Assembly: GCF_011392075.1 (NCBI RefSeq)
Contig: NZ_JAAJBV010000005.1
Span: 1 to 64,000 of the forward strand
From: Flavobacterium celericrescens
Lineage (GTDB): Bacteria > Bacteroidota > Bacteroidia > Flavobacteriales > Flavobacteriaceae
Direction of reading: 5' to 3'
Length of the DNA: 64,000 nt
Part shown: piece by piece, positions 1 through 64,000 of the stretch
Position numbering within the stretch: the stretch's first letter is position 1
How the letters are laid out: the number at the start of each line of letters is the position of its first letter
Position numbers and translations under genes: made by a program
The notes under the pieces: model-generated
Told to the model about the DNA's origin: nothing
What the model saw: only the letters and a program-made list of their open reading frames with translations
The model's database searches: none

Positions 1-372
1 ATAGTTATGTTTGGGCGGTTGATGGAGCTACTTATACTGCATCAGGAACTTATACTAACGTAGTTGGATGTCATACAGAAACATTAAACTTAACAATTAC
101 GCCAAGTACATCAAACAGTACAACAGCGTCAGCATGTGATAGTTATGTTTGGGCGGTTGATGGAGCTACTTATACTGCATCAGGAACTTATACTAACGTA
201 GTTGGATGTCATACAGAAACATTAAACTTAACAATTACGCCAAGTACATCAAACAGTACAACAGCATCAGCATGTGATAGTTATGTTTGGGCAGTTGATG
301 GAGCTACTTATACTGCATCAGGAACTTATACTAACGTAGTTGGATGTCATACAGAAACATTAAACTTAACAA
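1..372 (+). repeat. 138-bp tandem coding repeats
   Basis: A unit of exactly 138 bp (46 codons) restarts at 1, 139 and 277; the third copy departs from the consensus after about 372. Copies are almost identical at the DNA level (for example gcg/gca third-base changes only), which points to recent expansion or homogenisation by recombination. The array certainly continues upstream of the window. Confidence 0.95.
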
Positions 373-845
373 TCAACCCATTACCAAATAATGCTACAAC
401 TCAATCAGGAGACACATTAACAGCTACTGAAACTGGAGCAACTTATCAATGGGTTCTTTGTGATGGATCATTTACACCAATCAGTGGTGCTGTAGGTCAA
501 TCTTACTTAGTGACTGCAATTGGAAGTTATGCAGTTGAAGTTACAAGTGCTAATGGATGTATGTTAAGAAGTACATGTATTAATGTTACAACTTTAAGTG
601 GAAATACTTTCGACTTAACGAATTTAACTTATTATCCAAATCCAGTTGTTGATTTCTTTACAATTAAATACAATAAAGAAATTCAATCAATCAATGTTTT
701 TGATTTAAGCGGAAGATTAGTACGACAATTAAATCCTAAGCAATTAGAAGCACAGGTTGATATGTCTGAATTAGCAGCAGCAATGTATATTGTTAAAGTT
801 GATGCAGATGGAAAACAAACTGAGATTAAAGTAATTAAAAAATAA
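1..845 (+). CDS. T9SS-secreted repetitive adhesin-like protein, C-terminal part (5' end outside window)
   Basis: The reading frame is open from base 3 to the TAA at 843-845, about 280 residues, and no start is visible, so this is the 3' end of a larger gene. The first ~120 residues are two full copies and one partial copy of a 46-residue repeat (starting SYVWAVDGATYT, ending TTASACD) with one Cys in VVGCH and one in ACD per unit. An Ig-like segment follows, then a ~75-residue T9SS type A sorting domain with YYPNPVVDFFTI, INVFDLSGRLV and a MYIVKV strand, ending KVIKK. Such domains send proteins through the Bacteroidota type IX system to the cell surface or medium, with the C-terminal domain removed. 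A surface adhesin role is inferred from the repeats. An intrinsic terminator follows at once. Confidence 0.88.
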   Translation, partial: SYVWAVDGATYTASGTYTNVVGCHTETLNLTITPSTSNSTTASACDSYVWAVDGATYTASGTYTNVVGCHTETLNLTITPSTSNSTTASACDSYVWAVDGATYTASGTYTNVVGCHTETLNLTINPLPNNATTQSGDTLTATETGATYQWVLCDGSFTPISGAVGQSYLVTAIGSYAVEVTSANGCMLRSTCINVTTLSGNTFDLTNLTYYPNPVVDFFTIKYNKEIQSINVFDLSGRLVRQLNPKQLEAQVDMSELAAAMYIVKVDADGKQTEIKVIKK

Positions 846-867
846 TTTTAGTTTATTAATAAAAAAA

Positions 868-900
868 GGGTCAATCTTTATAGGTTGACCCTTTTTGTTT
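868..900 (+). terminator. Intrinsic terminator of the adhesin gene
   Basis: GGGTCAA and TTGACCC form a 7-bp stem around a short loop, followed by TTTTTGTTTTT. It lies 22 bases after the stop codon. Confidence 0.85.
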
Positions 901-913
901 TTATTTTAGCAGT

Positions 914-1405
914 ATGAAAATAGTACCACTCAAAAAAGAACAACTTCATATTGTAGCACAATTAGCTTACGAAATTTGGCCCAAAGCTTATGGAGAAATT
1001 CTTTCACCTACACAACTGCAATATATGTTAAAGCAGTTTTATAGCCTCGATGCATTAGAAATTCAAATCCAAAATGGGCAATATTTTTTACTTCTCAAAG
1101 ATGCAGAAAAAGCGATTGGTTTTTTATCCTATGAATTGAATTGTTACGGAACTGGCAACTTAAAAATCCATAAAATATACATATTGCCCACAGAGCAAGG
1201 CAAAGGCTTGGGTAAATTATTAATAGATAAAGCTATTGAAATTGCAACAGCACACCAACAAAAAGCTGTTTTTTTAAACGTAAATAAATACAATAAAGCT
1301 CGCTTTTTTTATGAAAAGTTAGGTTTTACTATAATAAAAGATGAAGTTATTGATATTGGAAATGGTTATGTGATGGATGATTATGTGATGGAAATACTAC
1401 TATAA
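914..1405 (+). CDS. GNAT family N-acetyltransferase
   Basis: A 163-residue protein with the GCN5-related acetyltransferase fold. The acetyl-CoA binding motif A is visible around residues 85-107 (HKIYILPTEQGKGLGKLLI, with the Q-x-x-G-x-G pattern), followed by a helix and the motif B region FLNVNKYNKARFFYEKLGF. This family transfers acetyl from acetyl-CoA to an amine; the substrate cannot be read from the sequence. Length is normal for a stand-alone GNAT. A near-consensus -7 box TATTTTAG (902-909) ends 4 bases before the ATG, so the mRNA may have almost no leader. It stands alone between the adhesin terminator and a convergent methyltransferase gene. Confidence 0.9.
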   Translation: MKIVPLKKEQLHIVAQLAYEIWPKAYGEILSPTQLQYMLKQFYSLDALEIQIQNGQYFLLLKDAEKAIGFLSYELNCYGTGNLKIHKIYILPTEQGKGLGKLLIDKAIEIATAHQQKAVFLNVNKYNKARFFYEKLGFTIIKDEVIDIGNGYVMDDYVMEILL

Positions 1406-1413
1406 AGAGATGA

Positions 1414-2043
1414 TTATTTTTTTACAATTAATATTGTATGCAATTCCTTCTTATCTTTTGATCTTTTGTATTCAGTTTTTAATGTAAATTGTTCAGTAAA
1501 TCCTGATTTAGAGAATTGATTTTTTAATTCAATTAGGTCATGAAAATAAAAATAAGTTCGGTTACCAGTTGAAGAAGTTTGAAAATCGGATTTCTTGGGA
1601 TCGCCTTCAATGAAACTTATGTATAAAAGCCCATTTTCATTTAGTAAATCAGAACAGGTTGTAATTAAATTTTTGCAATCATTTTGAGATAAATAAGGCA
1701 AACAAAAACCACAAATAATACCGTCAAAATTTGATTGAATCTGGTTGCTATTTCTGATATCTAAAACGTTAAATCGAGCTGTTGGATTATTTTTTTCAGC
1801 TAGTTTAATCATATTAGGAGAAATATCAATTCCCAAAATATCAAAATCAGGACGTTTCGATAAAAGATATTTAGTAATATTACCTGGTCCGCAGCCTAAG
1901 TCTAAAATTTTGGCGTTATCTTTCAGAATTGAATTACAAATGAAATCATATGTTTCGTTGTACAAATCTAAATCCATAAATTTTTCTTGGTATAGATAAG
2001 CTACTTTGTCCCAAGTTTCAAATGTTTCTTCGTATTTGTCCAT
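1414..2043 (-). CDS. Class I SAM-dependent methyltransferase
   Basis: A 209-residue cytosolic protein. Motif I ILDLGCGPGN at residues 46-55 is the S-adenosylmethionine-binding glycine loop; ILGIDISPNMI (about 69-79) carries the acidic residue that binds the ribose; FDGIICGFCLPYLS is motif IV. These are diagnostic of Rossmann-fold methyltransferases. The substrate is unknown; overall architecture resembles small-molecule methyltransferases (Methyltransf_25/UbiE-like) rather than rRNA enzymes. The gene ends 8 bp from the convergent GNAT gene, with no separate terminator visible, and starts 24 bp downstream of rluF, so it may be read from the rluF promoter. Confidence 0.9.
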   Translation of the reverse strand: MDKYEETFETWDKVAYLYQEKFMDLDLYNETYDFICNSILKDNAKILDLGCGPGNITKYLLSKRPDFDILGIDISPNMIKLAEKNNPTARFNVLDIRNSNQIQSNFDGIICGFCLPYLSQNDCKNLITTCSDLLNENGLLYISFIEGDPKKSDFQTSSTGNRTYFYFHDLIELKNQFSKSGFTEQFTLKTEYKRSKDKKELHTILIVKK

Positions 2044-2067
2044 TTACTCAATATGCTAAATAATAAT

Positions 2068-2856
2068 TTATCGATTCCTCTCCCCATAATTTCTCTTTCC
2101 AGTAAACTTACCTTTATTGCTTGGTAAGCTTGCTTCTTCAGTTTTACTAGAAGGCGCTATTAATTGGTTCAATTCAGCAATTTCAGCATCGGTTAAGTTT
2201 CGGTATTTGCCTTCTGGTACATCTAAGGAAATATTTATAATACGGGTACGTTTTAAAGCCGTTACTTCATAATCTAAATATTCGCACATTCTGCGAATTT
2301 GACGGTTTAAGCCTTGCGTTAATATAATTCGGAAAACGTATTTGCTAATTTGTTCTACTTTACATTTTTTGGTAATCGTTTCCAAAATCGGAATTCCGTT
2401 TGACATTCTATCAATAAATCTATCCGTAATTGGTTTGTTTACCGTTACAATGTATTCTTTTTCGTGATTGTTTCTCGCACGAAGAATTTTGTTTACAATA
2501 TCGCCATCATTCGTCATAAAAATCAATCCTTCACTGGCTTTGTCTAATCGACCTATAGGAAAAATACGCTCTGGATATTTTATAAAATCTATAATGTTAT
2601 CTCTTACGTCCAAATTTGTTGTACATTCAATACCCGCGGGTTTATTAAAGGCTAAATAAATAGGTTTTTCTTTACGTTCCTGAATCAATTTTCCGTTTAC
2701 GCGTACTTCGTCACTTGGTGTAACTTTTGTACCCATTTCTGGTATTTTTCCGTTAATTGTAACTCTTCCTTGCTCAATCAAACGATCGGCTTCTCTGCGA
2801 GAACAAAAACCAGTTTCTGATAAAAATTTATTGATTCGGGTTGCATTTTCTTCCAT
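2068..2856 (-). CDS. rluF: 23S rRNA pseudouridine synthase RluF
   Basis: This enzyme isomerises a uridine to pseudouridine in 23S rRNA (U2604 in E. coli numbering, from family knowledge). The 262-residue protein begins with an S4 RNA-binding domain (residues ~7-60, [20 protein letters not shown]). The RsuA/RluB/E/F catalytic motif [15 protein letters not shown] contains the nucleophile Asp105. [21 protein letters not shown] and TALKRTRI match the RluF subgroup closely, including the [16 protein letters not shown] segment. A short basic tail ([14 protein letters not shown]) ends the protein. The -7 box CAAAGATA (minus strand TATCTTTG) ends 4 bases before the ATG. The downstream methyltransferase gene is 24 bp away. 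Confidence 0.93.
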
Positions 2857-2860
2857 GAAG

Positions 2861-2868
2861 CAAAGATA
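2861..2868 (-). promoter_or_regulatory. -7 box of rluF (possible leaderless mRNA)
   Basis: TATCTTTG on the minus strand fits TAnnTTTG. Its last base is 4 bases from the rluF ATG, so with a normal spacing transcription would begin at or inside the start codon. No TTG is found at the -33 position. Confidence 0.55.
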
Positions 2869-2946
2869 GGTTTTTTAGTGAAAAGTGAAAAGTGATTAGT
2901 GAATAGTAATTTGATAGTTATGATGACTATTCTTCTTTGCGGTTAG

Positions 2947-2985
2947 AAACAAAAAAAGCCCTTTTAAAAAAAGGACTTTCATTTA
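2947..2985 (-). terminator. Intrinsic terminator of the coiled-coil protein gene
   Basis: AAAGCCCTTTT and AAAAGGACTTT pair with one mismatch, and a run of T follows on the minus strand. It sits just after the stop codon at 3001. Confidence 0.7.
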
Positions 2986-3000
2986 TTATTTTGGAATCAA

Positions 3001-3780
3001 TTAGATGGTAGCAAATAATTTTTCCATTTTTTCTTTTTCTTCGTCAGCTAAAACACCGTCTACTAAAATTCTTCCACTGTGCTCATCTGTAATAATTTTT
3101 TTACGAGCTGCAATTTCCATTTGTGTTTGTGGTGGAATTGTAAAGAAAGAACCTGCAGATGCACCACGTTCAATAGAAACAACAGCTAAACCATTTCTAA
3201 CACTGTTTCTAATTCTGTCGTATGCTGCAATTAAACGCTCTTCAATTTGACCTCTTAATTCTTCTGATTTACCTAATAAGAAGTTTTCTTCTTTTTCAGT
3301 TTCAGCCATAATGTCGCTTAATTCAGCTTTCTTATGTTTTAAATGCGTTTGTTTTCCTTCTAATTTTTCTTTAGTTTGAGCAATTACTTCTTTTCTGTGC
3401 TCAATAGAAGCTTTCATTTCTTTAATGTGTTTTTCAGCCAATTGAATTTCTAATTCCTGAAATTCCACTTCTTTAGTTAAAGAGTTGAATTCTCTATTAT
3501 TGCGAACATTTTTTTGTTGTTCTAAATATTTTTTAATGGCAGCTTTGTGCTCGTCAATTGCGTTTTTCTTTTCTTTGATTTGATCATCAATAGTTTCTAA
3601 ATCGCTTTTTAACTTGTCTAAACGAGTAGAAAGTCCTGCTACTTCATCTTCTAAATCTTCTACTTCAAGAGGCAATTCTCCTCTAACATTTCTTATTTCG
3701 TCAATTTTAGAATCAACTAGTTGTAAAGCATAAAGGGCTCTTAACTTATCTTCTACGCTTATCTCTTTGATTGTTGCCAT
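3001..3780 (-). CDS. Coiled-coil protein of the C4 zinc-ribbon family, all four zinc ligands replaced
   Basis: A 259-residue protein. Residues ~20-185 form a long charged coiled coil (repeated E/K/L heptads, one NNREFNSLTKEVEFQELEI turn), and the C-terminal ~60 residues match the small zinc-ribbon module that follows such coils in this family. Family members have CxxC...CxxCGRIL. Here the first pair is Ser208/Ser211 (ERGASAGSF) and the second Asp232/Ser235 (TDEHSGRILVD), so zinc should not bind in the usual way, although the surrounding fold residues (IPPQ, GRILVD) are kept. The family's molecular function is not established. It is 2 bp downstream of the Nif3-like gene, a pairing that suggests one transcript. 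Confidence 0.85.
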   Translation of the reverse strand: MATIKEISVEDKLRALYALQLVDSKIDEIRNVRGELPLEVEDLEDEVAGLSTRLDKLKSDLETIDDQIKEKKNAIDEHKAAIKKYLEQQKNVRNNREFNSLTKEVEFQELEIQLAEKHIKEMKASIEHRKEVIAQTKEKLEGKQTHLKHKKAELSDIMAETEKEENFLLGKSEELRGQIEERLIAAYDRIRNSVRNGLAVVSIERGASAGSFFTIPPQTQMEIAARKKIITDEHSGRILVDGVLADEEKEKMEKLFATI

Positions 3781-3782
3781 AT

Positions 3783-4877
3783 TTAAAAGTACTTAACTGG
3801 ATTTGTATTTTCTTCTGATAAAATGATTGCAAAATTAGTGATTTTTTCTTTAAGAAAATCAACAATATAATTTTTTGTAAATTTTTCGCTTTCAAAGTGG
3901 CCAATATCGGCTAAAAGTAACTGATTTTCAGCTTCATAAAATTGATGATATTTTAAGTCTGCTGTTAGGTAAGCGTCTGCTCCTGAGTTGATTGCGTTTT
4001 TAATTGCAAAACTGCCGCTACCACCTAAAACGGCTACTTTTTTTATTGATTTTCCTATAAAAATTGAATGCCTAATGCCTTCACATTGTAATTTCTCTTT
4101 TACCAATTGTAAAAATTCGGTTTCAGAAAGTAGATTTTCGAATTCACCAATTCTTCCTAAACCAATATTTTGGTGTTTATTTTCTATATTGTAAATCTCA
4201 TAAGCGACTTCTTCATAAACATGATTTTTGAACAAAGCACTCAAAATTTTATTTTGTAAATGTTTTTCAAATGTAACTTCGATTTTTATTTCTTGTGTTT
4301 CAACAAATTCAAATCGTTCACCAAATTCAGGATTAGAATTTTCATTTCCCATATAGGTTCCAAATCCTTGCGAATTAAAACTGCAATCTTCATAATTGCC
4401 AATTTTTCCTGCTCCAGCATCGAATAAAGCGTTTCGCAATTTTTCAACATTTTCAGGAATGGTATAAGTAACTAATTTCTGAATGTAATTTTCTTTTGGA
4501 ATTAAGACTTTTGAGTGTTTCAATCCTAAAGCGTCACAGAAAATTTTATTTACACCATTTTGATGATTGTCTAATGCGGTATGAACAGCATAAATGGCAA
4601 TATCATTTTTAATCGCTTTTAAAATTGAGCGTTCCACATAATTTTTCCCCGTAATTTTCTTAATTCCCGAAAATAAAATAGGGTGGAAGCAAACGACCAA
4701 ATTACATTTTTTAGTTACAGCTTCATCAATAACTGATTCCAAAGCATCATGGCAAACTAAAATTCCATTGATTTCTTGATTTGGATTTCCAACTAAGAGT
4801 CCAACATTGTCAAAATCTTCGGCATAGCCCAGCGGCGCCATTTCTTCAAGAACAGAAAGTATATTGGAAAGTTTCAT
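3783..4877 (-). CDS. Nif3-like dinuclear metal centre protein (GTP cyclohydrolase I type 2 homologue)
   Basis: A 364-residue protein of the long Nif3/YbgI family form: the N- and C-terminal halves make the conserved metal-binding domain, and a ~100-residue CutA1-like insertion lies in the middle (about 135-235). Metal-binding histidines are seen in VVCFHPILF, YAVHTALDNHQNGVN and the C-terminal ADIGHFESEKF. Members form toroidal hexamers with two metal ions per subunit; the substrate is uncertain. The gene is followed after 2 bp by the coiled-coil gene. The upstream 103 bp separates it from the divergent lpxK. Confidence 0.92.
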   Translation of the reverse strand: MKLSNILSVLEEMAPLGYAEDFDNVGLLVGNPNQEINGILVCHDALESVIDEAVTKKCNLVVCFHPILFSGIKKITGKNYVERSILKAIKNDIAIYAVHTALDNHQNGVNKIFCDALGLKHSKVLIPKENYIQKLVTYTIPENVEKLRNALFDAGAGKIGNYEDCSFNSQGFGTYMGNENSNPEFGERFEFVETQEIKIEVTFEKHLQNKILSALFKNHVYEEVAYEIYNIENKHQNIGLGRIGEFENLLSETEFLQLVKEKLQCEGIRHSIFIGKSIKKVAVLGGSGSFAIKNAINSGADAYLTADLKYHQFYEAENQLLLADIGHFESEKFTKNYIVDFLKEKITNFAIILSEENTNPVKYF

Positions 4878-4980
4878 CTTTTTTAAATTTGATTACACAA
4901 AATAACGAAATACAGCTTACAAATGAAATGATAAATCACATAAACTTTATTATAAAGATAAAATATTATACTTTCGTAGT

Positions 4981-5997
4981 ATGATTTTGTTACGAAAAAT
5001 ACTTTTCCCGTTAGCCATTTTGTATTGGCTTATTACATATATCCGAAATTGGCTTTACGATAAAGGCATTTTCAAAAGTCATTCTTTTGATATTCCAATT
5101 ATAGCTGTTGGAAATTTAAGTGTAGGTGGAACTGGAAAAACACCACAAATTGAATATTTAATCCGATTACTTTCAGAAAATTATAAAGTAGCTGTTTTGA
5201 GTCGTGGTTACAAGCGAACTTCAGAAGGATTTATTTTAGCAGACAAAAACGCAACTGCTAGTTTAATAGGAGATGAACCTTATCAGTTTTATTCTAAATT
5301 TTCAAACATTCAAGTTGCTGTTGATGCTAATCGTAAAAATGGAATAGAGAATTTATTACAACTTTCAAACAAACCGGATGTTGTTCTATTAGACGACGCT
5401 TATCAGCACAGAAAAGTAAAAGCAGGGTTTTATATTTTGCTGACAGCTTATGATGATTTGTTTAGTGATGACTATATTTTACCTTTTGGAAATTTACGTG
5501 AACCATCTTCTGGAAAAAAACGAGCTGATATGATAATTGTCACCAAATGTCCAAATGATTTATCCGAACTTGCGCAGTTGGAAATTAGAAAAAAATTAAA
5601 TAGCAAACAGCCTGTCTATTTTTCTTCTATACAATATGATGATTTTGTTTTTGGAGCTCATAGTCAAATGTTAGTTTCGGAAGTTCAATCAGAAAGTAAA
5701 GTATTGGTTGCTGGAATTGCAAAACCTAAATTGTTTTTTGATTTTTTAAAAAATGAGAATGATGTAACATTGGTATTCCCAGATCATCATCATTTTTCAA
5801 AGCAAGATTGTGAGCAAATTTTGGCAAAAGCAAATGGTAGAAAAATAATTACAACAGAGAAAGATTTTGTTCGCTTAAACGGATTATTGCCTCAAGAGCA
5901 ATTGTTCTATTTGCCAATAAAATCAGTATTTTTAAATAGTATGAACATTGATAAAACGATAAAAGATTATGTGGGACAAAGTACAAGAAACCGTTAA
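4981..5997 (+). CDS. lpxK: Tetraacyldisaccharide 4'-kinase LpxK
   Basis: LpxK phosphorylates the 4' position of the lipid A disaccharide precursor at the inner face of the cytoplasmic membrane. The 338-residue protein has an N-terminal membrane helix (about residues 5-22) and a P-loop variant VGNLSVGGTGKTP at 43-55, as expected for this kinase; DDAYQHRKV and TTEKDFVRL are further family motifs (the second near the C terminus). Length is typical. A near-consensus -7 box TACTTTCG (4969-4976) ends 4 bases before the ATG. Its last 29 bases overlap the start of punA, in another frame, so the two genes are very likely translationally coupled even though their pathways are unrelated. Confidence 0.95.
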   Translation: MILLRKILFPLAILYWLITYIRNWLYDKGIFKSHSFDIPIIAVGNLSVGGTGKTPQIEYLIRLLSENYKVAVLSRGYKRTSEGFILADKNATASLIGDEPYQFYSKFSNIQVAVDANRKNGIENLLQLSNKPDVVLLDDAYQHRKVKAGFYILLTAYDDLFSDDYILPFGNLREPSSGKKRADMIIVTKCPNDLSELAQLEIRKKLNSKQPVYFSSIQYDDFVFGAHSQMLVSEVQSESKVLVAGIAKPKLFFDFLKNENDVTLVFPDHHHFSKQDCEQILAKANGRKIITTEKDFVRLNGLLPQEQLFYLPIKSVFLNSMNIDKTIKDYVGQSTRNR

Positions 5998-6781
5998 TTA
6001 TATTAAGAATAAAACCAATTTTTCACCAGAATATGGGGTGATTTTAGGTTCAGGATTAGGAGGATTTACTGAAGATATTACAATTGAGCATATATTGACA
6101 TATACAGAAATTCCTAATTTTCCTGTTTCTACAGTTCAAGGACATAAAGGTGCATTGGTTTTTGGAACCATTCAAGGGAAAAAAGTAGTGGCGATGCAAG
6201 GACGTTTTCATTTTTATGAAGGTTACGACATGAAACAGGTAACGTTTCCTGTTCGTGTAATGAAATATTTAGGAGTTGAAAAACTAATTGTTTCTAATGC
6301 TTCGGGTGGTGTAAATCCTTCGTATAAAGTAGGTGATGTTGCAGTAATTACAGATCACATCAACATGATGCCTGAGCATCCATTAAGAGGTCATAATGAT
6401 GAGCGTTTTGGACCAAGATTCGTCAACATGAGCGAACCGTATTCAAAAGCCATGAATGCAAAAGCATTTGAATTAGCCAAAGAATTGAATATCGATTTGA
6501 AAAAAGGAATTTATTTAGGCTTACAAGGACCAACATTTGAAACCCTTGCCGAATATAAAATGGTAAAGGCTTTAGGAGCAGATTGTGTAGGAATGTCAAC
6601 AGTTCCAGAAGTTATAGTTGCTCGTCATATGAATATGGAATGCTTTGGTATTTCAGTAATTACAGATATGGGGGATGAGGAAAATATTGATGAAGTAAAC
6701 CATGATGAGGTTTTAGAAGCTGCTAAGAAAGCAGAACCACATGTAAGAAACTTGATTAAGAATTTGATAGTTCAGTATTAG
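5969..6781 (+). CDS. punA: Purine nucleoside phosphorylase, trimeric class, Asp at the base-selecting position
   Basis: This enzyme cleaves purine nucleosides with phosphate to the base and ribose 1-phosphate (purine salvage). The 270-residue protein has GVILGSGLGGF (phosphate loop, ~23-33), the FHFYEG segment, SNASGGVNPSYKVGDV and QGPTFETLAEY, all typical of the trimeric PNP family. Where the human and Bacillus enzymes have Asn in ITN (human Asn243, which contacts the 6-oxopurine), this protein has Asp233 in VITDMGDEEN. In the human enzyme that change is known to admit adenosine. The start overlaps lpxK by 29 bp, and the 3' end overlaps the convergent histidine kinase gene by 26 bp, with no room for a classical terminator. 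Confidence 0.92.
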   Translation: MWDKVQETVNYIKNKTNFSPEYGVILGSGLGGFTEDITIEHILTYTEIPNFPVSTVQGHKGALVFGTIQGKKVVAMQGRFHFYEGYDMKQVTFPVRVMKYLGVEKLIVSNASGGVNPSYKVGDVAVITDHINMMPEHPLRGHNDERFGPRFVNMSEPYSKAMNAKAFELAKELNIDLKKGIYLGLQGPTFETLAEYKMVKALGADCVGMSTVPEVIVARHMNMECFGISVITDMGDEENIDEVNHDEVLEAAKKAEPHVRNLIKNLIVQY

Positions 6782-8960
6782 TTAAATAGTCTATTACTAC
6801 ATTATAAAAATGCTCTGGTTCAAATGGTTTTGTAATTACTTCATTCATGCCAAAGGACAAGAGCATTTCTTTATTTTCATTTAAAGAAATTGCAGTTAGC
6901 GCTACAATTGGAGTTGTAGTATTAAATTTTCTTATTTCTGTTGTAGCTTCCGTTCCATTGATTCCAGGTAAGTGTACATCCATTAAAATAAGATCGTAAT
7001 GATTTGTTTTAGCGTTTTCAATTGCTTCTTCTCCGTTGTCAATAATGATACACGAAATGCCTTTTTTCTCTAGCATTTTTTGCGTAATCATTTGATTGAT
7101 TTTATTGTCTTCAACTAAAAGAACAATTTTCTCAGTTAAATTTTTAATCGTTGGTTTTACTTCAGGTTTTATTTCGCTTTTTACTCCTTTTTCAAATTCT
7201 AGTTCAAATGAAAAAGTACTTCCTTTTCCACTTTCGCTTTTTAAATGAATAGTACTTCCCATCAGTTCAAGAATTTTTTTAACAATTGAAAGTCCAAGTC
7301 CTGTGCCTCCATAGGTGCGATTGATTTCAACTGATCCTTGACTAAAACTGTCAAATATAGCGTCTTGTTTGTCTAAAGGAATTCCTATACCATTATCTTT
7401 AATTTCAAAATATAATTTAATCACATTTGAATCTTCATGTTGCTTTTTAATTGTAAACCACACGTCACCATTTTTACTAAATTTAATGGCGTTGTTTAAT
7501 AAATTAATGACAATTTGAGAAAGTTTTGTTGGGTCTCCTTTTAAGTTTGTGGTAATAGATTCGTCAATTTTTAAATGACATTTTATGTTGTTTTCATGTA
7601 TGAATTCTTTGAATGAAATAGTGATATTCTCGATTAACTCTTTTAGGTTGAAATTGATTTTTTCAACAATAACTTTGTCAGATTCTAATCGATTTATCTC
7701 TAAAATATCGTTGATAAAATTTAGCAAGTAATTACCAGAAAACTCTAATGATTTTAGATAATTTAATTGACTCGCTTTTGGTTTTTCTTGGAGCAATAAA
7801 TAAGTAATACCATTAATGGCATTCAAAGGAGTTCTCAATTCATGACTTACAGTTGATAGGAAATCGGCTCTAGCTTTTGAAGCTAATTCGGCTCTTTCTT
7901 TTTCAATGGTAAGTTCTTTGTTTTTGTCTTTTAATAATTTGTTTGTACTTGTTCTTATTTTATTGTTTTTGTAAAGCGATAAACTCAATAACGACAAAAT
8001 AGATATAAGTGCAATACTTAGGATACTTATTAATTTTGAGAAGCGCAATGTTTTTTGTTGGCTTTTTTTGTCTTTGTCAAGTTGTTCAATTGTTCTGAGT
8101 TGCTCATCAAATTGAATTTTATTAATCATATTTTCGGATTCATAACTGTAAAGATGACTACTAATTGAATCTGTTAAATGAGTGTATTTTTTTAAGTATA
8201 ATAAAGATTGATTGGTATTGTTTGTTTTTTCGTATGCAATACTCAACTGTTTTAATATTCTCTTAGTTAGTTCAAAATCAGTTTTGTTTGAACTATTTGT
8301 GGTGTTGGCTAAATTAAAATAATTTATAGCAGCTGAATATCTTTTTTGAATAAGCTCAATTTCTCCTAATTGAATGTAAGCTTCTGTTTTTGTGGTTAAA
8401 AAAGTGTCGTCTGTTAGATTTTCAATTACAGATTTTAGCGTTTCTGTTGCAGCAATGTAATTTTTTTTCTCTTTTTTAATGATCCCTTTTTGAAGATTGA
8501 TTAACTCAATTGCTTCTAAAAAATTTAATTCTTCATATAAAGAAGCTGCTTTTTCAAAATAAATTTCAGCTACCTGAATATTATCTTTTTTCAAGTAGCA
8601 TTTTCCAAGGCCATAATAAGATAGCGCTAAATTTGTTTTAGGTTCTTTTTTGTTAAAAAGATTTACTGCTCTTATGAAATAATCAATAGCTAAATCATTT
8701 TTTTCTAGATCATAATAAATATTACCGAGTTGCAAATAACAATCTGCAAGTTTATTGTTTAGACTGTTTTTTTTAGCATATTCAATTGCTTTTTCGGTAA
8801 ATAAAATCGCTTTATTGTAAGATTTTTTGTCTTCTTTATTGAATAATCCAATCTCTAAGTAGTAATCTGTACTATCACTAATTTTTGCAGCATCATTATA
8901 CACTTGGGAGTAACCTATAGAGGTTGCCAATAGTAAATATGTGATAAATTGCTTAATCAA
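6756..8960 (-). CDS. TPR-containing hybrid sensor histidine kinase/response regulator
   Basis: A 734-residue protein with a signal peptide (1-19, ending SIGYSQ), a periplasmic set of about six tetratricopeptide repeats (~45-265), a short coil, one membrane helix (~308-329), a cytoplasmic coil, a HisKA domain with the phospho-accepting His373 (VSHELRTPLN), a HATPase_c domain (N box 486-494, DNGIGI at 522-527, GGTGLGLSIV at 551-560) and a receiver domain from ~612 with acceptor Asp661 (LILMDVHLPG). All catalytic residues are present. The stimulus is unknown; no cognate regulator gene is adjacent, and the fused receiver suggests phosphorelay. The start is a TTG codon: the frame closes upstream without any ATG, and the TTG gives a clean signal peptide. 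Confidence 0.93.
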   Translation of the reverse strand: MIKQFITYLLLATSIGYSQVYNDAAKISDSTDYYLEIGLFNKEDKKSYNKAILFTEKAIEYAKKNSLNNKLADCYLQLGNIYYDLEKNDLAIDYFIRAVNLFNKKEPKTNLALSYYGLGKCYLKKDNIQVAEIYFEKAASLYEELNFLEAIELINLQKGIIKKEKKNYIAATETLKSVIENLTDDTFLTTKTEAYIQLGEIELIQKRYSAAINYFNLANTTNSSNKTDFELTKRILKQLSIAYEKTNNTNQSLLYLKKYTHLTDSISSHLYSYESENMINKIQFDEQLRTIEQLDKDKKSQQKTLRFSKLISILSIALISILSLLSLSLYKNNKIRTSTNKLLKDKNKELTIEKERAELASKARADFLSTVSHELRTPLNAINGITYLLLQEKPKASQLNYLKSLEFSGNYLLNFINDILEINRLESDKVIVEKINFNLKELIENITISFKEFIHENNIKCHLKIDESITTNLKGDPTKLSQIVINLLNNAIKFSKNGDVWFTIKKQHEDSNVIKLYFEIKDNGIGIPLDKQDAIFDSFSQGSVEINRTYGGTGLGLSIVKKILELMGSTIHLKSESGKGSTFSFELEFEKGVKSEIKPEVKPTIKNLTEKIVLLVEDNKINQMITQKMLEKKGISCIIIDNGEEAIENAKTNHYDLILMDVHLPGINGTEATTEIRKFNTTTPIVALTAISLNENKEMLLSFGMNEVITKPFEPEHFYNVVIDYLTNTELSNS

Positions 8961-9019
8961 TTGGTTAGAGATTATTTTTTAACCCTGCAATTTAAGTTTT
9001 TTACAGCTAAAAAAAAACT

Positions 9020-10030
9020 TTATTTTTTTGAAATATAGGATACCAAGTTTATTAGTCTAGATGAATAACCAATTTCATTATCATACCATCCAACAATTTT
9101 CACCATTTTATCAATTACTGATGTAAGCTGAGCATCAAATAAACATGAATTTTGATTGCCAATAATATCAACAGAAACTATAGGATCTTCTGTGTAATCT
9201 AGAATTCCTTTTAGATTTGTTTCGGCTGCTTTTTTGAATGCTTGATTTATTTCTTCTATTGAAACTTGTCGTTTTACATTAAAAGTAATATCTGTTAGTG
9301 AGCCATCAGGAACTGGAACACGAATGCCACAACCTCCAATTTTACCTTCTAATTCAGGGAAAATTTTTGTTAGTGCTTTTGCTGCACCCGTTGTTGTGGG
9401 AACTATAGATTGTGAAGCGCCTCTTGCTCTTCGCAAATCTTTATGAGGTTGATCGTGTAAACTTTGGTCGGTGGTGTAGGAGTGAACAGTAGTAATATAT
9501 GCTTGTTCAATTTCGCACAATTCTTGAATGATTTTAATCATTGGTGCTGCATTATTAGTAGTGCAACTTGCATTTGAGATTATTGTTTCATTTCCATCTA
9601 AAATATGCTCATTGACACCTAGAACAACTGTTTTAATTTCGTCAACTTCTGATGGAGCAGAAAGAATCACTTTTTTTGCTCCAGCTAAGATGTGCTGATT
9701 AATTTCTTCAAACGACTTGAATTTCCCAGTAGATTCAATTACAATATCTACGTTTAATGATTTCCAATCTAAATTTTTAATTTCTTTTTCATGAAAAAAT
9801 AAATACGCTTTTTTATTAATTAAAATTGAATCATCTGAAAACGAAACTTCTTGATTTAAAACACCATGAATGCTATCATATTTAATCAAATGTGCCATTG
9901 TTTTATTGTCTGCAATATCATTTATGGCAACTACTTCAATTGTAGGATGATTTAAAAGCAATCGAAACAAGTTACGTCCAATTCTTCCAAAACCATTAAT
10001 GGCAATTTTTATTTTTGTTTCAGGTTTCAA
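9020..10030 (-). CDS. gap: Glyceraldehyde-3-phosphate dehydrogenase, type I
   Basis: This enzyme oxidises and phosphorylates glyceraldehyde 3-phosphate in glycolysis, or works in reverse in gluconeogenesis. The 336-residue protein has the NAD-binding INGFGRIGRN (11-20), VAINDIAD with the ribose-binding Asp (about residue 38), catalytic Cys156 in NASCTTNNAAPM, the catalytic His in TTVHSYTTDQ, and the C-terminal WYDNEIGYS. The usual SCTTNCLAP is here SCTTNNAAP; the second, non-essential Cys is Asn, a form I associate with a flavobacterial paralogue, so another gap copy may exist elsewhere. The gene appears to be transcribed alone, between the kinase and lipA. Confidence 0.95.
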   Translation of the reverse strand: MKPETKIKIAINGFGRIGRNLFRLLLNHPTIEVVAINDIADNKTMAHLIKYDSIHGVLNQEVSFSDDSILINKKAYLFFHEKEIKNLDWKSLNVDIVIESTGKFKSFEEINQHILAGAKKVILSAPSEVDEIKTVVLGVNEHILDGNETIISNASCTTNNAAPMIKIIQELCEIEQAYITTVHSYTTDQSLHDQPHKDLRRARGASQSIVPTTTGAAKALTKIFPELEGKIGGCGIRVPVPDGSLTDITFNVKRQVSIEEINQAFKKAAETNLKGILDYTEDPIVSVDIIGNQNSCLFDAQLTSVIDKMVKIVGWYDNEIGYSSRLINLVSYISKK

Positions 10031-10096
10031 GTTTTATTTGTTTCAGATTTTTATTTGGAATTCAATTTGCTAATTACTTGTCACTAATCACTGAAA

Positions 10097-10969
10097 TTAA
10101 TGAATATGTTTCTCTGCATGATAAGATGAACGAACCAAAGCACCACTTTCTACATGTCTAAAACCTAACTCTTTGCCTATTTTTTCATATTTTGCAAATT
10201 GTTCTGGAGTGATAAATTCTTTAACAGGTAAATGTTTTTTACTTGGTTGTAAATATTGGCCAATAGTAACAATATCAACTTTTGCAGCTGCTAAATCATG
10301 TAAAACTTGAATTACCTCTTCTTCTGTTTCACCTAATCCAAGCATAATTCCCGATTTTGTTCTTTTGATACCTTGCTCTTTTAAATAGCGAAGTACTTCT
10401 AAGCTTTTCTCGTATTTTGCTTGAATGCGAACCTCACGAGTTAATCTTTTTACAGTTTCCATGTTATGAGAAACCACTTCTGGATTTGCTTCAATAATTC
10501 TATCTAAATTTCTAGTATTTCCTTGAAAGTCAGGTATAAGAGTTTCCAAAGTTGTGTTTGGATTCATTCTTCGAATTGCTTTTACTGTTTCTGCCCAAAT
10601 AATCGAACCCATGTCTTTCAAGTCGTCTCTGTCAACACTCGTAATTACAGCATGTTTAATGTTCATTAGTTTTATTGAACGAGCTACTTTTTCAGGCTCA
10701 TCCCAATCTACAGTTTCAGGGCGACCAGTTTTTACACCACAAAAGCCACATGAGCGTGTGCAAATATTTCCTAAAATCATAAAGGTAGCAGTTCCTTCTC
10801 CCCAGCATTCGCCCATGTTTGGACAACTACCTGAAGTACAAATTGTGTTCAATTTATATTTGTCTACCAATCCTCTAAGTTCAGTGTATTTTTTACCAGT
10901 AGGCAATTTTACTCTTAACCATTTAGGTTTTGGAGTTGGTGGTAAAACTGATTCTAAAACAGTATTCAT
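10097..10969 (-). CDS. lipA: Lipoyl synthase LipA
   Basis: LipA inserts two sulfurs into protein-bound octanoyl groups to make lipoyl cofactors for pyruvate and 2-oxoglutarate dehydrogenases and the glycine cleavage system. The 290-residue protein carries both iron-sulfur clusters: the auxiliary cluster ligands Cys44, Cys49 and Cys55 ([12 protein letters not shown]) and the radical-SAM triad Cys70, Cys74 and Cys77 (CTRSCGFC). The C-terminal RSSYHAEK holds the conserved Ser that ligates the auxiliary cluster. Length is normal. A minus-strand -7 box TATCTTTG (10988-10995) implies a leader of only about 12 bases. Confidence 0.97.
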
Positions 10970-10987
10970 AATCTAAATTTTGAAAAG

Positions 10988-10995
10988 CAAAGATA
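10988..10995 (-). promoter_or_regulatory. -7 box of lipA
   Basis: CAAAGATA on the plus strand reads TATCTTTG on the minus strand and fits TAnnTTTG. It lies 18 bases before the ATG; a -33 TTG at standard spacing is absent. Confidence 0.55.
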
Positions 10996-11084
10996 CGACA
11001 TCAAATTTAGAATTTAGAAGTATGAATTTAGAAAAAATAATAACATTAATAAAGTTTTGTGATTTGTTTTACATTTTAATGCAA

Positions 11085-11112
11085 ATAAAAAAAAGCTACC
11101 GAAGTAGCTTTT
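11085..11112 (-). terminator. Intrinsic terminator of the TonB-like gene
   Basis: AAAAGCTAC and GTAGCTTTT form a perfect 9-bp stem with a CGAA tetraloop, and a U-rich tail follows on the minus strand, 2 bases after the stop codon. Confidence 0.9.
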
Positions 11113-11114
11113 AA

Positions 11115-11918
11115 TTATTCAGGTTGAATTACAATAGGCAGTGTGTAAGCAGTTCTTACCGGATTTCCATTTTTAATTCCAGGTGTCCATTTTGTTTTTA
11201 ACGATTTTAAAACACGAATTGCTTCTTTGTCTAAGCCATATCCGGGATTTTGTACAACTTTAATATCTGTTAATGTTCCATTTTTTTCAATTATAAATGA
11301 AACCATAATGCGTACCGGTTTTGAAAATTCTGTTTCTGGTTTTTCAAATTTGTTTCCAACATATTCGTAAAATTTGTCAATTCCACCAGGAAAAGTTGGT
11401 TGTTTGTCTAAAAGTGCTGAAATCATTGGTCCTGGGTCAACAGGTGGATTGATTACAACGCCAGTTGATCCTCCATTGCTAGGAATAATACCTGTTCCGT
11501 TTCCTTCGCCAGTTGTTGCAGGAGTATATGTAGCTTGGCTATTTGTTGGTACATTTACAGATGCTTCAGTAGGAGCAACAACCATATTAGTTAGATTAGT
11601 TGGTGTTACATCTTGTTGAGCAGCAACTTCTTGTTGAGGCTTTACTTCAGGCAACACTACATCTGGCTCAAGGTCAATTGAAGTTATGACTATTGGGTCA
11701 TCAATAGTTGGCGTGCTTGGGATAATATCTGGTGTGCTGAATTTTCCTTGAATTACAAAAACAGCTACAATTGTGCTTATAAATGCTAATCCACTAAATA
11801 AAGCCATTAGTGTTGTTCTAGGATTTTCTTGACGCAATTGATATGCACCGTATTCTTTGTTTTTACCTTCAAAAACCAAATCAATCCATTTCTTCTCATA
11901 GATACTTACATTTTTCAT
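11115..11918 (-). CDS. TonB family energy-transducing protein
   Basis: A 267-residue protein. One membrane helix lies at about residues 33-56 after a cytoplasmic KNKEYGAYQLR segment typical of flavobacterial TonB homologues. A Pro/Val/Thr-rich periplasmic linker (about 65-165) follows, and a TonB C-terminal domain (about 175-267) with FPGGIDKFYEYV, VRIMVSFIIEKNGTLTDIKVV and LDKEAIRVLKSL. Such proteins couple the ExbB-ExbD proton-motive complex to TonB-dependent receptors; one receptor gene is at 29.4 kb, but there are several TonB paralogues in such genomes, so pairing is not implied. No exbB/exbD is adjacent. A terminator follows. Confidence 0.9.
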   Translation of the reverse strand: MKNVSIYEKKWIDLVFEGKNKEYGAYQLRQENPRTTLMALFSGLAFISTIVAVFVIQGKFSTPDIIPSTPTIDDPIVITSIDLEPDVVLPEVKPQQEVAAQQDVTPTNLTNMVVAPTEASVNVPTNSQATYTPATTGEGNGTGIIPSNGGSTGVVINPPVDPGPMISALLDKQPTFPGGIDKFYEYVGNKFEKPETEFSKPVRIMVSFIIEKNGTLTDIKVVQNPGYGLDKEAIRVLKSLKTKWTPGIKNGNPVRTAYTLPIVIQPE

Positions 11919-12031
11919 AATTGTTATTTTTAAATTGTTAAGTATATATGTTTCATAAGCTAAATAATTACACTATTTTAACATATAACATAAATTATAT
12001 ATAAAATATTGTGCCAAAAGTTAAAAAAAAA

Positions 12032-12598
12032 TTAATTTTTTTCTTGAATAATTTCGGATAGTAATTTTTTAGCTCGTAAAAGCTTGATTTTGATATTGTT
12101 AAGTGGTTCTTCGAGTTGGTCGGCCATTTCTTGATACGTCATTTCTTGAAAGTAGCGCATTTGAATTACTTCTTGGTAAGCGGGTTTTAGCTTTTTTATA
12201 TATTGAAGTAATTGAGCTAAGTTTTGCTCAATAATTAGTTCGTCTTCTGCAGATGCAGATTCGTCTGCTACACGATAAGCTTGTTGGTCTTCTTCGTCAG
12301 TAATGTCTACAAAAAGCGAAGATTTCTTTTTGCGAAGCATGTCGATATGGACGTTTTTGGCAATGGCAATTAGCCAAGTGTTAAAACCATATTCGGGATT
12401 ATAAGTTGCAATTTTGTCAAATGCTTTTGCAAAGGTTTCGATTACGATATCGTCTGTATCTGTTTCGTTTTCAGTGCGTTTTAGCATAAATCCGTATACT
12501 TCATTCCAAAAAAAATCTAATAGAAATGTGAAAGCAACTTGGTCTCCCTTTTTTGCTTTTTCGATGTTTTTTTGAATAAGTACTGAATTTACTTCCAA
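12032..12598 (-). CDS. RNA polymerase sigma factor, sigma-70 family (ECF type)
   Basis: A 188-residue sigma factor with region 2 (about residues 23-92, including the -10 recognition segment DIVIETFAKAFDKIATYNPEYGFNTWL and IAKNVHIDMLRKKK) and region 4 (about 133-182, YQEVIQMRYFQEMTYQEMADQL and IKIKLLRAKKLL), joined by an acidic linker. It lacks regions 1 and 3, as in the ECF group. It directs RNA polymerase to an unknown regulon. No anti-sigma gene is adjacent. Its start codon overlaps the end of the glycosyltransferase gene by 10 bp, so both are probably on one transcript, an unusual partner for a sigma factor. Confidence 0.93.
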   Translation of the reverse strand: MEVNSVLIQKNIEKAKKGDQVAFTFLLDFFWNEVYGFMLKRTENETDTDDIVIETFAKAFDKIATYNPEYGFNTWLIAIAKNVHIDMLRKKKSSLFVDITDEEDQQAYRVADESASAEDELIIEQNLAQLLQYIKKLKPAYQEVIQMRYFQEMTYQEMADQLEEPLNNIKIKLLRAKKLLSEIIQEKN

Positions 12599-13695
12599 TG
12601 GACAGGTTTTGAAATTAAATTTCTAAAAAATACATTTAGTTGTGTAAAAGTAAGAATTAATTCGATGATTGGATACCAATACATTACATCTTTTTCTTTT
12701 AGTTTAGCAGCTGCATATCCAAGCGATATCCAAGTAAATAAATATCTGAACAATAGTATTCCTAAAACTATCATCCATTGAAATTGAAAAGCAAGTAAAA
12801 CAATTGCTGTAATGAAAAACCAAAATTGAGAAAAAAAGAATAATCCTAGTTGGAATTTATCAAATCCTTTATAATGTTTAGCTGTGGTTGCATGCCTTCT
12901 TTTTTGATAAAACCAAGATTTAAAAGTGGTTTTAGGCTCTGAAAGTGTAAAGCTTTCAGGAGTAAATAATATCTCAGTGTTTTTATTCGTAGCAGCTTGA
13001 TTAATAAATAAATCATCATCTCCTGAACGAATTTTCATATGATCCATAAAACCACGAACATTGAAAAACTCTTCTTTTTTATAAGCTAAATTTCTACCAA
13101 CACCCATGTATGGGTTTCCTATTTTTGCCCAAGAAAAATATTGTGTAGCGGTTAGTAATGTTTCAAATCGAATAATTTTGTTTAAGAAAGAGTTCTTAAT
13201 TTTTTCATAAGCTCCATATCCTAAAATTATGGTTTTCTCTTTAGAAAATTGACTCGAAATATGTAATAGCCAGTCATTAGAAGCTGGATAACAATCAGCA
13301 TCTGTAAAAACTAAATATTCGTTTTTAGCAGCTTTTATTCCTAATGTTAATGCAAATTTTTTGTTGCCCCAAAATGCTTCGTTATTTTGAACTTTTACTA
13401 GTTTTACGTTTGTATATTGTTTCTCGTACATTTCAAAAAGTTCTAATGTTTCATCGCTAGAAGCATCGTCAATTAAAACAATTTCATAATCTGGATAGTT
13501 TTGAGAAACTAATAAAGGAAAATGTTTTTTGATGTTTTCTTCTTCGTTTTTAGCACAAACGATAATTGAAATGGGAAGTTTTTTAGGTTGTATAGTTTGT
13601 TTTTTTGCAAAAGAAAATCGCCCAAAAATAAACACGTAATACACTAATTGAATCAGTGTAATTCCTATGAAAACAAATAATAATATTAACAGCAT
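12589..13695 (-). CDS. Membrane-associated family 2 glycosyltransferase
   Basis: A protein of about 368 residues. After an N-terminal membrane helix (MLLILLFVFIGITLIQLVYY) comes a GT-A domain: ISIIVCAKNEEENI, VLIDDASSDETLELF, the nucleotide/metal site VFTDADCYP, and a QKRRHATT motif of the QxxRW type. Two or three membrane helices close the protein. This architecture transfers a sugar from a nucleotide sugar at the cytoplasmic membrane; the product is unknown. The open frame extends 12 codons further, to a TTG at 13731, but that TTG lies inside the -7 box CAAAGGTA, so the ATG at 13695 is the better start. The last 10 bases overlap the sigma factor gene. Confidence 0.88.
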   Translation of the reverse strand: MLLILLFVFIGITLIQLVYYVFIFGRFSFAKKQTIQPKKLPISIIVCAKNEEENIKKHFPLLVSQNYPDYEIVLIDDASSDETLELFEMYEKQYTNVKLVKVQNNEAFWGNKKFALTLGIKAAKNEYLVFTDADCYPASNDWLLHISSQFSKEKTIILGYGAYEKIKNSFLNKIIRFETLLTATQYFSWAKIGNPYMGVGRNLAYKKEEFFNVRGFMDHMKIRSGDDDLFINQAATNKNTEILFTPESFTLSEPKTTFKSWFYQKRRHATTAKHYKGFDKFQLGLFFFSQFWFFITAIVLLAFQFQWMIVLGILLFRYLFTWISLGYAAAKLKEKDVMYWYPIIELILTFTQLNVFFRNLISKPVHWK

Positions 13696-13728
13696 ATAAC
13701 TAAAAATTGTGTCGATTTTAATATCGTG

Positions 13729-13736
13729 CAAAGGTA
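13729..13736 (-). promoter_or_regulatory. -7 box of the glycosyltransferase/sigma operon
   Basis: Minus strand TACCTTTG fits TAnnTTTG. It lies 33 bases before the ATG chosen at 13695 and decides against the upstream TTG start, which falls inside it. Confidence 0.55.
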
Positions 13737-13760
13737 ATTAATTAAAATAATTTTTAATAA

Positions 13761-14768
13761 TTAAATAATGTTTACTTCAGCTTCAATAGCAATTCCAAAT
13801 TTTTCTAAAATGGCTTGTTGGATTCTTTTTGAAAGCGCCACTATTTCAGCTCCAGTTGCAGTACCATAATTTACTAAAACTAAAGCTTGATTTTTATGAA
13901 CACCAGCATCGCCAAAGCGTTTTCCTTTAAAACCAGCTTGTTCAATTAACCAACCCGCAGGGACTTTTACTTCAGATTCTGAAACAACATAATGTGGTAT
14001 TTCGGGATGATGTGTTTTTGCTTTTTCATAAGCTTCTTTAGAAATAATAGGGTTTTTAAAAAAACTACCGCTATTTCCAAGTTCTCTAGGGTCTGGTAAT
14101 TTGCTTTGACGAATAGCAATTACGGCATTACTCACATCTTTTAATGTAGGGTTTTTAATGTTTTGATGCTGTAATTCAGTTTCTATTGCACCATAAGTAG
14201 TAGAAACTTTATGATTTCTTTTGGTTAATTTGAAAGAAACCGACGTAATGATATATTGATTTTTTAATTCATTTTTAAACACACTTTCACGGTATTCAAA
14301 TTTGCATTGTGCATTTGTGAAAGTTTCTATTTCTAATGTTTTTAGGTTTAAAGCTTCGCATGAAAACATCGTGTCTTTAATTTCCACACCATAAGCGCCT
14401 ATGTTTTGAATAGGAGTAGTGCCTACATTTCCTGGAATCAAAGATAAATTTTCAATTCCACCTAAATTTTGAGCTATACACCAAAGTACAAATTCATGCC
14501 AATTTTCTCCAGCTTGAGCTTTTACAATGGCAAAATCATCGTTTTGTTCAACAATTTCTCTTCCTTTTAAATTAACATGAACTACTAATTTTTCTATGTT
14601 CTGGGTTAACAACATATTGCTTCCTCCGCCCAAAATAAAAATGTCATCACTTTGTGTCAACACATCTTTTAATTCTTCTATTGAACTTACAGAAACAAAT
14701 TGATTTGCTTTGGCTTCAATACCAAAAGTATTATAATTTTTTAGAGAAAAATTGTTTTGAATATTCAT
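13761..14768 (-). CDS. murB: UDP-N-acetylenolpyruvoylglucosamine reductase MurB
   Basis: MurB reduces UDP-N-acetylglucosamine enolpyruvate to UDP-N-acetylmuramate with NADPH and FAD, an early cytosolic step of peptidoglycan synthesis. The 335-residue protein shows the FAD-binding IFILGGGSNMLL and SLIPGNVGTTPIQNIGAYG, the catalytic Ser region RELGNSGSFFKNPII, and PAGWLIEQAGFKGKRFGDAGVHKNQALVLVN. The C terminus ends IAIEAEVNII with the expected Glu. It is the longer type I form (E. coli-like). The ATG has a -7 box TACATTTG at 14785-14792, downstream of the recF stop codon at 14805. Confidence 0.97.
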   Translation of the reverse strand: MNIQNNFSLKNYNTFGIEAKANQFVSVSSIEELKDVLTQSDDIFILGGGSNMLLTQNIEKLVVHVNLKGREIVEQNDDFAIVKAQAGENWHEFVLWCIAQNLGGIENLSLIPGNVGTTPIQNIGAYGVEIKDTMFSCEALNLKTLEIETFTNAQCKFEYRESVFKNELKNQYIITSVSFKLTKRNHKVSTTYGAIETELQHQNIKNPTLKDVSNAVIAIRQSKLPDPRELGNSGSFFKNPIISKEAYEKAKTHHPEIPHYVVSESEVKVPAGWLIEQAGFKGKRFGDAGVHKNQALVLVNYGTATGAEIVALSKRIQQAILEKFGIAIEAEVNII

Positions 14769-14784
14769 GAGAATAATTTTTTTT

Positions 14785-14792
14785 CAAATGTA
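14785..14792 (-). promoter_or_regulatory. -7 box of murB
   Basis: Minus strand TACATTTG, fitting TAnnTTTG, in the 36 bp between recF and murB. Confidence 0.5.
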
Positions 14793-14804
14793 CTATTATG
14801 AATT

Positions 14805-15884
14805 TTAAATTGGAAATATTTTATACGATTGATGTGTTTCTTTAATGATAAGTTCTGTTCGTTCTGCATGTGTGTCAGAGATGAAAATCTGCCCAAAAAC
14901 AGCGTCGTTTACCATGGTAACAATCTTTTGAACACGCGTTTCGTCCAATTTATCAAAAATATCATCAAAAAGAAGAATTGGTAGTTCGCCACTTTGTTTT
15001 TTCATGAACTCAAATTGGGCTAATTTCAAAGCAATTAAAAATGATTTTTGTTGACCTTGCGATCCAAATTTTTTAATTGGAAAACCTTCAATTTCAAAAA
15101 CCAAATCATCTTTGTGAATGCCAACGCTTGTGTATTGAATAATTCGGTCTTTTTGCAACGATTCTTCTAATAGTGTTGGTAAGTCTTTTTCAAACAATTG
15201 ACTTTCATATTTCAAAGCTACTTTTTCATTTCCGCCAGAAATATTGGTATGGTGTTTTTCAAAAATGGGAATAAACGCTGCAAGAAATTGTTTTCTTTTT
15301 TCAAAGATTAATTGTCCAGCATTACTCAATTGTTCGTTATAAATAGATAAATTGTCTGCATCAAAAATTTGATTCAAGGCAAAATATTTCAATAGCGCAT
15401 TGCGTTGAGCAAGTGTTTTTTGATATTGAATTAATAATTGTAGGTATGAATTGTCTAAAGTAGCAATAACACTATCAATAAATTTTCTTCGGGTTTCGCT
15501 TCCTTCAACTATTAAATCAACATCAGATGGAGAAATGATTACTAAAGGAATTAAGCCTAAATGTTCAGAAAGTTTTTCATACACTTTGCCGTTTCGCTTG
15601 ATGGTCTTTTTTTGACCCTTTTTTAAACTACAAACAATTTTTTCTTCTTTGTTGTTTTTGTCTAATAAGGCATCAATTACAAAAAATTCCTCACCATGTT
15701 TAATGTTTTGAATGGCTAATGGATTAAAATAACTTTTTCCATAGGCCAAATGATAAATAGCATCTAAAATATTTGTTTTTCCAACGCCATTTTTTCCAAC
15801 AAAACAATTGATTTTAGCATCAAAATCAAATTCAATTTGAGCTAAATTTTTGTAGTTAAGAAGAGATAATTGCTTTAAAAACAC
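14805..15884 (-). CDS. recF: DNA replication and repair protein RecF
   Basis: RecF is an SMC-like ATPase that binds single-/double-strand junctions and helps load RecA at gaps with RecO and RecR. The 359-residue protein has Walker [10 protein letters not shown] (about residues 30-38), the family motif [13 protein letters not shown], the signature [18 protein letters not shown], and Walker [18 protein letters not shown] with the D-loop. All ATPase motifs are intact and the length is normal. It is not next to dnaA, dnaN or gyrB here, unlike in many other bacteria. A -7 box TACTTTTG lies at 15927-15934. Confidence 0.96.
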
Positions 15885-15926
15885 TTTAATGACACTTTAA
15901 TTTATGGCTAAAAATAGGACTTTTTG

Positions 15927-15934
15927 CAAAAGTA
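15927..15934 (-). promoter_or_regulatory. -7 box of recF
   Basis: Minus strand TACTTTTG fits TAnnTTTG and would give a leader of about 36 bases. It is back to back with the plus-strand box at 15990-15997. Confidence 0.5.
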
Positions 15935-15989
15935 TATCGAATTTGTTAAAAATATCTACAAAAATGGTTTTTAATTTTAATAAAAATTA

Positions 15990-15997
15990 TATTTTTG
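15990..15997 (+). promoter_or_regulatory. -7 box of the TPR protein/ribH operon
   Basis: TATTTTTG fits TAnnTTTG, 22 bases before the ATG at 16020, predicting a short leader of about 16 bases. The -33 position carries only T-rich sequence. Confidence 0.6.
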
Positions 15998-16019
15998 CAC
16001 CTCATTAAATTTAATATAA

Positions 16020-16799
16020 ATGGCAACATATAACAAAAGAGGATACAAAGCTCCAAAACCAGAAGAAGTTAAAGTTGAAAATGAGTTTGAAGAAGTAGTA
16101 GATGTAAGTGATAGTACTACAGCTGAGGTATTCGATACATTAGACAAAACAGCTTCTAGAACAGAAGACTGGGTAGCTAAAAACCAAAAATTAATTTTAG
16201 GTGTAGTTGGTGCTATTGCTATCGCAACTTTAGGATATGTTTTATATAACAAATATGTTGTTGAAGTTAAAGAAGAAAAAGCAACAAATCAAATTTTTCA
16301 ATCGCAACAATATTTTCAACAAGCTGTTGATGCTACTGCAAAACCAGATTCATTATATAACTTGGCACTTAAAGGTGGTGAAGGAAAATTAGGTTTTATT
16401 GGAATTGCTGAAGAGTATGCAGGTACTGAAGCTGGAAATTTAGCTAACTATTATGCAGGTATGTCTTACTTGAATTTAGGTGACTACAAAAATGCAATTA
16501 CTTATTTAGAAAATTTCAAATCTGACGATGCTATTTTAAAACCTTTAGCGCTTGGTGGAATTGGAGATGCTTTATCTGAAACAAATAAAGTTGATGATGC
16601 AATTTCATATTATAAAAAAGCAGCTGAGGCAAACGAAAATGATTTCACTACTCCGAGATTTTTATTTAAAGCGGCTCAATTACTAGTGCTTTCTGGTAAA
16701 AAAGCGGAAGCAAATAAATTATTTGTTGAGATTAAAGAAAAATATGAAACTTCTAAAGAAGGAATGAATATTGAAGCATTTATTGCGATGACTGAATAA
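16020..16799 (+). CDS. Membrane-anchored tetratricopeptide repeat protein
   Basis: A 259-residue protein. Residues 1-55 are polar and acidic (cytoplasmic), one membrane helix spans about 57-77 (LILGVVGAIAIATLGYVLY), and the rest is a TPR-like periplasmic domain with GNLANYYAGMSYLNLGDYKNAITYLENF, IGDALSETNKVDDAISYYKKAAEAN and a further repeat. The architecture resembles the YfgM/TPR_21 group, which acts as an ancillary factor of secretion or envelope assembly, but no specific role can be assigned. It is 2 bp upstream of ribH, and the two are almost certainly co-transcribed. Confidence 0.85.
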   Translation: MATYNKRGYKAPKPEEVKVENEFEEVVDVSDSTTAEVFDTLDKTASRTEDWVAKNQKLILGVVGAIAIATLGYVLYNKYVVEVKEEKATNQIFQSQQYFQQAVDATAKPDSLYNLALKGGEGKLGFIGIAEEYAGTEAGNLANYYAGMSYLNLGDYKNAITYLENFKSDDAILKPLALGGIGDALSETNKVDDAISYYKKAAEANENDFTTPRFLFKAAQLLVLSGKKAEANKLFVEIKEKYETSKEGMNIEAFIAMTE

Positions 16800-16801
16800 G
16801 A

Positions 16802-17287
16802 ATGGCAACAGAAAATAAAAATTTATCCAATTACGATAAAAACACAATCCCAAACGCGAAAGATTTTCGGTTTGGGATTGTTGTTTCAGAATGGAATGAA
16901 CAAGTTACAGAAGGCTTGTTCAATGGAGCTTTTGCTACATTAACAGATTGTGGTGCTTTGCCAGAAAATATAATAAGATGGAATGTGCCAGGAAGTTTTG
17001 AATTAATTTTTGGTGCAAAACAAATGCATGAAAAATTAGATTTAGATTGCGTAATTGTTATTGGTTGTGTGGTCAAAGGAGAAACAATGCATTTTGAGTT
17101 TGTTTGTGAAGGCGTTACACAAGGAATAAAAGACATGAATGTAATATATGACATTCCAACTATTTTTTGTTTACTGACTGATAATAACATACAGCAATCA
17201 ATCGATAGAAGTGGAGGTAAACACGGTAATAAAGGTGTTGAAGCTGCTATAGCTGCCATTAAAATGGTTGCATTGAACAGAAGCTAG
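16802..17287 (+). CDS. ribH: 6,7-dimethyl-8-ribityllumazine synthase
   Basis: RibH condenses 5-amino-6-ribitylamino-uracil with 3,4-dihydroxy-2-butanone 4-phosphate in riboflavin synthesis. The 161-residue protein has the substrate-binding FGIVVSEWNEQVTEGLF, VPGSFELIFGAKQM, and the active-site VIGCVVKGETMHFEFVCEGVTQGI with the catalytic His. Lumazine synthases assemble into pentamers or 60-mers. It follows the TPR gene after 2 bp and ends before a bidirectional terminator. No other rib genes are adjacent. Confidence 0.97.
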   Translation: MATENKNLSNYDKNTIPNAKDFRFGIVVSEWNEQVTEGLFNGAFATLTDCGALPENIIRWNVPGSFELIFGAKQMHEKLDLDCVIVIGCVVKGETMHFEFVCEGVTQGIKDMNVIYDIPTIFCLLTDNNIQQSIDRSGGKHGNKGVEAAIAAIKMVALNRS

Positions 17288-17303
17288 TATTTTAAATAAT
17301 AGA

Positions 17304-17339
17304 TAAAAAAAACACTTCCATCTGGAAGTGTTTTTTTTA
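17304..17339. terminator. Bidirectional terminator, ribH / DUF5686 gene
   Basis: AACACTTCCA and TGGAAGTGTT form a 10-bp stem flanked by A-tract and T-tract, so it can end transcription from both sides. Confidence 0.92.
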
Positions 17340-19805
17340 TTAAAATTTTACACCAAACATAATTCCATCACCTTGAAAACCGTTTTGATAGCTTCGAACA
17401 TAATCAATTCGTAAAAAGCGCAATTTGCCCCATCCAATATTATCAAAACCTACTGTAACTTCTTGATATGGTTTTCTGTCTGGAATATTTATTTGATGAA
17501 ATCCGCCAATTAAATTCCATTGTAGTTTGTTTAATAGCGGAATTTTATTCATAATATATCCTTTGAAATTATGCTCAATATGTGTTTCAAAATAAGCATC
17601 ATTTGTAGAATGACTATAATAAGGTAATAAATTAAATGAATTTAGTGAATTATTTAGCAAATTTACGTGAGTTTGATTGCCATTAAAATGCTTGTAATCG
17701 ATGAAAGAGATGTTTTCTGCATTAAAGAATTTTCCAGCTTTAAAGCGTAATCCAAAATCTCCTTTGTTACCAATAGTTTTATTATAATCAACAGAAGCAC
17801 TAATTAAGTCGTAATGATAATCATTATTAGTTGCGCCAAATGCTTTTTCATAATTGAAACTTAAAATCGGATAATCATCATTTTGAATATTAATTTTTCC
17901 GTCAGGGCGAGAAATATATTTTTGTCCAAATCGAATACGAGTTCCAATACTAGCTTTCATTATGTGATGTTTTTCAAATGGAGTTGAGGTATAATTAAAT
18001 GGTTGCAACGGATCATTTGAAAAATAGGCATCATCATTTTTAATAAACGTATAATCTGTGTTGTTGAATAAAGCATGACGATTTTCATATAACATTTTTC
18101 CGGAAACATAAATACCATTAGTAACTTCACGTCCATAACTAATTTCTGCAAACTCTTTATTGTATAGTTTCATAAAGTTGTTTTTAAAGAAAAGAGTGCT
18201 AACCGAGTTGACTATATTACTAATAGGTTCATTTGAATTGAATTGATTAATACTGCTTCCACCTGCAATAGCTATGTATGCATTGTTTTTATTATTGAAA
18301 CGATGATAGTATCTTCCGTTAACTCTTACTCTATCTTCTGCAAAACCATAGTTGAAAGTAGAACTGATATAGGTGTATTTTCCAGTTTCTTCATCCCATT
18401 TTCTAAATGAAAAACCACTGTCTAAATTCCAACCTTGAACAGTATTAAAACTTAAAGAACTCAAGTTGGTCATTCCTTGGTAATTAAAACTCCATTTTTT
18501 AAAGGTTTTCTTGTAAGTATATCCTGTAATAAGTTTGTGAATTTTAAATTTATTTCCTTTTGCATCAATTGAATCCAAATAAATTTCTGATTTTCTAACA
18601 GTTTGAATACTATCTTTTTTAACGTAATTTGTTGCTTCTTCTGTGGTTAATGGAACAGGTCTAAACTCATTCCAAAAACTTTCTTCTTTTTTGTTAGCAT
18701 TATCTGCAAATGTGACAATTTCTTTTCCAAATGTTTTCTTTTCAAACGCATCTTTAAATATGTAATTACTAAAAACGTGTGTGAATTTTCCAGTAAATTT
18801 CATTCCAAATATACCTGCACTAAATTCTAAAGACTGTATGTTTTTTGCCCAAATTTTAGTAGATTCATTGTAGCTGAAATTTTGAGTCAATTTCATGTTT
18901 TCTAAAATGGGTTGTTGCATGCGATATCCTTTGATGTCTAAATCGATTCCATAGATTGCCCACGAATCTTCAACGATATAAATATAACCTTCAAAAACAG
19001 GCTCTTTATCACGTTTTGGAGTAACTTTAATTTTGTTGATTAATTGATTTTTGTCGTCAAGAAAGGAACTCTCTAATTTGAATTTGTAATAATTAAAAGC
19101 ATTATTTGCAATTGGAGATACCATATTGATACCTAAATCAACATAGTTTTCATAAAAATCATAATTTGTGTTTAAAGCTGTGTTATAACTAAAACCATTA
19201 TCATTTCCAGCTATTTTTGAAGCGATAATTTCCTCTTTTAAATTATCTGGTTTTTCAAATTTGATTTTAGAAACTGTTTCGGATTGATAAATGATTCCGC
19301 TTCTTGTTGAGTCTAGGTTTCCTTCAAAATCGCCAATTTCCATTCCCATAAATTTTTTAGGAATATCTTTAGCTCTAAAGATTCCTCTAGAATAAAAATC
19401 GGCTTCAAATTTATCAGTTCTTGCTGCATTTTTCTTTCTAGATGCGATGGATTTTCTAATTATTTCGTCTGCTGGATTTATACTTTGGTCAATGACAACC
19501 TCGTTTAATTGAAATTTTTCTTCCTCTAATACATTGTCAAATTGATATGGATATTGTGTAATGTTTAAAACATGTTTTTCTGTTTTGTAGCCCAAATATT
19601 GAAAAATAAGGGGTACATTTTTTTTCTCAAAATAATTTAATTCATAATTGCCTAATTCGTTTGTAGTTGTATTTATATAGGTGTTTTCAATATAAATGTT
19701 TACATAAGGCAATGGATTTCCATTAACATCTTTTACTGTTCCTTTTATTTGTGAAAAGGATAGAACTGAAAAAAAAATAGAGAAGGCAAGTACAATTTTA
19801 TTCAT
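17340..19805 (-). CDS. DUF5686 outer-membrane protein with carboxypeptidase regulatory-like domain
   Basis: An 821-residue protein with a signal peptide (1-19, LSFSQ). Residues ~20-95 form a CarboxypepD_reg-like beta-sandwich (IKGTVKDVNGNPLPYVNIYIENTY), as at the N terminus of many TonB-dependent receptors. The remainder matches the DUF5686 family: a region with RKSIASRKKN and then many amphipathic beta strands ending in aromatic residues, closing with IMFGVKF, consistent with an outer-membrane barrel. The TonB-receptor plug is not seen. Function is unknown. It stands alone on its strand between the ribH terminator and aroQ (44 bp apart). Confidence 0.85.
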   Translation of the reverse strand: MNKIVLAFSIFFSVLSFSQIKGTVKDVNGNPLPYVNIYIENTYINTTTNELGNYELNYFEKKNVPLIFQYLGYKTEKHVLNITQYPYQFDNVLEEEKFQLNEVVIDQSINPADEIIRKSIASRKKNAARTDKFEADFYSRGIFRAKDIPKKFMGMEIGDFEGNLDSTRSGIIYQSETVSKIKFEKPDNLKEEIIASKIAGNDNGFSYNTALNTNYDFYENYVDLGINMVSPIANNAFNYYKFKLESSFLDDKNQLINKIKVTPKRDKEPVFEGYIYIVEDSWAIYGIDLDIKGYRMQQPILENMKLTQNFSYNESTKIWAKNIQSLEFSAGIFGMKFTGKFTHVFSNYIFKDAFEKKTFGKEIVTFADNANKKEESFWNEFRPVPLTTEEATNYVKKDSIQTVRKSEIYLDSIDAKGNKFKIHKLITGYTYKKTFKKWSFNYQGMTNLSSLSFNTVQGWNLDSGFSFRKWDEETGKYTYISSTFNYGFAEDRVRVNGRYYHRFNNKNNAYIAIAGGSSINQFNSNEPISNIVNSVSTLFFKNNFMKLYNKEFAEISYGREVTNGIYVSGKMLYENRHALFNNTDYTFIKNDDAYFSNDPLQPFNYTSTPFEKHHIMKASIGTRIRFGQKYISRPDGKINIQNDDYPILSFNYEKAFGATNNDYHYDLISASVDYNKTIGNKGDFGLRFKAGKFFNAENISFIDYKHFNGNQTHVNLLNNSLNSFNLLPYYSHSTNDAYFETHIEHNFKGYIMNKIPLLNKLQWNLIGGFHQINIPDRKPYQEVTVGFDNIGWGKLRFLRIDYVRSYQNGFQGDGIMFGVKF

Positions 19806-19849
19806 AAGGGTTTATTTTTAAAGACGAGAAAAAAAATAAAAAGGTTGTA

Positions 19850-20263
19850 TTATATGAATGCTTGGATGGCTAATTCATAACTTTTTAAACCAAATCCAAT
19901 AATTACACCTTTTGCATTTGGTGATATATATGACTGATGACGAAAAGATTCTCTCGAAAAGGTGTTGGAGATATGAACTTCAATAACAGGTGTAGTTATG
20001 GCTTTGATAGCATCTGCAATACCTATTGATGTATGAGTATAAGCTCCAGCATTTAAGATGATTCCATCGTAGCTAAATCCTACTTCCTGAATTTTGGAAA
20101 TCATTTCGCCTTCGATATTACTTTGATAGTAACTTAATTCGATAGAAGGAAATTGTGTTATTAGTTTTTCAAAATATGCTTCAAAGGTTTCACTACCATA
20201 GACTTCTGGTTCGCGTTTTCCTAATAAGTTGAGGTTTGGCCCATTAATAATAAGTATTTTCAT
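19850..20263 (-). CDS. aroQ: 3-dehydroquinate dehydratase, type II
   Basis: This enzyme dehydrates 3-dehydroquinate to 3-dehydroshikimate in the shikimate pathway. The 137-residue protein shows the flavodoxin-like start IINGPNLNLLGKREPEVYG with the active-site loop Arg and Tyr, YYQSNIEGEMI, NAGAYTHTS, and VHISNTFSRESFRHQSYISPNAKGVIIGFG with the His/Arg substrate-binding residues. All are typical of the dodecameric type II enzyme. Length is slightly short but complete. Confidence 0.97.
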   Translation of the reverse strand: MKILIINGPNLNLLGKREPEVYGSETFEAYFEKLITQFPSIELSYYQSNIEGEMISKIQEVGFSYDGIILNAGAYTHTSIGIADAIKAITTPVIEVHISNTFSRESFRHQSYISPNAKGVIIGFGLKSYELAIQAFI

Positions 20264-20283
20264 GGTATTTGTTTTTGTAAAAA

Positions 20284-20318
20284 TAAAAAAACCATTCGTT
20301 TTAAGGAATGGTTTTAAT
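20284..20318 (-). terminator. Intrinsic terminator of the porin-like gene
   Basis: AACCATTC and GAATGGTT form an 8-bp stem; the minus strand then reads TTTTTTTATTT. It lies between the porin-like gene and aroQ and should separate their transcripts. Confidence 0.85.
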
Positions 20319-20337
20319 AAAAGTTTAGCTTATTTTT

Positions 20338-20892
20338 CTAAAACATATATCCAACCGAAAATTGTATCACTGAATTTTTTACATCAGCATCTTTTTTAGG
20401 TTCGGTCAAACCAGCGGCATATCTTCCTGAAATAAATAAACCATTTGTTATTTTGTAGCTTAAACCGCCAGCAACTGCAAAATCAAAGGTGTTGCTATCT
20501 CCTGCATCAACTTCGTTTCTTTCACTCACTAATACAGATGCTTGTGGGCCTAATTCTAAACTTAATTTGTTTTCGGTTAAATAAAATTTTACTAAAACAG
20601 GCAAAGACAAGTAACCTAATTCGTTTTTAATTTGATCGCCTAAATAGTCCAATTCTGAACCCTGGGTTGAATATAAAAGCTCAGGTTGGATAGAAAAATT
20701 TTGAAAAATATTAATTTCTGCAACTACACCTGCATGATAGCTAGTGATGTTATTGAAATCCATACCATCCACATTTCCACCAGTGTAATTGGCAAAATTG
20801 ACACCGCCCTTAACTCCAAATTTTAAACTTTGCGCTTGTGAAGTACTTATTCCTAGAATAAAAAGTACTGCGAATAAAAATGTTTTTCTCAT
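20338..20892 (-). CDS. Small outer-membrane beta-barrel protein (porin family)
   Basis: A 184-residue protein with a signal peptide (1-20, STSQAQ). The mature part is a run of alternating beta strands: LKFGVKGGVNFANYTG, SYHAGVVAEINIFQNFSIQPELLYSTQG, LGYLSLPVLVKFYL, KLSLELGPQASVL, and a closing IQFSVGYMF with terminal Phe. This matches the OMP_b-brl family of small eight-stranded barrels in the outer membrane. It is similar in design to the barrels encoded at 21.2 and 21.9 kb. No function can be given. Confidence 0.9.
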   Translation of the reverse strand: MRKTFLFAVLFILGISTSQAQSLKFGVKGGVNFANYTGGNVDGMDFNNITSYHAGVVAEINIFQNFSIQPELLYSTQGSELDYLGDQIKNELGYLSLPVLVKFYLTENKLSLELGPQASVLVSERNEVDAGDSNTFDFAVAGGLSYKITNGLFISGRYAAGLTEPKKDADVKNSVIQFSVGYMF

Positions 20893-21203
20893 AATTTTAC
20901 TTTTTTTAAGTACAACGTAAAATAAGTTAAAATATTGGACATAAAATGCTCTTTTGTCGAATTTTAACTACAATTAGATATTTTAGAGAAACACGTTTAT
21001 TAACTACAACGTTTTAAATTGTTAATAACTTTCAGAATCATTTTTTGTTAAAATATTGAAAACACTCGGTTTGTGTAACTATTTGATAGTCAAATAAGAA
21101 GATGATTATGGTTGAAAAAAATGTTAATAACCCTATATTTTTTGTTCGTTTATATAAAAAAAACATATAAATTTGCCTCATTAACTTTAAATTTAAACTA
21201 AAC
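20893..21203. other. 311-bp intergenic region between divergent barrel genes
   Basis: AT-rich sequence holding the promoter of the plus-strand barrel gene (box at 21168-21175) and presumably that of the minus-strand one. An open frame on the minus strand here has no recognisable protein features. I see no conserved RNA structure in it. Confidence 0.6.
21168..21175 (+). promoter_or_regulatory. -7 box of the 21.2-kb barrel gene
   Basis: TAAATTTG fits TAnnTTTG, 28 bases before the ATG. A TTG at 21142-21144 is 23 bases upstream, longer than the usual 19. Confidence 0.6.
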
Positions 21204-21800
21204 ATGAAAAAAGTTTTATTTTCTGCTGTAGCATTATTGGCTTTCGGTTTTGCTAACGCACAAGAAGAATCAAAAGGAAACGGTGGATTCTCAAAAGGTG
21301 ATGTATTTGTAACTGGTGCTTTTACTTTTGGAAGTACTAATGACAAAGACAGTGATGTAAAAACTAACGGATTCGAAATTGCTCCTAAAGTAGGATATTT
21401 CTTAACTGAAAACATTGCAATTGGTGGAAAAATTGGTTATTCATCAATGAAAGAAGAGTCTTCAGGTGTTGATACTGAAGATATGGCAGGTTTAACTGTA
21501 GGAGCGTTTGGACGTTACTATTTTACTCCAGCAAACCAATTTTCTTTATTTGCTAATTTAGGTTTAGATTATTCTTCAATGGAAAATAAATTAGCTGATT
21601 CTAAAGTAAATGGATTTGATGCAGGTTTAGGTGCTGGATTAAACTATTTCGTTTCTTCAAACTTTTCTATCGAAGCAGGTGTAGCTGTATTAGGTTTTTC
21701 ATCTGAAAAATCTGACGCTTCAGGAGCTAAAGGTACAACTGGATTTAATTTTGGTGGAGATTGGAGAACAGTTAGTTTCGGAGTAAACTACAAATTCTAA
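21204..21800 (+). CDS. Outer-membrane beta-barrel protein
   Basis: A 198-residue protein with a signal peptide (MKKVLFSAVALLAFGFANAQ). The mature part consists of amphipathic strands (DVFVTGAFTFGSTND, GFEIAPKVGYFL, IAIGGKIGYSSM, FGRYYFTPANQFSLFANLGLDYSS, FDAGLGAGLNYFV, SIEAGVAVLGFSSE) and ends TVSFGVNYKF with the terminal Phe expected of BAM substrates. It is a small OmpA/OmpW-like barrel without a peptidoglycan-binding domain. Its signal peptide is almost identical to that of the next gene, which points to paralogy. Confidence 0.9.
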   Translation: MKKVLFSAVALLAFGFANAQEESKGNGGFSKGDVFVTGAFTFGSTNDKDSDVKTNGFEIAPKVGYFLTENIAIGGKIGYSSMKEESSGVDTEDMAGLTVGAFGRYYFTPANQFSLFANLGLDYSSMENKLADSKVNGFDAGLGAGLNYFVSSNFSIEAGVAVLGFSSEKSDASGAKGTTGFNFGGDWRTVSFGVNYKF

Positions 21801-21819
21801 TTTGTAAATCAAATAAGTT

Positions 21820-21850
21820 AAAAATCCCGCTTCGGCGGGATTTTTTTGTT
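21820..21850 (+). terminator. Intrinsic terminator of the first plus-strand barrel gene
   Basis: AATCCCGC-TTCG-GCGGGATT with a UUCG tetraloop and a T7 tail. The same hairpin occurs again at 22540-22567 after the paralogue. Confidence 0.95.
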
Positions 21851-21905
21851 TCATCTATTTTTTATTCATTTTGTCGATTATATTATAAGTTTGATTTACT
21901 TTTCT

Positions 21906-21913
21906 TACATTTG
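21906..21913 (+). promoter_or_regulatory. -7 box of the 21.9-kb barrel gene
   Basis: TACATTTG fits TAnnTTTG. It overlaps a TTG codon at 21911 that opens the longest possible frame, showing that the true start is the ATG at 21935. Confidence 0.6.
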
Positions 21914-21934
21914 GCAAAATTTAAAAACAAAAAC

Positions 21935-22519
21935 ATGAAAAAAATTTTATTATCCGCTATTGCTTTATTAGCTTTTGGATTTGCTGAGGCTCAAAACAGA
22001 GAAAAAGGTGCAATTGAGTTAATTCCTCAAATTGGTTATTCAAGTGCAAACTATTATGGAGAAGAGGATTTTGATTCAAATACAATTTCAGGAGTTACTT
22101 TTGGAGTTGGTGCTGATTATTTTTTTAATGATAGATGGAGTTTGCGTTCAGGATTACATTATCAAAAAATGGGAGCTAAAGGAACGGGTGGTTATGAAGA
22201 AAAATTAAATTACTTGACACTTCCAGTAAATGCAAATTGGCATTTTGGCTCTACAAGAAAATGGAATTTGAATTTTGGTCCAAGTTTTAGTATGTTGATG
22301 TCAGCGGAAAATAATTTTGGAGATATAAAAGATGAAGCTAATTCATTTCAATTAGGTTTAGCTTATGGAATTGGATATAAAATTGAGGTAAATGAAAAAT
22401 TTAGCATTTTAATTGATATGCAAGGAATTACTGGTCTTACAGAGGTTCCTAAAGAAAGTGATTTTACTTTAAAAAATGCTTACAGTTCAATAAATGTTGG
22501 TGGAGTATTTAAATTGTAA
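21935..22519 (+). CDS. Outer-membrane beta-barrel protein, paralogue of the preceding gene
   Basis: A protein of 194 residues from the ATG at 21935. The signal peptide MKKILLSAIALLAFGFAEAQ differs from the neighbour's at only a few positions. The mature protein is a small porin-family barrel: GAIELIPQIGYSSANYYG, VTFGVGADYFFNDRWSLRSGLHYQKM, LNYLTLPVNANWHFG, KWNLNFGPSFSMLMSAE and a closing INVGGVFKL. The frame is open 8 codons further to a TTG at 21911, but that lies inside the -7 box and would spoil the signal peptide. Function is unknown. Confidence 0.9.
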   Translation: MKKILLSAIALLAFGFAEAQNREKGAIELIPQIGYSSANYYGEEDFDSNTISGVTFGVGADYFFNDRWSLRSGLHYQKMGAKGTGGYEEKLNYLTLPVNANWHFGSTRKWNLNFGPSFSMLMSAENNFGDIKDEANSFQLGLAYGIGYKIEVNEKFSILIDMQGITGLTEVPKESDFTLKNAYSSINVGGVFKL

Positions 22520-22539
22520 TTACTCTATTTCTTATATAT

Positions 22540-22567
22540 TAATCCCGCTTCGGCGGGATTTTTTTAT
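22540..22567 (+). terminator. Intrinsic terminator of the second barrel gene
   Basis: AATCCCGC-TTCG-GCGGGATT plus T-tail, identical in stem and loop to the one at 21820-21850. Confidence 0.95.
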
Positions 22568-22581
22568 TGCACTAAATTGTT

Positions 22582-22589
22582 TATATTTG
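22582..22589 (+). promoter_or_regulatory. -7 box of the xerD-like gene (possible leaderless mRNA)
   Basis: TATATTTG is a perfect TAnnTTTG box ending 4 bases before the ATG at 22594. Confidence 0.55.
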
Positions 22590-22593
22590 AAAT

Positions 22594-23493
22594 ATGAGTA
22601 CATGGCAATCGTATATTAAAGAATATCAAAATTATTTAAAATTAGAGCGTGGTCTTTCAAAAAACACCATCGATAATTATACTTTTGATATTGAGAAGCT
22701 AGTGCTTTTTTTGGCTCAAAAAGAAATTAAAGTTTCACCAATTGACATCTCTGAAGAAGTTGTTCAACAATTTATTTATGAAATGGCATCTCAGGTTAAT
22801 CCTAGGAGTCAATCGCGTTTAATTTCGGGACTGAAAAGTTTCTTTAATTATTTAATTTTTGAAGATTATCGAAACAATACACCTTTAGAATTGATTGAAG
22901 TTCCAAAAACAGGTAGAAAACTTCCCGATACGCTTTCAACAGATGAGATAGATTTGTTAATCGGAGCAATAGATTTATCAACACCTGAAGGCGAACGCAA
23001 TAGAGCTATGCTAGAAACATTATACAGCTGTGGTTTGCGTGTATCAGAATTGGTTTCGCTTAAAATTTCAGATTTGTTTTTTGAGGAAGGATTTATAAAG
23101 ATTACAGGAAAAGGTAATAAACAAAGGTTTGTCCCTGTTGGCAAAACCACAATTAAATTTGTAACTTTATATGTGAATCAAATCAGGGTACATTATCCAA
23201 TTCAAAAAGGATTTGAAGATACTTTGTTTTTAAATCGGAGAGGCCGTCAACTAACTCGCGCAATGATTTTTACTATAATCAAAGATCTTTCTGTGAGAAT
23301 AAACTTAAAAAAAACAATAAGCCCGCATACTTTTCGCCATTCTTTTGCGACTCATTTATTAGAGAATGGAGCCGATTTGCGTTCGATTCAATTAATGTTA
23401 GGTCACGAATCTATTACGACTACGGAGGTTTATATGCATTTAGATAGAAAATATTTGGCACAAGTTTTGCATAACTTTCATCCTAGAAAATAA
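22594..23493 (+). CDS. xerD: Site-specific tyrosine recombinase XerD
   Basis: XerC/D recombinases resolve chromosome dimers at dif during division. The 299-residue protein has a SAM-like N-terminal core-binding domain (about 1-90, with YLKLERGLSKNTIDNYTFDIEKL) and the catalytic domain with Arg in YSCGLRVSELVSL, Lys in KITGKGNKQRFVPV, HTFRHSFATHLLENGADLRSIQLMLGHESITTTEVYMHLD (His, Arg, His) and the nucleophile Tyr in EVYMHLD. Length and motifs fit the housekeeping XerD rather than an element integrase, and no mobile element surrounds it. Assignment to XerD over XerC rests on overall similarity and is less certain than the family call. Confidence 0.9.
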   Translation: MSTWQSYIKEYQNYLKLERGLSKNTIDNYTFDIEKLVLFLAQKEIKVSPIDISEEVVQQFIYEMASQVNPRSQSRLISGLKSFFNYLIFEDYRNNTPLELIEVPKTGRKLPDTLSTDEIDLLIGAIDLSTPEGERNRAMLETLYSCGLRVSELVSLKISDLFFEEGFIKITGKGNKQRFVPVGKTTIKFVTLYVNQIRVHYPIQKGFEDTLFLNRRGRQLTRAMIFTIIKDLSVRINLKKTISPHTFRHSFATHLLENGADLRSIQLMLGHESITTTEVYMHLDRKYLAQVLHNFHPRK

Positions 23494-23539
23494 GTTAACA
23501 TTTGTTTAGTTTTTAACAAAATAAACAATTGGTTTTCAG

Positions 23540-23547
23540 TAATTTTG
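23540..23547 (+). promoter_or_regulatory. -7 box of the PAS histidine kinase gene
   Basis: TAATTTTG fits TAnnTTTG, 51 bases before the ATG at 23599, predicting a leader of about 45 bases. Confidence 0.55.
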
Positions 23548-23598
23548 CATACCCCTAATTTATTTTCTGGTAAATGTGTTTAAAAAAAATCCCTATAC

Positions 23599-25095
23599 AT
23601 GATTTTTACATCAAAGAAACCTGAAGATTTAAATAAATTATACGAAAGTTTAATAAAGCAACTTCCAAATATAATTTTTCAAATAAGAGTTACGGCTAAT
23701 AGAGAAGTTCATCTTGACTTTATTAGTAAACCTGTTGAGTTTTTGTATCAATTTTCTATTGAAGAAATTTTAGAAGATTCATACAAATTTGCTAAATATC
23801 GAATTTATGAAAGTGATTTAGTAATTTTCAAAAAAACTTTTAATGAAGCTATTGAAACCAAAACAAAATGGGAAGTAGATTTTCGTTTTCTTTTGCCAGA
23901 TAGCAGTTATAAGTGGTTACGTATTGAGGCCACTCCAAAAGCATCTGAAAATGATGAAACCATTTTTTATGGGTTGTTGTCAGATATTACCACAATTAAA
24001 GAGCAAGAAATTCAATTAAGAGTTGCAGATGAACGGTATCATTTTGCAGTTCAAGCCTCAGATAGAGGTGTTTGGGATTGGGATATGGTGACTAATAAAG
24101 TGTATTATTCTTCTGAATCTATGAAAATTCTTGGTTTAACAGAATCTGATTTAGTTGCTTCGCCAGAAGAATGGGATGAAAAAGTGCATCCAGATGATAG
24201 AGAAGAGTATTATGGAAACATCAATTTGCATTTTGAAAATAAAATTCCTTTTTATGAAACATGTCACCGGGTGATGTGTAATGGAAGTTATAAATGGATT
24301 TTAGACAGAGGAAAAGTAATTGAACGCGATGAAAACGGTAAACCATTACGGATTGCAGGAACTCATACAGATATTTCGGCGCAAAAAGAAAAAGAGCAAG
24401 AACTGCTAAAAATGCTTGAAATTGTCAATTCTCAAAACAATAAATTGCTGAATTTTGCACACATTGTTTCTCATAATTTGCGTACTCACGCAGGAAATAT
24501 TAAATCACTTTTAGAATTATATCACGACAATAGTTTTACACATGAAGAAACATTGTCAAATATTGATATTGTGTCAAAAGAGTTGAATGAAACCATTGAA
24601 AATTTGAATGATTTAGTAAAGGTGCATACGCAAACTAACAAAGAATTTGAATCGTTGCAATTGTCGGACTATGTTACAAGGATGTTATATATTTTAAATG
24701 AAGATATTTCTCATAAGAACATAACTATTGATAATCGTGTGGATGTTAATATTCGTGTCAATTGTATTCCTGCTTACTTAGAAAGTATTTTGTTGAATTT
24801 GGTTACTAATGCAATTAAGTATTCAGATGAGAAGAAAGAGATTAAAATTTCTTTTGATGTGTCAGATGTTGATGATTATTTAATTTTACATGTTTCAGAT
24901 AATGGTGTAGGAATTGATATGGAGCGTTATGGAGGTTCTATTTTTGGTTTGTATAAAACATTTCATGGTCATGAAGATTCAAGAGGTGTGGGCTTGTATA
25001 TTACTAAAAATCAAATTGAAACCATGGGAGGAAAGATAGAAGTGGAAAGTAAGCCAAATGTAGGCACAACTTTTAAAGTATATTTTAAGAAATAA
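23599..25095 (+). CDS. Cytosolic PAS-domain sensor histidine kinase
   Basis: A 498-residue protein without signal peptide or membrane helices. Two PAS/PAC units are seen: about residues 20-138 (ending FYGLLSDITTIKEQEIQLR) and about 145-270 (DRGVWDWDMVTNKVYYSSESM ... IAGTHTDISAQKEKEQEL). The dimerisation domain has HIVSHNLRTHAGNIKSLLEL with the phospho-accepting His, in the HNLRT form common in Bacteroidota. The HATPase domain follows with LLNLVTNAIKYS (N box), DNGVGID and RGVGLYITKNQIETMGG. No receiver domain or adjacent regulator is present, so the partner is unknown. A bidirectional terminator separates it from rny. Confidence 0.92.
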   Translation: MIFTSKKPEDLNKLYESLIKQLPNIIFQIRVTANREVHLDFISKPVEFLYQFSIEEILEDSYKFAKYRIYESDLVIFKKTFNEAIETKTKWEVDFRFLLPDSSYKWLRIEATPKASENDETIFYGLLSDITTIKEQEIQLRVADERYHFAVQASDRGVWDWDMVTNKVYYSSESMKILGLTESDLVASPEEWDEKVHPDDREEYYGNINLHFENKIPFYETCHRVMCNGSYKWILDRGKVIERDENGKPLRIAGTHTDISAQKEKEQELLKMLEIVNSQNNKLLNFAHIVSHNLRTHAGNIKSLLELYHDNSFTHEETLSNIDIVSKELNETIENLNDLVKVHTQTNKEFESLQLSDYVTRMLYILNEDISHKNITIDNRVDVNIRVNCIPAYLESILLNLVTNAIKYSDEKKEIKISFDVSDVDDYLILHVSDNGVGIDMERYGGSIFGLYKTFHGHEDSRGVGLYITKNQIETMGGKIEVESKPNVGTTFKVYFKK

Positions 25096-25130
25096 AAAAG
25101 CGGCTTGTAATTTCCAAGCCGCTTTTTTGT
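25094..25130. terminator. Bidirectional terminator, histidine kinase / rny
   Basis: AAAAGCGGCTTG and CAAGCCGCTTTT form a 12-bp stem around TAATTTC, with A-tract and T-tract on either side. Confidence 0.93.
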
Positions 25131-25145
25131 TATGTTATTCTTTAA

Positions 25146-26708
25146 TTATTTTGCAATATTTACAGCTCTTGTTTCTCGAATTACTGTAATTTTAACTTGA
25201 CCAGGGTAAGTCATTTCTGTTTGAATTTTTTGTGAAATTTCAAATGATAAGTTTGAAGCCGCTTCATCAGAAACTTTTTCACTTTCTACAATTACACGAA
25301 GTTCTCTACCAGCTTGAATTGCATAAGCGTTTTTAACGCCACCAAATCCAAAAGCAATATCTTCTAGGTCTTTTAAGCGTTGGATATAAGAATCTAAAAC
25401 TTGTCTTCTTGCTCCAGGACGTGCTCCAGAAATAGCATCACAAACTTGGATGATAGGAGAAATTAAAGATTTCATTTCAATTTCGTCGTGGTGAGCTCCA
25501 ATAGCGTTACATACTTCTTCTTTTTCGCCATATTTCTCAGCCCATTGCATACCTAAAATAGCGTGAGGTAATTCACTTTCAGTATCTGGCACTTTTCCTA
25601 TATCGTGAAGTAAACCAGCTCTTTTAGCTAATTTAACATTTAAGCCTAATTCAGCAGCCATAATACCACATAATTTAGCTACTTCTCTTGAGTGTTGTAA
25701 TAAGTTTTGTCCGTATGATGAACGGTATTTCATTCTTCCTACAACTTTGATTAATTCAGGGTGTAATCCGTGGATTCCTAAATCAATAACTGTACGCTTT
25801 CCAGTTTCGATAATTTCTTCATCGATTTGTTTGGCTGTTTTTGCAACAACTTCTTCTATACGAGCTGGGTGAATACGACCGTCAGTTACTAATTTGTGTA
25901 ATGCTAAACGAGCAATTTCTCTTCTTACAGGATCAAAGCAAGATAAGATGATTGCTTCTGGTGTATCATCAACAATGATTTCAACTCCTGTTGCAGCTTC
26001 TAATGCTCTAATGTTACGACCTTCACGACCAATAATTCTACCTTTTACATCATCAGATTCAATATTGAATACAGAAACGCAGTTTTCAACAGCTTCTTCT
26101 GTTCCTACACGTTGAATAGTGCTAATGATTACTTTTTTAGCTTCTTGATGAGCTGTCATTTTAGCTTCTTCAACAGTGTCTTGAATAAACGACATTGCGC
26201 TAGTTTTAGCTTCAGCTTTTAAGCTTTCTACTAATTGATTTTTGGCTTCTTCAGCAGAAAGACCAGAAATCATTTCTAATTGCTCAACTTGGCTTTTATG
26301 TAATTTGTCAATTTCTTGTTGTTTTTTATCTAAAAGCTCAATTTTAGTTGAGTATTCAGCTATTTTAGCTTCAGCTTCGTCATTTACTTTTTTGGCTTTA
26401 GCTAACTCATTAGAGATTTGTGACTCTTTATCACGGGTTCTTTTTTCAGCTTCTGCTGTTTTTTTATCTCTAGCTAGAATTACTTGTTCGTGTTCTGCTT
26501 TTAATTCTAAAAATTTTTCTTTAGCTTGAAGAATTTTCTCTTTTTTTGTTGCTTCTGCTTCTGCTTTAGCGTCTTTTAAAATTGAGCCAGCTTCTTTTTT
26601 TGCATTTTTAATAAGGTTAGAGACATTGCTTCTCTCTAAAAATTTTGCAATTCCAAAACCTCCTCCAAGACCAACAACTATTCCTATTATTATACTTAGT
26701 ATATCCAT
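25146..26708 (-). CDS. rny: Ribonuclease Y
   Basis: RNase Y is a membrane-anchored endoribonuclease that starts mRNA decay. The 520-residue protein has an N-terminal membrane helix (about 3-24, [19 protein letters not shown]), a long charged coiled coil (about 30-200), a KH domain with [33 protein letters not shown], and an HD domain with the metal-binding [10 protein letters not shown] plus the [11 protein letters not shown] region. Length and order match the family. The 6S-like RNA gene lies immediately upstream on the same strand, ending in its own U-tract. Confidence 0.97.
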
Positions 26709-26737
26709 GATATGTTTTAAAAAATTATATAAAAAAA

Positions 26738-26887
26738 GCCTACATTAGGTGTTTGTATAAACTCGGTTATACAAGATTTGAGCTAACCTGCAGTTCAAAC
26801 TTCCCACTAAAGGGCCTGTTATAGTTGCAAAGATTCACTCGTTTAATTTGTTAGTGTTGAGTTTATCAAATATATACTAATGTAGGC
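26738..26887 (-). ncRNA. ssrS: 6S RNA-like gene
   Basis: A 150-nt segment between zapA and rny closes with a perfect 11-bp stem: GCCTACATTAG at 26738-26748 and CTAATGTAGGC at 26877-26887. On the minus strand the stem is followed directly by TTTTTTTATATAATTTTTT, an intrinsic terminator tail, which sets the orientation. Inside, further helices are nested: ATAAACTC with GAGTTTAT (8 bp), CTAAC with GTTAG, and an apical GGCCC..TGGG hairpin, giving the long interrupted rod of 6S RNA. 6S RNA binds the housekeeping RNA polymerase as a promoter mimic. The location next to zapA fits family knowledge, since ssrS adjoins zapA in proteobacteria too. I cannot run the Rfam model, so the family call is inferred from structure and synteny. 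Confidence 0.75.
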
Positions 26888-26919
26888 AGTATCGTATTTA
26901 TGTTGTAAGAACGTATTAT

Positions 26920-27213
26920 TTATTTAGCAAGTAACTCACTCAACTTTTTATCTAGATTTTGCAATCTAATTAAAGCGGTTTCATTGTCTTGAGAAGAGTT
27001 AATTTGTTTTTGCTCAACTTGTGCAGCAAATTGTAGTGCACACATGGCTAAAACATCTTGTTTGTCTCTTACTGCATAGCTTTGTTCAAACTGTTTTATC
27101 ATAGCATCAATCTTCTTTGAAGCACTTCTTAATCCTTCTTCTTGCGATGGGTCCACTGTTAATGGATACACGCGATCTGCGATTGATATTTTAATTTTTA
27201 GTTTTTCACTCAT
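26920..27213 (-). CDS. zapA: Cell division protein ZapA
   Basis: ZapA binds FtsZ and promotes bundling of its protofilaments at the division site. The 97-residue protein shows the family start KLKIKISIADRVYPLTVDPSQEEGLRSASKKIDAMIKQFE, then VLAMCALQFAAQVEQKQ, and a C-terminal coiled coil (about 65-97) that mediates dimer and tetramer formation. Length is typical. It is 7 bp downstream of the coiled-coil gene and 32 bp upstream of the 6S-like RNA, so read-through into the RNA is possible. Confidence 0.93.
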   Translation of the reverse strand: MSEKLKIKISIADRVYPLTVDPSQEEGLRSASKKIDAMIKQFEQSYAVRDKQDVLAMCALQFAAQVEQKQINSSQDNETALIRLQNLDKKLSELLAK

Positions 27214-27220
27214 AATCTTT

Positions 27221-27511
27221 CTAATCAGAAAGTTGGGCTATACAATAATCGATTTCTCGTATTAATGAATTTATTTTGAGTTTTGTTTCTCGTTTGTTTT
27301 CTTCACTGCCTAGTAACGAATTGACCATTTTTAGAGTATCTAACTGACTTTTTAAAGAATCAATCTCACCTGATTGCTGTTGTTGCGTTTTTTTAGAAAC
27401 CAACAATTCTTCTTGTAACTCAGAGTTTTTCTTTTCTAACTGAATCAGTTTCTGATTGAGCTTAAAAAATTTAACTTCTAGAGAATCAATTAATTCAGAT
27501 AATCCATTCAT
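27221..27511 (-). CDS. Small coiled-coil protein upstream of zapA
   Basis: A 96-residue protein predicted to be almost entirely coiled coil (heptads from LIDSLEVKFFKLNQKLIQLEKKNSELQEELLV through SLKSQLDTLKMVN), with a short C-terminal helix ending IDYCIAQLSD. It has no signal peptide. The position directly before zapA and the all-helical design recall ZapB-type division proteins, but there is no motif that proves this. A -7 box TAACTTTG at 27540-27547 with a TTG 20 bases further upstream probably drives both genes. Confidence 0.75.
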   Translation of the reverse strand: MNGLSELIDSLEVKFFKLNQKLIQLEKKNSELQEELLVSKKTQQQQSGEIDSLKSQLDTLKMVNSLLGSEENKRETKLKINSLIREIDYCIAQLSD

Positions 27512-27539
27512 TAATGATACAATTCATTTCAATAAGTCA

Positions 27540-27570
27540 CAAAGTTAGCATTAGTATTCAAAAATAGCAA
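27540..27570 (-). promoter_or_regulatory. Promoter of the coiled-coil/zapA operon
   Basis: Minus strand TTG (27570-27568), 20-bp spacer, TAACTTTG (27547-27540). The leader would be about 22 bases. Confidence 0.6.
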
Positions 27571-27703
27571 TAGTTTTCATTAATTTTTATAATTAAATTT
27601 TTATCCATTGTAAGTATTTGATTGTTAATGGTTTGTTTCGGGAATGATTTTTGATTGTTTTAACTCGAATATTTTTATTATTTTAGCGGTAAACAGTTGT
27701 ATT

Positions 27704-29389
27704 ATGAGAATTTTATTAGCCCTAATCCTATTTCCTCTTTTTGCACTTAGTCAAGAAACTTATCCTCAAGATGTATTTCAATCGCCTTTAGCTATACCTT
27801 TAGATATTTCAGGTTCATTTGGCGAATTAAGAAGCAATCATTTTCATTCAGGATTAGATTTTAAAACTACTGGCGTTGAGGGTTTGCCTGTTTATGCGAC
27901 AGGTGATGGCTATGTTTCTCGTATTAAAATATCTACTTTTGGCTACGGAAAAGCAATTTATATTACACATCCAAACGGATACACTTCTGTTTACGGACAT
28001 CTTCAAAAAGCAAATGGAGCCATTCAAGAGTATATTAAGAAAAAGCAATACCAAGAAAAAGCTTATGAAGTAGAAATGTATTTATATCCAACAGAATTAC
28101 CTGTAAAAAAAGGAGATATTATTGCTTTTACCGGAAACACTGGTGGGAGTGGAGGACCACACTTGCATTTTGAATTTAGAGATACAAAATCAGAACAAAT
28201 TGTTAATCCATTGCATTTTGGATTTAAAAAGTTTGTAAAAGATGAACGAAAACCAATAATTCAAGGAATTGTAGTTTATCCATTAGATTCTACAGTGGTT
28301 AATAATTCGCAAAAGCCAATAAATGTTTCATTTAACAAACAAACTGACGGTACGTATTTGAGTACAAAAGTAAAAGCAAACGGAAAAATTGCTTTTGGGA
28401 TTAATGCCTACGATTTTTGTACAAATGCCTATAATAAAAACGGATTATACAAAGTAAGGGCTTATTTGAATGGCGTTTTGCAATATCAATATGGTTTTGA
28501 CTCCTTTGCTTTTGATGAATCGCGCTATATTAACAATTTTATCGATTATGAGCGGTTTCATGAAATGGGTCAGCGCGTTCAAAAATTATTCGAATTATCA
28601 AGTTATCCACTTTCAGTAGTAGCTGGAAATAGTAAAGATGGAACATTGAGAATATTGCCCAATGCAAGTTATACTTACAGAGTTGAATTGTATGATTTTC
28701 ATCAAAACAAGATAGAATTAATTATTCCTATAGAATTTGCTATACAACAAGCAACTATTAAAAAAGAAATTCAGAAAACACCTTTTTATGTAAAAGCAAA
28801 GACAGAATCTATTTTTGAAAGAAATAATGTTTCTGTTTATGTTCCAGAAAATGCTTTTTATAATAATTTTTACATGAATTTTGAGGTAAATAACGATATT
28901 GCAACACTTCATGATGATAGTGTTCCTGTGCACAAAAATATCACGCTCACTTTTAATGATGTTGTTGGTCTAACTGAAGAACAGTTGAGTAAAACATATA
29001 TTGCAACTTTAGATGGATACAAGTTAGATTACAATAAAACCTATCGAAAAGGGAATACTTTTTCTACCAAAATAAAAACATTAGGGAAATATAAATTAGC
29101 ACAAGATTCTATTCCACCTAGAATTTATAACATTAACTTTGTAGAAGGTAAAACTTTGAAAGATCAAAAAATAATTAGTGTTTCTGTTTCAGATTTGCAT
29201 TCAGATATTGATACTTATAATGCTTACTTAAACGGAAAATGGATATTGATGGAGTATGATTATAAAACAAAAAAGTTAGTACACAATTTAGATGATGCAG
29301 TTTACGTTCAAGGTAGAAACGATTTAAAGATTGTAGTGACTGATAATTTGCAAAATTCAACTACCTTTGAATCTTATTTTTTTAAATAA
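27704..29389 (+). CDS. M23 family metallopeptidase
   Basis: A secreted protein of 561 residues from the ATG at 27704, which opens a signal peptide (MRILLALILFPLFALSQ). The peptidase_M23/LytM domain lies at about residues 35-165: HFHSGLDFKTT supplies the zinc-binding His and Asp and GPHLHFEF the HxH motif, so the active site is complete and it may cut peptidoglycan crosslinks or other periplasmic peptides. The remaining ~390 residues are beta-rich and of no family I recognise. The frame extends 20 codons upstream, but that part is hydrophobic and lacks signal character. A TonB-dependent receptor gene begins 15 bp downstream. Confidence 0.92.
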   Translation: MRILLALILFPLFALSQETYPQDVFQSPLAIPLDISGSFGELRSNHFHSGLDFKTTGVEGLPVYATGDGYVSRIKISTFGYGKAIYITHPNGYTSVYGHLQKANGAIQEYIKKKQYQEKAYEVEMYLYPTELPVKKGDIIAFTGNTGGSGGPHLHFEFRDTKSEQIVNPLHFGFKKFVKDERKPIIQGIVVYPLDSTVVNNSQKPINVSFNKQTDGTYLSTKVKANGKIAFGINAYDFCTNAYNKNGLYKVRAYLNGVLQYQYGFDSFAFDESRYINNFIDYERFHEMGQRVQKLFELSSYPLSVVAGNSKDGTLRILPNASYTYRVELYDFHQNKIELIIPIEFAIQQATIKKEIQKTPFYVKAKTESIFERNNVSVYVPENAFYNNFYMNFEVNNDIATLHDDSVPVHKNITLTFNDVVGLTEEQLSKTYIATLDGYKLDYNKTYRKGNTFSTKIKTLGKYKLAQDSIPPRIYNINFVEGKTLKDQKIISVSVSDLHSDIDTYNAYLNGKWILMEYDYKTKKLVHNLDDAVYVQGRNDLKIVVTDNLQNSTTFESYFFK

Positions 29390-29404
29390 TTAAAACATAT
29401 TCTT

Positions 29405-31867
29405 TTGAAAAATAGTATTGTATTTCTTGTTTTTAGTTTGTTTTCAGTGGTCGCATTTAGTCAAAAAGCACGTGTGAAAGGTGTCATTTTAGACGAATTT
29501 AAAAATCCTATTGAAAATGTAACTGTTAAAGCGAATGAAAAAGTTACCGTAACAAATGAAAACGGATTTTATATAATTGAAATTCCTGCCAACCAGAAAG
29601 TTGTAATAGTTTTTTCCCATCAATCGTTTAAAAATAGTACAGTTTCTGTTGAATTGAAAACCAATGAAGATTTTGAGTTAAATCCGGTGCTTAATTCAAA
29701 AATTGAACAAATGGGTGAGCTAGTCATCACTAGTAATAGTAAAAAACGTATTGATGGGGTAACCACAATTGACCCAGTAATTATTAGAATGATTCCAGGT
29801 GCTAATGCCGGAATTGAAAATATTATAAAAACACTTCCAGGGGTTTATTCAAATAACGAATTAAGTACATCCTATGCTGTTAGAGGTGGAAATTATGACG
29901 AAAATTTAGTTTATGTCAATGAAATTGAAGTTTATCGCCCTTTTTTAATTCGTTCAGGTCAACAAGAAGGTTTGAGTTTTACGAATACCGATATGGTTGA
30001 AAATGTTGATTTTTCTGCTGGTGGATTTCAGTCAAAATATGGTGATAAGTTGTCATCGGTTTTAGATATTACCTATCGCAATCCAAAACGTTTTAAAGCA
30101 GGATTAGAAGCGAGTTTATTAGGAGGAAGTTTAACAGCTGAAGGTGTTTCCAAAAATCAAAAATGGTCAAATATAACAGGTGTTCGTTATAGAGATAATA
30201 GCTTGCTAGTGAATAGTCAGGAAACAGAAACGAACTTTAAGCCTACTTTTTTTGATGTACAAACTTTGTTAAATTTTAATGCTTCAACAAAATGGAATTT
30301 TAGTTTTTTGGGAAATATTTCTCAAAATAAATACAATTATCAGCCATTAAGTCGTCAAACTAATTTTGGGACAGTTAGTGAACCAATTGCACTTTTGGTT
30401 TTTTATGAAGGACAAGAAAAAGATAATTATTTAACGCTATTTGGTGCAGGTAAAGCTGTTTATCAATACAACGAAAAGAATAAATTAAAGTTCATAGCTT
30501 CTGCATATCATACACAAGAGCAAGAATATTATGATATATTAGCACAATATCGTTTGGGTGAAGTAGATGCTAATATTGGTTCTGAAACATTTGGAGATGT
30601 GGTTTACACAAGAGGAATTGGTTCTCAATTAACACATGCCCGTAATGATTTGGATGCTTTGATAGCTAATGCCGAAGTGAAAGGATTTCATGAGTTAAAT
30701 CAAAAATCACAAATTGAGTGGGGTGCAAAATTTACGTTAGAAGATATAAGAGATAGAATTGTAGAATGGGAAGTTATTGATTCTGCAGGTTTTTCATTAC
30801 CTAATCCCATTTTAGATTATCAAAATGACCAGCCTTATAATCCTTATGTGGGACCATTGGCTCCATATCAAGATGTAAGAGCAACAAATTATACTAGAAT
30901 TAACCGTTTTTCTGGATATGTACAATGGAATTATAGAGGAAAAATAGGAACTCATAGCTATTGGTTAAATACAGGAATTCGTGGGCATCAATGGCAAGTA
31001 GATGCAGACGGAAGACCTAAAGGAGATATTCAAATGACATTTTCACCACGTGTTCAATTTGCTTTTAAACCCGATTGGGATAAAGACATGATGTTTAGAT
31101 TATCAGGTGGATTATACCATCAGCCTCCATTTTATAGAGAACTTCGTGATTATGATGGAGTTGTTCAAACCAATGTCAAAGCGCAACAATCATTTCATTT
31201 GGTATTGAGTGGCGATTATAGTTTTAAGATGTGGACTCGACCGTTTAAATTGGTTTCGGAAGCGTATTACAAAAATATAACGGACGTAAATACTTACACC
31301 ATTGATAATGTAAGAATACGTTATAGAGCTAACAACGAAGCTACCGCTTATGCTTATGGTTTTGATGCGAGATTAAACGGTGAATTTGTACCCGGAACAG
31401 AATCTTGGTTCAGTTTTGGTTATATGCAAACAGAAGAAAATCAAAATAATAAAGGATTTATTGCACGTCCAACGGATCAACGATTGAAATTTGGAGTATT
31501 ATTTCAAGACTATATGCCGAATATTCCTAATTTGAAATTGTATCTAAATTTGGTTTATAATACAGGATTACCAGGAGGTTCACCTTCATATGCAGATCCA
31601 TATAATTATCAATTACGTTTGAATGATTATCGAAGAGCGGATGTAGGATTTTCATTTGTTTTTAAAGATGAAAAGATAAAATCTAGCAAAACATGGTTGA
31701 AACCTTTTAATGAATTTTCATTAGGATTAGAGATTTTTAATTTGTTTAATAATCAAAATGCTATTACAAACACTTGGGTTAGAGATGTGTACACTAAATC
31801 ACAATATGGAATTCCAAACTATATGACCACTCGTGTTTTTAATTTAAAACTGATTGCAAGGTTATAG
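29405..31867 (+). CDS. TonB-dependent receptor with carboxypeptidase regulatory-like domain
   Basis: An 820-residue outer-membrane receptor. The signal peptide (KNSIVFLVFSLFSVVAFSQ) is followed by a CarboxypepD_reg-like domain (ARVKGVILDEFKNPIENVTVKANEK, about 22-95), a plug (MIPGANAGIENIIKTLPGVYSNNELSTSYAVRGGNYDENLVYVNEIEVYRP, about 130-235) and a 22-strand barrel ending TTRVFNLKLIARL. The substrate is unknown and no SusD partner is adjacent, so it is not a typical polysaccharide locus. The start is TTG: between the in-frame stop at 29387 and this codon there is no ATG or GTG, and the TTG fits the signal peptide. It is probably co-transcribed with the M23 gene. Confidence 0.93.
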   Translation: MKNSIVFLVFSLFSVVAFSQKARVKGVILDEFKNPIENVTVKANEKVTVTNENGFYIIEIPANQKVVIVFSHQSFKNSTVSVELKTNEDFELNPVLNSKIEQMGELVITSNSKKRIDGVTTIDPVIIRMIPGANAGIENIIKTLPGVYSNNELSTSYAVRGGNYDENLVYVNEIEVYRPFLIRSGQQEGLSFTNTDMVENVDFSAGGFQSKYGDKLSSVLDITYRNPKRFKAGLEASLLGGSLTAEGVSKNQKWSNITGVRYRDNSLLVNSQETETNFKPTFFDVQTLLNFNASTKWNFSFLGNISQNKYNYQPLSRQTNFGTVSEPIALLVFYEGQEKDNYLTLFGAGKAVYQYNEKNKLKFIASAYHTQEQEYYDILAQYRLGEVDANIGSETFGDVVYTRGIGSQLTHARNDLDALIANAEVKGFHELNQKSQIEWGAKFTLEDIRDRIVEWEVIDSAGFSLPNPILDYQNDQPYNPYVGPLAPYQDVRATNYTRINRFSGYVQWNYRGKIGTHSYWLNTGIRGHQWQVDADGRPKGDIQMTFSPRVQFAFKPDWDKDMMFRLSGGLYHQPPFYRELRDYDGVVQTNVKAQQSFHLVLSGDYSFKMWTRPFKLVSEAYYKNITDVNTYTIDNVRIRYRANNEATAYAYGFDARLNGEFVPGTESWFSFGYMQTEENQNNKGFIARPTDQRLKFGVLFQDYMPNIPNLKLYLNLVYNTGLPGGSPSYADPYNYQLRLNDYRRADVGFSFVFKDEKIKSSKTWLKPFNEFSLGLEIFNLFNNQNAITNTWVRDVYTKSQYGIPNYMTTRVFNLKLIARL

Positions 31868-31911
31868 TAGCATTGTTTATTTTTAGTATGTTTAACAATA
31901 AAAATTTAGAT

Positions 31912-32625
31912 ATGACGCGTATCATTTTATCATTAGCCTTGTTGATTTCATTAGCAAGTTGCAAAGAAGAAAAAGAAACTCCAAAAGTAATTTACGAAGA
32001 TGCCAAGTCTAAGGTAGAAACTACAGCAAAAGATACTTCGGGTTTTAAAGTTGCCGATTTACCGATTTTGATGGAAGGTACAAATTATCTTATCCATCCT
32101 ATTGGCGATGTACGCGTTTATGACAATGATAATAAAGTGTATGGTAGTAGTAAAACAAATCAAGTAAGTTATGCTATTTCAAATTATAATCGATTTGAAA
32201 TTACAGGTTATTTTGATAATTTGAATTTCCAACACATAGATTCAACCAATGTGAAACCTTTGACAGACAAGGTAGTTCAAATTCAAACCGCTACTTTTTT
32301 AAATGCAATTGCTGCCAAAACGAAAAAGCAAATTATTGTATATACTTTGGTGGATGCTGATACTAATAAAGATGGAAAAATTAATCAAAATGATATTAAA
32401 TCATTGTATTTGAGTACATCAAGTGGTGAAAAATTTACTAAACTTTCAGAAGAATTTCAAGAATTAATCGATTGGAATATCATCGAAACACAAAATCGTT
32501 TGTACTTTAGATGTATAGAAGATATCAATAAAAATGGTGCTTTTGATACAAATGATAAAGTACATTATCATTTTGTAAATCTATTAGCAAATGAATGGAA
32601 AGTGGAACTATACAAACCAATTTAA
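31912..32625 (+). CDS. Lipoprotein of unknown function with EF-hand-like DxDxNxD motifs
   Basis: A protein of 237 residues from the ATG at 31912. The N terminus MTRIILSLALLISLASC is a lipoprotein signal with the lipidated Cys at 17, so it should sit in a cell-envelope membrane. Two calcium-loop-like segments are seen: DADTNKDGKINQNDIKSLYL and DINKNGAFDTNDKVHY. No named family is recognised. Frame extensions to an ATG at 31888 or a TTG at 31873 are possible but displace the signal. It follows the receptor gene by 44 bp, and may be part of that operon. Confidence 0.8.
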   Translation: MTRIILSLALLISLASCKEEKETPKVIYEDAKSKVETTAKDTSGFKVADLPILMEGTNYLIHPIGDVRVYDNDNKVYGSSKTNQVSYAISNYNRFEITGYFDNLNFQHIDSTNVKPLTDKVVQIQTATFLNAIAAKTKKQIIVYTLVDADTNKDGKINQNDIKSLYLSTSSGEKFTKLSEEFQELIDWNIIETQNRLYFRCIEDINKNGAFDTNDKVHYHFVNLLANEWKVELYKPI

Positions 32626-32671
32626 TTTTTCAGTTAGCAAATTCCATAAATTAATTTTTTTTTTAAATAAT

Positions 32672-33373
32672 TTAGATCAAAATATCACTTTCTAAATCTG
32701 ATTTTTCGATTTCAATTTTTAAATCTAGTTTTGAAACCAATTCAATGACTAGTTTTTTATACCAGTTTTCACTTTTAGGGTGAATATATATCTTTTCGAT
32801 TAATTGGTTGAGGTCTACGTTAATTTTTAATCCATCATTTACAGGGATGTTTTGTAAACTCACATCGGAAATAATTCGCACTTCGCGTTCATATTGAAAG
32901 CTTTTTCGTTTGAATAAAAAAGGGAAAAACGTATCATCAAATGGAATATATTCTTTCTTGTAATCTATATAATTAACATTTCCAATATATTGCTCAATTC
33001 TAGTTTCGGGTTTTAGAGCTTCTTTTAATCTTCCAATAGTGGATTGAATCGCCAAACCTTCATTGTTTTTGGTAAAAATTTGCCACATTGCAAACGATTC
33101 ATATTCATTGATGTGCCAACTACTAATCACTACTTTTTCTCTATGAGATTTGTAATAATCCAAAAATTTTGGATTATTTGCCGCAATTTTTTTGATTTCT
33201 TCAAATGTTGGTTCCGAAAATGTACCTTCATATTGATCTTCAAATTTATCAGAGCGCGACATAAACAACTGACGAGATAGTAGCATGTCTAAAAATTTAG
33301 ACAAGTCCAAATATTTCCAAACAATAGTGTCATTGTCATCGGGTAAGGTTATATTTGAGTTGTTGATGTACAT
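32672..33373 (-). CDS. DUF2971 domain-containing protein
   Basis: A 233-residue cytosolic protein matching the DUF2971 pattern: WKYLDLSKFLDMLLSRQLFMSRSDKFEDQYEG near the N terminus, then VVISSWHINEYESFAMWQIFTKNNEGLAIQSTIGRLKEAL, and FLFKRKSFQYEREVRII followed by a conserved C-terminal strand/helix region (IEKIYIHPKSENWYKKLV). The biochemical function of the family is not known. It follows the ABC exporter gene after 12 bp, at the end of a minus-strand run, so co-transcription is likely. Confidence 0.87.
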   Translation of the reverse strand: MYINNSNITLPDDNDTIVWKYLDLSKFLDMLLSRQLFMSRSDKFEDQYEGTFSEPTFEEIKKIAANNPKFLDYYKSHREKVVISSWHINEYESFAMWQIFTKNNEGLAIQSTIGRLKEALKPETRIEQYIGNVNYIDYKKEYIPFDDTFFPFLFKRKSFQYEREVRIISDVSLQNIPVNDGLKINVDLNQLIEKIYIHPKSENWYKKLVIELVSKLDLKIEIEKSDLESDILI

Positions 33374-33385
33374 CTTTTAATTGAA

Positions 33386-35233
33386 TTACTCGAAACTCTG
33401 CATCATCACTAACTTCGAATATGTTCCGTTTAATGCTAATAATTCGTCATGCGTTCCTTGTTCAACGATTTCGCCTTTTTGCATTACAACAATTTTGTCT
33501 GCTTTTTGAATTGTAGATAAACGGTGTGCAATAACAATAGATGTGCGGTTTTGCATCATATTTTCTAATGCCACTTGAACAAATTTTTCACTTTCTGTAT
33601 CTAAAGCAGAAGTGGCTTCATCCAAAATCATAATTGGTGGATTTTTCAAAACAGCTCTCGCAATCGATAAACGTTGTTTTTGTCCACCTGAAAGTTTTCC
33701 TCCCGCATCACCAATGTTGGTTTCAATTCCGTTAGGTAAATCTTTTACGAATTCGTATGCATTAGCTACTTTTAAAGCGGCAATGATTTCTTCATCTGTT
33801 GCGTCTTGCTTTCCTAACAGAATATTGTTTTTAATCGTATCATTAAACAAAATCGAATCCTGAGTTACCAATCCCATTAAATGACGTAACGACTCTAATG
33901 TCATGTCTTTGATGTCGATGCCATCAATTTTCACACTTCCTTCTTGTACATCATAAAAACGAGTCAATAAATTGGCAATCGTACTTTTTCCAGAACCCGA
34001 TTGTCCTACTAAAGCGACTGTTTTTCCTTTTGGAACTTCTAACGAGAAATTTTTGAGAACATTTTCTTCTTCATATTTAAAGTTGATATTTTCAATTGTA
34101 ATTGAAGAGTCAAATGAAGTTTTTACTACTGCGTTTTCTTTATCGGTAATGGTGTTTTCAACTTCTAATACATCAAAAACGCGTTCGGCTGCAGCCAATC
34201 CACTTTTCGTTTGGTAAGAAGCTTTTGATATGGCTTTAGCAGGTGTTAAAATATTGTAGGCTAATCCCATATAGGCTAGGAAATGTGCTCCTTCAAGCAT
34301 AGGTTCACCATTAGCTAATCTTTCTACCAAAACCATATTTCCACCATACCAAAGTAATATGGCTATCACAACGATGCCCATAAACTCACTCAAGGGTGAA
34401 GAAAGGTTGTTTTTTCTTCCAATACTGTTGGTTAATCGGTATAATCGATCGATCGAATTGTTGAATTTTTGGGTAAAAGCACCTTCTGCATTGTAGCTTT
34501 TTACGACTTTTAATCCACCTAAAGTTTCTTCTACAACCGAAATCAAATACCCATTTTCATTCTGTGCTTTTTTAGATTTGCCTTTTAAACTTTTTCCAAT
34601 TTTAGAAATGACAAATCCAGAAATAGGAATAAAAATAAATACAAATAAGGTTAATTTGAAACTAATGGCTAGCATAGCTCCAATACTGAAAATAATGGTT
34701 AAAGGTTCTTTTATAATTAATTCTAATATACTAAAAAACGAATTTCGAACTTCGTTTACATCGCCAAGCATTCGAGCCATCATGTCGCCTTTTCGTTTTT
34801 CTGAATAGTAGGAAATGGGAAGTCCGATAATTTTATCAAACATTTTATTTCTTACATCTTTTAAAAAACCATTTTTCAATAACATTAGGTGATTAAGAGC
34901 AAAATAATTGAATATGTTTTTTAATAAAAATGTCGAGATAACTAAACTTACCACAAGAATTAATGCATATTGTGGTCCATTTTCTTCAGATAATTTTGTA
35001 ATATAAAAATACAAATAGTCTTTTCCATAGTTTGTTATTTTGAATATAGATTCCCATTTAGGTTTCTCTATTACTCTATCCGTATTTTCAAATAATACTT
35101 GAAGCATAGGAATCAGCATAATATAAGAAAGTGTGCTGAAAAGTGCATACAAAACATTGAACACTACATTCCAAAATACATTGGATTTGTATGGTTTTAA
35201 AAACGGTAATATTTTCTTTAAATTTTCGTCCAT
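33386..35233 (-). CDS. ABC exporter, fused permease and ATPase (MsbA-like)
   Basis: A 615-residue half-transporter that works as a dimer. Six membrane helices occupy about residues 15-345, with a coupling-helix region, and the ATPase follows at about 370-610: Walker A VGQSGSGKST, Q-loop GLVTQDSILF, signature LSGGQKQRLSIARAVL, Walker B IMILDEATSALD and the switch His in IVIAHRLSTI. All motifs are intact. MsbA-type exporters flip lipid A-core or other lipids or export drugs; the substrate here is not proven. Its ATG directly follows the stop codon of the mutase gene with no gap, which implies translational coupling. Confidence 0.93.
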   Translation of the reverse strand: MDENLKKILPFLKPYKSNVFWNVVFNVLYALFSTLSYIMLIPMLQVLFENTDRVIEKPKWESIFKITNYGKDYLYFYITKLSEENGPQYALILVVSLVISTFLLKNIFNYFALNHLMLLKNGFLKDVRNKMFDKIIGLPISYYSEKRKGDMMARMLGDVNEVRNSFFSILELIIKEPLTIIFSIGAMLAISFKLTLFVFIFIPISGFVISKIGKSLKGKSKKAQNENGYLISVVEETLGGLKVVKSYNAEGAFTQKFNNSIDRLYRLTNSIGRKNNLSSPLSEFMGIVVIAILLWYGGNMVLVERLANGEPMLEGAHFLAYMGLAYNILTPAKAISKASYQTKSGLAAAERVFDVLEVENTITDKENAVVKTSFDSSITIENINFKYEEENVLKNFSLEVPKGKTVALVGQSGSGKSTIANLLTRFYDVQEGSVKIDGIDIKDMTLESLRHLMGLVTQDSILFNDTIKNNILLGKQDATDEEIIAALKVANAYEFVKDLPNGIETNIGDAGGKLSGGQKQRLSIARAVLKNPPIMILDEATSALDTESEKFVQVALENMMQNRTSIVIAHRLSTIQKADKIVVMQKGEIVEQGTHDELLALNGTYSKLVMMQSFE

Positions 35234-36961
35234 CTAGTTTAATTTCATTGCCGAAATAATTCCTGCAATTTTGTTGTCTAATTCTTTTTCTACTGATTCA
35301 GCGTTTTCAATTGTATCTAAAACTCCATTTACGCTGAAATAGAATTTAATTTTAGGTTCTGTACCACTTGGTCTAGCGCAAATTTTACTTCCGTCTTCCA
35401 AATAGTAAATTAATACATTCGATTTTGGAACATGAATTTCAAATTCTTCATTATTCATAAAGTCTTTTCCTTTAGATGCTTGATAATCTTCGATGCAAAT
35501 TACACGTTGTCCGTTGATTTCCTTCATTGGATTTTCACGTAAATTAATCATCATTTGTTTGATTTCGTTAGCACCTTCAATTCCTTTTTTGGTAATCGAA
35601 ATCAAATGTTCTTTATAGAAACCAAAATCAATATATAAATTCAATAATTCTTGATATAACGAACTTCCTGAAGTTTTAGCTTGTGCTGCAATTTCACTTA
35701 CTAATAAAATAGCGGCAACCGCGTCTTTATCACGAACGGCATCTCCCACCATGAAACCAAAACTTTCTTCACCACCACCAATAAATTTCTGATTTGGGAA
35801 ATCTTTAATGAATTTTGCAATCCATTTGAAGCCTGTTAATCCTACTTTGCATTCTACATCATAAGCCGATGCTAATTCTAACATCATTGGCGTAGAAACG
35901 ATAGTAGAACCAATGAATTCATTTCCTTGGAATTTATCAGCGCGTTTCCATTGTTCTAATAAGAAAGCCGTCATGATAACCATCGTTTGGTTTCCATTCA
36001 ATAATTTGATTTTTCCATCTAAATCACGAACAGCAACGCCTAAACGGTCAGAATCTGGATCAGTTCCTACAACCATGTCAGCACCAATTTTTTCTGCCAA
36101 AGCAATTGCCATCGACAACGCTTCTGGTTCTTCTGGATTTGGAGAAACTACGGTTGGGAAATCACCATTGGGTTCTGCTTGTTCAGGAACGATGTTAACA
36201 TCGGTATAACCAGCTTTTGCTAATACGTTTGGAATCGCTTTAATCGAAGTTCCGTGCAAAGAAGTATAAACGATTTTTAAATTCGCTTTAGCTTCAGTTG
36301 GCGTATTAAAACTTGCATTTTCAACGGTTGATTTTGCGAAAGCTTCATCAACTTCAGTATCGATATATTCAATTAAATCGTTGTTCGCTTCGAATTTAAT
36401 ATCGCTGTATTTTAAATCTTCAATTACTTTGATAATTTCAGCATCTTGAGGCGGTACTAATTGCCCACCATCTTGCCAATATACTTTGTAACCGTTGTAT
36501 TCTGGCGGATTGTGAGAAGCCGTTAAAACAATTCCAGCATGGCAATTCAAATAACGAACAGCAAATGACAACTCTGGAGTTGGACGCATATCAGAAAACA
36601 AATACACTTTAATTCCATTAGCTGAAAACACATCAGCAACTACTTTAGCTAAAGTATTACTGTTATGACGACAATCGTAAGCAATCGCTACTTTTAATTG
36701 TTCGTTTGGAAACGATTTGTGTAAATAATCCGATAAACCTTGCGTGTTTTTACCTAATGTATATTTGTTGATACGATTCGTTCCAACACCCATAACGCCA
36801 CGCATTCCACCAGTTCCAAACTCTAAATTTTTATAGAAACTCTCTTCTAACTCTTTTGGAGCTGAAGTCATCATTTCTTCGATAGCGTTTCGAGTTGCTT
36901 CGTCAAATGTTGGAGTTAACCATTCGTTTACTTTGTTTAAAATACTTTGTTCGATATGCAT
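35234..36961 (-). CDS. Alpha-D-phosphohexomutase (phosphoglucomutase/phosphomannomutase)
   Basis: A 575-residue enzyme of the phospho-sugar mutase superfamily, larger than bacterial PMM/PGM (about 460) and similar to the PGM2-like group. The phosphoserine loop is TASHNPPEYNGYK with catalytic Ser149, the metal loop DPDSDRLGV, the sugar-binding loop GGEESFGF, and the phosphate-binding loop CARPSGTEPKIKFY. It interconverts hexose (or pentose) 1- and 6/5-phosphates and can supply sugar nucleotides for envelope glycans, which fits the neighbouring glycosyltransferase. It is 40 bp downstream of that gene and abuts the ABC exporter gene. Confidence 0.92.
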   Translation of the reverse strand: MHIEQSILNKVNEWLTPTFDEATRNAIEEMMTSAPKELEESFYKNLEFGTGGMRGVMGVGTNRINKYTLGKNTQGLSDYLHKSFPNEQLKVAIAYDCRHNSNTLAKVVADVFSANGIKVYLFSDMRPTPELSFAVRYLNCHAGIVLTASHNPPEYNGYKVYWQDGGQLVPPQDAEIIKVIEDLKYSDIKFEANNDLIEYIDTEVDEAFAKSTVENASFNTPTEAKANLKIVYTSLHGTSIKAIPNVLAKAGYTDVNIVPEQAEPNGDFPTVVSPNPEEPEALSMAIALAEKIGADMVVGTDPDSDRLGVAVRDLDGKIKLLNGNQTMVIMTAFLLEQWKRADKFQGNEFIGSTIVSTPMMLELASAYDVECKVGLTGFKWIAKFIKDFPNQKFIGGGEESFGFMVGDAVRDKDAVAAILLVSEIAAQAKTSGSSLYQELLNLYIDFGFYKEHLISITKKGIEGANEIKQMMINLRENPMKEINGQRVICIEDYQASKGKDFMNNEEFEIHVPKSNVLIYYLEDGSKICARPSGTEPKIKFYFSVNGVLDTIENAESVEKELDNKIAGIISAMKLN

Positions 36962-37001
36962 ATTCTGTATGTTTTGAGAAAACTAGTGTTGTCTCATAAT
37001 A

Positions 37002-37943
37002 TTATAATACTTCTGAAATCTTATAACGTTCTTCGTTGTTTTTGGTTCTTAGGATAATTTCACCTAAAAATCCGGCTAAGAATAATTGGGTTCCAATTAA
37101 CATTGCGGTTAACGATAAATAAAATTGCGGTCTTTCAGTAATTAATCTTCCTGAAGTGTTGATGAATAATTTATCGATTCCTAAGTAGAAAGCGAATAAA
37201 AATCCAATGACAAACATTATGGAACCTAATAATCCAAAAAGGTGCATCGGTCGTTTTCCGAAAGTTGAAAGAAACCAAATCGTAATTAAATCCAAGAAAC
37301 CATTGATAAAACGATTCATCCCAAATTTAGAATTACCATATTTTCTAGCTTGATGAATCACTACTTTTTCACCGATTTTTCCAAATCCAGCATTCTTAGC
37401 TAAAACAGGAATATAGCGGTGCATTTCGCCTGAAACTTCAATATTTTTTATAACGATATTTTTATAGGCTTTTAATCCGCAATTAAAATCGTTCAAATGA
37501 ACGCCTGATGTTTTTCGAGCTGCCCAATTGAATAATTTTGACGGAATATTTTTTGCCACAACCGAATCATAACGTTTTTTCTTCCAACCTGAAATCAAAT
37601 CATAATTATCTTCTGTAATTAAACGGAATAATTCTGGAATTTCATCTGGGCTGTCTTGTAAATCGGCATCCATAGTGATAATTACATCACCTTGCGCTTT
37701 AGCAAAACCAGCATGTAATGCTTGTGATTTTCCGTAATTTCTAAGAAAACGAATTCCTTTTACATTTGGATTTTCATTAGAAAGCTTTGAAATAGTTTGC
37801 CAAGAAGCATCGGTACTGCCGTCATCAATAAAAAGGATTTCATAAGAAAAGTTATGAGTGTTCATAACTTTTACAATCCAATTGTGCAATTCAGGCAACG
37901 ATTCTTGTTCGTTTAATAATGGGATAACTATGGATAAATTCAT
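37002..37943 (-). CDS. Family 2 glycosyltransferase, DPM1/ArnC-like
   Basis: A 313-residue protein. The GT-A domain (about 1-215) shows LSIVIPLLNEQESLPEL, ILFIDDGSTDASW, the metal/nucleotide site ITMDADLQDSPDEIPEL and a C-terminal catalytic segment; two membrane helices follow (about 235-258 and 273-298). This is the architecture of polyprenyl-phosphate glycosyltransferases that charge undecaprenyl phosphate with a sugar at the cytoplasmic membrane. The specific sugar is not determined. It starts 4 bp downstream of the DUF4199 gene and is 40 bp upstream of the mutase gene. Confidence 0.92.
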   Translation of the reverse strand: MNLSIVIPLLNEQESLPELHNWIVKVMNTHNFSYEILFIDDGSTDASWQTISKLSNENPNVKGIRFLRNYGKSQALHAGFAKAQGDVIITMDADLQDSPDEIPELFRLITEDNYDLISGWKKKRYDSVVAKNIPSKLFNWAARKTSGVHLNDFNCGLKAYKNIVIKNIEVSGEMHRYIPVLAKNAGFGKIGEKVVIHQARKYGNSKFGMNRFINGFLDLITIWFLSTFGKRPMHLFGLLGSIMFVIGFLFAFYLGIDKLFINTSGRLITERPQFYLSLTAMLIGTQLFLAGFLGEIILRTKNNEERYKISEVL

Positions 37944-37947
37944 TTAT

Positions 37948-38475
37948 TTAAAATACAGGTTTGTCTCTTTTAAAAATGGCAGCTAAAATTAATCCGAAAA
38001 TTGCAGAGCCAACAATGCTCCAAATACTTCCTTTTAATTGTTCAACTGCAGAAAATTGATTATAATCTTTCATTTTTTCAACTGTTTCTTTAATTGCCGC
38101 ACTAGGTGAACCAAATTTTTTCATCATTTCAACAGTTGATTCTAAAGTTAATTCTTTGAGTCTTATTGCTGCTTCAGGATCGATAACATTATATAAAAGG
38201 ATATTAAATATCACAGATATTGCGATACCAATTACTGCGGAAATAAAATAGGTTGTAAAACCTTCTTTAAAACTCATATAACCGCCTAAAGCTTTTTTTG
38301 TTTTAACTAAAAGGACACAACCAATTACTATATATAATCCTAATATTGATAGCCCTAACCACCATTTAGTCATTAATTCTAAATCAATAATGTATATCGC
38401 ACTTGTGATTAATACACTAATAACCCCAGTAATAATACCAAAGTTAATTCCGTTCTTTTTAATAATTTCGTTCAT
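37948..38475 (-). CDS. DUF4199 family membrane protein
   Basis: A 175-residue integral membrane protein with four predicted helices (about 12-32, 36-55, 70-95, and 145-168) and a lysine/acid-rich loop of about 45 residues between the third and fourth. This matches the DUF4199 family, which is found mainly in Bacteroidota, commonly upstream of a DPM1-like glycosyltransferase as here (4-bp gap). Function is unknown; a helper role for the adjacent glycosyltransferase is an inference from position only. Confidence 0.87.
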   Translation of the reverse strand: MNEIIKKNGINFGIITGVISVLITSAIYIIDLELMTKWWLGLSILGLYIVIGCVLLVKTKKALGGYMSFKEGFTTYFISAVIGIAISVIFNILLYNVIDPEAAIRLKELTLESTVEMMKKFGSPSAAIKETVEKMKDYNQFSAVEQLKGSIWSIVGSAIFGLILAAIFKRDKPVF

Positions 38476-38564
38476 AGTTTGTTTTGGTTTAATTAATTTA
38501 CAAATATAAGAATTCTTATCGTTACTCTATTAGGGATGAAAAATAAAAAAAAGTTACATAAACA

Positions 38565-38594
38565 TTGGTAAATTAAAAATAAAATGTAATTTTG
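38565..38594 (+). promoter_or_regulatory. Promoter of rpmE
   Basis: TTG (38565-38567), 19-bp spacer, TAATTTTG (38587-38594): a full Bacteroidota consensus promoter. Transcription from about 38601 gives a leader of about 100 bases. Confidence 0.82.
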
Positions 38595-38600
38595 CACACT

Positions 38601-38701
38601 CAAATAAAAAGTTTATAAACCAAAAGGTTATAAAATGTTTACACCTTTATAAATATAAAGCCGCGGAACAAATTATAATCGCTTAATAAAAGATTTACAA
38701 A
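38601..38701 (+). promoter_or_regulatory. Leader of rpmE
   Basis: The ~100-base leader is long for this window and holds a GC-rich AGCCGCGG island in otherwise AT-rich sequence, plus short complementary tracts (AAAAGGT with ACCTTT). A ribosomal-protein autoregulatory leader is possible but I recognise no known motif. Confidence 0.35.
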
Positions 38702-38953
38702 ATGAAAAAAGGTATTCACCCAGAAAATTACAGATTAGTTGCATTTAAAGACATGTCAAATGAAGATGTTTTTATTACTAAATCTACAGTAGAAACTAAA
38801 GAAACAATTATGCACGAAGGTGTTGAATATCCAGTATTTAAAATGGAGATTTCTAGAACTTCTCACCCTTTTTACACTGGTAAATCTAAACTTATTGATA
38901 CAGCAGGTCGTATTGATAAATTCAAAAACAAATACGCTAAATTCAGCAAATAA
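38702..38953 (+). CDS. rpmE: 50S ribosomal protein L31 type B
   Basis: An 83-residue protein of the type B L31 family ([30 protein letters not shown] ... [28 protein letters not shown]). It lacks the zinc-binding cysteines of type A L31, as expected for the B form, which in other bacteria can replace the zinc form when zinc is scarce. It appears monocistronic, with a strong consensus promoter and an intrinsic terminator. Confidence 0.96.
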
Positions 38954-38976
38954 TCGCTTGAATTTTCAAAATATAG

Positions 38977-39005
38977 AAAAGCTTCACTTTGGTGAGGCTT
39001 TTTTT
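38977..39005 (+). terminator. Intrinsic terminator of rpmE
   Basis: AAAAGCTTCAC and GTGAGGCTTTT pair (one G-T wobble) around TTTG, with a T-tail. Confidence 0.9.
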
Positions 39006-39093
39006 ATGGAATAAATTGTATTTTTGAATTTACAATTTGAAAAAACTTATCGTACAGACAAGGCATTGACTTGTCTCAACAAAATACTAAAAT

Positions 39094-40269
39094 ATGAACT
39101 ATATACTTTTTGATGGAACGGTTCGCAACGCCTTACTGCCTTTTACATTTACACGACCAGTAGCAGATATTCGTGTAGGAATATTGACTATTCGTGAAAA
39201 ATGGGAGAAATATCTAGGAATTACTACAACTACTTTAACCGAAGAATACCTAATGGAAAAATATCCAATGGTAGAAATGGAACAAAATATAATGATTAAT
39301 GCATCATTTTTGCCAAATCCAATTTTAGTAGAAATGATTCAAAACTTGGAAACTCAACAAGCCGTTGTTTTTGGAGAAGAAATCGTCGCCTTTTATACAA
39401 ATGATACACAAGATGAAGTTAATTTTGATGAATATGATTTGATAGAATATGAAGGTGATATTTTGCGAATAGAAAATACATGGGATATTTTTGCAAAAAA
39501 TGATGCTGCTTTGCGAGAAGATTTTGATTTGCTTACTGAAGATAGAATTTCACAATTTATTCCTAAATCGGTTAATGTAATTGCTCCAGAAAATATTTTT
39601 ATTGAGGAAGGAGCAAAATTAGAATTTGTAACTTTAAATGCTTCGACAGGGCCTATTTACATTGGAAAAAATGCTGAAATAATGGAAGGTTCAGTAATTA
39701 GAGGTCCATTTGCTTTATGTGAATCAGGAAGAGTGAAGTTGGCAACCAAAGTATATGGAGCAACAACTGTGGGGCCACATTCTGTAATTGGTGGTGAGGT
39801 AAATAATTCGGTTTTATTCGGTTATTCTAATAAAGGGCATGATGGGTTTTTAGGGAATTCTGTTTTAGGTGAATGGTGCAATATTGGAGCAGATTCTAAT
39901 AATTCCAATTTGAAAAATAATTATGAAGAAGTGCGCTTATGGAGCTATGAAACCGAAGGCTTCGCAAAGACTGGATTGCAATTTTGTGGTTTAATGATGG
40001 GAGATCATAGTAAATGTGGAATCAACACAATGTTTAATACAGGAACTGTTGTTGGTGTTTCGGCAAATATTTTTGGATCTGGATTTCCAAGAAATTTTGT
40101 ACCTAGTTTTTCTTGGGGAGGTGCTTCAGGATTTACAACTTATTTAACTAATAAAGCTTTTCAAACTGCTAAAATAGTTATGGCGCGTAGAAATGTAGAA
40201 TTTTCTGAGCAAGATGCAAATATTTTAGAACATGTATTTGAAGAAACGAAGAAATACAGAAAGGAATAA
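39094..40269 (+). CDS. GlmU-like sugar nucleotidyltransferase family protein
   Basis: A 391-residue protein of the Bacteroidota GlmU-related family. The N-terminal half starts with NYILFDGTVRNALLPFTFTRPVADIRVGILTIREKW, a shortened nucleotidyltransferase-like domain with the LPFTFTRP variant instead of the classical GxGTRM loop. The C-terminal half (about 160-340) is a left-handed beta-helix with hexapeptide repeats (IYIGKNAEIMEGSVIRGPFALCESG, CNIGADSNNSNL, MGDHSKCGINTMFNTGTVVG). A role in envelope sugar precursor synthesis is plausible, but substrate and catalysis are unproven. It is the last gene before the sRNA array. Confidence 0.88.
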   Translation: MNYILFDGTVRNALLPFTFTRPVADIRVGILTIREKWEKYLGITTTTLTEEYLMEKYPMVEMEQNIMINASFLPNPILVEMIQNLETQQAVVFGEEIVAFYTNDTQDEVNFDEYDLIEYEGDILRIENTWDIFAKNDAALREDFDLLTEDRISQFIPKSVNVIAPENIFIEEGAKLEFVTLNASTGPIYIGKNAEIMEGSVIRGPFALCESGRVKLATKVYGATTVGPHSVIGGEVNNSVLFGYSNKGHDGFLGNSVLGEWCNIGADSNNSNLKNNYEEVRLWSYETEGFAKTGLQFCGLMMGDHSKCGINTMFNTGTVVGVSANIFGSGFPRNFVPSFSWGGASGFTTYLTNKAFQTAKIVMARRNVEFSEQDANILEHVFEETKKYRKE

Positions 40270-40297
40270 TTAAAAATATAAATTTATTAATTATGTT

Positions 40298-40366
40298 ACA
40301 CTTATTCTGTATTTCATACACTTATTAAAAAGCACTAACCCTCTAAAAAAATATTTTCTAGTTTTA
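40298..40366 (+). promoter_or_regulatory. Operator and promoter of sRNA copy 1
   Basis: ACACTTATT at 40298-40306 and again at 40318-40326 (20 bp start to start), then 10 bp, AAC of CTAAC at 40337-40339, 19 bp, TAGTTTTA at 40359-40366. No TTG at -33. Confidence 0.7.
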
Positions 40367-40372
40367 CACCAT

Positions 40373-40446
40373 TAGAAAAGGATTTTTAGTTCTGTAGGGG
40401 GAATTTAAGAATTTTAAAAGGTTTGACATTTGTCAAGCCTTTTTTT
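40373..40446 (+). ncRNA. Predicted small RNA, copy 1 (about 74 nt)
   Basis: The start is placed 7 bases after the -7 box and is an estimate. The body reads AGAAAAGGATTTTTAG (a GAAAA/TTTTT hairpin with a GGA loop), a single-stranded stretch with CTGTAGGGGGAATTT, then the terminator stem AAAAGGTTTGAC/GTCAAGCCTTTT (one G-T wobble) with loop ATTT and a T7 tail. No ORF with a start codon is present. I do not recognise the family. Copies 2 and 4 have the same body. Confidence 0.78.
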
Positions 40447-40481
40447 ATGATAATACTTGATTGTTAAAAATGAATAAATAA

Positions 40482-40572
40482 TTGCTTATTCTTAATTTTA
40501 ATACACTTATTCCAAAAATCAATACACTTATTAAAAAGCACTAACTCTCTAAAAACATTTTTTCTAGTTTTA
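40482..40572 (+). promoter_or_regulatory. Operator and promoter of sRNA copy 2
   Basis: Three half-sites at 21-bp steps: TTGCTTATT (40482), ACACTTATT (40503), ACACTTATT (40524-40532); then 10 bp, AAC at 40543-40545, 19 bp, TAGTTTTA at 40565-40572. Confidence 0.7.
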
Positions 40573-40578
40573 CACCAT

Positions 40579-40656
40579 TAGAAAAGGATTTTTAGTTCTG
40601 TAGGGGGAATTTAAGAATTTTGAAAGGCTTGACAAACGTCAAGCCTTTTGTTTTTT
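40579..40656 (+). ncRNA. Predicted small RNA, copy 2 (about 78 nt)
   Basis: Body identical to copy 1 through GAATTTAAGAATTTT. The terminator stem is GAAAGGCTTGAC/GTCAAGCCTTTTG with loop AAAC and T-tail. Relative to copy 1 a G-T wobble has become a C-G pair, which keeps the stem. Confidence 0.78.
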
Positions 40657-40690
40657 ATATACTTAATTAAAAAAAAGAAATTTTTAAACT

Positions 40691-40780
40691 ATAGTTATTC
40701 TAATATTTAAACACTTATTCCTTTAAAAGCCATAGTTATTAAAAAGCATTACTTATATAAAATTACTTTATATACTTTTA
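40691..40780 (+). promoter_or_regulatory. Operator and promoter of sRNA copy 3
   Basis: Half-sites ATAGTTATT (40691), ACACTTATT (40711) and ATAGTTATT (40732-40740); then 10 bp, ACT at 40751-40753, 19 bp, TACTTTTA at 40773-40780. The GTT core of the outer sites is the closest match in the array to the LytTR consensus. Confidence 0.68.
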
Positions 40781-40786
40781 CATCAT

Positions 40787-40862
40787 CAGAAAAGGATTTT
40801 TAGTCCTGTAGGGGGGATTTAAAATTTTAAAAGGCTTAGATTATCTAAGCCTTTTCTTTTTT
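40787..40862 (+). ncRNA. Predicted small RNA, copy 3, divergent (about 76 nt)
   Basis: The most divergent copy: CATCAG for CATTAG, AGTCCTG for AGTTCTG, six G instead of five, and one base fewer before the terminator. The GGA-loop hairpin is unchanged. The terminator is AAAAGGCTTAGA/TCTAAGCCTTTT with loop TTA: both strands of the stem differ from the other copies in a compensatory way. Confidence 0.75.
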
Positions 40863-40883
40863 ATAATATTCTTGATAAAAAAG

Positions 40884-40974
40884 ATGACTATTCTAAAATA
40901 AAATACACTTATTCCAAAAATCAATACACTTATTAAAAAGCACTAACCTTCTAAAAGCATTTTTTCTACTTTTA
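40884..40974 (+). promoter_or_regulatory. Operator and promoter of sRNA copy 4
   Basis: Half-sites ATGACTATT (40884, weak), ACACTTATT (40905), ACACTTATT (40926-40934) at 21-bp steps; then 10 bp, AAC at 40945-40947, 19 bp, TACTTTTA at 40967-40974. Confidence 0.7.
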
Positions 40975-40980
40975 CACCAT

Positions 40981-41059
40981 TAGAAAAGGATTTTTAGTTC
41001 TGTAGGGGGAATTTAAGAATTTTTGAAAGGCTCGACATTTGTCGAGCCTTTCTTTTTTA
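40981..41059 (+). ncRNA. Predicted small RNA, copy 4 (about 79 nt)
   Basis: Body as copies 1 and 2. The terminator stem is GAAAGGCTCGAC/GTCGAGCCTTTC with loop ATTT and T6; T-A in copy 2 has become C-G here, another compensatory change. It ends 87 bases before the mtaB start. Confidence 0.78.
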
Positions 41060-41146
41060 CATAGTTCTAGTTTTATTTGTAAAATTTTGTCTGTAAATTT
41101 GCAACCTCAATTTTTTGACAACGATTTCATTAATTGAGTTTTATTT

Positions 41147-42475
41147 ATGGAAAACAAGAAAAAAGTCGCATTCTATACTTTAGGATGCAAATTGAACTTC
41201 TCGGAAACGTCTACAATTGCACGTGATTTTCAAAATGAAGGTTTTGAACGTGTTGATTTCGAAGAAATTGCAGATATCTATGTAATTAATACCTGTTCGG
41301 TTACTGATAATGCAGATAAACAATTCAAGCAGATTGTTAAAAAAGCAATGAAGCTGAATGATAAAGCCTTTGTTGCCGCAGTTGGTTGTTATGCTCAATT
41401 AAAACCAGAAGAATTAGCAGCAGTTGATGGCGTGGATTTAGTTTTAGGCGCCACAGAAAAATTCAAAATCACAGATTATATTAACGATTTGTCGAAAAAC
41501 GATATGGGTGAAGTGCATTCATGCGAAATTGAAGAGGCAGATTTTTATGTAGGAAGTTATTCAATTGGAGATAGAACGCGTGCGTTTTTAAAAGTACAAG
41601 ACGGTTGCGATTATAAATGTACGTATTGTACCATTCCATTAGCAAGAGGAATTTCTAGAAGTGATGCATTGGAAAATGTATTGAAAAATGCTAAAGAAAT
41701 TTCGGAGCAAGGTATTAAAGAAATTGTTCTTACCGGTGTAAACATTGGTGATTATGGAAAAGGAGAATTCGGAAATAAAAAACACGAACACACTTTTTTA
41801 GATTTAGTAAAAGCATTAGATGAAGTAGAAGGTATCGAGCGTTTACGAATTTCTTCCATCGAACCTAATTTGTTGAAAAACGAAACAATTGAATTTGTAT
41901 CACAAAGCCGAACATTCGTGCCACATTTTCATATTCCTTTACAATCGGGTTCAAATGAGATTTTAAAAAAAATGAAACGGCGCTATTTACGTGAAGTTTA
42001 TACTGATAGAGTAACTAAAATTCGTGAAGTAATGCCACATGCTTGTATTGGAGTTGATGTAATTGTTGGTTTTCCTGGTGAAACAGATGAGCATTTCTTA
42101 GAAACCTATCATTTCTTAAATGATTTAGATATTTCTTACTTGCATGTTTTTACCTATTCAGAAAGAGATAATACTGAAGCGGTTGAAATGGATGGAGTAG
42201 TTCCAGCAAATATTCGTTCAAAAAGGAGCAAAATGTTGCGCGGACTTTCGGTTAAGAAAAGAAGAGCATTTTACGAAAGTCAAATCGGAACCAATAGAAC
42301 GGTTTTATTTGAAAGCGAAAACAAAGAAGGCTACATTCATGGATTTACAGAAAATTACGTAAAAGTAAAAACGCCTTGGAATCCAGAATTAGTCAATACA
42401 TTGCACGAAATTAATCTAACCAAGATTGACGAAGACGGAAGTGTAAGGATGGAATTCCTAAACGTTGAAGCATAA
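41147..42475 (+). CDS. mtaB: tRNA (N6-L-threonylcarbamoyladenosine-37-C2)-methylthiotransferase MtaB
   Basis: MtaB is a radical-SAM enzyme that adds a methylthio group to t6A at position 37 of tRNAs that read ANN codons. The 442-residue protein has the N-terminal UPF0004 domain with cluster ligands in YTLGCKLNFSET, NTCSVTDNADKQ and VGCYAQLKPEEL, the radical-SAM triad in QDGCDYKCTYCTIPLARG, and a C-terminal TRAM domain (about 375-440). The start sequence and the CTIPLARG motif place it with MtaB (YqeV) rather than MiaB or RimO. It stands alone and ends in a terminator. Confidence 0.95.
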   Translation: MENKKKVAFYTLGCKLNFSETSTIARDFQNEGFERVDFEEIADIYVINTCSVTDNADKQFKQIVKKAMKLNDKAFVAAVGCYAQLKPEELAAVDGVDLVLGATEKFKITDYINDLSKNDMGEVHSCEIEEADFYVGSYSIGDRTRAFLKVQDGCDYKCTYCTIPLARGISRSDALENVLKNAKEISEQGIKEIVLTGVNIGDYGKGEFGNKKHEHTFLDLVKALDEVEGIERLRISSIEPNLLKNETIEFVSQSRTFVPHFHIPLQSGSNEILKKMKRRYLREVYTDRVTKIREVMPHACIGVDVIVGFPGETDEHFLETYHFLNDLDISYLHVFTYSERDNTEAVEMDGVVPANIRSKRSKMLRGLSVKKRRAFYESQIGTNRTVLFESENKEGYIHGFTENYVKVKTPWNPELVNTLHEINLTKIDEDGSVRMEFLNVEA

Positions 42476-42477
42476 AA

Positions 42478-42517
42478 AAAATCCCAAGTCTAGAATTAAA
42501 CTTGGGATTTTTCTTTT
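42478..42517 (+). terminator. Terminator of mtaB (usable from both sides)
   Basis: AAATCCCAAG and CTTGGGATTT form a 10-bp stem with a 12-base loop and T-tail; the A-tract on the left could also serve the convergent minus-strand gene. Confidence 0.88.
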
Positions 42518-42529
42518 TTCTGGAAAGGA

Positions 42530-42811
42530 TTAAATCATAATTCCAGGTGGTAAAAGTTCTCTGTATTTTCTGTTTTTTCTAAAGAAACTTATAAATTTTG
42601 CATGCGTAGGCACCACTTTTAATTTTCGTTCTTCAGCAATTACTAAAACATTTTTAATAAACTCATTTTGTAACTCTTCGTCCTCATTGTTGTTAGTACA
42701 AAACTTGGTTAAAAATAACTTGCGTTCTTGAATAGAATATTCAATAGCAATCAAACCAGTTTCTGTAATAATTTCAAATTGTCTTAAAAGTTCATTATCT
42801 TTGATTTCCAT
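42530..42811 (-). CDS. Small GNAT-like N-acetyltransferase (YjdJ type)
   Basis: A 93-residue protein matching the short Gcn5-related family (COG2388): residues GLIAIEYSIQERKLFLTKFCTNNNEDEEL, a helix FIKNVLVIAEERKLKVV, and the closing PTHAKFISFFRKNRKYRELLPPGI, which corresponds to the family's PxCxFVxxYxxxxPEY segment. It is a minimal acetyl-CoA-binding domain; the substrate is unknown. The PTC cysteine is His here. A -7 box TAAATTTG lies at 42831-42838 on the minus strand. Confidence 0.82.
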   Translation of the reverse strand: MEIKDNELLRQFEIITETGLIAIEYSIQERKLFLTKFCTNNNEDEELQNEFIKNVLVIAEERKLKVVPTHAKFISFFRKNRKYRELLPPGIMI

Positions 42812-42830
42812 GATAACTTCAATTATAGTG

Positions 42831-42838
42831 CAAATTTA
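42831..42838 (-). promoter_or_regulatory. -7 box of the small GNAT gene
   Basis: Minus strand TAAATTTG fits TAnnTTTG, 20 bases before the ATG. It is close to the divergent box TAACATTG (42850-42857) of the hydrolase gene. Confidence 0.5.
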
Positions 42839-42862
42839 CAAAACTTTTTTAACATTGTGGTA

Positions 42863-43522
42863 ATGAACAGAATTCCAATTTATTTTATGCCTGGTTTAGC
42901 AGCAAGCCCATCTATTTTTGAAAATATAAAATTGCCTGAAGATGAATTTGAAATGTTTTTTTTGGAATGGTTTTTGCCTAATGAAAAAGAAAGTATCGAG
43001 AGTTATGCACTTCGAATGACCGAAAAAATAACACATGAAAATCCGGTTTTAGTGGGCGTTTCTTTTGGAGGTGTTTTAGTACAAGAAATTGCAAAAATCA
43101 TAAAAACGGACAAAGTAATTATTATTTCAAGCGTAAAGTCTAATACAGAATTTCCACCAAGGTTTAAGGTTGCAAGAGCTACAAAAGCATATAAGTTAAT
43201 TCCAACTCAACTTTTGGCAGATATAGAAAAATTGGTTAAATATGCTTTTGGAGATAATATTGTAGCAAAACGATTGAAGTTGTACGAAAAATATTTATCT
43301 GTTCGTGATAAAAAATATTTGGATTGGGCTATTGAAACTATATTATGCTGGAATCAAAAAGAAATCAATGAATCGGTAATTCATATTCATGGTGATGCAG
43401 ATGAGGTTTTTCCAATAAAACATATTCAAAATTGTATTGTGGTTAAAGGAGGAACTCATATTATGATAATCAATAAATTCAAATGGTTAAATGAAAATTT
43501 ACCTAAAATAATACTAAAGTAA
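42863..43522 (+). CDS. Alpha/beta-hydrolase family protein
   Basis: A protein of 219 residues from the ATG at 42863. The nucleophile elbow is VLVGVSFGGVLVQEIA with the catalytic Ser, the acid is in IHGDADEVFPIKHI, and the base His in VKGGTHIMI, so the triad is complete. The fold starts with YFMPGLAASPSIF (oxyanion region). The substrate is unknown. A GTG two codons upstream overlaps the near-consensus -7 box TAACATTG and is rejected as start. It is 2 bp upstream of the lytic transglycosylase gene. Confidence 0.87.
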   Translation: MNRIPIYFMPGLAASPSIFENIKLPEDEFEMFFLEWFLPNEKESIESYALRMTEKITHENPVLVGVSFGGVLVQEIAKIIKTDKVIIISSVKSNTEFPPRFKVARATKAYKLIPTQLLADIEKLVKYAFGDNIVAKRLKLYEKYLSVRDKKYLDWAIETILCWNQKEINESVIHIHGDADEVFPIKHIQNCIVVKGGTHIMIINKFKWLNENLPKIILK

Positions 43523-43524
43523 AA

Positions 43525-44415
43525 ATGAAAAAGTATATGAAGAAGAAAATAATAGTAATGGGATTGGCTGCTGTTTTAGCAAGTTTCTTGATTTATGGAG
43601 TGCTTTCAAATAATTCAAAATTTTCCCCAGTAGGATATAATTTGAGTATGGATTTTGCTGGAGAAGAAGTTCCTACTTTTATGGCTGATGTGCAAGAGCG
43701 CTTAGACAAAGAAATGATTACCAATATGAATTATCATACGAATACCACTTTGGTAATTAAACGTGCGAATAAAGTATTCCCAATTATTGAACCTATTTTA
43801 GCAAAATATGGAGTACCTGATGATTTTAAATATTTGGCAGTAATTGAAAGTAGTTTAGTAAATGCAGTTTCTCCAGCTGGAGCAAGAGGTGTTTGGCAAT
43901 TTATGCCTTCAACTGCTAAAGAAAAAGGAATGGAAGTAAGCGAACAAGTTGATGAGCGATATCATTTAGAGAAATCAACCGAAGCGGCTTGTAAATATTT
44001 AGTAGCTGCAAAAGAAAAATTTGGTTCATGGACACTTGCTGCAGCTTCATATAACGGAGGAATTGCCGGTATAAAAAGCAAAATGGAAGAACAACAAGTT
44101 GATAATTACTATGATTTGTTATTGACAGAAGAAACGTCTCGTTATGTGTTTAGAATTTTAGCTTTAAAGGAAATAATGAAAAATTCTGAAAAATATGGTT
44201 TTTCAATTCCTAAAGAAGCGTTGTATTATAATATTCCAACAAAAAAAGTAGTTGTAGATTCTACAATCACAGATTTGGCTAGCTTTGCTAAAACGCAAGG
44301 TGTAAATTATAAAATTTTAAAAATTCATAATCCTTGGTTGCGAGATAAGAAATTAACGGTTGCATCTGGAAAACAATATGAAATCGAAATTCCGACAGAA
44401 GGATATTCAAAATAA
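43525..44415 (+). CDS. Membrane-anchored lytic transglycosylase (SLT domain)
   Basis: A 296-residue protein with an N-terminal signal anchor (about 8-27). The transglycosylase SLT domain lies at about 95-225 with catalytic Glu108 in YLAVIESSLVNAVSPAGARGVWQFMPSTA, plus AAASYNGGIAGI and TSRYVFRILAL, as in the MltD/Slt families. It cleaves peptidoglycan glycan strands with formation of 1,6-anhydro-muramic acid. The C-terminal ~45 residues (FAKTQGVNYKILKIHNPWL) resemble a single LysM-like module, but weakly. It is the middle gene of a tight three-gene run. Confidence 0.92.
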   Translation: MKKYMKKKIIVMGLAAVLASFLIYGVLSNNSKFSPVGYNLSMDFAGEEVPTFMADVQERLDKEMITNMNYHTNTTLVIKRANKVFPIIEPILAKYGVPDDFKYLAVIESSLVNAVSPAGARGVWQFMPSTAKEKGMEVSEQVDERYHLEKSTEAACKYLVAAKEKFGSWTLAAASYNGGIAGIKSKMEEQQVDNYYDLLLTEETSRYVFRILALKEIMKNSEKYGFSIPKEALYYNIPTKKVVVDSTITDLASFAKTQGVNYKILKIHNPWLRDKKLTVASGKQYEIEIPTEGYSK

Positions 44416-44793
44416 ATGAAAACAATGACCTTACATACTATTTTGTCACTTGTCATAATTGGAATTATGGCAGGAATTTTAAGTGGATTGGTTGGAGTAG
44501 GAGGTGGCGTTGTTATGGTGCCAATGCTGGTTTTGTTTTTGGGTTTTTCTCAACATCAAGCACAAGGAACAAGCTTAGCTGTTTTGGTAGTTCCAGTAAC
44601 AGCAATTGCTGTTTACAACTATTATAAAGAAGGATATATAGATTGGCGTTATGCTGCTATAATTGCAGTTTTTTTTGTAATTGGGGGTTATTTTGGAAGT
44701 AAGTTAGCCATCAATATTGATCAAAAAATGCTAAAGAAAATATTCGGCGTTGTTCTTTTAGTAATAGCGGGAAAAATGCTTTTGGAAAAATAA
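44416..44793 (+). CDS. Half-length TSUP (TauE/SafE family) membrane protein
   Basis: A 125-residue protein with about four membrane helices. It matches one half of the TauE/SafE anion-exporter family: MAGILSGLVGVGGGVVMVPMLVLFLGFSQHQAQGTSLAVLVV contains the conserved glycine-rich GVGGG motif, followed by YKEGYIDWRYAAIIAVFFVIGGYFGSKLA. Full-length members have two such halves (about 250 residues), so this one would need to dimerise. Its ATG immediately follows the stop codon of the transglycosylase gene. The transported substrate is unknown. Confidence 0.88.
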   Translation: MKTMTLHTILSLVIIGIMAGILSGLVGVGGGVVMVPMLVLFLGFSQHQAQGTSLAVLVVPVTAIAVYNYYKEGYIDWRYAAIIAVFFVIGGYFGSKLAINIDQKMLKKIFGVVLLVIAGKMLLEK

Positions 44794-44796
44794 AAA

Positions 44797-44894
44797 TCCA
44801 CATAGAAGTGCAGTCGAATTGTAATTAAAAAAAAGTTGAGACGATGAAAACATAATAAAATAAGTCTCAATTATAGACTGTTTTTCTATGTGGA
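44797..44894. repeat. Nested 98-bp inverted repeat between convergent genes
   Basis: Three nested helices: TCCACATAGAA (44797-44807) with TTCTATGTGGA (44884-44894), 11 bp; CAGTC (44811-44815) with GACTG (44876-44880); TTGAGAC (44836-44842) with GTCTCAA (44864-44870). It fills almost all of the space between the two stop codons. It lacks the compact stem and U-tract of the other terminators here. Confidence 0.75.
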
Positions 44895-44900
44895 CAAATA

Positions 44901-45599
44901 TTAATGGGTTGCAAGTCTTGATTCATTAAAACTGTTTGAAACAAGCAATGTATTAATGTCTTCGTTCAAAACGGTTAAGCAATTTTCATAAGAAACATTA
45001 AAAGTTGTTTTATAGTCTGGCTTTACAATTCTTTTTTTAATATCAACTACAGTTCTGTTGGCATCTATGTAATAAGAAGTAGGAAAGCCAAACGTTTTCT
45101 TTAATAATTTAATGGTTATACAATCGTTGGCGTAACTTTCGTGAGCATAGCAAACATCAATTTGTGAATTGAACTTGCGAGCAATCTTTTTCATGTCTTT
45201 TTTCTTGTTCCAAAAAAGAACAATTATTTTTATCTTTCCCTTATAATCTAATGCCATTTTGTTTAACGCTGGAATTTCTCCTTTTTCCATAACACACCAC
45301 GAAGCATAAGTAAAAATAAGTGTTGGAATTTTAATTGTACTTAATTGTAGTTTCTTTTTTCCAATTCTTTTAAAAGTAAAATCGTCAAACTGAGTTCCAA
45401 TTAATGTATGATTTACTAATGAATCATATAAATAAGTTGCTTTTTCGTAGTCTTTTTTATTGTATGCTTTGTTGCTGTAACTAATAAAGTTTTTAATGTT
45501 CTTTTTAACAGCAGATGAAAAAGGAACAATAGTATCTTTAGTAGCGAAACTAGTAAGCGAATAAAATATAAATAGCGGAAGTAAGTATAGTTTTTTCAT
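44901..45599 (-). CDS. Exported thioredoxin-fold protein with a single active-site Cys
   Basis: A 232-residue protein with a signal peptide (1-19, SLTSFA). Residues ~30-65 are helical with a TPR-like look (NKAYNKKDYEKATYLYDSLV); then a TlpA/redoxin-like domain (about 70-205) with IPTLIFTYASWCVMEKGEIPAL, IKIIVLFWNKKKDMKKIARKF and FGFPTSYYIDANRTVVD (the cis-Pro loop). The active site has Cys102 followed by V-M-Glu105, so the second Cys of CxxC is absent and dithiol exchange in the ordinary way is not possible. It could act as a monothiol enzyme or a binding protein. Confidence 0.82.
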   Translation of the reverse strand: MKKLYLLPLFIFYSLTSFATKDTIVPFSSAVKKNIKNFISYSNKAYNKKDYEKATYLYDSLVNHTLIGTQFDDFTFKRIGKKKLQLSTIKIPTLIFTYASWCVMEKGEIPALNKMALDYKGKIKIIVLFWNKKKDMKKIARKFNSQIDVCYAHESYANDCITIKLLKKTFGFPTSYYIDANRTVVDIKKRIVKPDYKTTFNVSYENCLTVLNEDINTLLVSNSFNESRLATH

Positions 45600-45690
45600 A
45601 GCCTTTCTTTTTCTTCTATATAAAGCTATGAAAACTAATTAGTTAACAATTGAAAACTCGTTAAAAACAACAAAAAAGTCGTTGATTAAC

Positions 45691-45721
45691 AAAAAAAGCA
45701 CCCAAATAGAGTGCTTTTTTT
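45691..45721 (-). terminator. Intrinsic terminator of the 45.7-kb gene
   Basis: AAAAAAAGCAC and GTGCTTTTTTT pair around CCAAATAGA. It is downstream of the stop codon at 45738 on the minus strand. Confidence 0.87.
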
Positions 45722-45737
45722 GTTGAAAATGAATCAG

Positions 45738-46253
45738 TTACATTTTTTTCATTTGATCTTTCATCATTTTTATTTGATCTTTAAGCATGTTTTGCTTGTC
45801 TAATTTTTTAGCTTCGTTTAATAAATTTGTTGCTTCTAATTTTCTTCTACGAGTCATAGCGATACCAGCTAATTGTAATTTTGCAAGCGCTAAATCTTGA
45901 TCCATCGACAAACCTAAAGCGATTGCTTTTTTGAAATAGCGTTCAGCTTCGTTTAAATTAGTTTGAGAAACCATTAAACCATGTAAATAGTTAAAATAAC
46001 CTTGTTGTTTTTTTACTAAAGCAGCTTCTGGATTTTTAATGTGTGCTAACCATTTTTGAGCTCCAGGAAAATCCTGTTTTCTTAATTTTAAAAAAGCTAA
46101 TAAAATAAATTCGTTTTTAAAGTATAAGAAAATAAATATCGTTGAGAATAATAATAAGAAGATACCATTTCCAATATTATTTTCTGTGAACTGATAAATT
46201 CCGAAAGCTATAATTAAAGCAGCTAAAACTAATTTGATATTTTTGTGAAACAT
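45738..46253 (-). CDS. Membrane protein with C-terminal TPR-like region
   Basis: A 171-residue protein with two N-terminal membrane helices (about 7-22 and 29-50) and a cytoplasmic helical region from about 55 with repeat-like segments (GYFNYLHGLMVSQTNLNEAERYFKKAIALG, LALAKLQLAGIAMTRRRKLEATNLLNEAKKLD) that resemble TPRs. The tail is rich in Lys and Met (KMMKDQMKKM). I recognise it as a conserved flavobacterial protein of unknown function. It is divergent from rpmH; a minus-strand -7 box TATCTTTG lies at 46276-46283. Confidence 0.8.
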   Translation of the reverse strand: MFHKNIKLVLAALIIAFGIYQFTENNIGNGIFLLLFSTIFIFLYFKNEFILLAFLKLRKQDFPGAQKWLAHIKNPEAALVKKQQGYFNYLHGLMVSQTNLNEAERYFKKAIALGLSMDQDLALAKLQLAGIAMTRRRKLEATNLLNEAKKLDKQNMLKDQIKMMKDQMKKM

Positions 46254-46275
46254 TATAGTGTATATTTGTTGTGTG

Positions 46276-46283
46276 CAAAGATA
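46276..46283 (-). promoter_or_regulatory. -7 box of the membrane TPR-like gene
   Basis: Minus strand TATCTTTG fits TAnnTTTG, 22 bases before the ATG. Confidence 0.5.
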
Positions 46284-46317
46284 ATAAAATCAATTAAAAA
46301 TATTTTTAAAAAAGTAC

Positions 46318-46347
46318 TTGCGAATGAAAAAAGTCTTTGTATATTTG
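46318..46347 (+). promoter_or_regulatory. Promoter of rpmH
   Basis: TTG (46318-46320), 19-bp spacer, TATATTTG (46340-46347): a full consensus promoter. The leader would be about 69 bases. Confidence 0.85.
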
Positions 46348-46422
46348 CACTCGGTTTTCAGGAGATGAAAAACCTTAGAGTTTTAAAAAGATTTTTATTA
46401 TAGATTTTAAAAGATACTAGCA

Positions 46423-46584
46423 ATGAGTAAGAGAACGTTTCAACCATCAAAAAGAAAAAGAAGAAATAAGCACGGTTTCATGGATAGAATGGCTTCTGCT
46501 AATGGAAGAAAAGTGCTTGCTCGTAGAAGAGCTAAAGGAAGACATAAATTAACTGTTTCTTGCGAACCAAGACACAAAAAATAA
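46423..46584 (+). CDS. rpmH: 50S ribosomal protein L34
   Basis: A 53-residue, very basic protein: [20 protein letters not shown], then [20 protein letters not shown] and a short [11 protein letters not shown] tail. This is the near-universal L34 signature (KRTFQPS...GFxxRM...GRxVLxxRRxKGR). It is preceded by a strong consensus promoter and followed by an intrinsic terminator 25 bases after the stop. It is not next to rnpA or dnaA in this window. Confidence 0.98.
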
Positions 46585-46609
46585 TGTTTTAGCTTAAAAC
46601 AATATATCA

Positions 46610-46640
46610 GCCGTTACTTTTATTAGTAGCGGCTTTTTTT
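46610..46640 (+). terminator. Intrinsic terminator of rpmH
   Basis: GCCGTTACT and AGTAGCGGC form a 9-bp stem (one wobble) with loop TTTATT and T8 tail. Confidence 0.92.
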
Positions 46641-46756
46641 TAAACTGTTTATAAAATTTGAATAAGTTTTAAAGCTTGTTTCGATACAACTCTTTGAAAA
46701 TTAGTAATTTTATAATCACAATATAACTACAACCCACAACAACAAAACAACATACA

Positions 46757-49612
46757 ATGCCTAAAGACACAACAATCAAATCGGTATTAATTATTGGATC
46801 TGGACCTATCGTTATTGGTCAAGCTTGCGAATTTGACTACGCAGGTTCTCAATCAGCTCGTTCACTTCGTGAGGAAGGAATTGAAGTTATCTTAATTAAC
46901 TCAAATCCGGCAACCATTATGACCGACCCAACAATGGCGGATCACGTTTACTTAAAACCGCTTACTACAAAATCTATTATTGAAATCTTAAAAGCGCATC
47001 CTCAAATTGATGCAGTTTTGCCAACTATGGGAGGACAAACAGCTTTGAATCTATGTATAGAAGCTGATGAAAAAGGGATTTGGAAAGATTTTGGTGTAAA
47101 ATTGATTGGAGTAGATATTAATGCGATCAATATTACTGAAGATAGGGAACAATTCAAAAATTTATTGAATAAAATAGGAGTTCCTCAAGCACCAGCTAAA
47201 ACAGCTAATTCTTTCTTAAAAGGGAAAGAAATAGAACAAGAATTTGGTTTTCCTTTAGTAATTCGTCCTTCGTTTACTTTAGGGGGAACAGGTGCGGCAA
47301 TTATTTATAAAAAAGAAGATTTTGATGCAGCGTTAACCTATGGTTTAGAAGCATCACCAATTCATGAAGTATTGATTGATAAAGCTTTAATGGGTTGGAA
47401 AGAATATGAATTAGAATTATTACGTGATAGTAACGACAACGTAGTTATCATCTGTACTATCGAAAATATGGATCCAATGGGAATTCATACTGGAGATTCG
47501 ATTACAGTAGCGCCAGCAATGACGTTGTCAGATACAACTTTCCAAAAAATGCGTGATATGGCTATTTTAATGATGCGCTCTATCGGAAATTTTGCAGGTG
47601 GTTGTAATGTGCAATTTGCAGTTTCGCCAGATAATAAAGAAGATATTGTGGCGATTGAGATTAATCCCCGTGTTTCGCGTTCTTCGGCATTAGCTTCAAA
47701 AGCTACGGGTTACCCAATTGCAAAAATCGCAACAAAATTAGCTTTAGGATATAATTTAGATGAATTACAAAATCAAATTACAAAATCAACATCCGCTTTA
47801 TTTGAGCCAACGTTGGATTATGTAATCGTAAAAATACCAAGATGGAATTTCGATAAATTTGAAGGTTCTGATAGAACTTTAGGTTTACAAATGAAATCGG
47901 TTGGAGAAGTAATGGGAATTGGACGTTCGTTCCAAGAAGCACTTCACAAAGCTACGCAGTCGTTAGAAATTAAACGCAATGGGTTAGGAGCAGACGGAAA
48001 AGGCTATAAAAACTACGAACAAATCATTGAGAAATTAACTTTCGCAAGTTGGGACAGAGTTTTCGTAATCTATGATGCTATTGCAATGGGAATTCCATTG
48101 AGTAGAATTCATGAGATTACTAAAATCGACATGTGGTTCTTGAAACAATATGAAGAATTATTCCATTTAGAAAGAGAAATTTCGAATTATAAAGTAGATA
48201 CATTACCAAGAGAATTGCTTTTAGAAGCAAAACAAAAAGGATACGGAGACCGTCAAATTGCCCACATGATGGGTTGTTTGGAAAGTCAAGTACACAAATT
48301 GCGTGAAGAGCAAAATATCAGACGTGTTTACAAATTAGTAGATACTTGTGCGGCAGAATTTAAAGCGGTAACGCCTTATTTCTACTCGACTTTTGAAGCT
48401 GAAATTGAAAAAGCAGACGGAACCAAATACGTTCACAACGAAAGTATTGTTACCGATAAGAAAAAAGTAGTGGTTTTAGGTTCGGGACCAAATAGAATTG
48501 GACAAGGAATTGAGTTCGATTATTCTTGCGTTCACGGGGTTTTAGCTGCAAAAGAGTGTGGTTATGAAACTATTATGATTAACTGTAATCCAGAAACGGT
48601 TTCTACCGATTTTGATACGGCAGATAAATTATATTTTGAACCTGTTTTTTGGGAACATATTTACGATATCATCCAACACGAAAAACCTGAAGGTGTAATC
48701 GTCCAGTTAGGTGGACAGACAGCTTTGAAATTAGCTGAAAAATTAGCAAAATACGGAATCAAAATTTTAGGAACTTCATTTGATGCTTTGGATTTAGCAG
48801 AAGATAGAGGACGTTTTTCGGATTTATTAACCGAATTAAACATTCCATTTCCTAAGTTTGGAATTGCTGAAAGCGCTGAAGAAGCTACAAAATTAGCAGA
48901 TACGTTAGATTTTCCATTACTAGTTCGTCCTTCGTATGTGTTGGGTGGACAAGGAATGAAAATCGTCATCAACAAACAAGAATTAGAAGAACACGTAATT
49001 GATTTATTAAAATCGATTCCTGGAAATAAATTATTGTTAGACCATTATTTAGATGGCGCTATTGAAGCAGAAGCTGATGCGATTTGCGATGCTGATGGAA
49101 ATGTGTATATCATAGGAATTATGGAGCATATCGAACCTTGTGGAGTACACTCGGGAGATAGTAATGCGACTTTGCCTCCGTTTAACTTGGGTGAATTTGT
49201 AATGCAACAAATCAAAGATCATACTAAAAAAATTGCAATAGCTTTAAAAACAGTTGGGTTAATCAACATTCAATTTGCGATTAAAGATGATACGGTTTAC
49301 ATTATCGAAGCCAATCCAAGAGCTTCTCGTACTGTTCCATTTATTGCAAAAGCGTATGGCGAACCGTATGTAAATTACGCAACAAAAGTAATGTTGGGGC
49401 ACAATAAAGTAACTGATTTTGATTTCAATCCGAAACTTAATGGTTATGCGATTAAGCAGCCAGTATTCTCTTTTAGTAAGTTTCCAAATGTAAATAAAGC
49501 ATTAGGACCAGAGATGAAATCAACAGGAGAAAGCATACTATTCATAGATGATTTAAAAGATGATCAATTCTACGATTTGTATTCAAGAAGAAAAATGTAT
49601 TTGACAAAATAA
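46757..49612 (+). CDS. carB: Carbamoyl-phosphate synthase large subunit, without allosteric domain
   Basis: CarB makes carbamoyl phosphate from bicarbonate, ammonia (channelled from CarA) and two ATP, for pyrimidine and arginine synthesis. The 951-residue protein has two homologous halves. The N-terminal carboxyphosphate half starts SVLIIGSGPIVIGQACEFDYAGSQ with ATP-grasp residues (VIRPSFTLGGTGAAI, EINPRVSRSSALASKATGYPIA). A middle helical oligomerisation region follows, and the second half starts VVVLGSGPNRIGQGIEFDYSCVH with LVRPSYVLGGQGMKI and EANPRASRTVPFIAKA. It ends at KSTGESILFIDDLKDDQFYDLY, so the ~120-residue MGS-like regulatory domain of the E. coli enzyme (about 1073 residues) is missing. 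carA is not adjacent. Confidence 0.95.
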   Translation: MPKDTTIKSVLIIGSGPIVIGQACEFDYAGSQSARSLREEGIEVILINSNPATIMTDPTMADHVYLKPLTTKSIIEILKAHPQIDAVLPTMGGQTALNLCIEADEKGIWKDFGVKLIGVDINAINITEDREQFKNLLNKIGVPQAPAKTANSFLKGKEIEQEFGFPLVIRPSFTLGGTGAAIIYKKEDFDAALTYGLEASPIHEVLIDKALMGWKEYELELLRDSNDNVVIICTIENMDPMGIHTGDSITVAPAMTLSDTTFQKMRDMAILMMRSIGNFAGGCNVQFAVSPDNKEDIVAIEINPRVSRSSALASKATGYPIAKIATKLALGYNLDELQNQITKSTSALFEPTLDYVIVKIPRWNFDKFEGSDRTLGLQMKSVGEVMGIGRSFQEALHKATQSLEIKRNGLGADGKGYKNYEQIIEKLTFASWDRVFVIYDAIAMGIPLSRIHEITKIDMWFLKQYEELFHLEREISNYKVDTLPRELLLEAKQKGYGDRQIAHMMGCLESQVHKLREEQNIRRVYKLVDTCAAEFKAVTPYFYSTFEAEIEKADGTKYVHNESIVTDKKKVVVLGSGPNRIGQGIEFDYSCVHGVLAAKECGYETIMINCNPETVSTDFDTADKLYFEPVFWEHIYDIIQHEKPEGVIVQLGGQTALKLAEKLAKYGIKILGTSFDALDLAEDRGRFSDLLTELNIPFPKFGIAESAEEATKLADTLDFPLLVRPSYVLGGQGMKIVINKQELEEHVIDLLKSIPGNKLLLDHYLDGAIEAEADAICDADGNVYIIGIMEHIEPCGVHSGDSNATLPPFNLGEFVMQQIKDHTKKIAIALKTVGLINIQFAIKDDTVYIIEANPRASRTVPFIAKAYGEPYVNYATKVMLGHNKVTDFDFNPKLNGYAIKQPVFSFSKFPNVNKALGPEMKSTGESILFIDDLKDDQFYDLYSRRKMYLTK

Positions 49613-49621
49613 AAATAAAAG

Positions 49622-49652
49622 AAAATCCCAATCGAAAGATTGGGATTTTTAT
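49622..49652 (+). terminator. Intrinsic terminator of carB
   Basis: AAAATCCCAATC-GAAA-GATTGGGATTTTT: a 12-bp stem with a GNRA tetraloop and T-tail. Confidence 0.95.
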
Positions 49653-49725
49653 TTGTAAACCAAGCCCCCATAGTTTACAAAACGAAATTTAATTGTATTG
49701 AATTTAGTAGTTGTTTAAATTTTAT

Positions 49726-50142
49726 TTAGTAGCTATCTATTATCAAAAAAAGTTTATTATTATTATTTATTGCTGACAGACATATTTTAAGCACTTCTTC
49801 ATATTCTGAAAGTAATAAATCAAAATCTATATTATCTTTAATGCTTATTAATTGTTGGTATAATTCTTCGATTCTTTCGCATTCTTCTTCTTTGTTTTCT
49901 GCCCAGCAATTTTCATCTTTATCTCTTGTCGTGCAATATTTATATACAACACTATTTTTGTCCAAATTTCTAAAATTATAGTTTGACATCATTATGTTGT
50001 CAAATAAAGTTGAAGACAGAAGTAATTCAGTTACTAATTCTCCTTTATTATTTCGTTCTCTTAAAAAAGCTTTACCTAAAATTAGTGTAAAGTGTTTTTG
50101 CCAATTGCTCAATAAATCAATTCTTCTTACATCCAGCTCCAT
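49726..50142 (-). CDS. Hypothetical protein
   Basis: A 138-residue protein without signal peptide. It is acidic in the middle (DKDENCWAENKEEECERIEELYQQLI) and predicted mostly helical, with a hydrophobic C terminus (CLSAINNNNKLFLIIDSY). I do not recognise a family. The frame is complete, with ATG and stop, and not shadowed by another gene. It stands alone, with 113 bp to carB and 293 bp to the next gene. Its composition and isolation suggest an accessory gene, but that is weak evidence. Confidence 0.6.
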   Translation of the reverse strand: MELDVRRIDLLSNWQKHFTLILGKAFLRERNNKGELVTELLLSSTLFDNIMMSNYNFRNLDKNSVVYKYCTTRDKDENCWAENKEEECERIEELYQQLISIKDNIDFDLLLSEYEEVLKICLSAINNNNKLFLIIDSY

Positions 50143-50374
50143 AGAGTTTTTATTTGCAACGTTTCATGTGATTGTTGTTATTAAAAAAGTAACAATCAAA
50201 ATTTGGGATATTTATTTTGTGCTTTATTTTAGTCAAATGTAGGAAAAGATGCATTATGCGCATTACAGATTTTCTGTACATTTTGTTAAAGTTTTAGTGT
50301 TTTTGGGGTATGAATTATTGTTTAATTGTGGTGAAGCAATGAAAAAAATTGAATACTTGAAATTTTGTCTTTTA

Positions 50375-50424
50375 TAAGCATAAAAAAAGCACTGAGATTT
50401 CTCAGTGCTTTTTTTATGCTTATA
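50375..50424. terminator. 23-bp perfect inverted repeat, terminator of the DUF4412 gene
   Basis: ATAAGCATAAAAAAAGCACTGAG and its exact complement flank a 4-base ATTT loop. The core AAAAAAAGCACTGAG hairpin is a normal bidirectional terminator; pairing continues without a mismatch through both the A/T tracts and the outer ATAAGCAT arms. Confidence 0.9.
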
Positions 50425-50435
50425 AACAATCGGTA

Positions 50436-51107
50436 TTACATACCGCCCATTTGTTTTTGAAACTCTTCCATAGTTACTTTTGTATATCCTTCACCTATAG
50501 TAAAGCAATCTTTTGGTAATTCTTTTGAGAAAGAAGTTGCAGTCATTGTCATATCTCCTTGTTCCGTTGCTACTTTTATTTCTAACGGATATCCAGCTAG
50601 TTTTACTTTAGTTTCTTTTACAGATTGTTGAGGAGCAATTGCATCTGTAATGTAGAAAACACTTGAAGTTCCATCATTCATTTTTACAGTTGCTTTGTAA
50701 CACTTAAAACCTGCAATTTCTTTAGTATCTTTTTTGTCATAAGCTACTTCAATAGCATTTTCAAGATCTCCTAAACCTTTGTTAGCTTTTAAAGCTTCTT
50801 CACCAACTTCAATAATTTCATATTTCATTCCCATTACTTCAATCGTCATTTTAGCGTCTTTAAGATTGCCAATCGGAGTAATAGTTTTCATAAGCATCAT
50901 GCCGCTCATCATATTCATATCTGTAGCTTGATTTTTTTCGTCAAAATGAATTGATATTGTGCTTTCTCCCATCATGGCAGCAGCTTCGTCATTTCCTGAT
51001 AGGCTCATTTTGTAAGTTACAGAACCTTTTTTTAATGCTGTTTGAGCATTCATGGTAACACCCGCAAGCAATAAGAAAGCGAATGCGATTTTTGTTATTT
51101 TTTTCAT
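50436..51107 (-). CDS. DUF4412 domain-containing exported protein
   Basis: A 223-residue protein with a signal peptide (1-21, GVTMNAQ). The rest matches the DUF4412 family: GSVTYKMSLSGND followed by a beta-rich region with IEVMGMKYEIIEV, KDTKEIAGFKCYKATVKMNDGTSSVFYITDAI and GYPLEIKVATEQGDMTMTATSF, and a GEGYTKVTMEEF close. It is probably a periplasmic or outer-membrane-associated lipocalin/LolA-like fold, but the function is not known. It lies 38 bp downstream of the YceI gene and could share its transcript, which would end at the palindromic terminator. Confidence 0.87.
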   Translation of the reverse strand: MKKITKIAFAFLLLAGVTMNAQTALKKGSVTYKMSLSGNDEAAAMMGESTISIHFDEKNQATDMNMMSGMMLMKTITPIGNLKDAKMTIEVMGMKYEIIEVGEEALKANKGLGDLENAIEVAYDKKDTKEIAGFKCYKATVKMNDGTSSVFYITDAIAPQQSVKETKVKLAGYPLEIKVATEQGDMTMTATSFSKELPKDCFTIGEGYTKVTMEEFQKQMGGM

Positions 51108-51145
51108 TTAAATGGATTTTTGTTTCGTAAATGTAATAAAATATT

Positions 51146-51685
51146 TTACTTCAGTAAAAATTCTAAAGAAACATTTACCTTTTTAGAAACTTTTTTGCTT
51201 ACAACACTAGGAATTTCAATTCCAAAATCATCACTATTCACCGAAAAATTAGAAATTATTTCTAAGCCTTCACTCGTTTTTTTGATCTTAGCAATGACAG
51301 CTATGTCTTTTGATTTTCCATGGAGTTCTAGCTTGCCTTTTAAAGTATAATTTTGGGAGGAAGTTGTAACTTTTGAATAATCAAAGTTTTCAATTTTACC
51401 TTTAAATGTTGCTTTTGGGTATTTTGCACTTTCAACATAATTTTCGTTGAAATGTTCCTCCATTAGAGCTACTTTAAATTTGAATCCTTTCATTAGAGCT
51501 AATGAAGCAATTTCTCCTGTTTTGGTATTTAAAACACACGATGCCCCAGTATTTTTTGCTTTTACTTCTTCAAAAGCAGGAACTGATGCCTCAAAAGTAA
51601 TTGTGCCGCTTTTGGTAAGTATTTTTTCTTGAGCTATTATTGAACAACCCCAAAAAAATATTAAAATAAATAGTCTAATTCTCAT
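51146..51685 (-). CDS. YceI family periplasmic protein
   Basis: A 179-residue protein with a signal peptide (1-18, CSIIAQ). It has the YceI lipocalin-like domain: LTKSGTITFEASVPAFEEVKAKNTGASCVLNTKTGEIASLALMKGFKF, HFNENYVESAKYPKATFKGKIENFD and LELHGKSKDIAVIAKI, ending in NVSLEFLLK. YceI proteins bind isoprenoid or amphiphilic ligands in a hydrophobic pocket. The gene follows the cytochrome-like gene by 11 bp on the same strand; such YceI/cytochrome pairs are common, often linked to respiration or stress, but a direct partner is inferred only. Confidence 0.93.
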   Translation of the reverse strand: MRIRLFILIFFWGCSIIAQEKILTKSGTITFEASVPAFEEVKAKNTGASCVLNTKTGEIASLALMKGFKFKVALMEEHFNENYVESAKYPKATFKGKIENFDYSKVTTSSQNYTLKGKLELHGKSKDIAVIAKIKKTSEGLEIISNFSVNSDDFGIEIPSVVSKKVSKKVNVSLEFLLK

Positions 51686-51696
51686 AGTTAAAATTT

Positions 51697-52059
51697 TTAT
51701 TGTGGGAAATTAGTATCAATCCATTCAGATACTGCATTGATGTCATTTTGAGGTAATCTTGGTCCACCGAGTGGCATGGCCCCGGAAGAGCCTTCAGTTC
51801 TGGAAATTCTATCTAATAGGTTACGAGTTAAAACTGCATCTTTGACATTTTCGTATGTGGTTAATGACATTGGAGCTCCATTTGTTGGTGTGCTTCCGTG
51901 ACAAGAAATGCAATTGTTGTCAATAATTGATTTTATCGTTGTAGTGTAAGTGATTTCGTTTAGGTCATTTGGTTCTCCTAAATCGGAAACACTATCTGAT
52001 GTACAGCTGCTGAAAGCTATAAATCCAGATAAAATGAATAGATTAATTTTGTTTTTCAT
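51697..52059 (-). CDS. Lipoprotein c-type cytochrome (one CxxCH)
   Basis: A 120-residue protein with a lipoprotein signal (LFILSGFIAFSSC, Cys19). A single haem-binding motif is NNCISCHGSTPTNGAPMSLTTYENVKDAV, followed by a region with the probable axial Met in SSGAMPLGGPRLPQNDINAVSEWIDTNFP, as in cytochrome c domains with an IxxWIxxxFP close. It should be attached to a membrane on the periplasmic side and take part in electron transfer. It is the first gene of the minus-strand operon with the YceI gene, transcribed from a consensus promoter at 52077-52106. Confidence 0.9.
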   Translation of the reverse strand: MKNKINLFILSGFIAFSSCTSDSVSDLGEPNDLNEITYTTTIKSIIDNNCISCHGSTPTNGAPMSLTTYENVKDAVLTRNLLDRISRTEGSSGAMPLGGPRLPQNDINAVSEWIDTNFPQ

Positions 52060-52076
52060 AGTGTTTTTTTATTAAA

Positions 52077-52106
52077 CAAAAATAACGAATTCACTTGTAT
52101 GTACAA
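52077..52106 (-). promoter_or_regulatory. Promoter of the cytochrome/YceI operon
   Basis: Minus strand TTG (52106-52104), 19-bp spacer, TATTTTTG (52084-52077): full consensus. It points away from the promoter at 52095-52124, and the two overlap by 12 bp. Confidence 0.8.
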
Positions 52107-52124
52107 ATAAAATCATTAATTTTG
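52095..52124 (+). promoter_or_regulatory. Promoter of the four-gene envelope operon
   Basis: TTG (52095-52097), 19-bp spacer, TAATTTTG (52117-52124): full consensus. Leader of about 13 bases to the ATG at 52144. Confidence 0.82.
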
Positions 52125-52143
52125 TTATGTTAAAATAAAGAAA

Positions 52144-52530
52144 ATGAAAAAAAAATTGTTAATTTTTGTTGTTTTTGTAATTTTTGGAGGTTTTTTATTG
52201 TATAACTATATTTATAAGGAGCATCGAAATATTGCAAATGAAACGGAGTCATTTGTTGTAACGGTTGTAGATTTAAAAGAAGATTTTTCAAAAAATGATA
52301 GTCTTGCCAATGCTAAATATTTGGATAAAACTATAGTAATATATGGGAAAATAACCAGTATGGATTTATCGAATAAGATGTTAATGATAGATACATCATT
52401 AGCAGCAGTTATAAAAGATAATAATGTAGAATTGAAACAGAATGATTCTATAAAGTTGAAAGGTAGATTTATAGGATATGATGATTTGTTAGAAGAATTT
52501 AAAATGGATGAATGTTCTATAATTGAGTAA
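52144..52530 (+). CDS. Membrane-anchored OB-fold (tRNA_anti-like) protein
   Basis: A 128-residue protein with one N-terminal membrane helix (about 4-23) and a periplasmic domain. Residues ~40-125 fit the tRNA_anti-like/OB-fold family: SLANAKYLDKTIVIYGKITSMDLSNKMLMIDTSLAAVIKDNNVELKQNDSIKLKGRFIGYDDLLEEFKMDECSIIE, with the typical V-x-G-K-I ... G-R-x-x-G-Y pattern and a conserved Cys near the end. The ligand is unknown; in this family nucleic acid binding is not implied. It is the first gene of a plus-strand operon with the ankyrin gene 2 bp downstream. Confidence 0.82.
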   Translation: MKKKLLIFVVFVIFGGFLLYNYIYKEHRNIANETESFVVTVVDLKEDFSKNDSLANAKYLDKTIVIYGKITSMDLSNKMLMIDTSLAAVIKDNNVELKQNDSIKLKGRFIGYDDLLEEFKMDECSIIE

Positions 52531-52532
52531 TA

Positions 52533-53045
52533 ATGAAGTACTTTTTATTGATTTTATTTTTTACTGCTTTCGAATGTTTTTCACAAGAAAACAAGATTTT
52601 TACTATTGCTCGAAAAGGAACTGTTGAAGAAGCTCAGAAGTGTTTAACAGAGCAGCCAAATAGTGTAAATGAAACTAATTTGCATGGATTTTCACCTCTA
52701 ATAATTGCTTGTTATGGTGGAAATTTAGATGTTGTTAGTTTTCTTATTGAGGCTAATGCTAATATTAATTATGTTTCGCCAGAAGGTACTGCTTTAATGG
52801 CTGCAACAGTGAAAGGAAATGTGGCTATGGTTCAATTATTATTAAAAAAAGGAGCAAATACAGATTTGACTAATGAATTAGGAATTTCGGCTTTAATGTA
52901 TGCGGTTCAATTTAAAAACGTATCCATCATAAAATTGTTATTAGAATATAATGCTAATAAATTATTGTTGGATAAAGAGGGTAAATCAGCTTTTGAATAT
53001 GCTGTTTATACTAAAAATGATGAAATTATTAATCTATTAAAATAA
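52533..53045 (+). CDS. Exported ankyrin-repeat protein
   Basis: A 170-residue protein with a signal peptide (1-16, FECFSQ) and about four ankyrin repeats: NLHGFSPLIIACYGGNLDVVSFLIEANANIN, SPEGTALMAATVKGNVAMVQLLLKKGANTD, NELGISALMYAVQFKNVSIIKLLLEYNANK, and a shorter one KEGKSAFEYAVYTKNDEIINLLK. Ankyrin stacks bind proteins. In many bacteria an exported ankyrin protein accompanies catalase or haem proteins, and here it lies in a cluster with cytochromes; the partner is not known. Confidence 0.9.
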   Translation: MKYFLLILFFTAFECFSQENKIFTIARKGTVEEAQKCLTEQPNSVNETNLHGFSPLIIACYGGNLDVVSFLIEANANINYVSPEGTALMAATVKGNVAMVQLLLKKGANTDLTNELGISALMYAVQFKNVSIIKLLLEYNANKLLLDKEGKSAFEYAVYTKNDEIINLLK

Positions 53046-53051
53046 TTAGCT

Positions 53052-53828
53052 ATGAAAAACAAAATTACTTTATTATTAGTACTGATTGCTGCATTTGCAA
53101 ATGCTCAGCAAAAATCCACCGGACTTGTTACTTTGTCAACAAACATGTCTGCAACTCTATTACTTGATAGTGGGACATCACTTGCAACACTTACATTAAC
53201 TGGGCCAAACGATCGATGGTTTGCATTACAGTTTGGCTCTTTCGCTGGAGGTATGGAATCAGGAGCGGATTTAGTATATTGGAATAATGTCACATTGGTT
53301 GATGCACGACATAATGGAGTTGGTGTTACTCCTACAAATGATGCCACAAATAATTGGACGGTAACATCAAACTTGAATAATACACCTAGTGCAGGATTAC
53401 GAACCATTGTAGCCACTAGAGCATTTAATACAGGAGATGTAAATGATTTTACATTTGTTTTTGCTAATACTAGTATTGATTTAGCTTGGGCAAGAAGTGG
53501 TTCAGCGTCATATAGTTTGGCAAATCATGGAGGCACAAATAGAGGTGTTTTATTAGATAGAACATTTACTTTAGGAACTGAAAGTTTTTCTTTAAAAGAT
53601 TCACAATTGTATCCAAATCCAAATGATGGAGATTTTACAATTACAACTAAAACCTTTTTGACCAAAGTTAATGTATATACAATTACAGGAGCTTTTGTAA
53701 AAACAATCGAAGTTGAAGAAAATTCTGAGAATGTTGAAGTCAATATTTCTGGCTTGGAATCTGGGGTATATCTATTAGAGCTTCAGAATGACATAGAAAA
53801 ATTTTGGAAAAAAGTAATTGTAAATTAA
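53052..53828 (+). CDS. T9SS-secreted DOMON-like domain protein
   Basis: A 258-residue protein with a signal peptide (1-18, FANAQ). Residues ~22-165 look like a DOMON domain (beta-sandwich that can bind haem or sugar): LVTLSTNMSATLLLDSGTSLATLTLTGPNDRWFALQFGS, DLVYWNNVTLVDARHNGVGVTPTNDATNNWTV and a closing IDLAWARSGSASYSLANHGGTNRGVL. The last ~75 residues are a T9SS type A sorting domain (LYPNPNDGDFTITTKTFLTKVNVYTITGAFV, YLLELQNDIEKFWKKVIVN). A haem-binding function fits the neighbouring cytochromes but is inferred from the fold. It lies 6 bp after the ankyrin gene. Confidence 0.82.
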   Translation: MKNKITLLLVLIAAFANAQQKSTGLVTLSTNMSATLLLDSGTSLATLTLTGPNDRWFALQFGSFAGGMESGADLVYWNNVTLVDARHNGVGVTPTNDATNNWTVTSNLNNTPSAGLRTIVATRAFNTGDVNDFTFVFANTSIDLAWARSGSASYSLANHGGTNRGVLLDRTFTLGTESFSLKDSQLYPNPNDGDFTITTKTFLTKVNVYTITGAFVKTIEVEENSENVEVNISGLESGVYLLELQNDIEKFWKKVIVN

Positions 53829-53837
53829 ATCTAATAT

Positions 53838-54734
53838 ATGTTAAATATTAAAGAAAACATGTGGAAAGTATTGATGTTATTAACATTTCCACTAACTATC
53901 TATGCACAAGATGATTTATTAAACGAAATTGATACAACTGCTACAGATGTAACTGTTGAGTCGGCTTTTAAGTCATTGAAAATTATAAATTTAGAATCTA
54001 CTAAATTAGCAGCTAAAGGCGATTTATATTTTGTTGTAGCGCATAGGTTTGGATTTGTAGATAAAGGGTTTGATGATTTTTTTGGATTGGATAATGCAAA
54101 TACACAAATTAAATTTTTATATGGTGTAAATGATTGGTTAACAGTTCATGCGGCAAGAAGTGGGTTTCAAGAAACATATGATTTAGGTGTAAAATATAGA
54201 TTGTATTCTCAAAAAGAAAATGGATTTCCGGTAACAATTGTTGGATACAATAGCTTAGCAATTAATTCAGAAATGAAAGAGGAAGATTATCCAAAATTGA
54301 AATTTAATAACCGATTAAGCTATGTTACACAAATATTAATTTCTAGAAAATTTTCTGATAAATTTTCTTTTGAAATTGCTCCTAGTGTATTTCATGAAAA
54401 TACTTTACGAGATATTTTAGATGAAAATAATGTTGTGATTTCTCCAAACCCTCAGGATAATACGCAATTTGCTGTTGGATTAGGTGGAAGATATAAGTTA
54501 ACAAATCGTTGGTCTGTAAATGTAGATTATGCGGCACATTTGAATAGAGCAAGTGAATCGATCTATAAAAATCCATTATCGATTGGGTTTGATTTAGAAA
54601 CCGGAGGACATGTTTTTCAAATGCACTTTACAAACGCAAACGCTATGCATGAAACAGGTTATCTCGGACAAACTGTTGGTGATTGGGGAAAAGGAGAATT
54701 TGCCTTTGGATTTAATTTGATAAGAGTGTTTTAA
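53838..54734 (+). CDS. DUF5777 family outer-membrane beta-barrel protein
   Basis: A 298-residue protein with a signal peptide (cleavage after IYAQ; an inner ATG at 53859 would give a shorter signal). The mature part matches the DUF5777 family: LESTKLAAKGDLYFVVAHRFGFVDKGFDDFFGLDNANTQIKFLYGVNDWLTVHAARSGFQETYDLGVKYRL, many alternating strands, and a close at FGFNLIRVF with terminal Phe. It is probably an outer-membrane barrel or an envelope protein built of beta strands; the function is not known. It is the last gene of the operon starting at 52144, followed by a bidirectional terminator. Confidence 0.87.
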   Translation: MLNIKENMWKVLMLLTFPLTIYAQDDLLNEIDTTATDVTVESAFKSLKIINLESTKLAAKGDLYFVVAHRFGFVDKGFDDFFGLDNANTQIKFLYGVNDWLTVHAARSGFQETYDLGVKYRLYSQKENGFPVTIVGYNSLAINSEMKEEDYPKLKFNNRLSYVTQILISRKFSDKFSFEIAPSVFHENTLRDILDENNVVISPNPQDNTQFAVGLGGRYKLTNRWSVNVDYAAHLNRASESIYKNPLSIGFDLETGGHVFQMHFTNANAMHETGYLGQTVGDWGKGEFAFGFNLIRVF

Positions 54735-54735
54735 T

Positions 54736-54767
54736 AAAAAAAACCGAGCTTAGCTCGGTTTTTTTAT
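54736..54767. terminator. Bidirectional terminator, DUF5777 / DUF3857 genes
   Basis: AAAACCGAGC-TTA-GCTCGGTTTT, a 10-bp stem with A- and T-tracts on the two sides. Confidence 0.93.
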
Positions 54768-54771
54768 GTTT

Positions 54772-56916
54772 TTAATTTTTCTTAAGTAACACTTTCTCTT
54801 GAGAAAATTGATATGCAGCATCTAAAAAGGCAATCATTTTTTTCCAATTCTTACTTGGTTCATAGGAATTAATATAATTCTTGGAAGAAGTAATGATTAG
54901 TTTGCTATCTTTTATTTCTGCTTTACTGATAAAACTTCCAGTTTCATTTTCAATTTTTATATTTAGTTTTTCTACGCCGCTGATTGAATATCCTGTAGGA
55001 ATGTCTAATATTATGCTATATTCAAATGAACGCGGAAACTGTGTGTAAATATTATTAGTTCTTTCATACTCTTTTTCTTCAATATCAACTTGTGAACTTA
55101 TAAATTTACCGATATCCAATATGTAATTATTCCCCGCTTTTTTAATAAAATTTGATGTGATTGAGAAATTTTCTGTTATTACTAATGGATCGTCAATGCC
55201 AAATCTTCCAGTTTTAGAAACTTTTAAGTTGTGTTTATCAACTTTAATGTCATATTCATCTTCTATCTCTTTCTTGAATTTATCTACTTGATTTTGTTTG
55301 TATTTTTCAATTAAAGCAGCATATTCTTTTTTATATTTTTCTTTATCTTTTTTATTTTTCACTAACTCTAAAACTGGACTAGTACCGTATTTTTCGTAAT
55401 CTTCAGTCACATAATCATAAAAGAAAATTTTGCTATTATGCTCATATTCTTTATTATGACCATAAAGTGAAGATGTTTTTGTTGCATTTGCAGTTAAAAA
55501 ATCTGAAGCTAAAGAAATAGTTGTTATTACTTTACTAACATTATCTTTGTATGAAAGACTTGGAAGTTTTATTTCTTCAATATCACTAACCTTTTTACTC
55601 TTAGAAACTTTTAAAGCATAGGCTTGAGTGTTTTCTAAAGAACTATCAAATTGATTTGGAATTGCAAATGGATCAAAAATTCCGAAATAGATAGGATTTT
55701 CTGTATTTACTTTTAATAATATTCTAATATTTTGTTGAATTAAAACATCACTTATAGGTCCATTTTCTCTTCCTGTTGCTACAATGATGTCAAATTCAAT
55801 ATTTTGTTTTTTTAGAAATTGCATGAAATAATTAATGAATTGTTCTTCCTTATTAAAAAATGTTGGATAATTACCATATAAGTAAAAAGGATTCATTATT
55901 TGAGCCTCGTTTATTACAAAAGCTTCTATATACCTTGTGTAAAACTGATGTCTCATGAAGTAATATACTTCTTTTACTTTTTCTTCTTTTGAGTTGAAAT
56001 TTTTTCCTTCAAGAAAATCATTTACATCTCTTAAATCAGCAGAAGGGAAAAATTTAGAATCATAGTAATTAAAAATATCTTCTTTAGTAACAGTTTTTTT
56101 TATAATGCTTTCTTTTTCAGGTAAAAAAGCTTCTGCTCTTTGTTCAAACTTACCTGATCGAGCAAAGAAAACTTGAAACTTATAACAAGGAAGTTCTACT
56201 AAAGGTAAAAACCATCTAGGGAAATCGTTTTTTGGAATATCGCTAGCTATAATCTCATATTTACGTTCGCCACTTTTTTCTAATGGGATTTGTTTTAATT
56301 CAGGACCATTGTTGTATGTATTGAAGTTTACAAAGAAATCATTCTCTGTTTGAAAAGTTAATTTGTAATTTAGTATAGGATAATTTTCTCCCAATGTTCT
56401 TTCAACTGGGTCAAATCCAAATTCAAACGTGGAACTAAAAGTTTCAGTACTATAATTATAAAAATCAATAATATCACCAATTTCTAAATTAGGCACAGCT
56501 ATTTTTTTTTCTTTATCTAATGTAACTGCTTCTTTTTCAGTGTTTATTATGATTTCATTCCCATTTGGTTTGATGATTTTTATTCCAATAACAGTTTTGA
56601 TTACTGCTCCATATCTAGGATTTGTTTTTTCAGAATAATTAAATTCAGAAAAGTTTGTTACTGCAGCTTGGTCATTTAGTTTTACTTTTTTTCTGTAAGC
56701 AGATCTAAATGTAACATTTTTGCCAAATTTATGAAAATCATAATCTTCATATTTATAAATTACTACTGCAGATTCGTTTTTATATTTTTCTGGAATTTCA
56801 TTTATAATTTTATAATTGTCATTTTTACCCCAAAAGAAATCTTTTATTTCATCTTTTGTTTGTGCTTGAGAAATACTAATCATTATAAAAGTTAGTAAAA
56901 ATAGTTTAAATTTCAT
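54772..56916 (-). CDS. DUF3857 protein with an inactive transglutaminase-like domain
   Basis: A 714-residue protein with a signal peptide (1-18, ISISQAQ). The N-terminal third fits DUF3857 (YRKKVKLNDQAAVTNFSEFNYSEKTNPRYGAVIKTVIGIKIIKPNGNEI) and a transglutaminase-like domain follows (about 290-430). Where active relatives have YGDCKxxA, this protein reads PTFFNKEEQFINYFMQFLKKQNIEF, with no Cys, and the His position is also lost (IRILLKVN); an Asp remains (FGIFDPFA). The C-terminal part is beta-rich and lysine-rich. It is 10 bp downstream of the intact paralogue, so both are probably one transcript, with a pseudoenzyme as partner. Confidence 0.85.
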   Translation of the reverse strand: MKFKLFLLTFIMISISQAQTKDEIKDFFWGKNDNYKIINEIPEKYKNESAVVIYKYEDYDFHKFGKNVTFRSAYRKKVKLNDQAAVTNFSEFNYSEKTNPRYGAVIKTVIGIKIIKPNGNEIIINTEKEAVTLDKEKKIAVPNLEIGDIIDFYNYSTETFSSTFEFGFDPVERTLGENYPILNYKLTFQTENDFFVNFNTYNNGPELKQIPLEKSGERKYEIIASDIPKNDFPRWFLPLVELPCYKFQVFFARSGKFEQRAEAFLPEKESIIKKTVTKEDIFNYYDSKFFPSADLRDVNDFLEGKNFNSKEEKVKEVYYFMRHQFYTRYIEAFVINEAQIMNPFYLYGNYPTFFNKEEQFINYFMQFLKKQNIEFDIIVATGRENGPISDVLIQQNIRILLKVNTENPIYFGIFDPFAIPNQFDSSLENTQAYALKVSKSKKVSDIEEIKLPSLSYKDNVSKVITTISLASDFLTANATKTSSLYGHNKEYEHNSKIFFYDYVTEDYEKYGTSPVLELVKNKKDKEKYKKEYAALIEKYKQNQVDKFKKEIEDEYDIKVDKHNLKVSKTGRFGIDDPLVITENFSITSNFIKKAGNNYILDIGKFISSQVDIEEKEYERTNNIYTQFPRSFEYSIILDIPTGYSISGVEKLNIKIENETGSFISKAEIKDSKLIITSSKNYINSYEPSKNWKKMIAFLDAAYQFSQEKVLLKKN

Positions 56917-56926
56917 TTTTAGAATT

Positions 56927-58834
56927 TTATTTGGTTAAAACAACTTGTTCAGAATAATTTTTTTGAATGGCTTCATAATGGTTTTTCCAGTCATTAAATT
57001 TTGATGATTTGATGATTCCATTTTTAAATAGGAACTGTTTGGTATATATTAAAGTATTGTCTTTAATTTCATATTTCATAGTAATTGTGTAATCGTCAGT
57101 TTCAATTGAAATATTTTCAGGCACTTTAGTTACTTTATACCCTTCAGGAATTTGCAAATTAATTGTAATGTCATCAAAAGATTTATAATCTAAAACGAAA
57201 TCAGTTTTACGTTCTTTAAAATCAAAAGAGTTATATTCTTTGTCATAATTCAAATCAATATAAATTTCATTATCGAATGAAGAAATATGGTTAGCGATTG
57301 ATACGTCATATTCCAATGTGAGTTTCTGATCTCTATTTAATAAATCGGATGTTTTAATATTGCTAACTGAACAGTTTTTATCTTTTGAATTTAAATACCA
57401 TCTTAAAGCATCTTCTTTTTTATCGTTTTTAATGGTGTTATAACTGTATAAAAATGAAGCTTTACTTTCGCCTAAAAATTCTTTTTTTATTTTTCCTTTT
57501 AATGTTACATTTTCAATAGTATAATTTAAGATACTTTTTTCTGTATTAGAAATTGCATTTTGTATAGGTATCTTGTCTAAAATAAATTTATCCCCATCTT
57601 CAATCATTACTTCTTTGCCTTGAATTCTTTGGGCATATTCACCTAAGGAATTGTATTTTTCAGTTCCATCCAAGAAATATCTTTTACCATTCTTAAAGAT
57701 AGCGCAAATCATATGATTATCGACAGAAAGTGATGGAGTACTGTAGTCATAAACAATATGGTTGGTTCCAATCCAACATAATCTTGCGTCAAAACCAGCT
57801 TCTTTGAGCATTTGTTTTGTTAAGTTAGCCATTCCTTTACAATCACCATATCTTTTTTGAAAAACGTTTTGAGAATCATCGGGTTTAAATCCAGCAATTC
57901 CATCTTCAAAAGCTATGTATCTAATATTATCTTGAACCCAATAATAGATATTTTTTATTTTTTCATCTTCAGTTTTCGCATTTGCAATTAATTCTTTCAC
58001 TTTAGCTGCAAATACGTTTTTATCATCTTTCATAGAGTCAATTAATGACTTGTACCATTTGTATAAGTCTGCTGGTGAACTAAATAATGATTTTTTCTCA
58101 TTTTTTATGCTAAATGATTTAGCTATAAATAATATATGTGGATATAAAAAACTTGGACCTGGACTGTATTTTTCTTTAGGATTTCCATTTACATTTTCTA
58201 TTGTATAGGTATATATAGTGTTTTCTGTGTTTTTTGTAACTACTTTTTTGATTGAAAATCCTTCAAAATTAAATTCTTTAATTTCAATATCTAACCATTT
58301 CGGAATTTCAATAATGACTTTTTTTTCAATAATTGGATATTCGTCACTAAAATATACGCTTGTAAAATATTTACTATCTTTAATTTTCTTTTCCATTTGG
58401 TAACTGTAAGTATAACCTTGAACAGGAAAATCAACTTGCATAAATTTTACCCTCGCATCATTATAAAACAAATCATTGCTTTTGTAAAATTCATCAGCAA
58501 CATAAAAATTTGCCTGTTTGTTACTTTTATATTTTAAAGAAAAATTTTCTATAACAGATTGACTATCATAAAATTCATATTTTTGAATATCAGCCCGATG
58601 ATTAATATTCATTAAGTGTTCTTTTACATCATAATTAACTTCAACGAGATCGTTAGTTTTATTAATGTTAAAAGTTACCTTTTCTGTACTACTAAGAATT
58701 GCAATATCAAATTTGTCATACTTTTCTCGTATTGATTTTGCTGTTTTGATTTCTTCAGGCGATGGGTCTGCATTTTTTTGAGCGAATGATGAGATGCAAA
58801 AAAACAATGAGAATAAAAAGGGAAAAATTTTCAT
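56927..58834 (-). CDS. DUF3857 protein with intact transglutaminase-like domain
   Basis: A 635-residue exported protein with a signal peptide (1-18, ISSFAQ). DUF3857 covers about 50-215. The transglutaminase-like domain (about 260-400) has IYYWVQDNIRYIAFEDGIAGFKPDD, the Cys332 of RYGDCKGMANLTKQMLKEAGFDARLCWIGTN, His374 in SVDNHMICAIF and Asp389 in YFLDGTEKY, a complete catalytic triad. The C-terminal region (about 430-635) is a DUF3858-like beta domain. Such enzymes may act as proteases or crosslinkers in the periplasm; the substrate is unknown. It is the upstream partner of the 54.8-kb pseudoenzyme. Confidence 0.9.
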   Translation of the reverse strand: MKIFPFLFSLFFCISSFAQKNADPSPEEIKTAKSIREKYDKFDIAILSSTEKVTFNINKTNDLVEVNYDVKEHLMNINHRADIQKYEFYDSQSVIENFSLKYKSNKQANFYVADEFYKSNDLFYNDARVKFMQVDFPVQGYTYSYQMEKKIKDSKYFTSVYFSDEYPIIEKKVIIEIPKWLDIEIKEFNFEGFSIKKVVTKNTENTIYTYTIENVNGNPKEKYSPGPSFLYPHILFIAKSFSIKNEKKSLFSSPADLYKWYKSLIDSMKDDKNVFAAKVKELIANAKTEDEKIKNIYYWVQDNIRYIAFEDGIAGFKPDDSQNVFQKRYGDCKGMANLTKQMLKEAGFDARLCWIGTNHIVYDYSTPSLSVDNHMICAIFKNGKRYFLDGTEKYNSLGEYAQRIQGKEVMIEDGDKFILDKIPIQNAISNTEKSILNYTIENVTLKGKIKKEFLGESKASFLYSYNTIKNDKKEDALRWYLNSKDKNCSVSNIKTSDLLNRDQKLTLEYDVSIANHISSFDNEIYIDLNYDKEYNSFDFKERKTDFVLDYKSFDDITINLQIPEGYKVTKVPENISIETDDYTITMKYEIKDNTLIYTKQFLFKNGIIKSSKFNDWKNHYEAIQKNYSEQVVLTK

Positions 58835-58880
58835 GTTAAAATAATTTGCAATAATATAAAAAAATAGTTTACATATTAAA

Positions 58881-58920
58881 ATAAAAAAACCATCTTTTCA
58901 TAAAAGATGGTTTTTTTATT
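58881..58920 (-). terminator. Intrinsic terminator of the VCBS/ASPIC gene
   Basis: AACCATCTTTT-CAT-AAAAGATGGTT, an 11-bp stem with A-tract and T-tract. It lies between the VCBS gene and the transglutaminase gene and should stop transcription from the former. Confidence 0.9.
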
Positions 58921-58934
58921 GGAGCAATTAAAAC

Positions 58935-60986
58935 TTAATTTTTCTTTATAAAACTCTCTGAATATTTTTTACCATCTTCTGTCTCTATTGTTAAGATATA
59001 TAATCCTTCAGCTAAGTCAGCGATACTAAAACTATTGTTATTTAGAGAAACAGTTTTAATTACTTTTCCTAAAGTTGAAATAATGCTTACTTTTTTAACC
59101 ATTAAACTTTCGATGTTAGAAATAGATAACATATCAGCTGCTGGATTTGGATATAAAATGATAGATGCATCACCGTTGTCTACTAGACTCAATGGACTAG
59201 AACCTTCAATAACTGTTAATGATTGATTTGCGCTAGGATTATTGATTACATCCACAGTTCCAGATGGCCAAATAATAACTACTTGTGTTATGCTTGTTGC
59301 TGTTCCAATTCCAAAATGTGCATTAAGAGAACTCATATACTTGAATCCTTCACCACTTCTGATATCTCTAATTTGTTTTCCCCAAGGACCATAAATTTCT
59401 ACTCTAGCTCCAATTCCGTTGCTATTGCTTTGAATCCCTTTTAATAAAACTTTAATCCAATTGTTTGCATTTGGAATAGCGTAACGAATTGTACTACCAT
59501 TTAGGATATCTAAGAAACCATCATTGTTTAAATCTCCAATTGCACCTACACTAATTCCGCTATAGCTAACAGGTAAAAATGTGCTATTCCCTTGGTTAAA
59601 CATAATTTTGTTTCCACCAGCTAGTACATCTACATAACCATCGTTGTCAAAATCATAAGCTACATTATCAATATTAGTTGATGTGTTTGTATCCCAACCT
59701 GAACCTGCAGTAATGTTTGTAAATGCTTCTTCTGTGCTATTTGTGGTATCTAGATTGTTTCTAAAATATTTATGTAAGCCAGCACTAGCTGTAATAATAA
59801 TATCCATATCACCATCATTGTCAAAATCTGCAATTGCTGAAGACCAAGTTTGAATAGGAGTTACATTAATTTGCGCTATAGCTGAGATATCTGTGTAAAC
59901 GCCAGCCCCATCATTTCTGTGAAGTTCGCAAGGAGGTCCAGAACATTTTGAAACAAAAACATCAGAATCACCATCATTGTCAAAATCTGTGAATAAAGTT
60001 GCATAATTACCACCAATTGTACCAAAGGTCATAGCGCCTGGAGTTACAGTCGATTGGTAAAAAGTTAAATTATTCGCACCATCATTTAAGTAATAACAAT
60101 TTGGAGCAATATCATGACATGAAAAAACATCTAGATTTCCATCGTTATTAAGATCTGCAAAATTAGTTCTTTGGCAGAAAATATATTGTCCAGGTGTAAA
60201 ATTTGAATAAGCAGTTCCAGTACTATTTGATCTCCAAACCGAAAGACCGCTTCCATTTCCTAAAACTAAATCATTAAAACCATCTTTATTAGTATCGCCT
60301 GCAGCCATACTCCAAGTAGGCATCATACTTGTACCAGTAATTGGAAAATCTGAAACAGAAAATGTTCCTGGTGTTGTTCCTTGATAGTGAATTCTTAAGT
60401 TGTTTGCACTAACTCCAGCAATATCATCTTTACCATCACCGTTCATGTCTGCCACACAAATATTATATGTACTATTAACAGTACTAACTGTTTGTGTAGT
60501 GTAAGTAATAGGAGTAGGTGGTGGAATAACAATAGGTGCTTCAATTAACTGAAAAGTAAATCCACTAGATGTCCATTTATTATCCCAAGCAATGATATAA
60601 GTTGTATTTGCAGTAACATTAAAGGTTGCAACAGATGAATAGTTTGCTCCCGTGTCGTCGTCACCTGAATAACAAGTTAAACTAGCACATGTTCCAGTAT
60701 ATACGTGAAAACGAGTGTCAACTTTTGGGGTGTTCTGAACAATGTCTGTAGTTATAGTAACTGTGTAATTGCTTGATGGGGTATAAGCATACCATTCTCC
60801 TGCTGGAGTGCCATTTGTAATAGCTCCATTATCAGCACATATTGGTGATGGAACTTGTGTTCCATTTACTGCAGATACGATATATAGTCCAGCAGTCGTT
60901 ATTGGTGATGCAGAAGCACAAGTGTCTTGAGCTTTTGCAAAATGCCCTATCAATGAGAGGGCAATAATTAATGTAATTTTTTTCAT
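58935..60986 (-). CDS. T9SS-secreted VCBS/FG-GAP repeat protein with ASPIC/UnbV domain
   Basis: A 683-residue protein with a signal peptide (1-19, GHFAKAQ). Residues ~20-155 are a beta-sandwich with Cys-rich start (DTCASASPI ... TGTCASLTCYSGDDDTGANYSS). Residues ~165-500 are FG-GAP/VCBS repeats with calcium loops (DMNGDGKDDIAG, DTNKDGFNDLVL, DLNNDGNLDVFS, DFDNDGDSDVFV, DFDNDGDMDIII, DFDNDGYVDVLA, DLNNDGFLDIL), a seven-bladed propeller. An ASPIC/UnbV domain follows (about 520-590), then a T9SS type A sorting domain (LYPNPAADMLSI ... YILTIETEDGKKYSESFIKKN). It is probably a surface or secreted binding protein; the diheme cytochrome gene is 27 bp upstream. Confidence 0.92.
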   Translation of the reverse strand: MKKITLIIALSLIGHFAKAQDTCASASPITTAGLYIVSAVNGTQVPSPICADNGAITNGTPAGEWYAYTPSSNYTVTITTDIVQNTPKVDTRFHVYTGTCASLTCYSGDDDTGANYSSVATFNVTANTTYIIAWDNKWTSSGFTFQLIEAPIVIPPPTPITYTTQTVSTVNSTYNICVADMNGDGKDDIAGVSANNLRIHYQGTTPGTFSVSDFPITGTSMMPTWSMAAGDTNKDGFNDLVLGNGSGLSVWRSNSTGTAYSNFTPGQYIFCQRTNFADLNNDGNLDVFSCHDIAPNCYYLNDGANNLTFYQSTVTPGAMTFGTIGGNYATLFTDFDNDGDSDVFVSKCSGPPCELHRNDGAGVYTDISAIAQINVTPIQTWSSAIADFDNDGDMDIIITASAGLHKYFRNNLDTTNSTEEAFTNITAGSGWDTNTSTNIDNVAYDFDNDGYVDVLAGGNKIMFNQGNSTFLPVSYSGISVGAIGDLNNDGFLDILNGSTIRYAIPNANNWIKVLLKGIQSNSNGIGARVEIYGPWGKQIRDIRSGEGFKYMSSLNAHFGIGTATSITQVVIIWPSGTVDVINNPSANQSLTVIEGSSPLSLVDNGDASIILYPNPAADMLSISNIESLMVKKVSIISTLGKVIKTVSLNNNSFSIADLAEGLYILTIETEDGKKYSESFIKKN

Positions 60987-61013
60987 GGGTTAGTTTATTT
61001 AGTAGTTAGTTTT

Positions 61014-62147
61014 TTACTGGCAAGGTTGAAGTGAATTTATCCATTGTTCAATTAAAGCCACACCTTCGGTATGAATTACGGTTCTACCATGTAATGGCAT
61101 ACGATAATTTTCATTTGTTGTGTTTAGTCTATAATATAACATTGAACGATTAATATTTCCAGGAGATACAATTTTGCTCAAGGCAGGAGGAAAATCTTGC
61201 ATATCTTGTGTGCTTACACAAACACCCATGTTTGCTAAACCATTTACTAAATCACCAGTTTCAGCAAACGCAAATCGCATTGGTCTATAGTCGCAATGTC
61301 TGTTATCTTGATGACAATGAGCACAATTGATGTCTAAATAAGATCTAACTCTGCTTTCTAGAGGTTTTGAGGTGTCTGTATAATCGATTGTGGTATTATT
61401 AGCAGAAGGTAAACTGAAATTATTTTGTAGATAACCAACTTCAATCCATTTTGTCAATTGGTTTTTAGTTTCAGTACCATAATTATAATCAAAATTTATA
61501 TTTTGTGGTTTTATTCCGATTGGAATATTAACATCAACAGCTACACTGTTTATTGTTTGTCTTGCTTTATGGCATGTAATACATTGTACTTCGTTTGGGA
61601 TTCTATAATTTGGAACGCTATGTAAAATATCATTTTCGTCTTTATAATCAATACTAACATTACTTCCGTCCATATCTAGATAGGCTTCTGTTTGTTCTGT
61701 ATTCCAAACATAATCGGCAAATATCCAACCGCTAGATTTTCTAATCATTATTCTAGTTTCAATTATTTTGGTCGTATTTGACGGTTGAACTTTATCGTAA
61801 TAAAAAGTTTTTATTATCGCAGCGCCTACAGGAAGTTCTAAAATTTGTCCATCTCCATTGTATGTTGCTTTTACTCCTTTTGGCATCCAAACAAATCGTT
61901 TTTTGTGTGCATAATCAGTAAATAATGGAGATGCTGGTTCGTATGGTAATACGTCCAATGATGGGATTTGATTTTTCATTTCTCCATCAAAAAAATGATA
62001 ATCAGAAAGTTTTTCGTACGGAACAGAGGTTAAGTCAACTACTACTGGAGATACAGGTGTATATTCATCATCATTGTCATTTGTACAGGCAACAATAATT
62101 AAAAGAAAAATACCAATAATTGAAAATAAAGCGTATTTTTTTGTCAT
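61014..62147 (-). CDS. Lipoprotein diheme cytochrome (SO2930-like)
   Basis: A protein of 377 residues from the ATG at 62147, which opens a lipoprotein signal (YALFSIIGIFLLIIVAC). Two haem c motifs are seen: VQCITCHKARQTI (about residue 190) and INCAHCHQDNRHC (about residue 273). The sequence between the N-terminal YEKLSDYHFFDGEMKNQIPSLDVLPYEPASPLFTDYAHKKRFVWMP and the first haem motif resembles the family of SO2930-type diheme cytochromes. The C terminus YRMPLHGRTVIHTEGVALIEQWINSLQPC is a haem-domain close. The frame could extend 11 codons to a TTG at 62180, but that places a polar stretch before the signal. It is 27 bp upstream of the VCBS gene and probably co-transcribed with it. Confidence 0.88.
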   Translation of the reverse strand: MTKKYALFSIIGIFLLIIVACTNDNDDEYTPVSPVVVDLTSVPYEKLSDYHFFDGEMKNQIPSLDVLPYEPASPLFTDYAHKKRFVWMPKGVKATYNGDGQILELPVGAAIIKTFYYDKVQPSNTTKIIETRIMIRKSSGWIFADYVWNTEQTEAYLDMDGSNVSIDYKDENDILHSVPNYRIPNEVQCITCHKARQTINSVAVDVNIPIGIKPQNINFDYNYGTETKNQLTKWIEVGYLQNNFSLPSANNTTIDYTDTSKPLESRVRSYLDINCAHCHQDNRHCDYRPMRFAFAETGDLVNGLANMGVCVSTQDMQDFPPALSKIVSPGNINRSMLYYRLNTTNENYRMPLHGRTVIHTEGVALIEQWINSLQPCQ

Positions 62148-62224
62148 ATAGTTAGAGATTTGTTGTTTTTGTTCTAACAAATATAACTTTTTTTTTAAAA
62201 TAGCAATATTTTTTCGAAGTTTAC

Positions 62225-62782
62225 TTATTCATTTTTGAAGTTTTCTGAAATTTCGATGTTGAAATTTTCTAAATTTTTCAATGCTTCATCAGATTTATAA
62301 TCAAAAGTCATTTCCAATTCTTTGTGCTTCTTTTTGTTTTCGATACGATTAATACTATCATAAAAACGACGAACTTCTTCCATATTGGATAAAATTAATT
62401 TAGGAACTTTTACATTGTTACCCATTTCGTCTTTGGCAACCATTGTAAAATAACTCGAATTGCAATGTTTTTTGACACCAGTCTGAATGTGTTCTGAAAT
62501 TACTCGAATTCCAACAACCATTGAAGTTCTTCCAACATAATTTACTGAGGCTTTCAAAGTTACTAATTCGCCAATTTCCACTGGATTTAAGAAATCAACC
62601 GTGTCAACGGAAGCTGTTACGCAATAGCAACCTGAATATTTTGATGCACAGGCAAAAGCTATTTGATCCATTAATTTAAGTAAATAACCACCATGAATTT
62701 TCCCGCTAAAATTTGAGTGAGAAGGCAACATAAGTTCTGAAAGAGTTATTTTTGAAGCAGCTACAGTGTTTGCAGTATTCAT
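62225..62782 (-). CDS. Acyl-CoA thioesterase, hotdog fold
   Basis: A 185-residue cytosolic enzyme of the YciA/BFIT-like acyl-CoA thioesterase group. The hotdog domain (about 10-130) has LMLPSHSNFSGKIHGGYLLKLMDQIAFACASKYSGCYCVTASVDTVDFLNPVEIGELV, with the catalytic acidic residue (Asp of LMDQIA), and VGRTSMVVGIRVISEHIQTG. The C-terminal ~45 residues are a charged extension (FYDSINRIENKKKHKELEM). It hydrolyses acyl-CoA; chain-length preference is unknown. It directly follows the 62.8-kb gene with no gap. Confidence 0.92.
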   Translation of the reverse strand: MNTANTVAASKITLSELMLPSHSNFSGKIHGGYLLKLMDQIAFACASKYSGCYCVTASVDTVDFLNPVEIGELVTLKASVNYVGRTSMVVGIRVISEHIQTGVKKHCNSSYFTMVAKDEMGNNVKVPKLILSNMEEVRRFYDSINRIENKKKHKELEMTFDYKSDEALKNLENFNIEISENFKNE

Positions 62783-63160
62783 TTATTTATTATTAAAGTA
62801 TGGTGATTGTTCTGGCGTTACTTTTACTATAAAATAATGTGTGTCACCCCACCAAGGTAGTGTTTTGATACGTTCTTTGTATTCTAATTTTACATATTGA
62901 CCTTGGTATTTTTTTAAATCTTCAATGACTTTTTCTTCATTATCTTGAACAGAAAATGGAAAAAATCGTGTAGCGCCAAAACCTTCATTTAGTTCGCCTT
63001 CCCATGTTTTGAAGATAATTCCTTTGTTGCTGAATTTTGACAAAACTCCGCTTCTAACGCCGTCACTTATAGTGAAATTGTAAATAAATAGCGTATAACT
63101 CACTAAACCAATAGTAATTGCTAATAAAAAATAAATTAAAATTTTTCTTGCTGTGTTCAT
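62783..63160 (-). CDS. Small membrane protein conserved in flavobacteria
   Basis: A 125-residue protein with one N-terminal membrane helix (about 8-27, IYFLLAITIGLVSYTLFIYN) and a soluble domain: SDGVRSGVLSKFSNKGIIFKTWEGELNEGFG, FFPFSVQDNEEKVIEDLKKYQGQYVKLEYKER and a conserved LPWWGDTHYFI. I recall relatives being labelled 6-phosphogluconate dehydrogenase in databases; nothing in the sequence supports that (no Rossmann motif, far too short), so the label is probably an annotation error. It lies between rmuC (3 bp) and the thioesterase (0 bp), so the three are an operon. Confidence 0.8.
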   Translation of the reverse strand: MNTARKILIYFLLAITIGLVSYTLFIYNFTISDGVRSGVLSKFSNKGIIFKTWEGELNEGFGATRFFPFSVQDNEEKVIEDLKKYQGQYVKLEYKERIKTLPWWGDTHYFIVKVTPEQSPYFNNK

Positions 63161-63163
63161 CTG

Positions 63164-64000
63164 TTAATTTTTTTCTTCTGTTAGTATATTTTCTTCGTTT
63201 TCAGCTCTTTTTAAAACCGATTCAGGTAATGCTTTTTTAGCTTTGGCTCCCATTTTCTTTAATTTTTCAACGCTAGTAATTAAGTTTCCTTTTCCGTCGA
63301 CTAATTTGTTCATGGCGTTACCATATTCAATTTTGGCTTCGTCCATTTTTTTTCCAATTTTAATCAAATCACCCACAAATCCTTCAAATTTATCATACAA
63401 AGCACCTGCTTGACGCGCAATCTCAATCGCATTTTCTTGTTGTTTTTGATTTGTCCACATGCTGTCAATCGTGCGTAAAGTAGCCAAAAGAGTAGAAGGT
63501 GTTACAATCACAATGTTTCTTTCAAAAGCTTTGTTGTACAAAGTTGTATCTTCATTTAAAGCCACCGCAAAAGCTGATTCGATTGGAATAAACAACAAGA
63601 CAAAATCGGGACTTTCCATGTGGTATAAATCCTGATAATTTTTGTTACCCAATTGTTCAACATGACGATTTATCGAAACTACGTGTTCTTTTAAATGCTG
63701 ATTTTTCTGATTGTCATCTTCTTCATTTATGTAGCGTTCATAAGCGGTTAATGTTACTTTCGAATCGATAATCATTTTTTTGCCATCTGGAAGATTGATG
63801 ATAACATCTGGAAACACACGATTGCCGTCTTCCGTAACGTGACTTTGTTGTACAAAATATTCTCTGTCTTTTTCTAAGCCTGATTTTTCTAACACGCGTT
63901 CTAAAACCAATTCGCCCCAATTTCCTTGCATTTTGCTGTCGCCTTTTAAGGCTTTGGTTAAATTGATGGTTTCCTTGCTCATTTGTTCGTTCATTTCGCG
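63164..64000 (-). CDS. rmuC: DNA recombination protein RmuC (5' part outside window)
   Basis: The frame is open to the edge of the window (codons before the Met at 63994 are CGC GAA without a stop), so the start lies further upstream; about 278 residues are visible of an expected 400 or more. The RmuC domain shows MQGNWGELVLERVLEKSGLEKDREYFVQ, FPDVIINLPDGKKMIIDSKVTLTAYERYI, FVLLFIPIESAFAVAL, IVTPSTLLATLRTIDSMW and QQENAIEIARQAGALYDKFEGFVGDL, all conserved in the family. RmuC is a nuclease-fold protein that limits DNA inversions and rearrangements. The missing N-terminal part is normally a membrane helix and coiled coil. Confidence 0.93.
   Translation of the reverse strand, partial: REMNEQMSKETINLTKALKGDSKMQGNWGELVLERVLEKSGLEKDREYFVQQSHVTEDGNRVFPDVIINLPDGKKMIIDSKVTLTAYERYINEEDDNQKNQHLKEHVVSINRHVEQLGNKNYQDLYHMESPDFVLLFIPIESAFAVALNEDTTLYNKAFERNIVIVTPSTLLATLRTIDSMWTNQKQQENAIEIARQAGALYDKFEGFVGDLIKIGKKMDEAKIEYGNAMNKLVDGKGNLITSVEKLKKMGAKAKKALPESVLKRAENEENILTEEKN

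Follow-up and report, generated by a model that had tools for sequence, protein, structure and literature searches.

By layout, the nearest described counterpart of the locus analysed here is the LhrC1-5 family of Listeria. Its published description reports five almost identical copies, including the four-gene lhrC1-4 locus, all of which need the two-component system LisRK, and a link to the adhesin gene lapB (PMC4132741). As characterised there, the LhrC RNAs are 111-114 nt long, carry three CU-rich sites (UCCC), have a known target and depend on LisR, whereas the RNAs predicted here would each present one G-rich loop and lie behind LytTR-type boxes; kinship in sequence between the two was judged via Rfam alone. 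With respect to control, the locus resembles RNAIII, FasX and VR-RNA, where a LytTR-domain regulator drives a regulatory RNA via paired direct repeats. The agr promoter P3 makes RNAIII, FasA drives FasX and VirR drives VR-RNA; these RNAs are single-copy and Gram-positive, whereas the array described here is tandem and belongs to the Bacteroidota. For agr, AgrA is reported to bind two direct repeats upstream of P2 and P3 (PMC4227749).

Within the same phylum, the FopS family of Bacteroides thetaiotaomicron is summarised as 14 paralogous members of ~65-70 nt that repress SusC-like transporter mRNAs and are associated with the protein RbpB (PMC11697453). The array is like FopS, compared by description only, in being a multicopy set of paralogous small RNAs (sRNAs) of the Bacteroidota. 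Rfp18 of Flavobacterium psychrophilum is outlined as a structured sRNA tied to secreted proteins (PMC9723704). Going by that outline, it differs in having its pairing site in a third stem-loop and in being widely conserved in the genus, whereas the array RNA has one hairpin plus a terminator and occurs in few species. The Qrr RNAs of Vibrio, which the original prediction offered as a parallel, are multicopy redundant sRNAs under sigma-54/LuxO control that depend on Hfq and whose copies are mostly dispersed; LhrC and the LytTR-driven regulatory RNAs are closer. Among the matches listed in our search of the sRNA literature on Flavobacterium and Flavobacteriia (open-licence PMC) there was no tandem sRNA array in Flavobacterium. 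As an sRNA array the locus is ordinary in kind, and unusual in its phylum, its layout and its linkage to adhesins.

The window, i.e. the whole stretch of DNA that was analysed (64,000 nt of Flavobacterium celericrescens), contains a gap of 877 bp (40270-41146) between a GlmU-like gene and mtaB. As had been claimed, this gene-free gap is filled by four homologous units of 194-208 bp: the starts of the 160-nt repeat lie at 40316, 40522, 40730 and 40924 (206, 208 and 194 bp from start to start), a tandem-repeat finder gives a period of 206 with 3.6 copies and a score of 717, and no ORF of at least 60 aa is present from 40269 to 41147. Ungapped identity to copy 1 is 88, 64 and 74% for copies 2, 3 and 4. 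In every unit the two boxes come first and are followed in turn by the -7 box, a short segment, the hairpin with its CUGUAGGGGG loop and the terminator; the mtaB-like gene is the syntenic anchor of the array. The features are as follows.

39094..40269, + strand: upstream neighbour, sugar nucleotidyltransferase-like (GlmU-like) gene, ORF of 391 aa (Pfam NTP_transf_4, E 1e-55)
40298..40326, + strand: unit 1 box pair, ACACTTATT and ACACTTATT, 20-bp period
40359..40366, + strand: unit 1 -7 box TAGTTTTA, 32 nt past the proximal box
40379..40415, + strand: unit 1 hairpin with loop CUGUAGGGGG (fold z -5.2; covariation)
40416..40443, + strand: unit 1 intrinsic terminator stem (fold)
40503..40532, + strand: unit 2 box pair, period 21 bp, 0 mismatches in the two boxes
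40565..40572, + strand: unit 2 -7 box TAGTTTTA
40585..40621, + strand: unit 2 hairpin (fold)
40622..40649, + strand: unit 2 terminator stem (fold)
40711..40740, + strand: unit 3 box pair, with 2 mismatches in total
40773..40780, + strand: unit 3 -7 box TACTTTTA
40793..40828, + strand: unit 3 hairpin; a U-A pair of the stem is replaced by C-G, a compensatory change (fold)
40829..40855, + strand: unit 3 terminator stem (fold)
40905..40934, + strand: unit 4 box pair, period 21 bp, 0 mismatches in the two boxes
40967..40974, + strand: unit 4 -7 box TACTTTTA
40986..41024, + strand: unit 4 hairpin (fold)
41025..41052, + strand: unit 4 terminator stem (fold)
41147..42475, + strand: downstream neighbour, mtaB-like radical-SAM methylthiotransferase gene, ORF of 442 aa (Pfam Radical_SAM, UPF0004)

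From the -7 box onward the mean column identity over the four units is 90%, in keeping with the nearly invariant body of the original prediction. Its -7 box is present in each unit in fixed register with the boxes, the folds bear out an intrinsic terminator for every unit, and its statement that no coding potential is conserved agrees with the finding that the + strand of the four bodies holds no ATG-started, stop-ended frame of more than 10 letters. The conserved upstream repeats that it described are also present, and can be refined to a single pair of ~9-bp boxes in each unit, at a distance of 21 bp (20 bp in unit 1). From the positions of the -7 box and terminator, the transcripts are predicted to be 74-79 nt long. 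As a separate observation, positions 1-845 of the window encode the last part of a protein that has tandem repeats of 138 bp (46 aa), nearly identical to one another, and an apparent C-terminal sorting domain.

Units 1-4 fold with z scores of -5.2, -4.5, -4.8 and -5.8, and 0, 1, 0 and 0 of 200 shuffles, respectively, folded as well. We aligned 16 sequences (14 distinct) with MAFFT, i.e. not fitted to the structure. Over the hairpin plus terminator, the 14 distinct sequences had 92.5% paired cells, compared with 83.8% in shuffled alignments and 43-72% when the structure was slid, and two-sided (compensatory) changes were found in 11 of the 20 base pairs; none of 500 shuffles reached the observed value on four measures, while on a fifth (further pair types) 9 did. 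For the hairpin alone (12 distinct rows), 93.8% of cells were paired and 5 of the 12 pairs showed two-sided changes, a count reached by 5/500 shuffles, with 0/500 reaching the covariation score. Shuffle tests are inflated by relatedness among the sequences, which makes the slid control the better guide, although the structure was itself derived from the same sequences. Within this variable stem the loop CTGT(A/T)GGGGG is kept in 17 of 17 rows.

Rfam 15 gave no match at gathering thresholds over the window, and the 29 sub-threshold matches at E up to 10 do not include Flavo-1, the alternative that had been left standing. The idea of an undescribed tandem sRNA family is supported by the lack of an Rfam match, by compensatory changes across species and by promoter boxes at a fixed distance in 7 of 13 copies; and the compensatory changes, which exceed both the shuffled and the slid controls, support the view that the copies are under selection as an RNA family. 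At the level of sequence the units have the features of independent small RNA genes, namely a promoter, a structured body, a terminator and no conserved frame. Judged in this way the tandem array is a real RNA family, for which we found no earlier description in the literature searched.

The window's own genome, which is 99.96% complete and comprises 2.8 Mb in 38 contigs, shows no copy besides those of the array. We built a model of the hairpin from 17 sequences, drawn from six genomes and a named metagenome-assembled genome (MAG); it matched 6 of 398 genomes of the genus, i.e. the own genome, G115, G239, G253, G366 and G377; among 299 genomes of the family it matched the own genome and, weakly (35.6 and 34.0 bits), two sites that lack the core loop. 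This model replaced a whole-unit model that had hit 35 of 199 genomes at E 0.01 (at least 30 loci); of 13 loci inspected out of 30, only that in G115 was a homologue by eye and the others were terminator-like. The core pattern with up to 3 mismatches gave 47 matches in 40 of the 398 genomes, against 30 for the reversed control, and 29 loci inspected included three homologues (G115, G366, G377), most of the others being coding-like. The exact core pattern occurred in 16 stretches of genome_contigs, a collection that covers 84,980 species with a single genome each; seven of the stretches are homologues and nine, by context, are not. All seven are from uncultured MAGs, which correspond to G115, G253, G366 and G377 or are Flavobacterium sp. 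UBA6195, and there is a hint of lake and effluent habitats; none is from a named cultured species in that collection, from which records near the window were possibly excluded. In viral_contigs, none of 7 exact-pattern stretches was a homologue.

Copy number is four in the window, G366 and UBA6195, two in G239 and G253 (where contigs end) and one in G115 and G377, and hence at least two homologous copies are present in the genomes of the window, G366, G239 and G253. The UBA6195 array closely resembles that of G366. Both flanking genes were seen in five genomes (window, G115, G239, G366 and G377), while G253 shows one flanking gene on each of two contigs and the UBA6195 stretch only mtaB. MtaB identity to the window is 98.6% in G366, 96.6% in G115, 95.7% in G239, 95.5% in G253 and 93.0% in G377. 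The RNA is absent at the locus from G032, G023 and G012, whose MtaB proteins (98%) are the closest of 100 genomes searched. The first copies in G366 and G239 have a common stem end, ACAATA, and the last copies share AAATTAAAGT, so the duplication seems older than the split between these two genomes. A small reverse ORF (90 aa in G115) lies in the gap between the GlmU-like gene and mtaB in G032, G023, G115 and G239 and is missing from the window; in G115 and G239 the RNA adjoins it.

The boxes ACACTTATT are 21 bp apart in units 2-4 and 20 bp apart in unit 1, and lie 32 nt from a -7 box of the form TA(G/C)TTTTA, which is TAnnTTTG-like. Searching the window for the 21-bp pair with up to 3 mismatches gave 4 matches (one overlapping another) against 0.31 expected and a maximum of 2 in 100 shuffles; unit 1 is not among the four because its period is 20. 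Promoters were measured in 14 copies, of which 13 could be assessed for boxes, as the sequence upstream of the -7 box is just 21 nt long in one G253 copy. Seven of the 13 (window 1-4, G115, copy 4 of G366 and copy 2 of G239) have a proximal box whose start lies exactly 42 nt upstream of the -7 box and a distal box starting 62-63 nt upstream of it, with 17-20 of 20 letters matching over the pair. In the other six the boxes are absent or degenerate: copy 2 of G366 has one box, at -42, and the second G253 copy has boxes matching 8 and 8 of 10 letters at -64 and -43. Good boxes are lacking in front of the RNA in G377 and in one G253 copy; the -7 box is perfect in G377 and in both copies of G253 (TAAGTTTG, TAAATTTG). 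The chance of finding a -7 box in the search range is 0.52 per copy at 1 mismatch and 0.04 at 0 mismatches, so a one-mismatch box says little by itself and the fixed register matters more.

In its spacing and its distance to the promoter, this arrangement (TACACTTAT-12 bp-TACACTTAT, with 33 bp between its end and the -7 box) is of the LytTR type. The original prediction mentions neither this geometry nor the boxes at adhesin operons described below. Published accounts describe LytTR sites as repeats of 9-11 nt, 11-13 nt apart, with no common consensus (PMC4847170), e.g. ACCACTTAT-12 bp-ACCGCTTAT, mostly 12 bp apart and biased to lie 10 bp upstream of the -35 element (PMC6193735). The published ACCACTTAT-12-ACCGCTTAT sites resemble the array boxes, whose ~9-bp repeats have a spacer of 12 bp in units 2-4 and 11 bp in unit 1, and all four window units are among the 7 of 13 copies with 42 nt to the -7 box. 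By our own arithmetic, 10 + 6 + 17 = 33 bp would be expected to the -10 element, equal to the 33 bp of the array. As LytTR sites have no common consensus, the array agrees with them more in layout than in letters. The array is most likely LytTR-activated.

We looked for pairs of these boxes in eight genomes. An independent-letters estimate gives ~0.4 chance pairs per genome at up to 2 mismatches and 0.02 at up to 1, and at up to 3 mismatches the counts were like those of the reversed control. Outside the arrays there were six rows with up to 2 mismatches (two overlapping), in the own genome, G239, G366 and G032, for a chance expectation of ~1.7 in these four genomes and ~2.1 in the five computed. 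With six rows against about two expected, sites with 2 mismatches alone are near chance, and we therefore place the weight on sites with 0 or 1 mismatch, on orthology and on gene neighbourhood; one G239 site was disregarded on account of masked letters close to it.

The boxes in the own genome (2 mismatches) and in G239 (0) precede the same operon, which encodes a protein of 175-177 aa and a giant protein whose first 1664 aa, taken from the own genome, contain Pfam GEVED, SprB repeats and an L-type lectin domain. In G366, which has three boxes (1 and 2 mismatches), the contig ends inside the first gene of this same operon. In G032 the boxes (2 mismatches) lie in front of the gene for a protein of 1335 aa that carries CshA repeats and a type IX secretion signal; PorP/SprF comes next. 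G032 has boxes at its adhesin but no RNA at the array locus, nor is it among the hairpin-model matches elsewhere. From the proximal box to the -7 box there are 32 nt in the array and in G032, and 52, 52 and 53 nt in the own genome, G239 and G366, i.e. about two helical turns more than in the array. Between the own genome and G239, the operon's first gene and the beginning of the adhesin gene are almost identical, and part of the leader is common to the own genome and G366; near-identical adhesin genes behind differing box regions suggest recent transfer of the adhesin genes.

Further along the G032 cluster are genes for a histidine kinase with a GAF domain and, ~7.5 kb from the boxes, for a LytTR response regulator; in G366 a LytTR regulator gene lies divergent, ~1.3 kb from the boxes; in the own genome the orthologous kinase-regulator pair is on a different contig from the adhesin boxes. 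The own genome has six LytTR genes, five besides this candidate, and it is from gene neighbourhood that we infer which of them would bind the boxes. The regulator orthologue is present in the own genome, G239, G366 and G032. G115, with perfect boxes at its RNA, has no orthologue at E 1e-20, its nearest LytTR protein among the 19 of 25 loci that were compared being 30% identical; the homologues of G253 and G377 show 47 and 43% identity, and the boxes there are poor or absent. By eye, the candidate regulator (G000:C7:103478-104230 in the own genome) and its G032 counterpart have Asn (LIFFNP, LLFMNP) at the expected phospho-accepting Asp, which is kept in G366 and G023 (LLFLDP, LIFLDP), and receiver function may differ between species. 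Beside another LytTR gene of the own genome, near G000:C3 73625-73948, is a radical-SAM gene matching prokaryotic viperins (PADLOC pVip-kinase E 2.9e-133, pVip E 3.4e-91), a candidate anti-phage gene.

Our main reading, to which we give a probability of about 0.58, is that the locus is a LytTR-activated, multicopy array of trans-acting sRNAs, co-regulated with surface adhesins. It would consist of four paralogous sRNA genes, each transcribed from its own promoter, which a LytTR-type response regulator would activate by binding a pair of 9-bp boxes ~21 bp apart. Each RNA, of ~75-80 nt, would have a short 5' end, one hairpin exposing the invariant G-rich loop CUGUAGGGGG and a terminator, and copy number would set the RNA dose. 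The same regulator probably also activates the operons for type IX-secreted surface adhesins, in which case the RNAs would be the post-transcriptional arm of a surface and adhesion programme. A regulatory role is plausible, and the invariance and exposure of the loop point to it as the part that would act in trans, putatively by base pairing.

We used the loop to search for targets. With assumed start sites, its duplex energies with the adhesin-operon leaders were no better than those of shuffles (P 0.48 in the own genome, 0.36 and 0.14 in G239, 0.69 in G366), and those with the adhesin start (P 0.89), the mtaB gene (0.74) and the GlmU-like gene (0.63) were at chance level. CCCC motifs in the adhesin leaders were rejected as loop complements, the energies being no better than shuffles; that of the own genome lies upstream of the predicted -7 box and so would not be transcribed. 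The loop complement CCCCCTACAG with up to 1 mismatch gave 81 matches in four genomes against 48 for the reversed control, 11 of them in arrays and 70 outside; 69 of the latter were placed (one G115 site was omitted), 45 antisense, 19 in sense coding and 5 in intergenic positions. Among the genes carrying the complement in sense or upstream, no orthologue recurred, the only likeness being one weak 29% match between two proteins, and the exact complement occurred outside arrays once in the four genomes, antisense to a G115 gene. Despite their excess over the control (70 outside the arrays against 48), these near-complements gave no recurring target and were not taken as target evidence.

That the loop-complement search found no conserved mRNA complement is in line with the main rival, in which the loop would bind an RNA-binding protein and the copies would titrate it, as CsrB and RsmX do with CsrA. 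An invariant loop in a variable stem and the sharing of an identical loop by several copies also fit this idea. However, each RNA has a single loop, no candidate protein was identified and, to our knowledge, CsrA is generally lacking in the Bacteroidota; we consider a protein sponge unlikely, while giving it some weight.

The position of the array, directly upstream of mtaB wherever the contig covers that side, would also suit a leader or attenuator acting in cis on mtaB, in place of independent RNAs. This is quite improbable: each unit is closed by its own terminator, the -7-like sequence TGTAAATTTGCA near the mtaB start suggests a separate mtaB promoter, and the array-less relatives inspected by eye mostly retain a TAnnTTTG-like sequence there. 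Nor do we give much credence to the possibility that the array acts as DNA, with tandem LytTR boxes titrating the regulator and the transcripts as by-products. Eight boxes within 0.7 kb would serve that purpose, and two of these four pairs match exactly with a 21-bp period, but compensatory changes keep the RNA structure, and copies without good boxes (G377, one in G253, copies 1-3 of G366 and copy 1 of G239) keep the loop. A dispersed repeat, MITE/REP-like element or functionless tandem duplication, which would account for the tandem repetition and for the lack of the array at the locus in G032, G023 and G012 (98% MtaB), is very hard to reconcile with the compensatory changes, the promoter spacing and the same two flanking genes in five genomes (window, G115, G239, G366, G377), and its dispersed form was rejected because the own genome has no further copy outside the array.

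Returning to a LytTR-activated array of trans-acting sRNAs, we suggest tentatively, and with clearly less confidence than in that reading, that it is the RNA half of a LytTR adhesion switch in freshwater Flavobacterium, which would combine adhesins with identical-loop RNAs that reprogramme other mRNAs or titrate an RNA-binding protein. If this is true, one regulator would fire both giant type IX-secreted adhesins and a burst of RNA from up to four tandem promoters. We know of few sRNAs of the Bacteroidota that have a known regulator. The mRNAs of this phylum are said to lack Shine-Dalgarno sequences (PMC6847099), and the predicted regulator class, the co-regulated adhesins and the mutable loop would together make sRNA action testable in such a phylum, with the one to four copies found at one locus as a natural series for dose effects.
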